A stretch of DNA of 32,480 nt from the NCBI GenBank assembly GCA_003140295.1, contig PLJR01000368.1, forward strand, positions 14,159-46,638. Direction: 5' to 3'. This DNA comes from Acidobacteriota bacterium (GTDB lineage Bacteria; Acidobacteriota; Terriglobia; Acidiferrales; UBA7541). The position numbers were made by a program, and so were the translations under genes. Shown here in pieces: positions 1 to 32,480 of this stretch (its first letter is position 1; every line of letters starts with the position of its first letter). The notes below the pieces were generated by a model. That model had not been told where the DNA came from, searched no databases, and was given only the letters and a program-made list of their open reading frames with translations.

Positions 1-26
1 GCTTCCGGCCGGAAGCCCTTTTTTGT
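1..26 (+). terminator. Rho-independent terminator (perfect palindrome plus T-tract)
   Basis: The first 16 bases form a perfect palindrome (GCTTCCGG/CCGGAAGC), followed by CCC and a run of six T on the plus strand. This fits an intrinsic terminator for a plus-strand gene left of the window. Because the stem is symmetrical it could also serve the minus-strand receptor gene ending at 66, but the bases that would form its T-tract on that strand lie outside the window. Confidence 0.6.
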
Positions 27-65
27 TTTCGGAAATTTCAACGTCCAAGCACTATTGTCGATGAG

Positions 66-3000
66 CTACCAAATGGCCTTCAGTGCGAATTGTATTTGCC
101 GCATCGGTACTTGCGTCTTGGTGAGTATGCCGAAATTCTGACCCACGGATCCATCCGGATTAAGTGAGTTGAGATTGTTAGCAATGGGGGGAGCGTAGTT
201 AACGCGATTGGTTATGTTGAAGAACTCGGCCCGGAATTGGATATCGAAGCTTTCCGAGATTTTCCGGATGTGGTTGTCTTTGGTCATGGAGAAATCAAGG
301 TTGAGCAATCCCGGCCCGATGATCGCGTTGCGAGGGTCGTTGCCCAAAAGATTGATACACGTGGGATACGCGAAGGTTTTATCGCAACCCAACGGCTTGG
401 CCGCATTATAGTAGGCCATGCTTGGCGCCTGGGGAAGGGTATAGCACGCCGTGTTGATGTACTGGAGACCTCCCGTGCGTCCCGTCGAAGGAAGTGTTCC
501 TTGGCACCCAGGTACAAAATTTGGAACGGCATAGGCGCCTGTGATGTCCATGCCCACCGAGTCGCCGCCGACCATCAGTGGCCACAGCGGAATGCCGTCG
601 CTGGCCTCGAAGTTTGCTCCCACTCCCCAGCCTCCAGCTACCCATGCCAAGGGTCCGTGAAGCGATGCGGGTGTGGGGACCTGCCACAGGCCGTCAATAC
701 TCAAGTTTTTTGTGACATTGAAGTCGGACAAGCCTTTGTCGAGTGCCAAGTCGTAATATGGGGTGATGGCGCTGGGGTTGTTCGAGTAGTTGTCGCTCGC
801 GAAGCTGCTGGAGCTGGTGTCAATCGACTTACTCCAGGTAAATGATCCTCCCATCTGAAGACCATGGCTCATGCGCTTGTCAACCCTCACCTGCATAGAG
901 TTGTACCAGGACGAGACTGGGAATATGGTCGACTGGATCTGGGCGGTGTGGGAGTTGATCAGCAGGCCGGGTGTAATCCCGTTATTGTTACTAATCGTAC
1001 CATTGGAATTAAAGGTGGCGGGAAGGCCCAGGGCCAAATCCGTTTGGCTGCAGTCCGGCGGCCCCGGCAAACATCCAGAGCCAACGGGGTTCGGATACAG
1101 GTAGCCAGCGGAAGTCTTATAGGGCACCACAGTATTGAGGTCGTCGGACTGATACGGATCGTGCCACGACCTCGATCCGGCATAGGCAAGCATTACCGAG
1201 AGGTTGGATGTCAGTTGTCTCTGGATGTTGAAATTATACTGCACGACGTCATTGCGCTTCGGGAATGGGTCAACGTACTGCCACCTTGCGGCGGCACCCG
1301 AATTCGATACAGCCGCACCGCTGATAGCGTCGTTAGCTTCCAGGAGCGGGAAGTGACCCTGGCCTGATGTGCCGTTGTACTTCAGATCAACTTCGGCGCC
1401 GTTGGGAGCGGTTTGCAAGGAATTGAGCGCAAACATGTACGAAAGGGGCAAAACATCAAAGAGCCCGATTCCTCCGCGTACGGAAGTCTTGCCGTTGTGG
1501 AACGGATCCCAGGCAAAACCTATCCGCGGCTCAAAGTTATGTAGCGTGGGGTTGCGCTGAAACGTCGTGTGGTAAAAACCAGCACACTGCCCAACGCCGT
1601 ACGCATCGGACACACAAGCGCCGGTAGGAAGGTTTTGAGAGAGCGTCTCCAAATTATTAATCTTGCCGTCGGCTTCGGTGGGAATGGTAGCCATTTCGTA
1701 GCGCAAGCCGAGGTTCACAGTAACATTGGAAAGCATCTTCCAATCGTCCTGAACATATCCGGCGTAAACCTTGGAGCGGTAATGGTGTACCGAACCTTGC
1801 GCAGCGAAGGGTTCGATCACCGGCATGCGGACCGACTTGGGTATATTCTGGAGATACGCCGCTACTCCGCCGCCGGGAAAACCGGCAACCGCGGAATAGG
1901 ATGGCCCACCACCGCTGGGCCCGACTGGCCCATCTAGCCAGTTTTCATGGTCGTCGAGCCCCATAAAGCCGATCTTCACATTGTGTTTTCCAACAGTACG
2001 AGAGAGGTCGTCAAATATTTCATACTTGGCGGTTCGGGCGCTGAAACCGGGAGCGCCCGTAAACCCTCCCATGGCACCCATAACTGCCGTACTGTTGCCA
2101 GAATTTCCGTTACCACCAATCGAGCCTCCTCCCGCGAACCACCCCGGCTCAATACCGATTTGCGTGCCGTTAAGAGTTGTTAGATGTGTTGCGGGGTTAT
2201 CGTTGGAAAATGACGGGCTGTAGAGGTTGGATACGTCTTTCCCGACTCGCAGGGAATTGACCATGGCGGAACTGAAGATATGGGTTTCCTCAATCATGCC
2301 GGCACCGTGCGGAACTTGGTAGCCGCTATAGGACAAACTGGGCTCGTTGTACAGACCGGGCCTTTTCCACGTCGAGGTATCGGAATACCAAGTGGCATCC
2401 AGGCTGTCCCTGGTCGAGATCTTGAAGTCGCCGCGGATGGTGGCGTAGTTGTCTTTCGCGTATTGCCCGAGGTCAGAAAAGTAAAAGGCGTCGTCGTTGT
2501 TGTTCGGCGAGATCAAGGCTCCGTTGGGCAGCGGGGCGAGAAGCCCGGCGGGGGTTGCAGCAGGGTTTATTTGGCTAAAAATAAAATTATCAACGCATAT
2601 GGCCGCACGTCCCGGCGCCTCGTTGGTCATGCCATTCGGGTCTATCCCATTACCCCGGCTCGGGAGCGTACCCGGGGGCCCGGTAACCGGTCCCGGGTTC
2701 GCGGCAGTAAAGGGGCACGCGACGCCCGAGCCGGGAACGCCGGCCAATGTCGGGGGAAGGGGGTTGCCATTCGCGTCGTTGATGATCCCGAGTCTCGCGT
2801 TAGCTGTTAAGACCGCGCCCTGTTGGGGTACGGCCTGCACCTGGCGGAGCCCTTCGTAGTTCCCAAACAGGAAGACTCTGTCTTTTATGACCTTCCATCC
2901 AGCCGACGCTCCGAACTGGTTACGGACGAAGTTGCCCTTAGGAGTACCGGCGGGAGCTTGAGGATTCGGATCCTCAAAGCGATCTTTCGCGTCGAATGCG

Positions 3001-3824
3001 CTGTTGCGCACAAACTCATAAGCGCTTCCGTGGAATGTGTTGGTGCCGGATTTGGTGACGGCGTTGATGACACCGCCAGAAGTAAATCCATACTCCGCCG
3101 AGTAGTTACTGCTCAATACCGAAAACTCTTGAATCGCATCCACACCAGCGTTGGCGCCCAGCACGCTCCCCGGACCCGCATTTGAGTAGTCGTTGACGAT
3201 TACGCCATTTAGCCTGTAAACGTTCTGCTGGGGGCGAGATCCGTTAACGACCATTTGTATTCCCAGCCCGCGCGTCGAGCCGCCAGGTGCGGTGACCTCT
3301 TCGTGAGGCCGCACGGAGTACACCCCAGGCGCCAGCGCGGCCAAGCCGACCCAGTCGCGGCCGTTCAGCGGCAACTGCACGATCTCTGAACCCTGAACCT
3401 CGCCGCTAAGGGTGGCGTTCGTCGTTTCCACAATCGGAGCCGCGCCAGTGACCTCAACAACTTGGGTTACCTGACCGACGGTTAAAGCGAGGCTAAGCTC
3501 CTGCTTGGCGCCCACGGTGAGTGTCACTTTGCTGGCGGCGGTACTAAATCCCTGGGCGGACACCGACACGTCGTAATCGCCAGGGTTGAGGTTCACGATG
3601 CTATAGGCACCGGAACCGTTTGTGGTGGTGTCCGTCGATACGCCGGTAGCGACATTTTTAGCGGATACTTTCGCATCGGCAACCGCACCTCCTTGCGCAT
3701 CCGTAATCGTGCCCAATAGGGTTGCGCCGGCAACCTGCGCTCGCGACGGCGACGAAAGGATCAGGCATATCCCCAGAATCGAAAGAATCGAAGCAAAAAA
3801 CGCGGACTTCGCTTTCAGATTCAT
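66..3824 (-). CDS. TonB-dependent receptor, Oar-like, with carboxypeptidase-regulatory domain
   Basis: This is an outer-membrane receptor of about 1252 residues, presumably importing a large or scarce substrate with energy from TonB. The ATG at 3824 is chosen over an upstream in-frame ATG because a GGGGGGA ribosome site precedes it and a signal peptide follows directly (hydrophobic core about residues 8-25, cleavage near SRAQ-VAG). Residues about 31-115 are a carboxypeptidase-regulatory-like beta-sandwich (TDAQGGAVADAKV, then GSGAYSIVNLNPGDYDVSV). A plug domain follows at about 130-260, with the LPLNGRDW motif typical of acidobacterial receptors. The rest is a beta-barrel ending in an aromatic residue (FALKAIW), as expected for BAM-assembled barrels. 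The substrate cannot be told; in Acidobacteria such proteins are numerous and often proposed to handle oligosaccharides or peptides. A promoter is visible upstream. The family call is secure, the substrate unknown. Confidence 0.93.
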   Translation of the reverse strand: MNLKAKSAFFASILSILGICLILSSPSRAQVAGATLLGTITDAQGGAVADAKVSAKNVATGVSTDTTTNGSGAYSIVNLNPGDYDVSVSAQGFSTAASKVTLTVGAKQELSLALTVGQVTQVVEVTGAAPIVETTNATLSGEVQGSEIVQLPLNGRDWVGLAALAPGVYSVRPHEEVTAPGGSTRGLGIQMVVNGSRPQQNVYRLNGVIVNDYSNAGPGSVLGANAGVDAIQEFSVLSSNYSAEYGFTSGGVINAVTKSGTNTFHGSAYEFVRNSAFDAKDRFEDPNPQAPAGTPKGNFVRNQFGASAGWKVIKDRVFLFGNYEGLRQVQAVPQQGAVLTANARLGIINDANGNPLPPTLAGVPGSGVACPFTAANPGPVTGPPGTLPSRGNGIDPNGMTNEAPGRAAICVDNFIFSQINPAATPAGLLAPLPNGALISPNNNDDAFYFSDLGQYAKDNYATIRGDFKISTRDSLDATWYSDTSTWKRPGLYNEPSLSYSGYQVPHGAGMIEETHIFSSAMVNSLRVGKDVSNLYSPSFSNDNPATHLTTLNGTQIGIEPGWFAGGGSIGGNGNSGNSTAVMGAMGGFTGAPGFSARTAKYEIFDDLSRTVGKHNVKIGFMGLDDHENWLDGPVGPSGGGPSYSAVAGFPGGGVAAYLQNIPKSVRMPVIEPFAAQGSVHHYRSKVYAGYVQDDWKMLSNVTVNLGLRYEMATIPTEADGKINNLETLSQNLPTGACVSDAYGVGQCAGFYHTTFQRNPTLHNFEPRIGFAWDPFHNGKTSVRGGIGLFDVLPLSYMFALNSLQTAPNGAEVDLKYNGTSGQGHFPLLEANDAISGAAVSNSGAAARWQYVDPFPKRNDVVQYNFNIQRQLTSNLSVMLAYAGSRSWHDPYQSDDLNTVVPYKTSAGYLYPNPVGSGCLPGPPDCSQTDLALGLPATFNSNGTISNNNGITPGLLINSHTAQIQSTIFPVSSWYNSMQVRVDKRMSHGLQMGGSFTWSKSIDTSSSSFASDNYSNNPSAITPYYDLALDKGLSDFNVTKNLSIDGLWQVPTPASLHGPLAWVAGGWGVGANFEASDGIPLWPLMVGGDSVGMDITGAYAVPNFVPGCQGTLPSTGRTGGLQYINTACYTLPQAPSMAYYNAAKPLGCDKTFAYPTCINLLGNDPRNAIIGPGLLNLDFSMTKDNHIRKISESFDIQFRAEFFNITNRVNYAPPIANNLNSLNPDGSVGQNFGILTKTQVPMRQIQFALKAIW

Positions 3825-3888
3825 ACGTGTGTCCCCCCAGTTGTAAACGCCGATCGTTGAGTGCGGGTCCCGGACGATCAATGCGCGT

Positions 3889-3917
3889 CATGTAGCACGC
3901 AGCAAATACGGAGTCAA
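3889..3917 (-). promoter_or_regulatory. Probable sigma-70 promoter of the TonB-dependent receptor
   Basis: Read on the minus strand, TTGACT (3917-3912) and TACATG (3894-3889) are separated by exactly 17 bases. The -35 matches five of six consensus positions and the -10 only three. The predicted 5' UTR is about 55-60 nt and ends in the GGGGGGA ribosome site. A small inverted repeat CTTAC-CGGT-GTAAG (3941-3954) lies just upstream of the -35 and could be an activator site, but this is speculative. Confidence 0.4.
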
Positions 3918-4403
3918 GTATTTTTTGCTACAGCATTTACCTTACCGGTGTAAGCCGGAGTCTGCTCATTCTGCATCGACAATAAATCATGTTCTCGAAG
4001 CGGCAGGATGCGAGATTAGGCCGACAGTGCTGACGCGAATTTATGAGCTACCTGTGTACAGGTTTTACTTTGCCGGTGATTCTGAATGCTGAGAGCCTGT
4101 GACTTTTTTGATTTTTTGCGAAAAGTGATGCTGAAAACAATTGCCTTACACGCGAAAGAATCGCCTTTTCGCAATTTAGTCACAGCCTCTGAGGATGACA
4201 CGCAAGCATCAGGTCAACATGCATTGAGCACGTGCGGGTTGAACCATTCGGGTGATCCATGAAATGAACTGTACGTCGGAAAATGAACTCCTGGTCGGGG
4301 AGATCCTGAATTGGCGAGTGCAGAAACTTATCCTGCACCCACAGGCGCAAGTTTCGCTTGGGGTGGTGAGGCGACTGCCGAAGCCGAATCATCCTAGACC
4401 GGT
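3918..4403. other. Intergenic region without a recognisable gene
   Basis: This stretch separates the receptor promoter from the terminator of the NHL gene. It is richer in A/T than its surroundings, especially around 4060-4180. Short open frames occur on both strands but have no ribosome sites or recognisable products. A compact dyad CCTGT-GT-ACAGG at about 4053-4064 precedes four T. I see no tRNA, small-RNA family or repeat here. Confidence 0.5.
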
Positions 4404-4433
4404 AAGAAAATCCGGGCTGAATCTGTTGCCCGG
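4404..4433 (-). terminator. Rho-independent terminator of the NHL-repeat gene
   Basis: On the minus strand, directly after the TAA stop, CCGGGC pairs with GCCCGG across a 10-base loop, followed by ATTTTCTT. The six-pair all-G/C stem and T-rich tail are a standard intrinsic terminator, and the position right after the stop supports it. Confidence 0.7.
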
Positions 4434-5702
4434 TTACCTCGCCAGCAGGAATCTCTGCACTCGCTCGCCGTCGAACACTTCACCGGTATAAAGATTGCCC
4501 TTGGAGTCGGTCGCCTCCATATGAACGCCGAAGAACTGGCCGGCGTTTTGGCCCATACTGCCCATGGTGCCCAGGATCTTGCCGGTCTTGCGGTCGAGGA
4601 ACCATATGTGGTTGTTGGTGAGATCGGAGATATACAGAAACTTCTGGTCTTTGTCGTTCGAGAACATTACGCCGCCGGCCGCGCCGCCTATGCCCGTCCA
4701 TTCGGCCATCTTGATTTCCTGCTTGAAATTGCCTTGCTTATCGGTGACGTGAATCCGGTTGCCGGCGCGGTCGGCCGCGTAGACCAGCCCGTCGTTAGAG
4801 AAATTAAAGGTCAGGTGGCCGACGAACTCCTTGGCCATCGGACCATTGGGCGTGTAGGCGTGGTCGGCAGGCTTGGTGCTTATTTCCGAGAGTTTGTGTC
4901 CGTAGGCGCCCCAACCTCTCTTGAACTGGAACGTATCCAGCGAGAGCACCATTACGCGGCCGCCGAAGGCGTTGTCCGCGATGTAAATCTCGTTGGCGGC
5001 ATCGTCGGTGCGGATCTCTTCGATTCCTCCTATGATCATGGGCGTGGTCGGCGGATACTTGGCAATGAAGGCCGTCTGTTGCAATGCGGCCGCTGTATTC
5101 GCGGCTTCTCCGCGAGCTCGCTCAGGAGCGCCAGGCACGGTGATAAATCCGGCCACTGGCCCCGCGCCGCCCTGACCCGGCGCACGCTTCGGAAGGGCGG
5201 GCTCGGTAAACGGCTGGCCGTTAGGCGTCTCGGGTACGTGAGGCACCGCCATCATCATCTTGCCGGTCTTAGGGTCGTATTTGCGGACCGTGTTCTGCCC
5301 CAGGTAAACGAATCCTTGTTTGTCCACCGCCATGCCATGACCTTGCGGCGCCTCAAAAGAGCCGATGACGTCGCCATCCTTATAGCCCGGGCCATCATGC
5401 CCTGCGATATGGATCATCGACGGAGGGTGGACGCAACAATCGGCGATTGGAGGGTTCAACTCCGCTTCGAGCTCGATGGATGTCAGGTCGTTCGGACGGT
5501 CGTAAACCCAAACGTTATCGTCCTTGTCTACGGCGAGTCCCGTGACGCCTCCCATCTTCCACTTGTTGGGCAGGGGCTTGGGCCAGGTCGGATCGACGTT
5601 GAACTTGGGCGCTGTTTGCGCCTGCTGTGGCGGAGCTGCCGCCAGGAAAAAGGCGAAACTAAGGCCGAGTGCGCCTGCACAAATCGATTTGTAAGTTGCC
5701 AT
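4434..5702 (-). CDS. Secreted NHL-repeat (six-bladed beta-propeller) protein
   Basis: A 422-residue exported protein. The ATG at 5702 has a strong AGGAGGAG ribosome site 6-7 bases upstream and begins a clear signal peptide (hydrophobic stretch about 8-23, cleavage near QQAQ-TAP). The mature part carries repeated propeller-blade signatures: GLAVDKDDNVWVYDR, GMAVDKQGFVYLGQNTVRKYD, a blade with NEIYIADNAFGGRVMVL, another with DGLVYAADRAGNRIHVTD, one with KFLYISDLTNNHIWFLDRKTG, and a last with DSKGNLYTGEVFDGERVQRF. The layout resembles NHL proteins related to the peptidyl-alpha-hydroxyglycine lyase domain, but no enzymatic activity can be assigned. It may be a periplasmic binding scaffold. It is transcribed alone, with its own promoter and terminator. 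Confidence 0.85.
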   Translation of the reverse strand: MATYKSICAGALGLSFAFFLAAAPPQQAQTAPKFNVDPTWPKPLPNKWKMGGVTGLAVDKDDNVWVYDRPNDLTSIELEAELNPPIADCCVHPPSMIHIAGHDGPGYKDGDVIGSFEAPQGHGMAVDKQGFVYLGQNTVRKYDPKTGKMMMAVPHVPETPNGQPFTEPALPKRAPGQGGAGPVAGFITVPGAPERARGEAANTAAALQQTAFIAKYPPTTPMIIGGIEEIRTDDAANEIYIADNAFGGRVMVLSLDTFQFKRGWGAYGHKLSEISTKPADHAYTPNGPMAKEFVGHLTFNFSNDGLVYAADRAGNRIHVTDKQGNFKQEIKMAEWTGIGGAAGGVMFSNDKDQKFLYISDLTNNHIWFLDRKTGKILGTMGSMGQNAGQFFGVHMEATDSKGNLYTGEVFDGERVQRFLLAR

Positions 5703-5756
5703 CGCAATCTCCTCCTGTGTCAGACGAACTCCCCGAGCTAAAGGACTGCGGCGCGC

Positions 5757-5785
5757 AGTCTATTCCGCCCCAAGCGAAACGTCAA
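5757..5785 (-). promoter_or_regulatory. Probable sigma-70 promoter of the NHL-repeat gene
   Basis: Minus-strand reading gives TTGACG (5785-5780), a 17-base spacer and TAGACT (5762-5757), which match consensus at five and four of six positions. The start codon at 5702 is about 50 bases beyond the expected transcription start, leaving room for the AGGAGGAG ribosome site. Confidence 0.5.
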
Positions 5786-5909
5786 CGGCGGAAAGCTCCA
5801 GTGGGAATGCGCCGGGCCCGACGTGGTACTGGCCGCGGAATTATTAACAGTTTGCGGCCGACCTTTCACCGTAACACCAACCGGTGCTCCCTGTTATCAT
5901 TACGGACCA

Positions 5910-7094
5910 ATGCGGCTCCGGCATTTTGGCTACCTGGTGGTTTTGACCGTTGGATTCCTCCCTTGGGCGAAGGGGGCTATCGCTCAGGATCAGGCATCCT
6001 TCGACGCGATCGGCTTAGATGCGGCCCTCCCGCTGGACAAACTCGCTGCGCAGCTCGCAACCAAACAAGTGGTTTTCGTCGGCGAGGAGCATACTCGCTA
6101 TGACCACCATCTAAATCAGCTTGAAATCATCAGACGGCTTCATGAACTCGACCCCAACATGGCGATTGGCGTCGAATATTTCCAACAACCCTTCCAGCAG
6201 CAGGTGGACGACTACATAGCCGGACGAATTCCGGAAAACGAGTTCCTGCGCGCCACCGAATACTATCCGCGTTGGGGATACGATTATCGCCTCTACGCTG
6301 CGATTTTTCGATATGCGCGGGAGCAGCGCATTCCGGTGCGGGCTCTCAATGTGCCCACAGCGCTGGTTTCGACCGTCGCAAAAGTCGGCATTGCCGGCCT
6401 GTCCGAGAAGCAGCGCGCCTACTTACCGCAGGACATCGAAGCCGCTGATGAAGACTACAAGAATCGCCTGCGCAACGCGTTTGAGGCACATCCTGGTTTA
6501 AAACCCGATGCCTTCAACCATTTTGTGGAAGCGCAACTGGTGTGGGACGAAGGAATGGCTGAGAGCGCGGCCGCGTATCTGAATGCAAATAAAAGCCGCC
6601 GGCTGGTGATACTTGCCGGCTCCGGGCATGTGGCATTCGGTTCAGGGATTCCAAAACGTCTGGAACGTCGAACAAATGCAACGTATGCCATCGTGCTCAG
6701 CAGCGGAGAGGAAGTCGAACCCCGAATGGCCGACTATCTTCTGCTCAGTAAGGAGCAAGAACTACCGCCAGCCGGCGTCCTCGGTGTGAGCCTGGCGGAA
6801 AGCGGTGGACAATGCCGCATCGAAGCATTAAGTCCGGGAGGCGCCGCGGAAAAAGCCGGATTGAACAAGGGCGACGTCCTGGTCGCGATCGATGCTCAGA
6901 CGATTGAGACGATTGCCGATGTACACTTGGCTCTTTGGGACAAAAAGCCGGGCGACAAAGTACGTGTCGAAGTGGGCCGCGAGCACCGTCTGCGGGCGAT
7001 AACCAAGCTTGGCTTAGAGGTCGAATTAGCAACATCACCTAAAGCCGCAGGAAAAATGTCAGAATCGCGCGAATTGGCGGGACCCGAGTTCTAA
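5910..7094 (+). CDS. Secreted ChaN-like (haem-binding uptake fold) protein with C-terminal PDZ domain
   Basis: A 394-residue exported protein. The start at 5910 is preferred over an in-frame ATG at 5823 because it begins a signal peptide (hydrophobic about 8-20, cleavage near AIA-QDQ). There is no lipobox cysteine, unlike classical ChaN lipoproteins. Residues about 35-255 match the ChaN/DUF399 family: VVFVGEEHTRYDHH, IGVEYFQQP, RWGYDYRLY, ALNVPT, LVWDEGMAESAA and ILAGSGHVAFG. In Campylobacter ChaN this fold binds haem pairs; binding here is inferred. Residues about 289-358 form a PDZ domain (GVLGVSL, then GGAAEKAGLNKGDVLVAID). The ribosome site is weak. TATCAT at 5895-5900 could be a -10 giving a very short leader, but no good -35 is visible. 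The plus-strand gene that follows is 171 bases away. Confidence 0.82.
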   Translation: MRLRHFGYLVVLTVGFLPWAKGAIAQDQASFDAIGLDAALPLDKLAAQLATKQVVFVGEEHTRYDHHLNQLEIIRRLHELDPNMAIGVEYFQQPFQQQVDDYIAGRIPENEFLRATEYYPRWGYDYRLYAAIFRYAREQRIPVRALNVPTALVSTVAKVGIAGLSEKQRAYLPQDIEAADEDYKNRLRNAFEAHPGLKPDAFNHFVEAQLVWDEGMAESAAAYLNANKSRRLVILAGSGHVAFGSGIPKRLERRTNATYAIVLSSGEEVEPRMADYLLLSKEQELPPAGVLGVSLAESGGQCRIEALSPGGAAEKAGLNKGDVLVAIDAQTIETIADVHLALWDKKPGDKVRVEVGREHRLRAITKLGLEVELATSPKAAGKMSESRELAGPEF

Positions 7095-7265
7095 TCGCCA
7101 CGTTTCTGGGCAGAGGACAAGAAACCTCCAACGGCGGCGTGTCTCGAATTGTTTTATGGCCCAGTGAGTCATAAGCCAAAAATAGGGGTGGGTGTCTTCG
7201 AAGACCCTACGGGCTTCGGACCTCACCTTTGTGGAGTTAACATTTCTGGCTGATCGGAGTAATTC

Positions 7266-8336
7266 GTGCTTGGTCTCGATCGTCGGACAGCCCAACAAAC
7301 TTGGACAGTCGTTTTCATTGTTTTGTTACTTGTTGCGGTTTATCTCATTCGAGAGACTCTGTTTGTTTTTACTGCCTCCCTCTTGTTCGCGTACCTGTTG
7401 TGGCCTTTAGTCAAATTACTGGATCGGAGAATTCCCGGTGGCTCTAAGGTGTGGGCCTTGGCTGTAGTCTATCTGTCACTTCTCGCATTATTAGTGGGCG
7501 TTGGAATTATCATTGGTTCCCGGATCGAGGAGCAAGCGAGTGCGTTTGCGGTACGGATTCCGGAACTTCTCTCAAGATTCGAAAAGGTGAGCCAGCCAGT
7601 CGGTTCATCGTCGCTCCAGACAGCCAGGGCTGCAATCATTTCAACTTTGGGAAAGCAGGTATCCGAACATTCGCAATATTTTGTCTCACTTCTGCCCAAC
7701 GCGGCCTTGGGCGTTTTGTCTCATGTCAGAATTCTTATTTTTATCGTGCTGGTTCCGATTCTGAGTTTCTTTTTCCTGAAAGATGGCGAACGGATCAGCA
7801 GGGCGATCATGGGCATCGTTGCTTCGGGACCTAGACGCGATAGCGTCAATGAAGTCGCCGGCGAACTGAATCTGCTTTTTGCGCAGTACATGCGAGCCTT
7901 GGTGTTGCTCGCGTCTGTCGCGTTTATAGCCTACGGATTGTTCTTCTCCTTGATCGGAGTCCCGTTCGGAATCTTGTTGGCGGCTATCGCTTTCCCGCTG
8001 GAATTCATCCCGATGGTTGGACCGTTCACAGGAGCCGTTATCATCTTGGCCGTCGCGGGATTAGGCGGCTTTCACCATTTGCTTTGGCTCATTGCTTTCC
8101 TCTTGGGGTTTCGCGTTTTTCAGGATTATGTCTTGTCGCCGCAACTGCTCAGCAAAGGGATGGAGCTCCATCCTCTTATCGTGATCTTCGGCGTGCTGGC
8201 GGGGGGGTCGGTCGCAGGAATTGCTGGAAGCTTCTTGTCCGTTCCAGTTCTAGCTACTCTACGTATTATTTTCAGACAGCTGCGCAAAGGGTATGGTAAT
8301 TCCGCTGGCGACACTGGCGAAATTCGGAACCTGTGA
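7266..8336 (+). CDS. AI-2E/PerM family transporter-like membrane protein
   Basis: A 356-residue polytopic inner-membrane protein that starts at GTG with a GGAG ribosome site about six bases upstream. Hydrophobic segments lie near residues 13-32, 36-52, 60-80, 145-170 and in a long C-terminal block of several helices (about 210-330). Features of the AI-2E transporter family (PF01594) are visible: the early TASLLFAYLLWPLVKLLDRR segment, the central VLVPILSFFFLKDGERI motif, and the late GFRVFQDYVLSPQLL and MELHPLIVIFGVLAGG motifs. Members range from autoinducer exporters (TqsA) to sodium/proton antiporters and uncharacterised PerM proteins, so substrate and direction cannot be given. About 55 bases separate it from the oxidoreductase gene, so they may be co-transcribed. 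Confidence 0.88.
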   Translation: MLGLDRRTAQQTWTVVFIVLLLVAVYLIRETLFVFTASLLFAYLLWPLVKLLDRRIPGGSKVWALAVVYLSLLALLVGVGIIIGSRIEEQASAFAVRIPELLSRFEKVSQPVGSSSLQTARAAIISTLGKQVSEHSQYFVSLLPNAALGVLSHVRILIFIVLVPILSFFFLKDGERISRAIMGIVASGPRRDSVNEVAGELNLLFAQYMRALVLLASVAFIAYGLFFSLIGVPFGILLAAIAFPLEFIPMVGPFTGAVIILAVAGLGGFHHLLWLIAFLLGFRVFQDYVLSPQLLSKGMELHPLIVIFGVLAGGSVAGIAGSFLSVPVLATLRIIFRQLRKGYGNSAGDTGEIRNL

Positions 8337-8390
8337 CTGTCCTTTTGGTACAAATAACGGGCTCGTTGATCATCCTGATTTCGTTCGCAG

Positions 8391-9539
8391 ATGTGGATTT
8401 ATTTTGGGGCGTCTATCCTGGTCGAATCATCGCACAAGGCACGGTGGGGCCACACTCCGTGGACGATTGACTTCCATCCGGTGACGCGCGCATTGCCGGA
8501 AGAAGTGGATTTTGTAGTCCTCGGGGGAGGCTTTTCGGGATTATCGGCGGCCACTTGGCTGCGCCTACTCGAGCCGCGGAAAAGTGTGGCCTTGCTGGAG
8601 GCCCGATCGCTCGGCGCAGGCGCCAGTGGCCACTCGGGGGGAATGACTCTGGCGGAATCCTCCGCAGGGGATTTGCCGGGCTTGGGAGATGTGCTCACGG
8701 GTTTTTCTTCTATCCTGCGGGAGTTGGAGGTTGATTGCGACTTGGCGCTTCCGGGCGCGTTTGAGCTGGGCCGAAAAGACCCGCTGCCGGATTCTCCCAT
8801 CGCCTGGGATGACTCGGGCGATCTCCGCGCCGTAAAGCAGGTTCCGGGCGGCTCCGTCGACCCTGGCAAACTTGTTAGCGGCCTGGCGCGCGCAGCGCAT
8901 CATGCCGGTGTGTTGCTGTTTGAAAATGCGAATGTCGAGAAAGTCGTATTCGATGAGCCTCTGCGTCTGTACGCAGGAGGCCGACAAATTCGAGCGCACC
9001 GCGCCATTTTCGCCACCAACGCGCAATCCCTGGAGGTAAGCGGCCTCGCGGGCGGCGCGCTCCCGAAATTCACCTTGGCCCTGGCGACCGCGCCGCTGAC
9101 TGCGGCACAACTCACGGCCGTAGGGCTGGCATCTCGAAAACCGTTTTACACCACGGATTTTCCATATCTTTGGGGACGCCTGCTGTCGAATGACGGCATC
9201 GTTTTCGGCAGTGGACTGGTGCACCTCGACGACTGGCGCGGATTTTCCGAAATCGACATTGACGTGGGAGAGCCCGCGGCGCTGATGGCCCGTCTGGAAA
9301 GCCGGGTTCACGGCTTGCATCCGTTATTGCGCGATATTCGCATCACACATCGCTGGGGCGGGCCAATTCTGATCGGCGAGCAGTGGCGCCCTATCTTTGG
9401 GACGCATCCACAGAGTTCGCAAGCGCTGGTGTTCGGCGCCTATGCCGGCCACGGCGTGGCACTTTCGGTTTATCTGGGCCGGTGGGCGGCGGAAGCGATG
9501 CTGGGACGGCGGGCGCTGCCTGAATGGGACGAATCGTAG
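8391..9539 (+). CDS. FAD-dependent oxidoreductase, DAO / PuuB-like
   Basis: A 382-residue flavoprotein of the D-amino-acid-oxidase superfamily. The dinucleotide-binding motif VVLGGGFSGLSAA sits at residues about 42-54, followed by the acidic strand end (ALLEAR) and ASGHSGGM. The C-terminal part has THRWGGPI, then FGAYAGHGVALSVYLG, the FAD-contacting segment common to gamma-glutamylputrescine oxidase and glycine-oxidase relatives. The likely reaction is oxidation of a secondary amine or amino acid to an imine using FAD. The substrate is not readable. About 40 residues precede the FAD motif, slightly long for the family. The start at 8391 has a poor ribosome site, so a later start is possible. 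The gene is convergent with the glycosyltransferase after a gap of about 40 bases. Confidence 0.82.
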   Translation: MWIYFGASILVESSHKARWGHTPWTIDFHPVTRALPEEVDFVVLGGGFSGLSAATWLRLLEPRKSVALLEARSLGAGASGHSGGMTLAESSAGDLPGLGDVLTGFSSILRELEVDCDLALPGAFELGRKDPLPDSPIAWDDSGDLRAVKQVPGGSVDPGKLVSGLARAAHHAGVLLFENANVEKVVFDEPLRLYAGGRQIRAHRAIFATNAQSLEVSGLAGGALPKFTLALATAPLTAAQLTAVGLASRKPFYTTDFPYLWGRLLSNDGIVFGSGLVHLDDWRGFSEIDIDVGEPAALMARLESRVHGLHPLLRDIRITHRWGGPILIGEQWRPIFGTHPQSSQALVFGAYAGHGVALSVYLGRWAAEAMLGRRALPEWDES

Positions 9540-9580
9540 CTTTGTAGTTCCGTTTGCGTTCCCCCGAAAAGCGAGCGCGC

Positions 9581-10702
9581 TTAGCGGCGACCGTACACTC
9601 TGTGATCGAAATCGCCCTCTTGAATTTCCGCCAGGCCGATCTCGGCACGGGAGATGCGGTTTTGCTGCGAGGCGATCAGCCTCTCTTGATTGAGCGCGTC
9701 GCTCCAGACCCGCGGGGCATGATCGACATGGTATTCCACGATCTTGTGGCGCAGGATTTTTATTCGTACTCCAACGAGCTGCAATCGGAAATCGATATCC
9801 GTGTCTTCCCATCCGGGCCCTACAAAAGCAGCATTGAATCCGTTGATTTTTTCCAGATCTTTCTTCCACAGGGAAAAGTTGGAGCCGAGGATGCCGCGCC
9901 CGTAAACTTCCCCGGCGAAGGGAAACACGAAGCCATGCTCAATCATGTGGACTCGACCGCGAAGCCACAACCAAACCAGGCGCGCCGGGCCCAGTCCTAC
10001 TCCTCGCTTGAGGATTTGCTCGGCCGAGGGAATGTCCTGGCGGGCAACCTCGGTACGCCGTCCCGCCAGAGCCATGTCCGGCTCAACGTAGCCCAGATGA
10101 TTGCGCACGAAATTGTGGTGGGGGAGGCAATCGGCGTCGATGAAAATAAGGTAGGCGGACCTGCTGACCAGGACGGCCCGATTTTGAATGCGCGTTTTGC
10201 GAAAGCCCAAATCTTCATGCCTGACGTGCTGGATGGGATGGGCGAATCGAGGCGTCCAGCGCTCCAGCATTGGGCGGTATTCCTGGGACGAACCATCGTC
10301 AGCAATGACGATCTCAAAATCCTGGCGGGATTGGCGCGCGAAGGCGGCCAGATTCCGCTCGACGATATCGGCATCGTTGTAACAGGCGATGATTACGGAA
10401 GCGCTGGGAATATCCCCCGGAAGAGAACGGTCTCTAAGCTTGGGAGCGGCGGGATGTGAAATCGAAAAGTGCAGATCAAATTCCCCAGGGCCCTGCGACG
10501 CACCGGCCGCAAACCACGCAGCATCTGAATATACGTAGAACCGCGAGGGACAGTCAAACCTTCGCGATAGGCGCGACAGGCGCGACGCGCGGGACGCGCG
10601 CGCCGAGGCAACAGGAAACCAGGTGATGATCGCCAGGAAGCGAGTAGAATCCAATATTTGTACCAATGGTAAAAATATTTGCGATGCAAATGCCGCCAGC
10701 AT
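9581..10702 (-). CDS. Family 2 glycosyltransferase with C-terminal galactosyltransferase-type domain
   Basis: The GT-A fold is clear: SVIIACYNDADIVERNL, then FEIVIADDGSS, KTRIQNRAVLVSRSAYLIFID followed by ADC (the DxD-like metal and nucleotide-sugar site), and downstream GFNAAFVGPGWEDTDIDFRL, the glyco_transf_7C signature seen in chondroitin-type polymerases and galactosyltransferases. The product is probably a cytoplasmic or membrane-associated enzyme adding a sugar to a polysaccharide or glycolipid. The start is uncertain. The open frame extends to 11101, but that would overlap the divergent glucosidase gene by more than 350 bases. The ATG at 10702 is the first that avoids this, yet it has no ribosome site. 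It adds about 95 residues before the GT domain, including an Ala/Arg/Ser-rich segment. TTG at 10663 is an alternative. The domain call is firm, the N-terminus is not. Confidence 0.78.
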   Translation of the reverse strand: MLAAFASQIFLPLVQILDSTRFLAIITWFPVASARASRASRLSRLSRRFDCPSRFYVYSDAAWFAAGASQGPGEFDLHFSISHPAAPKLRDRSLPGDIPSASVIIACYNDADIVERNLAAFARQSRQDFEIVIADDGSSQEYRPMLERWTPRFAHPIQHVRHEDLGFRKTRIQNRAVLVSRSAYLIFIDADCLPHHNFVRNHLGYVEPDMALAGRRTEVARQDIPSAEQILKRGVGLGPARLVWLWLRGRVHMIEHGFVFPFAGEVYGRGILGSNFSLWKKDLEKINGFNAAFVGPGWEDTDIDFRLQLVGVRIKILRHKIVEYHVDHAPRVWSDALNQERLIASQQNRISRAEIGLAEIQEGDFDHRVYGRR

Positions 10703-10744
10703 GGCGAAGCGGCAAGTTAACAGAAAGCAGGGACTGATTTGTCC

Positions 10745-13396
10745 ATGGGCGCTGAAGAACAACGTTTGGCCGAGTCGCAGAAACGGACCGTGCATTGGAA
10801 GCGCTGGGGCCCGTACGTCAGCGAGCGCCAGTGGGGCACCGTCCGCGAGGACTACAGTGCGAATGGAAGCGCCTGGGAATATTTCCCTCACGATCATGCA
10901 CGCTCGCGCGCCTATCGCTGGGGGGAAGACGGCCTGGGCGGCCTCTGCGACCGCCACCAAGAAATTTGCTTCGCTCTCGCTCTTTGGAATCGGCGCGACC
11001 CTATTCTGAAAGAACGCCTGTTCGGCCTCACGGGGAACGAGGGAAACCACGGCGAGGACGTCAAGGAGTACTACTTCTATCTCGACGCCACGCCCACACA
11101 TTCTTACCAGAAGATGCTGTACAAATATCCGCAGGGCGAATTCCCGTACGCGCGCCTGGTGGAAGAAAACCGCCGGCGGGGGAAGGCCGATGCCGAATTC
11201 GAGCTTTGGGACACCGGAATCTTTAGCGAGAATAGGTACTTCGATGTCTTTATCGAGTACGCCAAAGCCGCTTCCGAAGATATTCTCATCCGCATAACCG
11301 CGTGGAATCGCGGACCCGAGAAGGCCTCTCTCGATTTGCTGCCGACGATTTGGTTTCGCAATACCTGGTCCTGGGATTTGCAGTCCACGCGGCCGAAACT
11401 ATGGCGGGAACCGGATCGTGAGGGGATGCGCGTTATCGGGCTGGAAAATGAAACCTACGGAAAACGCTGGCTCGCCGCCGAGGGTGCGCCGCAACTGCTG
11501 TTTACCGAGAATGACACGAACTACCGGCGCCTGTTCGGAGTCGATAATAAAAGCCCCTACGTCAAAGACGCATTTCACGAATATCTCATTCACGGGCGCA
11601 AAGAGGCCATCAATCCCGCGGAAACGGGCACCAAAGCGGCCAATTGTTACCGTCAGGAAATTCTTCCGGGCGCCTCGGCGACTCTGCGTTTGCGTTTTAC
11701 CAATGACCCGCCCGAAAAAATTGCAGCGGGTCCCTTCGGTAAAACCTTTGATGAGACTTTCACCGCGCGAATCGGGGAGGCCTGTGAGTTTTACGGCAAG
11801 CGCATTCCAGGCAGGCGCACGGAAGACTCCGTGGGCGTGCAGCGGCAGGCGTTCGCGGGACTGCTTTGGTCGAAACAGTTTTACCACTACGATTTGAAGC
11901 GCTGGCTCGAAGGGGATCCGGCTCAGCCCGTCCCTCCGCCGGAGCGACTGCACGGACGAAATCATAAGTGGACACATCTGTACAACGGTGATGTGCTTTC
12001 CATGCCGGACAATTGGGAATTTCCGTGGTATGCCTCGTGGGACATGGCGTTTCATTGCGTTGCCCTGGCGACAATCGATCCTGATTATGCCAAGGACCAG
12101 CTCATCCTGCTGCTTCGCGAATGGTATATGAATCCCAACGGGCAGCTCCCGGCATACGAGTGGTCTTTCGCCGATGTGAACCCGCCGGTGCACGCGTGGG
12201 CTGCATGGCGCGTTTATAAGATCGAAAAGCGCATTCATGGCCATGCCGACCGGCAGTTTCTCGAACGCGTCTTTCAAAAGTTGCTGATCAACTTCACCTG
12301 GTGGATTAATCGCAAGGACCTCGAAGGCATGAACGTCTTTGAGGGCGGTTTCCTGGGACTCGACAATATCGGATTGTTCGACCGTTCCGCGCCTCTGCCC
12401 ACCGGTGGGCATCTGGAACAGTCCGATGGAACCAGCTGGATGGGCATGTATTGCCTGAACATGCTCGCCATGGCCCTGGAACTTTCGCGGGAAGATCCAG
12501 CCTACGAAGATGTTGCCAGCAAGTTTTTCGAGCATTTTATTTACATCGCGCAGGCCATGAACGATTACGGCAGGGACGGAATCCAGCTATGGGATGAGGA
12601 AGACGGGTTTTACTACGACGCGCTGCACCTTCCCAACGGCGCGCAGTATTTTTTGAAGGTGCGTTCGCTCGTGGGGTTGATACCGTTGTTTGCGGTACAG
12701 ACACTCGAGCCCGAAATGCTGTCAAGACTCCAGGGATTTAATCGCCGCATGCAGTGGTTCCTCGATAACGTTTCCGAGGCCAAGATGCACATCGACATGA
12801 GCCAGCGTTCGGCGCAGGGCGTGCGCTGCCTACTTTCGCTGGTGACGCGCGAGAGGTTGTTGCGGGTGTTGCGCTACATGCTGGACCCCCAAGAGTTCCT
12901 TTCACCGCACGGCGTCCGCGCGCTTTCAAAGGTGCATCAGGATCATCCGTACGTATTTTACGCCGACGGCGCCGAGTACCGAGTAGGATATGAGCCCGGC
13001 GAATCCCGCACCGGTGTCTTTGGAGGCAATTCGAATTGGCGCGGTCCAGTGTGGTTTCCGACGAACTTTCTGATCATCGAGTCGCTACAGAGGTTTCACT
13101 ACTATTTTGGCGATGAATTACAGGTCGAATATCCGACCGGCTCGGGCCAAAGGGCCACGCTGTGGCAGATCGCCGCATCATTGTCGCGTTCGTTGTCCGG
13201 CATATTTCTTCCTGATAAGACCGGACGGCGTCCCGTTTACGCCGGCAGTGAACCTTTTCAAAGCGACCCCCACTGGAAAGACTTGATCTTGTTCTACGAA
13301 TATTTCCACGGGGACACGGGCGCCGGCCTCGGCGCCAGCCATCAAACTGGTTGGACGGCCTTAGTAGCGAAATTAATCGAGCAGAATGGCGTATAG
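10745..13396 (+). CDS. MGH1-like / GH63-related glucosidase
   Basis: An 883-residue protein without a signal peptide, hence probably cytoplasmic. The ATG at 10745 has an AGGGA ribosome site about 11 bases upstream; a TTG two codons earlier is less likely. Residues about 360-800 resemble the (alpha/alpha)6 barrel of GH63 and MGH1-like hydrolases: [20 protein letters not shown], with the Asp near residue 433 the likely general acid, then [49 protein letters not shown], and near the end [20 protein letters not shown]. Family members act on alpha-glucosides or mannosyl/glucosylglycerate. The linkage cleaved here is not determinable, but the debranching enzyme two genes on suggests alpha-glucan or oligosaccharide turnover. 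It heads an operon of three genes, with 29 bases to the next start. Confidence 0.85.
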
Positions 13397-13425
13397 ACAG
13401 TTTCAGCGAACCCGGAGAATGGCGA

Positions 13426-14151
13426 ATGAATCATTTTGACGACAAAGTGGCGCTGGTCGCTGGAGGTACCGGAGCGCTGGGCCGTGAGGTGTGCATTGCG
13501 CTGCTCGGCGCCGGCGCTCGCGTAATTACTACCTATCGTCAGCAGCAGGAGTTTCAAAATCTGATCGCCGACGCGCCTAGTGCTCGCGGCGGCAAACGAG
13601 GAACGCTTACGGGTGTTGATGCAGATATAACTGACCCGGCCTCCGCCGCAGCCCTCGTGAACGAGCACATGCGCGCGGGCAACATCGACATTCTAGTCAA
13701 TGCCGTGGGCGCCTATGCCGGGGGCAAGAATGTTTGGGAGGAAGATTTAACAACGTACGAGCGCATGCTGGCGCTGAATTTGAAGTCGGGTTTCGTGTTG
13801 GCGCGAGCCGTGCTTCCCGGCATGATTCGACAAAATCGCGGGTGGATTGTGAATATCGCCTCCCGCGCGGGCTATGGACACTCCGCAGGGGCGGCACTTT
13901 ACTCGGCCTCGAAGGCCGGCGCGCTCGCACTCTTCGATTCACTGGCCGACGAAGTAAAGCCTTACGCCATCAATGTAAACTCCGTGGTTCCCAGCATATT
14001 CGATACGCCGGCGAACCGGCGCGCAATGCCTTCAGCCGACCCGGCCCTGTGGCCCAAGCCGGCGCAGATCGCGCAGGTGATTCTGTTTTTGTGCTCGCCG
14101 GAATCGAGCGTGATTCACGGCGCCGCCATCCCTGTGTACGGCAGAACCTGA
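13426..14151 (+). CDS. Short-chain dehydrogenase/reductase (SDR), classical type
   Basis: A 241-residue NAD(P)-dependent oxidoreductase. The start at 13426 has a GGAG ribosome site eight bases upstream; an in-frame ATG inside the glucosidase gene (13351) is rejected. The cofactor motif GGTGALG is at residues 13-19 and NAVG (a variant of NNAG) at 92-95. The catalytic tetrad is complete: N118 (LALNLKSGF), S146 (IVNIAS), Y159 and K163 (YSASK). R38 in TTYRQQ after the second strand is compatible with NADP preference. The stop codon is directly abutted by the GTG start of the debranching gene, which suggests translational coupling. The substrate is unknown. Its position between two glycosidases suggests a sugar or sugar-derived alcohol, but this is inference only. 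Confidence 0.9.
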   Translation: MNHFDDKVALVAGGTGALGREVCIALLGAGARVITTYRQQQEFQNLIADAPSARGGKRGTLTGVDADITDPASAAALVNEHMRAGNIDILVNAVGAYAGGKNVWEEDLTTYERMLALNLKSGFVLARAVLPGMIRQNRGWIVNIASRAGYGHSAGAALYSASKAGALALFDSLADEVKPYAINVNSVVPSIFDTPANRRAMPSADPALWPKPAQIAQVILFLCSPESSVIHGAAIPVYGRT

Positions 14152-16362
14152 GTGAGCGCACCGCTCACAGTCGATTTGGGCGCGGAAATTTGCGGCTCGC
14201 TTGCATCAGCAGCCGCGCGCGAGTGGTTGGTCACCAATGGATTGGGTGGCTTCGCCTGCGGAAGCGTCGCGGGCGTGCTCACGCGCCGTTACCATGGGCT
14301 TTTGATCGCCGCCTTAGATCCGGCAGGCGCTTCGGGCGCGCCGCAGACCTGCCTGGGCGCACGCACCCTGCTGGTTTCGAAATTCGATGAGACGCTGCAC
14401 TACGATAGCCGCAGCTACGAGCTGGGCGCCAACTGTTGGGCGAGCGGCGGTCCAGAACCCACAATTGCTCCCGAAGGATTTCGCTACATACAACGTTTTC
14501 AGCTTCAGGGAACAACTCCGGTGTGGACATTTGCATGCGCCGACGCGCTGCTGGAAAAGCGCATATGGATGGCGGATGGCTCCAATACGACTTACGTGCG
14601 TTACGACCTGGTGCGCGGCTCGGCTGTCCCGGCACAGCTGGAAATAAAGGTGCTTGTAAATTATCGCGACTTCCATTCCACCACCCATGTGGCACAAATC
14701 GGAGATAGCGGGCGCTTTCAAATCACCCCGGTTGACCATGGGTTGCGCGTTATTGCCGGTCCGGGCGCAACGCCCTTTTACCTATTGAGTGATTCCGCGC
14801 AGGCCGAGCCTCAGCACGAGTGGTACTTGAATTTCGATTTGGCTGAGGAGCGTTTTCGCGGGCTCGATGACCGCGAGGATCATCTTCTCGCGGGAATTTT
14901 CAGGGGACGGCTGGAACTCGGCGGATGGTTGACGATGGTGCTCTCAACCGACGCCGACGCACCGCTCGATGGACACGCAGCTGTGGCCGCGCGGACGAAC
15001 CTCGACGAGAAGCTACTGGATTACTGGGTGGCGGCGCAGCCGCGGCTTTCGTTGGATGCGCCACCGTGGATTCGACAGCTCGTGCTGGCGGCCGCGCAAT
15101 TTCCCGTCCGCTCGCAGCCATGGCAGCCCGCGGTTTCGGTAAACCGCGATGAAGTTTCTAAAAACGACGAACTCGCTAAAAACACGATGCTCAATACTGG
15201 CGGCGATGCATCCCCAGGAGGGAAGTCTGATGCCGCCGCCAAGCTGGCGCCGGTTACCGGCTCGGTCATCGCCGGCTATCCGTGGTTTGGCGCTTGGGGG
15301 CGAGACACGATGATTGCGCTGCCCGGCCTGCTGCTGGAGACCGGCCGCCGCGACTTGGCGCGCGCGATTTTGCGAAGCGCCGCGAACTTTGTAGATCAGG
15401 GAATGCTCCCTAACGTTTTTGCGGAGGCGGGCCAACCGGCGCAGTATAACTCCGTGGACGCATCGCTATGGTATTTCGATGCGCTGCGGCAATACTACGA
15501 CGCCACTTCAGATGGCACGCTGCTCCAGGAACTCTTCGCAACGCTTGAGGAGATCATAAATCGCTACGCCCGCGGCACGCGCTATTCCATACGCATGGAT
15601 GAAGCTGACGGACTGCTGCACGCGGGCGAATCAGGAATGCAGCTCACGTGGATGGACGCGAAAGTCGGCAGCCAGGTGCTGACTCCCCGAATTGGCAAGC
15701 CGATCGAGGTGAACGCGCTGTGGTATAACGCCTTGCGCACGATGGCGCGGTTTGCATTCATCCTTGACAAGCCGACTTGGGAGTACAACCGCCTGGCCGA
15801 GCGCGCTCTGGCCGGATTCGCGGGTTTTTGGAACGCGAACGCGCACTGCTGCTTTGATGTGCTCGACGGGCCGGGCGGGGGCCACGATGATGCGATTCGG
15901 CCAAACCAGATCTTCGCCGTATCGCTGCCCGAAAGTCCGCTGGCACCGGAGCAACGCGCAGCGGTCGTGGACGTTTGCCTGCGGCGCCTCGTCACGCCGT
16001 ACGGCGTGCGCACCCTGGACCCGGCTGACCCGCGTTACATCGGGCATTACGGCGGGCCCCAGGCGCAACGTGACACTGCGTATCACCAAGGAACGGTGTG
16101 GGCCTGGTTGGTGGGACCCTTCGTGCTGGCGCATTTGCGCGTGTATCAAGATTCACGGCTGGCTTTCACGTTTCTCGAGCCCCTCGCCCATCACTTACTT
16201 GCGCGCGGTCTGGGCACGGTAAGCGAAATTTTCGATGGTGAGCCGCCTTTTGCTCCACGCGGAGCAATCGCGCAAGCCTGGAGTGTCGCGGAAATTTTGC
16301 GCGCCTGGCGCGCCTGCCACAGTGCGGCATTCGAAGGAAAGCGCCTGCGCGCTGCTCGCTAA
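14152..16362 (+). CDS. Glycogen debranching enzyme, amylo-alpha-1,6-glucosidase type (GH133-like)
   Basis: A 736-residue cytoplasmic enzyme expected to release alpha-1,6-linked glucose at branch points. It starts at GTG with no gap after the SDR stop (TGA then GTG). The N-terminal GDE domain has the characteristic EWLVTNGLGGFACGS and TRRYHGLLIAAL. The C-terminal (alpha/alpha)6 catalytic domain includes GYPWFGAWGRDTMIALPGLL (D385), YNSVDASLWYFDALRQYY, GMQLTWMDAKV (D502) and EVNALWYNALRTM, plus GTVWAWLVGPFV near the end. D385 and D502 are the acidic residues in the two most conserved motifs and are candidate catalytic residues. A linker of about 40 residues rich in Ser, Asn, Lys and Ala (about 325-365) joins the domains. 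The gene ends three bases from the convergent VOC gene. Confidence 0.93.
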   Translation: MSAPLTVDLGAEICGSLASAAAREWLVTNGLGGFACGSVAGVLTRRYHGLLIAALDPAGASGAPQTCLGARTLLVSKFDETLHYDSRSYELGANCWASGGPEPTIAPEGFRYIQRFQLQGTTPVWTFACADALLEKRIWMADGSNTTYVRYDLVRGSAVPAQLEIKVLVNYRDFHSTTHVAQIGDSGRFQITPVDHGLRVIAGPGATPFYLLSDSAQAEPQHEWYLNFDLAEERFRGLDDREDHLLAGIFRGRLELGGWLTMVLSTDADAPLDGHAAVAARTNLDEKLLDYWVAAQPRLSLDAPPWIRQLVLAAAQFPVRSQPWQPAVSVNRDEVSKNDELAKNTMLNTGGDASPGGKSDAAAKLAPVTGSVIAGYPWFGAWGRDTMIALPGLLLETGRRDLARAILRSAANFVDQGMLPNVFAEAGQPAQYNSVDASLWYFDALRQYYDATSDGTLLQELFATLEEIINRYARGTRYSIRMDEADGLLHAGESGMQLTWMDAKVGSQVLTPRIGKPIEVNALWYNALRTMARFAFILDKPTWEYNRLAERALAGFAGFWNANAHCCFDVLDGPGGGHDDAIRPNQIFAVSLPESPLAPEQRAAVVDVCLRRLVTPYGVRTLDPADPRYIGHYGGPQAQRDTAYHQGTVWAWLVGPFVLAHLRVYQDSRLAFTFLEPLAHHLLARGLGTVSEIFDGEPPFAPRGAIAQAWSVAEILRAWRACHSAAFEGKRLRAAR

Positions 16363-16365
16363 CAT

Positions 16366-16977
16366 TTACCGCTTTCGGGATTTAGGCGAAGGATTTTCGA
16401 CCAGCTCAATAAGCGCTTTTCGCCCTTCGGCGACCGGGACCAGGAAAAAGTTCACGCGCGTTCCGTCAGCGCCGGCTCGCCCATCGGGGCTTTCTGAATC
16501 AGGAGAGACCGGCTCAAGGCCAAAGGCATCCCGTAGAATTTGGGTGGCCCGCCGAACGTCAGCGACATTGCATTCCACCTGCTGTATTCCTTCGCCGAAG
16601 CGCTCCAGGAAACGCGCAATGGCGCCGCCTCCACTGGGATTTAGGGTGGTCAGCACATCGATGCGCACACCGTGCGCGAATTCCATCTCGAATTCGCGCG
16701 CGTCTTGGCCAGGCGGCACTTCGGCCAAGCGCGGCTGGCCGCAGCTTGCGCGAATCTGCTCGAAATGAGCGGGTGTCACCGCAATGCCCACGGTGAGCAG
16801 AGGTCTGCCGGCACGAATGAGTGCGCGAAATTCGGGGTGCGCAAACCAATCTCGTAGCGCGGGCTCCGCGGCGGCGCAACCCTGGCGAAACAGTTCCCGT
16901 GCGGCTTCTTCGCGCTCGGTGGCCTGCGAGCTGGACAATTGCGCAATACACTGGGCTGCGGAGTTGCGCTGCTCCAT
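16366..16977 (-). CDS. VOC-fold protein, methylmalonyl-CoA epimerase-like
   Basis: A 203-residue soluble protein. The ATG at 16977 follows an AGGAGAG ribosome site; an in-frame ATG 23 codons upstream is less plausible. Residues about 1-50 are helical and HEAT-like (EREEAARELFRQGC, AEPALRDWF). The remainder shows vicinal-oxygen-chelate strands: LLTVGIAVTP, HGVRIDVLTTL, IARFLERFGEGIQQVECNV, ATQILRDAFGLEPV, TRVNFFLVPVAEGRKALIELVE. The pattern is close to epimerase-type VOC proteins, but the usual first His ligand is replaced in the segment GIQQVE, so metal binding and epimerase activity are doubtful. It is the last of three minus-strand genes and lies 130 bases after the secreted protein gene, with which it may not share a transcript. 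Confidence 0.68.
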   Translation of the reverse strand: MEQRNSAAQCIAQLSSSQATEREEAARELFRQGCAAAEPALRDWFAHPEFRALIRAGRPLLTVGIAVTPAHFEQIRASCGQPRLAEVPPGQDAREFEMEFAHGVRIDVLTTLNPSGGGAIARFLERFGEGIQQVECNVADVRRATQILRDAFGLEPVSPDSESPDGRAGADGTRVNFFLVPVAEGRKALIELVENPSPKSRKR

Positions 16978-17107
16978 CTCCACTCTCCTCTGGATTGAGA
17001 TGGAAGTTTCAAAGAGAGGATCGCAGATCGAGCGCAGGTTTCGCAACCGCGCCGCACAGGATCGCAGTTGCTATTTTCACCGGGGATTTTTGGCTATCTT
17101 GCGGCAG

Positions 17108-17968
17108 TCACTGCGCTTCGTGTTCCGCCGATTCAATGGCATTCACGTTGGAGAGTTCCAGACGTGCAGTTTCACCGGCGCGAATCGTAACCAGGCGATC
17201 CCAGCGCAGGCGAACGTCTCCCGCAAGTGCGGGTATATCGAGGGTGGTGATCCAATAAGTCCCTGGCGCGACGCCCGTAAACGCGCCATGGCCTTCCAGG
17301 TCGGACTCCGTGGTGGCTGCAAGATACCGCGTCTGCGCGATTTCGAGTGTGCGCCTATCGGCACGCCGCTGCTGCTCGACCCGTACTTTTGCCCATGCGC
17401 GTCCAGGATTTTTGTCGCCGAGTTCGGCGTCCAGGCCATCGAGCGTGTCCGAGTTCGCCGTGATGTAGTGGCGCATGGCCTGCTGATACTGTTCCTCGGC
17501 GTGCTGAAACTTGTCGGGATTCTTCTGCCGATCGCGTTCCTTTGAGGTCGGGGAGGGGACGCTGGCATTCAAGGAGGCGCCATTAATGTTTTTGTAGGCT
17601 TCCAGGAATTCCGGAACTGTCATCACGTCATCGGCTGTCAGGTTCTTGGTAAAGTCCTTGCCCGTCAAATCGAGAGTGCGGTGTTTCTTCAGCCAAGTCT
17701 TCAATTCCTTTGAAAGCTCCAGCGCATCGATGAAATGGTCCATGTCGGGCGGGGGGTCGTTGGACTCCACTTCGCTGCGTATGTCAGCAAGACTTTTGCT
17801 GAGCAAATAGAAAGACATCTGGCGCGCGGGCTCACCGCGACCGTCGGCAGGCGTGACGCGCGCACTGAATTCCAGCGTACCGTTCGCGGGCGTATGAGTG
17901 GCGAATTGGGGACCTGCAAAAAGTGCCAAACTGCACGACAGCGCGGAAAGAAGCCAAAAGGATCTCAT
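17108..17968 (-). CDS. Secreted protein of unknown function with C-terminal beta-sandwich
   Basis: A 286-residue protein whose family I do not recognise. Residues 1-19 form a signal peptide (MRSFWLLSALSCSLALFAG) with cleavage probably just after. Residues about 30-60 look like a beta-strand pair (TLEFSARVTP, MSFYLLS). The middle, about 55-215, is charged and helical (KSLADIRSEVESND, ELSKELKTWLKKH, and a Lys/Glu/Gln-rich stretch), with possible coiled-coil content. The end, about 215-275, reads like a carboxypeptidase-regulatory or Ig-like sandwich (GHGAFTGVAPGTYWITTLD, then VTIRAGETARLELSNVNA). No catalytic motif is visible. No ribosome site precedes the start. It follows the TonB gene on the same strand by 140 bases, so a link to the cell envelope is likely. 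Confidence 0.65.
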   Translation of the reverse strand: MRSFWLLSALSCSLALFAGPQFATHTPANGTLEFSARVTPADGRGEPARQMSFYLLSKSLADIRSEVESNDPPPDMDHFIDALELSKELKTWLKKHRTLDLTGKDFTKNLTADDVMTVPEFLEAYKNINGASLNASVPSPTSKERDRQKNPDKFQHAEEQYQQAMRHYITANSDTLDGLDAELGDKNPGRAWAKVRVEQQRRADRRTLEIAQTRYLAATTESDLEGHGAFTGVAPGTYWITTLDIPALAGDVRLRWDRLVTIRAGETARLELSNVNAIESAEHEAQ

Positions 17969-18108
17969 GCGGGCATCGTAGCAGAATCACTTCTCGCGGG
18001 GGGGAGGGTGACGACTTGGTGTTCGCGTCAGTCACCTGTGGGTTGGCACGAACGGCTCTCGGTGACAATCAAGTAATGGAAAACGGGAAAACAGGGCGAT
18101 CTACACAC

Positions 18109-19335
18109 TCACAGAAGGCGGAAAGTCACTTCGATAGGCGTAATGGTCGCCACTGGCGTGCCATTCGGCCCCAACGCCGGCTTGAACCGCCACGTGCGAA
18201 CTGCTTCAATGGCTTTCTCTTCCAGTCCCAGCCCCGGACCCTTAACAATTTCTATGTTCGTGGCGTGGCCGTCGGGCTGAATAACCACTTGCAGCACTAC
18301 AGTGCCTTGATACTTCGCTTTGCGCGCATCTTCGGAATACTGCGGTTCCGGGCAGTACAAGCAACTCGGGTAGCCAACGCCACCCGTTCCCGGACGGAAA
18401 GCGCCGCCTCCCGTTCCGCCGCCAGTACCCGGTCCCAGGCCGCCGCCACTTCCGCTGCCGATTCCGCCGCCTTCTCCCGTGCCGATGCCGCCACCTCCAC
18501 CGGGGCCGCCCGAAGCAGTCATCATCTTGGCCAGCGGGTCGCCGAAATTCGCGTCATTGGGGCTGGGAATCTTCAGCTCCGGCGGCCCCAGCAGGGTCGG
18601 CTCCGCGGGCAGCTTCGGTTCAAGGTTGCGCGGCACCGCCATCGGCGGCGTGATCTGCGTCATGCTCCAACGCGGAAGTTTTCCGCGCGTAGGAGGCGTG
18701 GGCAACCGCTCACCACCGCCGCCGCCTCCGCCGGCCTTGTCTTTGCCCGCGGGAAGTTTCGCCAGATAGGGGGAGATATCGTCGACCAACACCACCGGCT
18801 GTACCTTGAGCTGCGATTGCACGATCTTGCGCGCGAAGGGCACGATGATCAGAAGGGCCACCAGCGCATGCAACCCGATCGAAATTCCCTGCGCCAGGCT
18901 GAACTCTTTTCGCTTGTCCCATAGCGGCCGCACCGGCACCGGCTTGCTCGTAAGCTTCAGCGGGGGCAGCTTCGGCGGTGAAATCAAGTCGCGAAGGTTG
19001 TGCCAGAAAACAAGGTAACCGGGCTCCAGATCCACGACCATTCCGGCAGGTAAAGCGCCATCGGTGGCCGGACCTTTTCGGGGAGCGGGCCGGAAAAATG
19101 CCTTGAAGCTCTCGGAAAAACTAGTGTCGAGACCATCGTTGCGAAATACGTCTTGTTGCGCATTCCGCGGAAGCCGGACGGAGCGCTCCGTTAGAAAGTC
19201 TTTGAGGTTGGTCCAAAAGCTCGGTGGACGCAATTGGCGCCCAGGCGCAAAACGTGGTCCGGACTGCCCGGCAGGGAGTTGAACCGCGCCCGTTTGCGGG
19301 TCGCGAGCCGTCGGATTGATATTGAACGTCTGCAT
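18109..19335 (-). CDS. Energy transducer TonB with long cytoplasmic N-terminus
   Basis: A 408-residue protein linking the proton-motive force to TonB-dependent receptors. One transmembrane helix lies at about 147-167 (LAQGISIGLHALVALLIIVP). The 146 residues before it are cytoplasmic, far longer than in classical TonB, and contain a repeated motif (FWTNLKDFL at 40-48 and FWHNLRDLI at 110-118). The periplasmic part is Pro-rich at about 209-260 and strongly Gly-rich at about 277-321, and then has CLYC (325-328) just before the TonB C-terminal domain (PEPQYSEDARKAKYQGTVVLQVVI, then AIEAVRTWRFKPA). The Gly-rich stretch replaces part of the usual Pro/Lys spacer. ExbB and ExbD are not in the window. 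It is divergent from ileS, and a promoter is visible in the gap. Confidence 0.9.
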   Translation of the reverse strand: MQTFNINPTARDPQTGAVQLPAGQSGPRFAPGRQLRPPSFWTNLKDFLTERSVRLPRNAQQDVFRNDGLDTSFSESFKAFFRPAPRKGPATDGALPAGMVVDLEPGYLVFWHNLRDLISPPKLPPLKLTSKPVPVRPLWDKRKEFSLAQGISIGLHALVALLIIVPFARKIVQSQLKVQPVVLVDDISPYLAKLPAGKDKAGGGGGGGERLPTPPTRGKLPRWSMTQITPPMAVPRNLEPKLPAEPTLLGPPELKIPSPNDANFGDPLAKMMTASGGPGGGGGIGTGEGGGIGSGSGGGLGPGTGGGTGGGAFRPGTGGVGYPSCLYCPEPQYSEDARKAKYQGTVVLQVVIQPDGHATNIEIVKGPGLGLEEKAIEAVRTWRFKPALGPNGTPVATITPIEVTFRLL

Positions 19336-19445
19336 AAACTAAAGCCTTACAGGACGAGCGTACGCTCTTTTGGCCTCAGAAGCGTTAGATTCAGCCCCGT
19401 CTGAAAGGATGCCCGCTTTCGAAAAGCTGACTTGCTCGCAATTCC

Positions 19446-19474
19446 ATTGTACCATGTGACGTTTATTGTGAAAA
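19446..19474 (-). promoter_or_regulatory. Possible sigma-70 promoter of the TonB gene
   Basis: On the minus strand, TTTTCA (19474-19469) and TACAAT (19451-19446) are 17 bases apart; TACAAT matches five of six -10 positions and the -35 matches four of six. The predicted 5' UTR is about 100 nt. No equally good promoter for the divergent ileS gene was found in the same gap (19336-19628). Confidence 0.4.
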
Positions 19475-19628
19475 ACGCGTTTCGATTCGAGCAGGGACCG
19501 GAGCATCACCTGCAAAGAGCGTAAGCCCGCATCGATGCCGTTTAACGTGGATTTTACTCGATAGAACGCCCATGTTAAACCGCGGGCTGGCTTGAGTATT
19601 GCAGAATCGCACGGGAGTTCGTCCACGA

Positions 19629-22541
19629 ATGCCGAAAATTGTTGACCTGAAAGGTACCCTTAGTCTCCCTCGCACCTCCTTTCCGATGAAGGCGGGCCTG
19701 CCGCAAAATGAGCCGCGCATGCTTGCGCAGTGGGAGAGTGGGGGCCTGTATCAGCGTATTCAAGAAGCGCGCGCCGACGCGCCGAGCTACGTTTTGCATG
19801 ACGGCCCGCCTTATCCGACGGGCACGATTCATCTGGGCACGGCTCTGAACAAAATTCTCAAGGACATGGTCGTGAAATCCAAGTCCATGGCCGGTTTTCG
19901 CGCCCCCTACGTCCCGGGCTGGGATTGTCATGGTCTGCCCATCGAAACGCAAGTCGAGAAAGAGCTGGGCGGCAAAAAGGGCAGCGTCCCGCCGGTGGAG
20001 TTCCGCCGGATGTGCCGCGAATTCGCGCTGCGCTACGTAGATCAGCACCGCCGCGATTTCAAGCGCCTGGGAGTTTTGGGACGGTGGGACGATCCTTACC
20101 TGACCATGAGCAATAGCTACGAGGCCTGCATCGCGGAAACATTTCTTACCTTTCTCCAAAGCGGCTACATCTCGCGCGGCTTGAAGCCCGTCTATTGGTG
20201 CCTCCAAGACCGTACCGCTCTGGCCGAAGCGGAAGTCGAATATGAAGATCACACCAGCCCGTCGATCTGGGTTAAGTTCCCGCTGATCGATGGCCAATCG
20301 TCGAAGCTTGCAAACGCCTCGGCCGATAATGCAAATGATGCCAATTCGAATGTCGCCGCAGTCATCTGGACGACTACCCCATGGACCCTGCCACATAACC
20401 GCGCGCTGGCCTTCCATCCTGATTTCGACTACGTCGTGGCCGAAACGCCCGCAGGAGACTTATTGATTGCGACCGAGCGGCTGGCGGCGCTGCCTGAAGA
20501 ACTCGGAATCGCGGGTGCCCGCCTGCGCGGTCCGTGGAAGGGCCGCGATCTTGCCGGGCTCGAATTCCAGCATCCCTTCCTGGATCTGCGCGTTCCCGCC
20601 GTGCTAGCCGATTACGTGACCCTCGATCAAGGCACCGGAATCGTGCATACCGCGCCGGGCCACGGCCTGGAAGACTTCCAGACCGGGCAGAAATATGGGC
20701 TCGAGACCTATGCCCCGATTGACGACGCCGGGCGTTACGTCGAAGGACTCCCCGAATACAGGGGTAAAACGGTTTTTGAAGCGAATCCCATCGTTATCGC
20801 GCTGCTGCGCGAACGCGGCATGCTTCTCGCCGAAGGGAAACTGACGCACAGCTATCCCCACTGCTGGCGCTGCCATAACCCGGTGATTTTTCGCGCCACC
20901 GAGCAGTGGTTCATCAATTTGGACCGGCCGGGGGGTGGCCCGTCGGGAGGGGACGCCGGCGCCCTTCGACCGCGAGCGCTTGCAGCCATTGCCGAAGTGA
21001 AGTGGACGCCGGAATGGGGCGAGGAGCGCATCTATTCGATGGTCGCGACGCGCCCGGATTGGTGCATCTCGCGCCAGCGTGTGTGGGGCGTGCCCTTGGT
21101 GATTTTTTATTGCGACGAGTGCGGCCAAATGCTCGAAGACTTCGCCGCGCTGCGCCACGTGATCGGCTGGTTCCGGCGCGAAGGCGCCGACGCCTGGTAT
21201 CAGCATTCCGCGGAAGAATTGCTGCCTGCCGGAACGCGCTGCACCTGCGGCAAAGCGCGTTGGCGCAAGGAACGCGACATCCTCGACGTCTGGTTCGACT
21301 CGGGCTCCTCAAATCTTGCCGTGCTTGACCCGCCCGGAGCGAGCAAGGCCGATTTGCCTTGGCCTGCTGATATGTACCTGGAAGGTCCTGATCAGTACCG
21401 GGGCTGGTTCCACAGCTCGCTTCTGATCGGTGTGGCCGTGCGCGGCGCCGCTCCCTACAGGCAGGTTTTGACGCACGGCTGGACGCTCGACGAACACGGC
21501 CGGCCGATGTCGAAATCACTCGGCAACACCGTGCTTCCTTCGGAGATATGCGAAAAATGGGGCGCCGATTTGCTGCGGTTGTGGGTCGCCTCGCAGGATT
21601 ATCAGTCCGATGTGCGCATGTCGGACAACGTCATGACGCAGCTTTCCGAGGCTTACCGCAAAATCCGCAACACGTTTCGCTTCGCGCTCGGTAATCTTTT
21701 TGACTTCGATCCCGCCGCCGATGCCATTCCGGAAACCGATCTCGAGGAAATCGATCGCTGGATGCTGCAGCGAACCCGGCAACTGATTTTTGAAGCTGAG
21801 AACTTTTACCGGGCCTTCGATTTTCACCGCGTCTACCACGCGTTGCACGATTTTTGCGTGGTCGAGCTGAGCGCCTTTTATTTCGACATCCTCAAGGACC
21901 GCTTGTACACGTCCGCGCCAAAAAGCTGGGCGCGGCGTTCGGCGCAAACTGCCGTCTATCGCATCGCCAATGCCCTGGTGCGAATGCTGGCGCCCATTCT
22001 GGCATTCACCTCCGAGGAAATCTGGACGCACTTGCCGCATACCGCCGATGAACCTGATAGCGTGCACATCGCACTTTTCCCGCGCCCTGCAGAGTGCCGG
22101 GCGTTTCCTGACGAGGCGCTCGACGAGCGCTGGGCCCATCTGCGCGAGGTACGCACGGAAGTCCTGAAGGCCCTCGAGCAGGCGCGCGCCCAAAAGCGAA
22201 TCTCGGGCGCTCTGGAGGCGCGCGTGGTGCTTGCGGTCGAGGGCACCCTGGCGGAACTGCTGGAGCTATACGCCGCGTGGCTGCCCGCGCTCTTTATCGT
22301 TTCGCAGGTGGAGCTACGCCTGCCGGGTGCTGCCTGCGATCCGGAACCGGACGCCATCCGCTCGCAAACGCTGCCAGGGCTCAGCGTGGCGGTGCGCCGT
22401 GCTGACGGCACGAAGTGCGAACGCTGCTGGAATTACTCGATACGGGTGGGCGAGAGCGGCGACTACCCCTCGCTTTGCGAGCGCTGCGTCGCGGCCCTTC
22501 GTGAAATCGACCCGCCGGCAAATAGCGGCGCGAATTACTGA
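19629..22541 (+). CDS. ileS: Isoleucyl-tRNA synthetase
   Basis: A 970-residue class I aminoacyl-tRNA synthetase that charges tRNA-Ile. The ATG at 19629 has a GGGAG ribosome site about 11 bases upstream; a TTG ten codons earlier is rejected. The HIGH motif is HLGT at residues 68-71 within PYPTGTIHLG, followed by GWDCHGLPIE. The editing (CP1) domain includes IWTTTPWTLPHNRALAF. RPDWCISRQRVWG is present, and the KMSKS loop near residue 627 reads GRPMSKSLGN, with Pro in place of the first Lys. The C-terminal zinc site has two CERC pairs (about 930-933 and 950-953). There is a small Gly-rich insertion (PGGGPSGGDAG) around residue 435-445. The gene heads an operon: its TGA overlaps the ATG of lspA by one base. 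Confidence 0.97.
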   Translation: MPKIVDLKGTLSLPRTSFPMKAGLPQNEPRMLAQWESGGLYQRIQEARADAPSYVLHDGPPYPTGTIHLGTALNKILKDMVVKSKSMAGFRAPYVPGWDCHGLPIETQVEKELGGKKGSVPPVEFRRMCREFALRYVDQHRRDFKRLGVLGRWDDPYLTMSNSYEACIAETFLTFLQSGYISRGLKPVYWCLQDRTALAEAEVEYEDHTSPSIWVKFPLIDGQSSKLANASADNANDANSNVAAVIWTTTPWTLPHNRALAFHPDFDYVVAETPAGDLLIATERLAALPEELGIAGARLRGPWKGRDLAGLEFQHPFLDLRVPAVLADYVTLDQGTGIVHTAPGHGLEDFQTGQKYGLETYAPIDDAGRYVEGLPEYRGKTVFEANPIVIALLRERGMLLAEGKLTHSYPHCWRCHNPVIFRATEQWFINLDRPGGGPSGGDAGALRPRALAAIAEVKWTPEWGEERIYSMVATRPDWCISRQRVWGVPLVIFYCDECGQMLEDFAALRHVIGWFRREGADAWYQHSAEELLPAGTRCTCGKARWRKERDILDVWFDSGSSNLAVLDPPGASKADLPWPADMYLEGPDQYRGWFHSSLLIGVAVRGAAPYRQVLTHGWTLDEHGRPMSKSLGNTVLPSEICEKWGADLLRLWVASQDYQSDVRMSDNVMTQLSEAYRKIRNTFRFALGNLFDFDPAADAIPETDLEEIDRWMLQRTRQLIFEAENFYRAFDFHRVYHALHDFCVVELSAFYFDILKDRLYTSAPKSWARRSAQTAVYRIANALVRMLAPILAFTSEEIWTHLPHTADEPDSVHIALFPRPAECRAFPDEALDERWAHLREVRTEVLKALEQARAQKRISGALEARVVLAVEGTLAELLELYAAWLPALFIVSQVELRLPGAACDPEPDAIRSQTLPGLSVAVRRADGTKCERCWNYSIRVGESGDYPSLCERCVAALREIDPPANSGANY

Positions 22542-23059
22542 TGGTCGCGGCGCCGACCTCTGATTGGCGCGGACGCTGGCTGTGGCTAACGCTGACGCTG
22601 GCGATAGTAGCGGCCGACCGCGCCGTCAAATACGCGGTTGAACGCTACACCTCCGAGGGATTTCGGCGCGATCTGGTGCCGAACATCATCGTGCTGGTGC
22701 ACAATGTGAATTCCGGCATCGCCTTCGGATTATTTTCTGAATCCGCTTCCCGATGGATTTCGGTCCTGTTGATCGGAAGCTCCGCCGCCGTGATTGTTAT
22801 GCTGTTGTGGCTGTTGATCGCGGGCTGGGCGGGGGACACGTTGTGCCAGGCGGGCCTGGCCTTGATCGCCGGAGGAGCAGCAGGGAATTTGCTCGACCGG
22901 TTGCTGCATGGCGGCGTAACCGATTTTCTCGAGCTGCACGCCCGCTCCTTTATATGGCCCGCGTTCAATCTCGCCGACACGGCCATAACGGTGGGCGCAT
23001 TCCTGGTGATCCTCGATCTTGTGCACGGCGGCCAGCACGCCAGTCGCGAGCGCGTCTAG
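22541..23059 (+). CDS. lspA: Lipoprotein signal peptidase (signal peptidase II)
   Basis: A 172-residue inner-membrane aspartyl protease that removes signal peptides from prolipoproteins. Four hydrophobic helices are apparent at about 11-28, 70-96, 101-116 and 142-162. Conserved blocks are present: DRAVKYAVE early, HNVNSGIAFGLF, GGAAGNLLDRLLHGGVTDFLELH and FNLADTAITVG. By analogy with characterised LspA, the catalytic pair is D128 (in GGVTDF) and D146 (in FNLAD). The ileS-lspA order is the same as in many other bacteria. The start overlaps the ileS stop (TGATG), implying translational coupling. The length is normal. Confidence 0.96.
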   Translation: MVAAPTSDWRGRWLWLTLTLAIVAADRAVKYAVERYTSEGFRRDLVPNIIVLVHNVNSGIAFGLFSESASRWISVLLIGSSAAVIVMLLWLLIAGWAGDTLCQAGLALIAGGAAGNLLDRLLHGGVTDFLELHARSFIWPAFNLADTAITVGAFLVILDLVHGGQHASRERV

Positions 23060-23072
23060 AGCCGGGCGCCGA

Positions 23073-24098
23073 ATGCCAGAACGAATATCCGGTCAAGCCT
23101 TGCATTCCTCCTCAGGAACGCCACAGCGCGTAACCGTTTCCGTGGCCGACGCAGGGCGCCGCCTCGATCTGTACTTAGCGTCACGCCTTCCTGAGCTGAG
23201 CCGCACGCGCATCCAGGAATTGATCGACGAAGGACGCGTGCGCGTCGGCGACCTGCCGCCGAAACGTGCGCAGCGTATTGCCACCGGTGACGTAATCGAG
23301 ATCGAGATGGCCCCGCGCGCCGCGCTGGCGGCGTCACCCGAAGAAATTCCCATCGAGCTGCTGTACGAAGACGACGACCTGGTCGTGGTGAACAAGCCCG
23401 CAGGCATGGTCGTCCATGCCGGCGCGGGGGTATCCAGCGGGACTTTGGTGAACGCGCTCCTGTATCGCCTCGGAAAGTTGTCCGCGGAGGCTGGCATGGT
23501 CCGTCCCGGAATCGTGCATCGGCTGGATCGCGGAACCTCCGGTGTGCTCGTGGTGGCGCGTCATGATGTCGCGCATCGCGCCCTTGCGGAGCAATTTCGC
23601 GCCCGCACCGTGCACAAAACCTATATTGCGTTGTTGACCGGGCGCCTCGCGCGAGATGCTGGCACCATCGGTTTACCCATTGCGCGCGATCCCCGCCGCC
23701 GGACGCGTATGACCGCGCGGCTGCGTTCCGGCCGCGAGGCTCGGACCGATTGGCGTGTGTTGTTTCGCCTGGGGAACTTCACCCTGGTCGCCGCCGAGCC
23801 GCACACTGGACGCACCCACCAGATTCGCGCGCATTTCGCCGCAGCCGGCCATCCGCTCGTCGGTGACACTCTCTACGGCGCACCCGCACGCGCACACGCC
23901 GGTGGCATCTCGTTTGCGGCTCTCGGCCGCGTTTTCTTGCATGCCGCGAAACTGGGGTTTGCGCATCCGCATTCCGGTGTGCCCCTCGAAGTACGCGCTC
24001 CCCTCGCTAAGGAACTGCACGCCTATCTTTACGAACTTGCCGGCGCGCTGGGAATCGACCGGCGTCAGGTTGACGCGGCTCTGCGCGGGTACCTATAA
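23073..24098 (+). CDS. RluA/RluD-family rRNA pseudouridine synthase
   Basis: A 342-residue enzyme that isomerises uridine in RNA, probably 23S rRNA. The start at 23073 is 13 bases after lspA; an earlier in-frame ATG overlaps lspA and would add 18 residues. Residues about 18-78 are an S4 RNA-binding domain (RRLDLYLASRLPELSRTRIQELIDEG). The catalytic domain holds YEDDDLVVVNKPAGMVVH and GIVHRLDRGTSGVLVVAR, with D152 the nucleophile in HRLD, and later EPHTGRTHQIRAHFAAAGHPLVGD. S4 plus catalytic domain is the RluD-type layout, but the exact site modified cannot be read. The lspA-rluD adjacency is common across bacteria. The next gene starts eight bases downstream. Confidence 0.94.
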   Translation: MPERISGQALHSSSGTPQRVTVSVADAGRRLDLYLASRLPELSRTRIQELIDEGRVRVGDLPPKRAQRIATGDVIEIEMAPRAALAASPEEIPIELLYEDDDLVVVNKPAGMVVHAGAGVSSGTLVNALLYRLGKLSAEAGMVRPGIVHRLDRGTSGVLVVARHDVAHRALAEQFRARTVHKTYIALLTGRLARDAGTIGLPIARDPRRRTRMTARLRSGREARTDWRVLFRLGNFTLVAAEPHTGRTHQIRAHFAAAGHPLVGDTLYGAPARAHAGGISFAALGRVFLHAAKLGFAHPHSGVPLEVRAPLAKELHAYLYELAGALGIDRRQVDAALRGYL

Positions 24099-24106
24099 TC
24101 ACGGCA

Positions 24107-25198
24107 ATGCGCTTTCACCTGATTCCCGCCGTTCTGATAGTTTTATGTATTTCGTTGGTGCCTGGAGTTCCGGCCGACCGCGCGCAGTCTGCGCAGCCTG
24201 CTCCGCCGCCCGCAGCCCAAAACGCACCGCAAACTACGCCCGATCAGGGTGGCTCGATCCGCCAGAACGTCAACCTGGTGGACGTGCTGTTTACGGTGTT
24301 CAACCAGCGCAATAAAATTGTTTCCGATTTGGAGAAAGAGAACTTCAAGGTCTTCGACGACAATGTTCCGCAGGAGATACGCTTCTTCAACCGGCAGACC
24401 GATCTTCCCTTGCGCGTGGGACTGCTTCTCGACACCTCGAACAGCATTCGCGCCCGCCTGCAGTTCGAGCAGCAGGCGGCCACCGATTTTCTTTTCAACG
24501 TGATTCGCCGCGATAAGGATCAGGCATTTCTGATGAGCGTGGACGACAGCCCGGAGGTGATCCAGCCGTTCACGAATGACTTGCAGCACCTGCGCGACGT
24601 TGTGATGCGCCAGCGCGCTGGCGGAGGCACCGCGCTCTATGACGCGGTCTATCAGGGCTGCCAGGAACTGCTTCGTTCGCCGGCGCCCGTACCGCCGGCA
24701 GCCACGGTTCCCGATGTGCGCCGCGTCCTCGTGGTCATCAGTGACGGTGACGATAACCTAAGCCGCCATTCGCGCGGCGAAGCCCTCGACATGGCCCAGC
24801 GCGCCGGAATCGTCATTTACACCATCAGCACCAGCATCGACTGGATCGTTACCGACCAGGAAACCAATGCCGCCAAGAGTTTCGACCGCAAATACCAAAA
24901 AACAGGTGGCGACAGCGTTCTCCAGCAATTCTCCGTGGATAGCGGCGGACGCGCTTTCTTTCCTTACCACGTCGACGACTTAGCGCAATCGTTTCAGGAC
25001 ATCGGGGAGGAGTTGCGCAGCCAGTACTCGATCGCATACGTGCCCGCCGGCCGGTTGCCTGACCGCAAATTCCATTCGATTCGCATTGCAGTGGATACTA
25101 AAGGCCTGCAGGTTCACGCCCGCAAAGGCTATTACGCGGCGCCATCGGATACGCCTAACCCGGTTCCCGGGCCGCCACGTTCTGGCCCCACTTCATAA
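24107..25198 (+). CDS. Secreted VWFA-related protein (acidobacterial type), complete MIDAS
   Basis: A 363-residue exported protein. Residues 1-24 form a signal peptide, followed by a Gln/Pro/Ala-rich linker to about 48. Residues about 52-98 form the N-terminal strand module typical of this family (VNLVDVLFTVFNQRNKIVSD, then FKVFDDNVPQEIRFF). The VWA domain follows with an intact metal-ion-dependent adhesion site: DTSNS at 109-113, T175 in GGGTALYDA, and D213 in VISDGDDN. The C-terminus ends with QYSIAYVP and HARKGYYA, shared with the two neighbouring paralogues. The molecular role of the family is not established; ligand binding in the periplasm or at the surface is inferred. It lies eight bases after the pseudouridine synthase, so it is probably read with the ileS operon. 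The ribosome site is weak. Confidence 0.88.
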   Translation: MRFHLIPAVLIVLCISLVPGVPADRAQSAQPAPPPAAQNAPQTTPDQGGSIRQNVNLVDVLFTVFNQRNKIVSDLEKENFKVFDDNVPQEIRFFNRQTDLPLRVGLLLDTSNSIRARLQFEQQAATDFLFNVIRRDKDQAFLMSVDDSPEVIQPFTNDLQHLRDVVMRQRAGGGTALYDAVYQGCQELLRSPAPVPPAATVPDVRRVLVVISDGDDNLSRHSRGEALDMAQRAGIVIYTISTSIDWIVTDQETNAAKSFDRKYQKTGGDSVLQQFSVDSGGRAFFPYHVDDLAQSFQDIGEELRSQYSIAYVPAGRLPDRKFHSIRIAVDTKGLQVHARKGYYAAPSDTPNPVPGPPRSGPTS

Positions 25199-25284
25199 GC
25201 GATCGCTTGACGCTAAGCTAATGAACGGCACGCGCCGACTGTGGCGGAATCGTGCAATTGGCGCGACCTAAGCCGTTTGGGCCA

Positions 25285-26289
25285 CTAGCCTTTCGGGGCG
25301 TAATATCCGCGGCGCGTGAGAACATCGAGTTCTTTGCGGTTTGTCTCCACCTTTATCTTGCGGTAGCTGCCGTCTCGCGCCGGGTTCGTCGACGTATAGC
25401 CTATGGTGTACTGGCTGCGCAGCTCTTCGCTGATCTGATCGAATGCCTGCTCCAGGTTTTTTTCATTCCGGACCACAATCGTCCGGCCCCCAGTTTCGTC
25501 GGTAATCTTTCTGGCCACGCCTTCATTCACATTGAAGTGATATGGGTCCCCGATCAGCAGGATGTGCACCACCGTATCGGTGCGCTGCGCCACTTCAATG
25601 GCGTCTTGCACGCGCAACTGGCTGCCTTCGTCCTGGGCGTCGGTGAGTATGATCAGCGCCTTGCGCCCCGCTTCTCCCGCCAGCTTGTCATGGCACGCGA
25701 GGTAAACTGCGTCGTAAAAAACGGTCCCCGGTCCCTGTTGCGATAGGGGACCCTGGCCGCTGGGCGCATTGATGCGCGTGCGGCGGACGGCGCGGTCCAG
25801 CACGCCGATATCATCGGTAAAATCGGCGAGCAAATCGGTGTCCGTGTCAAAGCTGAAGACTGCCGTCAGATCGCCTTTGCGCATGATGCGAGACAAAAAG
25901 CGCGCCGCGGCCTCCTGTTCCGCTCCCAGCGTGTTTTGTTCGCTGCCACTGGTGTCGACCAGCAGCCCCAAGGTGACCGGCAGCTTGCTGTCCTTCGAGA
26001 AAAAGGAAATCTTCTGCGCGACCCCGTCTTCGCTGACATTGAAATCGCTCTGTTCCAGTGTGGAGATGATCTGCTTCGAATGCTTGTCGCGAACCGTGGC
26101 AAACAGGTTCACCAGGCTTACTTCGACGCGAATGGGCTGCTGCGATTGTTGTAATTGCGGTTGCGCACCCTGGGGATTTTGCGCCGCCTGAAGCGACGCA
26201 CTGGAACGAATTGCGGATGAACCTGCGGCCAGTATTATCGCGATGACGATGAATAGAATACAAACTGGCGTAAACCCGCGGTTTCGCAT
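25285..26289 (-). CDS. Secreted VWFA-related protein (acidobacterial type), complete MIDAS
   Basis: A 334-residue protein. The start at 26289 is chosen because a signal peptide begins there (hydrophobic about 8-22); the open frame continues 23 codons upstream without similarity to a leader. A Gln-rich linker (about 35-51) precedes the strand module VSLVNLFATVRDKHSKQI and FNVSEDGVAQKISFF. The VWA domain has an intact metal site: DTSGS at 112-116, Thr in GPGTVFYDAVY, and Asp in LTDAQDE. The C-terminus carries QYTIGYTSTNP and RRGYYAPKG. It is convergent with the first VWA gene and divergent from the third, so it is regulated separately. A hairpin lies just before the start codon. Confidence 0.88.
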   Translation of the reverse strand: MRNRGFTPVCILFIVIAIILAAGSSAIRSSASLQAAQNPQGAQPQLQQSQQPIRVEVSLVNLFATVRDKHSKQIISTLEQSDFNVSEDGVAQKISFFSKDSKLPVTLGLLVDTSGSEQNTLGAEQEAAARFLSRIMRKGDLTAVFSFDTDTDLLADFTDDIGVLDRAVRRTRINAPSGQGPLSQQGPGTVFYDAVYLACHDKLAGEAGRKALIILTDAQDEGSQLRVQDAIEVAQRTDTVVHILLIGDPYHFNVNEGVARKITDETGGRTIVVRNEKNLEQAFDQISEELRSQYTIGYTSTNPARDGSYRKIKVETNRKELDVLTRRGYYAPKG

Positions 26290-26306
26290 CGTATAATGGG
26301 CGTCGT

Positions 26307-26325
26307 CACCACTTCCGTTGTGGTG
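26307..26325. other. Hairpin in the gap between the two divergent VWA genes
   Basis: CACCAC and GTGGTG pair perfectly across a seven-base loop. On the minus strand it sits 17 bases upstream of the ATG at 26289, so if transcribed it could cover or approach the ribosome site. The wider gap (26290-26558) also has TATACT at 26529-26534, a possible -10 for the plus-strand gene, without a good -35. Confidence 0.3.
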
Positions 26326-26558
26326 CCCTGGGCCAGTCCGGCTATGTTCAATTCGCATGGTTTTTTAGGATGCGCGGTGGCTGTCCAGGGTTGCGGTTCG
26401 TGAGGGGCGCGAAATGCCCGTAACCGCGGTGTCTTGTAAGCGCCATCGCAGTAATCAGCCAAATGGACAGCAAATGGGCGTTCCCTCCAGATATCCCGCC
26501 GCCAGGCTCGAGGGGAAGACTATGCCAATATACTCGCAATCGTGCTTTTAGGCCGCCG

Positions 26559-27635
26559 ATGATTTCCTCACCCAAGAACGTCACCGTGGCGGTGACTCTG
26601 GCTTTCGGTTTGCTCCTGGCCACCGCGCCGATCGCGCCGCAATTCACCCAAGCCGCTCAAGCGCCTCAAGCTCCACAAAATCCTGCTCCGCCTGCGCCGC
26701 AAGCCCCACCCAGCGGGGGTATTCGCACCACTGTCGAACTCGTGGTCGTCCCGGTCACTGTGAAAGATTCCCGGGGCGGTCTGGTTAGCGACCTGCGCCA
26801 GGACGAGTTTCGCGTACTCGAAGATGGCGTCGAGCAGCGCATTTCAATTTTCTCCGTGGAGGCAGTTCCGCTTTCCGCCGTCGTGCTCGTCGATGACGAC
26901 TTAAAAACCAAAACATCCGCGCACGTTAAGGACAGCCTGATGGCGGTTGCCGGCGGGTTCAGCGCCTCCGATGAAGTCGCGCTCGCGCGCTTCGATGCCT
27001 TTTATACTCCGGTGCTGGACTTCACGGCCGATAACGACCAGCTCATCACGCAGCTCAAACACATGGATTTGAACAGCACCATCCCCGGTGTCGGCTCCGA
27101 GCCCATGACCGCTGGCCCTACGATCAATGGCCACGAAGCCCCTGGCGCCCCTTCGGTCGCCGAAAAACCTCTTCGCGCGGGAGAATCCACCAAGCACATG
27201 AACGACGCCATTCACGCCGCAACGGAAGTCTTGCGCACCCGCGGACGCGATCGGCGCAAGGTGATCGTGGTCATTTCCGATGGAATCAACGCCAGGAACA
27301 ATACCTTCAGCTATGACGACACTTTGAAACTACTGCTTTCCGCCGACATCTCCGTCTACGCAGTCGGAGTGGATGCCGCCGTACTCAATCGCGGCACCAC
27401 CGTTATGTCCCATTACGCCCATGCCACCGGAGGCGACGTCTATTACGCGGCGCATCCCGACGACCTATCGCGGCTGTACGCGCAAGTCTCCGAGCAAGCC
27501 CGCCATCAGTACACCATCGGCTACGTACCCACCACCGATCGCACCAAGGATTACCACACCATTGAAGTTCGCATACGCCGTCCCGGCCTCACGCTTCTCG
27601 CCCGCGACGGTTACTACCGCATTCCGCGGCCGTAA
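26559..27635 (+). CDS. Secreted VWFA-related protein (acidobacterial type), degenerate MIDAS
   Basis: A 358-residue exported protein. The start at 26559 begins a signal peptide (hydrophobic about 9-28); an ATG 32 codons upstream is rejected because it would bury that leader. A Pro/Ala/Gln linker (about 30-53) precedes the strand module VELVVVPVTVKDSRGGLVSD and FRVLEDGVEQRISIF. The VWA domain is recognisable (VVISDGINARNN; ISVYAVGVDAA), but the DxSxS metal motif reads DDDLK at about 112-116, with both Ser lost, and the usual Thr-containing loop is STKHMNDAI. Metal-dependent ligand binding is therefore doubtful. The C-terminus keeps QYTIGYVPTTD and ARDGYYRIP. It is convergent with the helicase gene after 71 bases. 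Confidence 0.86.
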   Translation: MISSPKNVTVAVTLAFGLLLATAPIAPQFTQAAQAPQAPQNPAPPAPQAPPSGGIRTTVELVVVPVTVKDSRGGLVSDLRQDEFRVLEDGVEQRISIFSVEAVPLSAVVLVDDDLKTKTSAHVKDSLMAVAGGFSASDEVALARFDAFYTPVLDFTADNDQLITQLKHMDLNSTIPGVGSEPMTAGPTINGHEAPGAPSVAEKPLRAGESTKHMNDAIHAATEVLRTRGRDRRKVIVVISDGINARNNTFSYDDTLKLLLSADISVYAVGVDAAVLNRGTTVMSHYAHATGGDVYYAAHPDDLSRLYAQVSEQARHQYTIGYVPTTDRTKDYHTIEVRIRRPGLTLLARDGYYRIPRP

Positions 27636-27706
27636 AGCACGGCGCGAACTAGCGCAGGCGCAACCATTCACCCCTTCTGCTTTGTCGCGTTATGGTTCCG
27701 AGGCGC

Positions 27707-30700
27707 TCAGCGGCCGGTCGTTACCTTGGCATTCCCGGCCCGTTCCGCGCGCTGCGAATCGCCCTCCGGCTCGAGCGATTGGCCGCACCACGATTCCTGT
27801 GACGGGCACAAAAACCGGTATTCGCAGGTTTTGCAGATAAACCCCGGCTTAATAGGAAATTCGCGGGCGCGGATATCGGCTGCCACTTCCTGGATGGCGC
27901 CACGCACCTGGTGGAGCGCATTTTCATCGCGAGTTGCCGCGACCACCTCGTTCGTTTGTAAGTTGTAGTAGACCAGCCGCACGGGCTCGAGTTCGAGATC
28001 TTCCCGCGCCGCCATCGCGTAAACGCTCAACTGCAGATCCTTCTGCGCTTGCGCTGCGGTCCTCGGCTTGCCGGTTTTGTAATCGACGATTTCCACTTCG
28101 CCGGCAGCGACCTGGTTGACCTGGTCCATGCGCCCCAGCACTTGCACGCCATTATCCAGTTCCAGCGTGAAGCGCCTCTCCAGCGCCAGCACGTTCGGTG
28201 GAGCCGCTACGCAACTGGCGTGAAACGCCCGCAACTGCGCAACACCGTCATCCAGGTAACACTGTTCCTGGTAATCGTCCTCAAATCCCGCCGACGTCCA
28301 CTCACGCCGGAAGATGGTCTCCAGCTCTTCGCATGGCAGCGTCAGCCCCTTGCGCATCGCCGCAATGAATTGCCGGATGGTTACGTGCATGACATTGCCA
28401 AACGTTGTAGCCGCCCACGGCCCTCCGCGAATCCCCCAAACGTTGTTGAACAGGTATTTCTGCGGGCATTTCCAATACGATTCGATTGCCGACGCGCTCA
28501 ATTGCAGCGGCTCGAAAACCGGAGGCCGGTACTGCGTCGCCCACGCTCCAATGCGCGAATGGACCCGCGAATGGACCCGCGAATGGACCCGCGCATCGGC
28601 TTGTGAATGTCCGCCAGCTTCCTCATATTTGTCCGTAAAAAGCTCATCCCCGAATAAAAGTTGCTCGCCGGCGCGCCCGCCGCTCTTGACAGGCGTCGCC
28701 GGAACCACCGGAGCCAATTGCTTCACATTTTCCCGGGCGATTCTTGGCGCGCTCAAAATGTCGTCGAGAAAAACCGAAGGCTTCGAGCGCTTGTGCACGA
28801 CGGTCGAAAGCGTCAGTCGTTCGCGCGCGCGCGTCACCGCTACATAGAAAAGGCGGCGCTCCTCCTGGATATGAAAATCGCCCTTGGGCACTTCTTCCTT
28901 CATCAACGCTTCCGGAAACTCCAGCACGCGGCTGCGCGGCACCATCGGGAATCCCCGAGCGGTCAGCCGCAGCACGAACACATGATCGAATTCCAGCCCC
29001 TTGGCGGCATGCACGGTCATCAACTGGACCGCATCGCCCCCCTCCTGCTCGAGATTGATCTGCCCGCCGGCCTGTACGAAGTAATCGAAATACTCCACGA
29101 ATTCCGCCAGCCGCGAGGTCTCACTTTTCAGTTGCCACTCGAGCACGAAATGACGCAGCCGGTCGACATAGCGCCGTTCGGTCGGCGACACCACGGAATG
29201 AAGTTCCAGCCATTCGGCGAGCGCGCCAAATAATTCCACGGCGGTCAACCGCCAGGCCCGCTGTCGCAGATCGTGGATGTCCAGGACCAGTGCATCCGTG
29301 CGGCGTTCGATTCCGTTGAACGGTAGCTCGCCCTGCCGCGCTTGCAATGCGTCCCACAGCGCCGGCTGGTTCTTCGAGGTTTGTTCGCAAAGCCTTACTA
29401 AGTCCGCCGCTTCCAGGCCCCACGCCGGTGCTGCCAGCACGCGCGCACACGAAACATTATCCGAGGGTTTCGCCACCAGCCGCAGGTATGCCAGGACGTC
29501 CCGAACCAGCGGATGCCCCAGAATGGACAGATTTCGAATGACGAACGGGATCCCTCGTTCTCCGAGAGCCTCCACCAGGGCGTCGCGGTGATTGTGAATG
29601 CGATACAGCGCCGCGAAAGTGCGCCACGGCTGGCCGGCCGCGTGGAGGCGTGCAATTTCGGCCGCAATCCAGCGAGCTTCTTCGCTCGCCGACGCGAACT
29701 CCACGATGCGAACCTTCTCGCCGTCAGGCTTATGCGCCGCCAGCTCTTTTGCTGGCAATAGCGGCGAACGCTCCATCAGGCTGGCCACTTGTGCGGCCAC
29801 GCGCAAGATTCGTCCCGTAGAGCGGTAATTATCGATCAGCGGCCGCACAAAACGCGCCGCTGCCTGGGTGTTGGATCTGGGCACGCCGGCAAAGCGCTGC
29901 AGAAATATCGTAAAGCTGCCGAACGACGCGCCGCGAAACCGGTAAATCGCCTGGGCGTTGTCCCCTACGGCAACGATGTTGCGTTGCTCCCCACCCAGGC
30001 GCCAAAGCAGCTCGATTTGTGCGACGTTGGTGTCCTGGAACTCGTCCACCAGGATGTACCGAAAACGCCGGCGCACACTCGCCGCAAAAGCCGGGTCAGC
30101 ATCGAGCGCGCGCACTGCGTCCAGCAATTGCATACCAAATGTAAGCAGATGGCGTTCGCGCAACAGCCGGTCGCTCGCCCGGTAAGCCCGCGCAATCTCC
30201 TGCTGCCTGCCAATCTCTTCTTTGCGCAGCCGGCGCTCGTCCTCGGGAAGCGCTTCGCGCTCGCTCGCATAGTGCTCCGCAAGCGACGCCACGTAATGTT
30301 CGTAATCGTCCGGAGTGACTAACTCGTCCTGGCAGCGCGAGAAAAACTGCACGAAGTCGCCCAAAAACTGTCCCGGCTCGGCCAGCCGGCGGTACCGCTC
30401 GAGCGCCAGAACCGATAGATTGCGGCGGAGCAGTACCCAGTGGTCCTCCTTTTCCAGAGTCTTCAGTTGCGGATCACGTTCGAGCAGCAGGCTGTTGCAG
30501 AACCCGTGAAACGTTCCCAGGCATACGGCACGTCCTCGTTCGCCGGCCGTTTTGGCGACCCGGTGCTTCATTTCCGCCGCTGCTTTGTCGGTGAACGTCA
30601 GGCCGAGGATCGCGGTGCCAGGAAGTTCCGGATCGCAGGCCAGCAGGTGCCGGATGCGCTCGGTGATGACACGTGTTTTGCCCGTGCCGGCGCCCGCCAC

Positions 30701-30805
30701 CACCAGTAGCGGCCCCTCCCCGTGTTCCACTGCCGCTTTTTGCTGTGCATTGAGTTGCTCGCCGAAACCCGTGGACACCGGCGCCAGTTCAAAAAGATTT
30801 GCCAC
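27707..30805 (-). CDS. UvrD/Rep-type helicase fused to PD-(D/E)XK nuclease with Fe-S cysteines
   Basis: A 1032-residue protein combining an SF1A DNA helicase with a RecB/AddB-like nuclease, probably acting in DNA end processing or repair. Helicase motifs are: QQKAAVEHGEGPLLVVAGAG with TGKT (Walker A, about 38-44), GLTFTDKAAAEMKHR (Ia), ILVDEFQDTN (II, about 254), VGDNAQAIYRFRGA (III), MTVHAAKGLEFDHVFVL (V) and FYVAVTRARERL (VI, about 652). From about 765 the nuclease domain has SASAIESYWKCPQKYLF, VMHVTIRQF, VEIVDYKTGK (about 901) and CKTCEYRFLC (about 989-998). The four cysteines, one before and three after the core, match the AddB/Dna2 iron-sulfur staple. A 12-bp triplication encodes VHSR repeats in the linker. 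No AddA/AddB partner lies nearby, so it may act alone. Confidence 0.93.
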   Translation of the reverse strand: MANLFELAPVSTGFGEQLNAQQKAAVEHGEGPLLVVAGAGTGKTRVITERIRHLLACDPELPGTAILGLTFTDKAAAEMKHRVAKTAGERGRAVCLGTFHGFCNSLLLERDPQLKTLEKEDHWVLLRRNLSVLALERYRRLAEPGQFLGDFVQFFSRCQDELVTPDDYEHYVASLAEHYASEREALPEDERRLRKEEIGRQQEIARAYRASDRLLRERHLLTFGMQLLDAVRALDADPAFAASVRRRFRYILVDEFQDTNVAQIELLWRLGGEQRNIVAVGDNAQAIYRFRGASFGSFTIFLQRFAGVPRSNTQAAARFVRPLIDNYRSTGRILRVAAQVASLMERSPLLPAKELAAHKPDGEKVRIVEFASASEEARWIAAEIARLHAAGQPWRTFAALYRIHNHRDALVEALGERGIPFVIRNLSILGHPLVRDVLAYLRLVAKPSDNVSCARVLAAPAWGLEAADLVRLCEQTSKNQPALWDALQARQGELPFNGIERRTDALVLDIHDLRQRAWRLTAVELFGALAEWLELHSVVSPTERRYVDRLRHFVLEWQLKSETSRLAEFVEYFDYFVQAGGQINLEQEGGDAVQLMTVHAAKGLEFDHVFVLRLTARGFPMVPRSRVLEFPEALMKEEVPKGDFHIQEERRLFYVAVTRARERLTLSTVVHKRSKPSVFLDDILSAPRIARENVKQLAPVVPATPVKSGGRAGEQLLFGDELFTDKYEEAGGHSQADARVHSRVHSRVHSRIGAWATQYRPPVFEPLQLSASAIESYWKCPQKYLFNNVWGIRGGPWAATTFGNVMHVTIRQFIAAMRKGLTLPCEELETIFRREWTSAGFEDDYQEQCYLDDGVAQLRAFHASCVAAPPNVLALERRFTLELDNGVQVLGRMDQVNQVAAGEVEIVDYKTGKPRTAAQAQKDLQLSVYAMAAREDLELEPVRLVYYNLQTNEVVAATRDENALHQVRGAIQEVAADIRAREFPIKPGFICKTCEYRFLCPSQESWCGQSLEPEGDSQRAERAGNAKVTTGR
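28555..28590. repeat. 12-bp direct repeat, three identical copies, inside the helicase gene
   Basis: Three identical, contiguous copies of GCGAATGGACCC are followed by a partial copy. On the coding strand this gives a repeated Val-His-Ser-Arg in the linker between the helicase and nuclease parts. The length is a multiple of three, so the frame is kept. Replication slippage is the likely origin. Confidence 0.9.
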
Positions 30806-30873
30806 AGCGCCATCCTAGCCGATTTGCGCTGGCGGCGCACGCCACCACCGGGTAGGCCGCGACTGGGCCTAAG

Positions 30874-31686
30874 CTAGAAAAGTTTCACCCGGCCTTTACG
30901 CAGCTTGGTTTTGAACGTCCAGAACGAATCGGTTCCACGTATCGCGATGCGCTTTAATTCATAGGGATCCTTGGGCGGCAGCCTGTTGATGCGCGAGCCG
31001 ATCCGCAGCGCAAACTCAATTCCGTGTTTCCGGAAGCAATTGCGCATCGCCTGGTTGACGCTTTGCTCTCTGGGCATGCGGCCATAAGGGTACGCGAAGA
31101 CTCGCGTAAACGGGCAACCCTGCTCTTCGAGAGCGCGCACACATGCGGTCACATCCGCTTCGATTTGTGCCGCCGAATAATGCTCATAGTTTTCGTGCCG
31201 GCAGGAGTGCAGCCCGAATTCAATCTGCCCACCAGCGATCTCCTGTATGTCCTGGTAGGACATCAGCGATTCGTTCGCGCCGTCCCATTGGTTTACGCCC
31301 CCGATAAAGCCCACGGGCAGCAAAATGGTGGCCTTCACTTGATGTTTAAGCAGCAGCGGGTGCACCAGTTGAACCGTCCTCAAGTACGCGTCGTCGAATG
31401 TCACCAGGATCGGTTTCGCCGGCAAATCATGACCGTGGTTCAAGGCGTCGCTTAGTTCTGAAAACGAGATCGCTGTGTAGTTCTGATCTTTGATAAAAGC
31501 GAGCTGGCGATCCAGGCGGTCCGCGGATATCGTCAATGCGTCGTTTTCTTGTGGAGAAACCTTATGATAAAGCAAAATAGGCAGGCCTTGAGGCGCCGGC
31601 ACGAACAAGCTATAGCGGTAGACCAGCCACACGAAAAGCAACAGCGCAGCGCCGGTTATCCACCATATTCCCGCCGGCGATATCAA
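30874..31686 (-). CDS. Membrane-anchored polysaccharide deacetylase (CE4/NodB family)
   Basis: A 270-residue protein with an N-terminal membrane anchor (about 8-30, ITGAALLLFVWLVYRYSLF) and a carbohydrate-esterase 4 domain, expected to remove acetyl groups from N-acetylated sugars in the periplasm. Visible motifs are LPILLYHKV (about 36-44), VTFDDAYLRT (motif 1, metal and base Asp pair), GLHSCRHENY (motif 2, HSxxH type) and FAYPYGR (motif 3). The first available start is TTG at 31686, with a G-rich tract only three bases upstream. The open frame continues back without a stop to the TGA of the preceding gene (31725-31723), which is in the same frame 13 codons earlier. So the real start, or even independent translation, is uncertain. 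Confidence 0.85.
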   Translation of the reverse strand: MISPAGIWWITGAALLLFVWLVYRYSLFVPAPQGLPILLYHKVSPQENDALTISADRLDRQLAFIKDQNYTAISFSELSDALNHGHDLPAKPILVTFDDAYLRTVQLVHPLLLKHQVKATILLPVGFIGGVNQWDGANESLMSYQDIQEIAGGQIEFGLHSCRHENYEHYSAAQIEADVTACVRALEEQGCPFTRVFAYPYGRMPREQSVNQAMRNCFRKHGIEFALRIGSRINRLPPKDPYELKRIAIRGTDSFWTFKTKLRKGRVKLF

Positions 31687-31729
31687 CGGCCCCCCAGTGA
31701 TATCAACGGCCCCTCGGCGATATCAACGG
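31671..31729. repeat. 20-bp-period direct repeat at the deacetylase / GT-DUF4118 junction
   Basis: TATCAACGG recurs at 31681, 31701 and 31721, an exact 20-base period. The units at 31681-31700 and 31701-31720 agree at 17 of 20 positions, and partial units flank them on both sides. Each contains the GATATC palindrome. On the minus strand the array holds the stop codon of the upstream gene and the TTG start of the deacetylase. Confidence 0.85.
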
Positions 31730-32480
31730 TATGTTTGCTGCCTGCCTTTGTAAATCAGCAAGCCGATCAGCATCGACATAGCCGCGAAAACTACAAGCTG
31801 CGCTAACCCATCCGCGTCAGGCACGCAAAATTCCCCTCGTGGCTCAATTGCAAAGTAATCGAGCCCCGCCAGTGCCAGCACCGCCGCCACGAAGCCTGGC
31901 CGCACTCCCCAGAACCAAACCGTGGCTCCTATGGCCGCCAGCAGAACTACCGAATAATTCCAGGGGTTATCCCCGCCGAGTAGAACCATCAGCAGCAGCG
32001 CCACGGACACGGCCGCAGTCGCCAGGGCATAACCAAAAAGGCGAGTTTGATACACTCGACGCACGGCAGCCGCGCCCGGCAACCGCAGCGGACGCAAAGT
32101 CGCGCCCAGGGCCGCGCCGGACACCGTGGCCCACTGTCGGCTGGCCCCCTGTTGTTCGCTTTCGATCGGGGCCGGCGATGCTGTTTTCCCCGCCACCTGC
32201 GATCTTGCACTGGCCTCGGTCCGCCGAAGCTCCAGCACTTTAAGAAATTTAACCATCGAGTACAAAGATGAGAACAAACTCCAGACCAAGCCGACGGAGC
32301 CATCTCTGAAGAATCCTTTCAAGAAATACATACGAAAGAACGTCAATGGGAAGCGTGCGGCTGCTCCCAAGAAACTCGGGCGCGGTTGGTGCGCCGAGCA
32401 TTCCAGCGCCGCCGCGCTCGTGTAGCGATTGAACTTCTCGAAATAATCGGCAATATTGGCGTAGGAATAGTTGTACATCG
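31723..32480 (-). CDS. Glycosyltransferase C-terminal part fused to KdpD-type DUF4118 domain (partial, 5' end outside window)
   Basis: About 252 residues are visible; the beginning lies beyond the window. The first 90 visible residues match the C-terminal tail of GT2 glycosyltransferases of the LPS-biosynthesis type (YSYANIADYFEKFNRYTSAAA, then FFRMYFLKGFFRDGS and GLVWSLFSSLYSMVKFLKV). This implies a GT-A catalytic domain upstream that cannot be seen here. A linker rich in Ala, Ser and Gln (about 90-140) leads to a hydrophobic domain (about 145-245) with WFWGVRPGFVAAVLALAGLD, YFAIEPRGEF and LVVFAAMSMLIGLLI. This aligns by eye with the four-helix DUF4118 region of KdpD (compare the E. coli segment around LSVLAFDFFFVPPR). 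No kinase follows: the protein ends right after the last helix. It is probably an inner-membrane enzyme of envelope glycan assembly. Confidence 0.75.
   Translation of the reverse strand, partial: MYNYSYANIADYFEKFNRYTSAAALECSAHQPRPSFLGAAARFPLTFFRMYFLKGFFRDGSVGLVWSLFSSLYSMVKFLKVLELRRTEASARSQVAGKTASPAPIESEQQGASRQWATVSGAALGATLRPLRLPGAAAVRRVYQTRLFGYALATAAVSVALLLMVLLGGDNPWNYSVVLLAAIGATVWFWGVRPGFVAAVLALAGLDYFAIEPRGEFCVPDADGLAQLVVFAAMSMLIGLLIYKGRQQTYR

Follow-up and report, generated by a model that had tools for sequence, protein, structure and literature searches.

BatA and BatB, which are Bat/MoxR-associated, are VWA proteins that occur in pairs. To our knowledge, no role has been established for the TIGR03436 proteins, which are numerous in the Acidobacteriota, a major soil phylum. 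A literature search returned no paper naming TIGR03436, nor one in which 'VWFA-related' appears together with Acidobacteria, and the available portion of the Solibacter paralogue paper gives no function for these proteins. In Bdellovibrio and Magnetospirillum, mutation of the MIDAS has been shown to abolish the function of Bd0875, an adhesin at the predator–prey junction (PMC11003981), and of the membrane-anchored McaA (PMC9512821), respectively. Here, we describe three TIGR03436 genes, V1, V2 and V3, which form a deeply conserved cluster within a known protein family, the asymmetry of their MIDAS motifs being the new part. The predicted secreted products are relatives of the ligand-binding domain found in human von Willebrand factor, and the MIDAS is the metal-ion site with which such proteins normally hold a partner. 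We propose tentatively, with a probability of roughly 0.45, that the three genes form a cluster of ancient origin kept by selection, and that they encode a unit of the periplasm or cell surface whose MIDAS-dead V3 partners a MIDAS-competent V2.

The locus and the three encoded proteins

The window, that is, the whole stretch of 32,480 nucleotides that was analysed, is part of contig C358 (70 kb) in a source genome of 4.1 Mb and 418 contigs that is 73% complete. Named relatives were obtained by protein search at two loci, one in Ca. Acidiferrum typicum (Acidobacteriota, Terriglobia, Ca. Acidiferrales) and one in the Acidobacteria MAG palsa_360. The trio occupies 3.5 kb, with V1 on the plus, V2 on the minus and V3 on the plus strand, and is flanked by lspA-rluD and by a gene for a UvrD helicase fused to a PDDEXK nuclease. 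On the V1 side, a tonB-like gene (18109–19335, minus strand) is followed on the plus strand by ileS (19599–22541), lspA (22541–23059) and rluD (23019–24098), which encodes an RluA/RluD-family pseudouridine synthase and is the conserved upstream neighbour of V1. On the other side, the UvrD-PDDEXK gene (27707–30805, minus strand), the conserved convergent neighbour of V3 in the family and the order, precedes a gene for a polysaccharide deacetylase (30874–31686, minus strand). Both rluD and the UvrD-PDDEXK gene are treated as context, the latter lying outside the mechanism proposed for the trio.

V1 (24107–25198, plus strand) is a complete ORF of 363 aa. The longest ORFs of V2 (25285–26358, minus strand, 357 aa) and V3 (26463–27635, plus strand, 390 aa) probably overstate the genes: since the signal peptides begin at 26289 (MRNRGFTPV…) and 26559 (MISSPKNV…), these are the likely starts, giving V2 at 25285–26289 and V3 at 26559–27635. 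The divergent intergenic region between them (26290–26558) is thus about 270 bp long and not 104 bp. An Rfam search of 22000–31000 gave no match to an RNA element, and a search of viral contigs found no relatives. PADLOC returned zero matches for V1–V3, which by this measure do not belong to anti-phage defence, and the adjoining UvrD-nuclease matches its generic UvrD-like helicase models (GajB, RTasHel).

All three proteins score well above the curated TIGR03436 cut-off of 81.25 bits (V1 232, V2 235 and V3 170 bits) and cover nearly the full model of 324 positions (3–323, 2–324 and 3–322, respectively). They have the same layout: a signal-peptide-like N-terminus and a linker rich in Pro and Gln precede a strand module on the N-terminal side of the VWA core, and the C-terminal end reads QY(S/T)I(A/G)Y…GYY. 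These results confirm the three VWFA-related ORFs, their plus/minus/plus order and the architecture that a sequence-only reading of the locus had claimed. Judged by their N-termini, V1, V2 and V3 would be secreted by Sec export into the periplasm or beyond. Alignment identity is 34% between V1 and V2, 30% between V1 and V3 and 26% between V2 and V3. AlphaFold2 models of V1 and V3, which rest on 9 sequences since their alignments hold only the window proteins and those of loci L144 and L145, have an ordered core with strands on either side of the VWA domain and low-confidence N-terminal linkers (mean pLDDT 73 for V1, with much of the core at about 80–94, and 68 for V3). Foldseek matched both models to inter-alpha-inhibitor heavy chain 1 (PDB 6fpy), to integrin I domains and to the BatB VWA domain (3ibs), and the alignment with 6fpy spans 315–335 columns, longer than a VWA domain alone. 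As the query-normalised TM-scores are mostly 0.33–0.45 at 9–20% identity, only the VWA fold of the models is secure from these comparisons.

The source genome holds 23 TIGR03436-matching stretches, corresponding to about 18 genes, some of them fragmentary, and a near-complete relative (G008) holds 15 matches. Further small clusters of the family occur as well (C110 and C210 in G000, C2 in G008). With the family so common in a genome, clustering alone proves little, and conservation across genomes is the decisive test.

Gene order and upstream regions

Synteny was followed in 59 relatives by searching the DNA that surrounds the best V2 match (at most 20 kb each) with the window proteins. The block lspA-rluD-V1(+)-V2(−)-V3(+)-uvrD(−) is intact in most relatives of the same family. 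In the order, rluD-V1(+)-V2(−)-V3(+)-uvrD(−) is found in relatives G037, G039 and G041, and in families other than that of the window loci L090, L092 and L094 have the block intact. Further out, rluD-V1-V2-V3-uvrD is carried by relative G049 of the class, where locus L099 has the whole block; the contigs of Ca. Acidiferrum typicum and palsa_360 likewise carry V1-V2-V3-uvrD. By this synteny comparison, which had been proposed with the sequence-only reading, the arrangement is conserved through the family and the order and partly beyond, and because it recurs in other genomes, chance clustering is untenable.

The most rigid part of the cluster is V2 with V3. Among 100 genomes for which V2 and V3 coordinates are both listed, the two genes are adjacent and divergent in 98/98 that list both on one contig, even where other neighbours have changed, and lie on different contigs in the remaining two; the median gap between the matched stretches is 288 bp. 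At 11 pair-bearing loci of family f11 the surroundings differ, and V2 and V3 are the sole genes common to all. Even where the arrangement itself has changed, V3 still adjoins a V1- or V2-type gene: family f9 has the order rluD-V1-V3 and family f5 a V2-type gene followed by V3, in both cases with all genes in the same direction. V3 is hence nearly always found beside a V1/V2-type gene, the exception being locus L185 (G177), where no such neighbour occurs within its 19-kb stretch. V1 is the looser member of the trio, because it stays with rluD, and not with V2/V3, where the block breaks up.

The reverse dependence does not hold. V1 and V2 are convergent with no V3 found beside them at three loci (L091, L102 and L106), and in genus g12 of the same family V2 occurs without an adjoining V3 at four loci (L067, L077, L084 and L089), a genome search of this genus for V3 giving no match. 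Across the class, V1/V2-type matches (E <= 1e-90) are present in 292/299 genomes versus 162/299 for V3 orthologs (E <= 1e-60). V2 therefore does not need V3. In a phylum-wide draw of 247 genomes, no V3 match at E <= 1e-55 was found outside the class, all 28 of the 28 matching genomes being class members.

The upstream regions indicate that the cluster is not a simple operon, as the sequence-only reading had held: V1 has a sigma-70-type promoter-like site of its own, and V2 and V3 point away from each other. The promoter predicted for V1, TTGACG-N18-TATAAT (24070–24099, plus strand), matches 11/12 consensus bases. An exact match to it falls at 24070, 0.15 matches being expected per whole window at <=1 mismatch. 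Its −10 contains the rluD stop codon TAA (24096–24098) and ends 7 nt before the V1 ATG, and for this reason the V1 mRNA is predicted to be leaderless. Sites with at least 9/12 matches are found upstream of V1 in 77% of the family versus 4% of Markov shuffles and in 94% versus 2% for other families; these and the following motif percentages are not independent counts, as related sequences share motifs by descent. In addition, the −35 lies inside the rluD coding sequence, and protein constraint could explain part of the conservation of the site.

Upstream of V2, sigma-70-type sites do not rise above background (8% versus 5% in shuffles). Instead, an element on the minus strand (26366–26393) combines a CATC-like box (here CAACC), about 15 nt and GCATCCTA. 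GCATCnnA is present upstream of V2 in 95% of family members versus 6% of shuffles, in most cases preceded some 20 bp upstream by another CATC box, and the element is possibly an alternative-sigma promoter or the site of a two-box regulator. A large GCATCnnA regulon was considered and set aside, since the strict paired CATC-GCATC pattern has 2–4 matches per genome. Single GCATCSWA sites are no more frequent in the window than expected by chance, so that the evidence lies only in their recurring upstream of V2 from genome to genome. GCATCnnA is mostly missing upstream of V3, where no promoter was recognised. The ATTATAC just before the V2 ATG reads GTATAAT towards V3 and is at most a tentative candidate for a shared symmetric −10; a −35 for V3, sought by eye in the window, was not found.

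It could be argued that V1, V2 and V3 are three independent secreted binders without joint function, which are held together by syntenic housekeeping DNA (ileS-lspA-rluD … uvrD). In the family, conservation covers the entire block with its housekeeping genes, V1 keeps with rluD whatever befalls V2 and V3, and the upstream elements of V1 and V2 differ, all of which would be consistent with such passive retention. However, passive retention would not single out the V2/V3 pair, which stays together and divergent in f11 although its surroundings have changed, and we regard this explanation as rather unlikely.

Ancestry and MIDAS asymmetry of the trio

The sequence-only reading had also taken the three genes to be paralogues of one family, a claim borne out by the TIGR03436 scores and by the trees, and neither unrelated genes nor an arrangement unique to this genome emerged. 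In a tree of 97 rows, which included paralogues from three genomes, there is one class-spanning group for each of V1, V2 and V3, that of V2 including two dispersed paralogues. In a 40-row tree, support is 100/97 for V1, 100/98 for V3 and 96/92 for V1 and V2 together with the two dispersed paralogues, and is weaker for V2 alone (71/20). The V3 stem is long, and V3 is placed away from V1 and V2. A single clade of V1, V2 and V3 that excludes other paralogues is not the best tree, though it is not rejected (p-AU 0.19). On these trees, V1, V2 and V3 separated long ago into three ortholog groups and are not recent tandem copies, V1 and V2 being close kin. In two close pairs, V1 and V2 have a pairwise dN/dS of 0.10–0.19 and V3 has one of about 0.14, the latter value indicating that V3 is a maintained gene under purifying selection and not a decaying one.

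The MIDAS motif DxSxS…T…D is complete in 49/49 V1 and 76/76 V2 sequences. In the window proteins, it consists of D109-T-S-N-S113, T175 and D213 in V1 and of D135-T-S-G-S139, T212 and D240 in V2. The corresponding site of V3 reads D144-D-D-L-K148, with Lys244 replacing the MIDAS Thr and D273 kept. None of 61 V3 orthologs has a complete motif, and no complete MIDAS was seen when 20 V3 rows were read position by position. The first Asp and a late Asp or Glu are each kept in 61/61 orthologs, most have lost the serines (Ser remains in 7/61 and 10/61 at the two positions), and Lys, His or Arg takes the place of the Thr in 52/61. At the sequence level, V1 and V2 thus fall into the class of 'MIDAS binders' and V3 does not. 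The full motif is also missing in 12/31 other paralogues, and its loss alone is therefore no proof of a partner role.

This asymmetry, which the sequence-only reading had missed, means that the third protein is no ordinary VWA protein. That reading had suggested joint or alternative ligand recognition, the alternative version being that all three are parallel receptors, whose ligands are related or alternative. The architecture and secretion signals that the three proteins have in common, together with the intact MIDAS and close kinship of V1 and V2, would be compatible with parallel receptors. Nevertheless, three parallel MIDAS receptors do not fit, because V3 has lost its MIDAS in every ortholog examined, and the rigid pairing of V2 with V3 also speaks against them. 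This leaves alternative recognition improbable; that the proteins act jointly, V2 and V3 at least, is the better fit.

The order and directions kept across many families of one class of soil bacteria, together with the consistent lack of a MIDAS in V3, suggest that the three proteins act jointly and are not receptors working separately. Hence, we hypothesize that the divergent V2/V3 pair forms the core of the proposed unit and that V1 is an upstream companion tied to rluD. Sec would export the three proteins to the periplasm or further out, each of them held on a flexible tether of Pro and Gln. V1 and V2 would act as metal-dependent (MIDAS) binders that probably bind their partners via a metal ion. 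V3, which would be barred from canonical metal-ion binding, most likely supports or restrains V2, or, in a few families, a V1-type or other V2-type protein. It would thereby complete or control ligand binding by its partner, like a pseudo-enzyme that supports an active sister. We infer that V2 and V3 form a physical complex, bearing in mind that conservation of adjacent divergent genes can reflect co-regulation without a complex.

Two more specific roles for V3 are conceivable. V3 might oppose V2 as a soluble competitor or sequestering decoy for V2 (or V1), the divergent layout setting the ratio of the two. V3 has the C-terminal strand module and the linker in common with the other proteins while lacking the MIDAS, divergent pairs permit reciprocal control, and the GCATCnnA of V2 is mostly absent from V3; set against the failure to recognise a V3 promoter, these points leave the decoy a doubtful explanation. 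Within the preferred reading of V3 as a partner of V2, we speculate that V3 carries a pseudo-MIDAS, in which the conserved basic residue at the Thr position, Lys or in others His, replaces the metal between the two retained acidic residues and locks V3 into a single state. Through much of the Terriglobia, V2 and V3 would then make up a heterodimer in which one subunit depends on metal and the other does not; one would sense metal or ligand while the other stays fixed. We give this idea little credence at present.

Comparison with known VWA systems

The closest named entity is TIGR03436 itself (acidobact_VWFA, an NCBIfam subfamily_domain). With its many paralogues per genome, it is the name of a domain family and draws no distinction between the three ortholog groups, nor does it mark out the divergent V2/V3 pair or the MIDAS-less group. 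At roughly 10–25 paralogues per genome in this group of bacteria, there was no obvious member to study first, and the three orthologous, positionally fixed genes with their testable V2/V3 asymmetry now single out where to start. The likeness of the V1 and V3 models to inter-alpha-inhibitor heavy chain 1, integrin I domains and the BatB VWA domain is secure for the VWA fold only. The trio does not belong to the BatA/BatB proteins: the BatA model NF047508 matches V2 weakly (E 2e-4, 20.5 bits versus a cut-off of 380), no MoxR ATPase is found among the annotated neighbours of the trio in the window, and the C-terminal helix is missing from the models. V1 and V2 match Bd0875 (PMC11003981) and McaA (PMC9512821) at the level of the MIDAS motif. 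Unlike these two proteins, for which the available portions of the papers describe no MIDAS-dead neighbour, V2 is accompanied by V3.

Sequences upstream of V1 and V2

The predicted promoter of V1 and the V1 start occupy 24070-24107 of the window, with the stop codon of rluD, the upstream pseudouridine synthase gene, lying inside the -10 box TATAAT. V1 starts 7 nt past this predicted -10 box, and the predicted promoter is kept in several families; from the sequence, the V1 mRNA is predicted to be leaderless. Upstream of V2, a two-box element, CATC(C)-about 15 nt-GCATCnnA (26366-26393 in the window, likewise in relatives), a candidate site for a sigma factor or regulator, is conserved within the family, whereas outside it CGTCYAA-type boxes are enriched instead (25% versus 1% in shuffles).

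Flanking genes

Between lspA and rluD, two examined relatives carry an lgt-like gene (L057, 6175-6966; L065, 6387-7283), a label based on visual inspection for the motifs of prolipoprotein diacylglyceryl transferase. Many other relatives have a gap of this gene's size there; the window has no lgt-like gene between lspA and rluD. Convergent to V3, an arrangement kept in the family and order, lies a gene (27707-30805) encoding a UvrD helicase and a PDDEXK nuclease fused in a single protein of 1032 aa; against the PcrA, Rep, UvrD, AddA and RecB equivalog models of NCBIfam, this protein stays under the cut-off.

Additional V3-like genes and V2-related paralogues

In some genomes of genus g6 the V3-like gene of the V2/V3 pair is not the only one: a second lies about 11-13 kb away from the pair (G035:C9:90934-91962, G181:C294:27547-28602 and G141:C47:50951-52009). 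In G035 this second gene adjoins rluD-V1, which is there also apart from V2/V3. A MIDAS-intact group of dispersed paralogues, comprising L003 from the window's own genome (G000:C201:3235-4269) and L119 from the class relative G049, branches inside V2 and perhaps represents an old V2 copy at another genome site.
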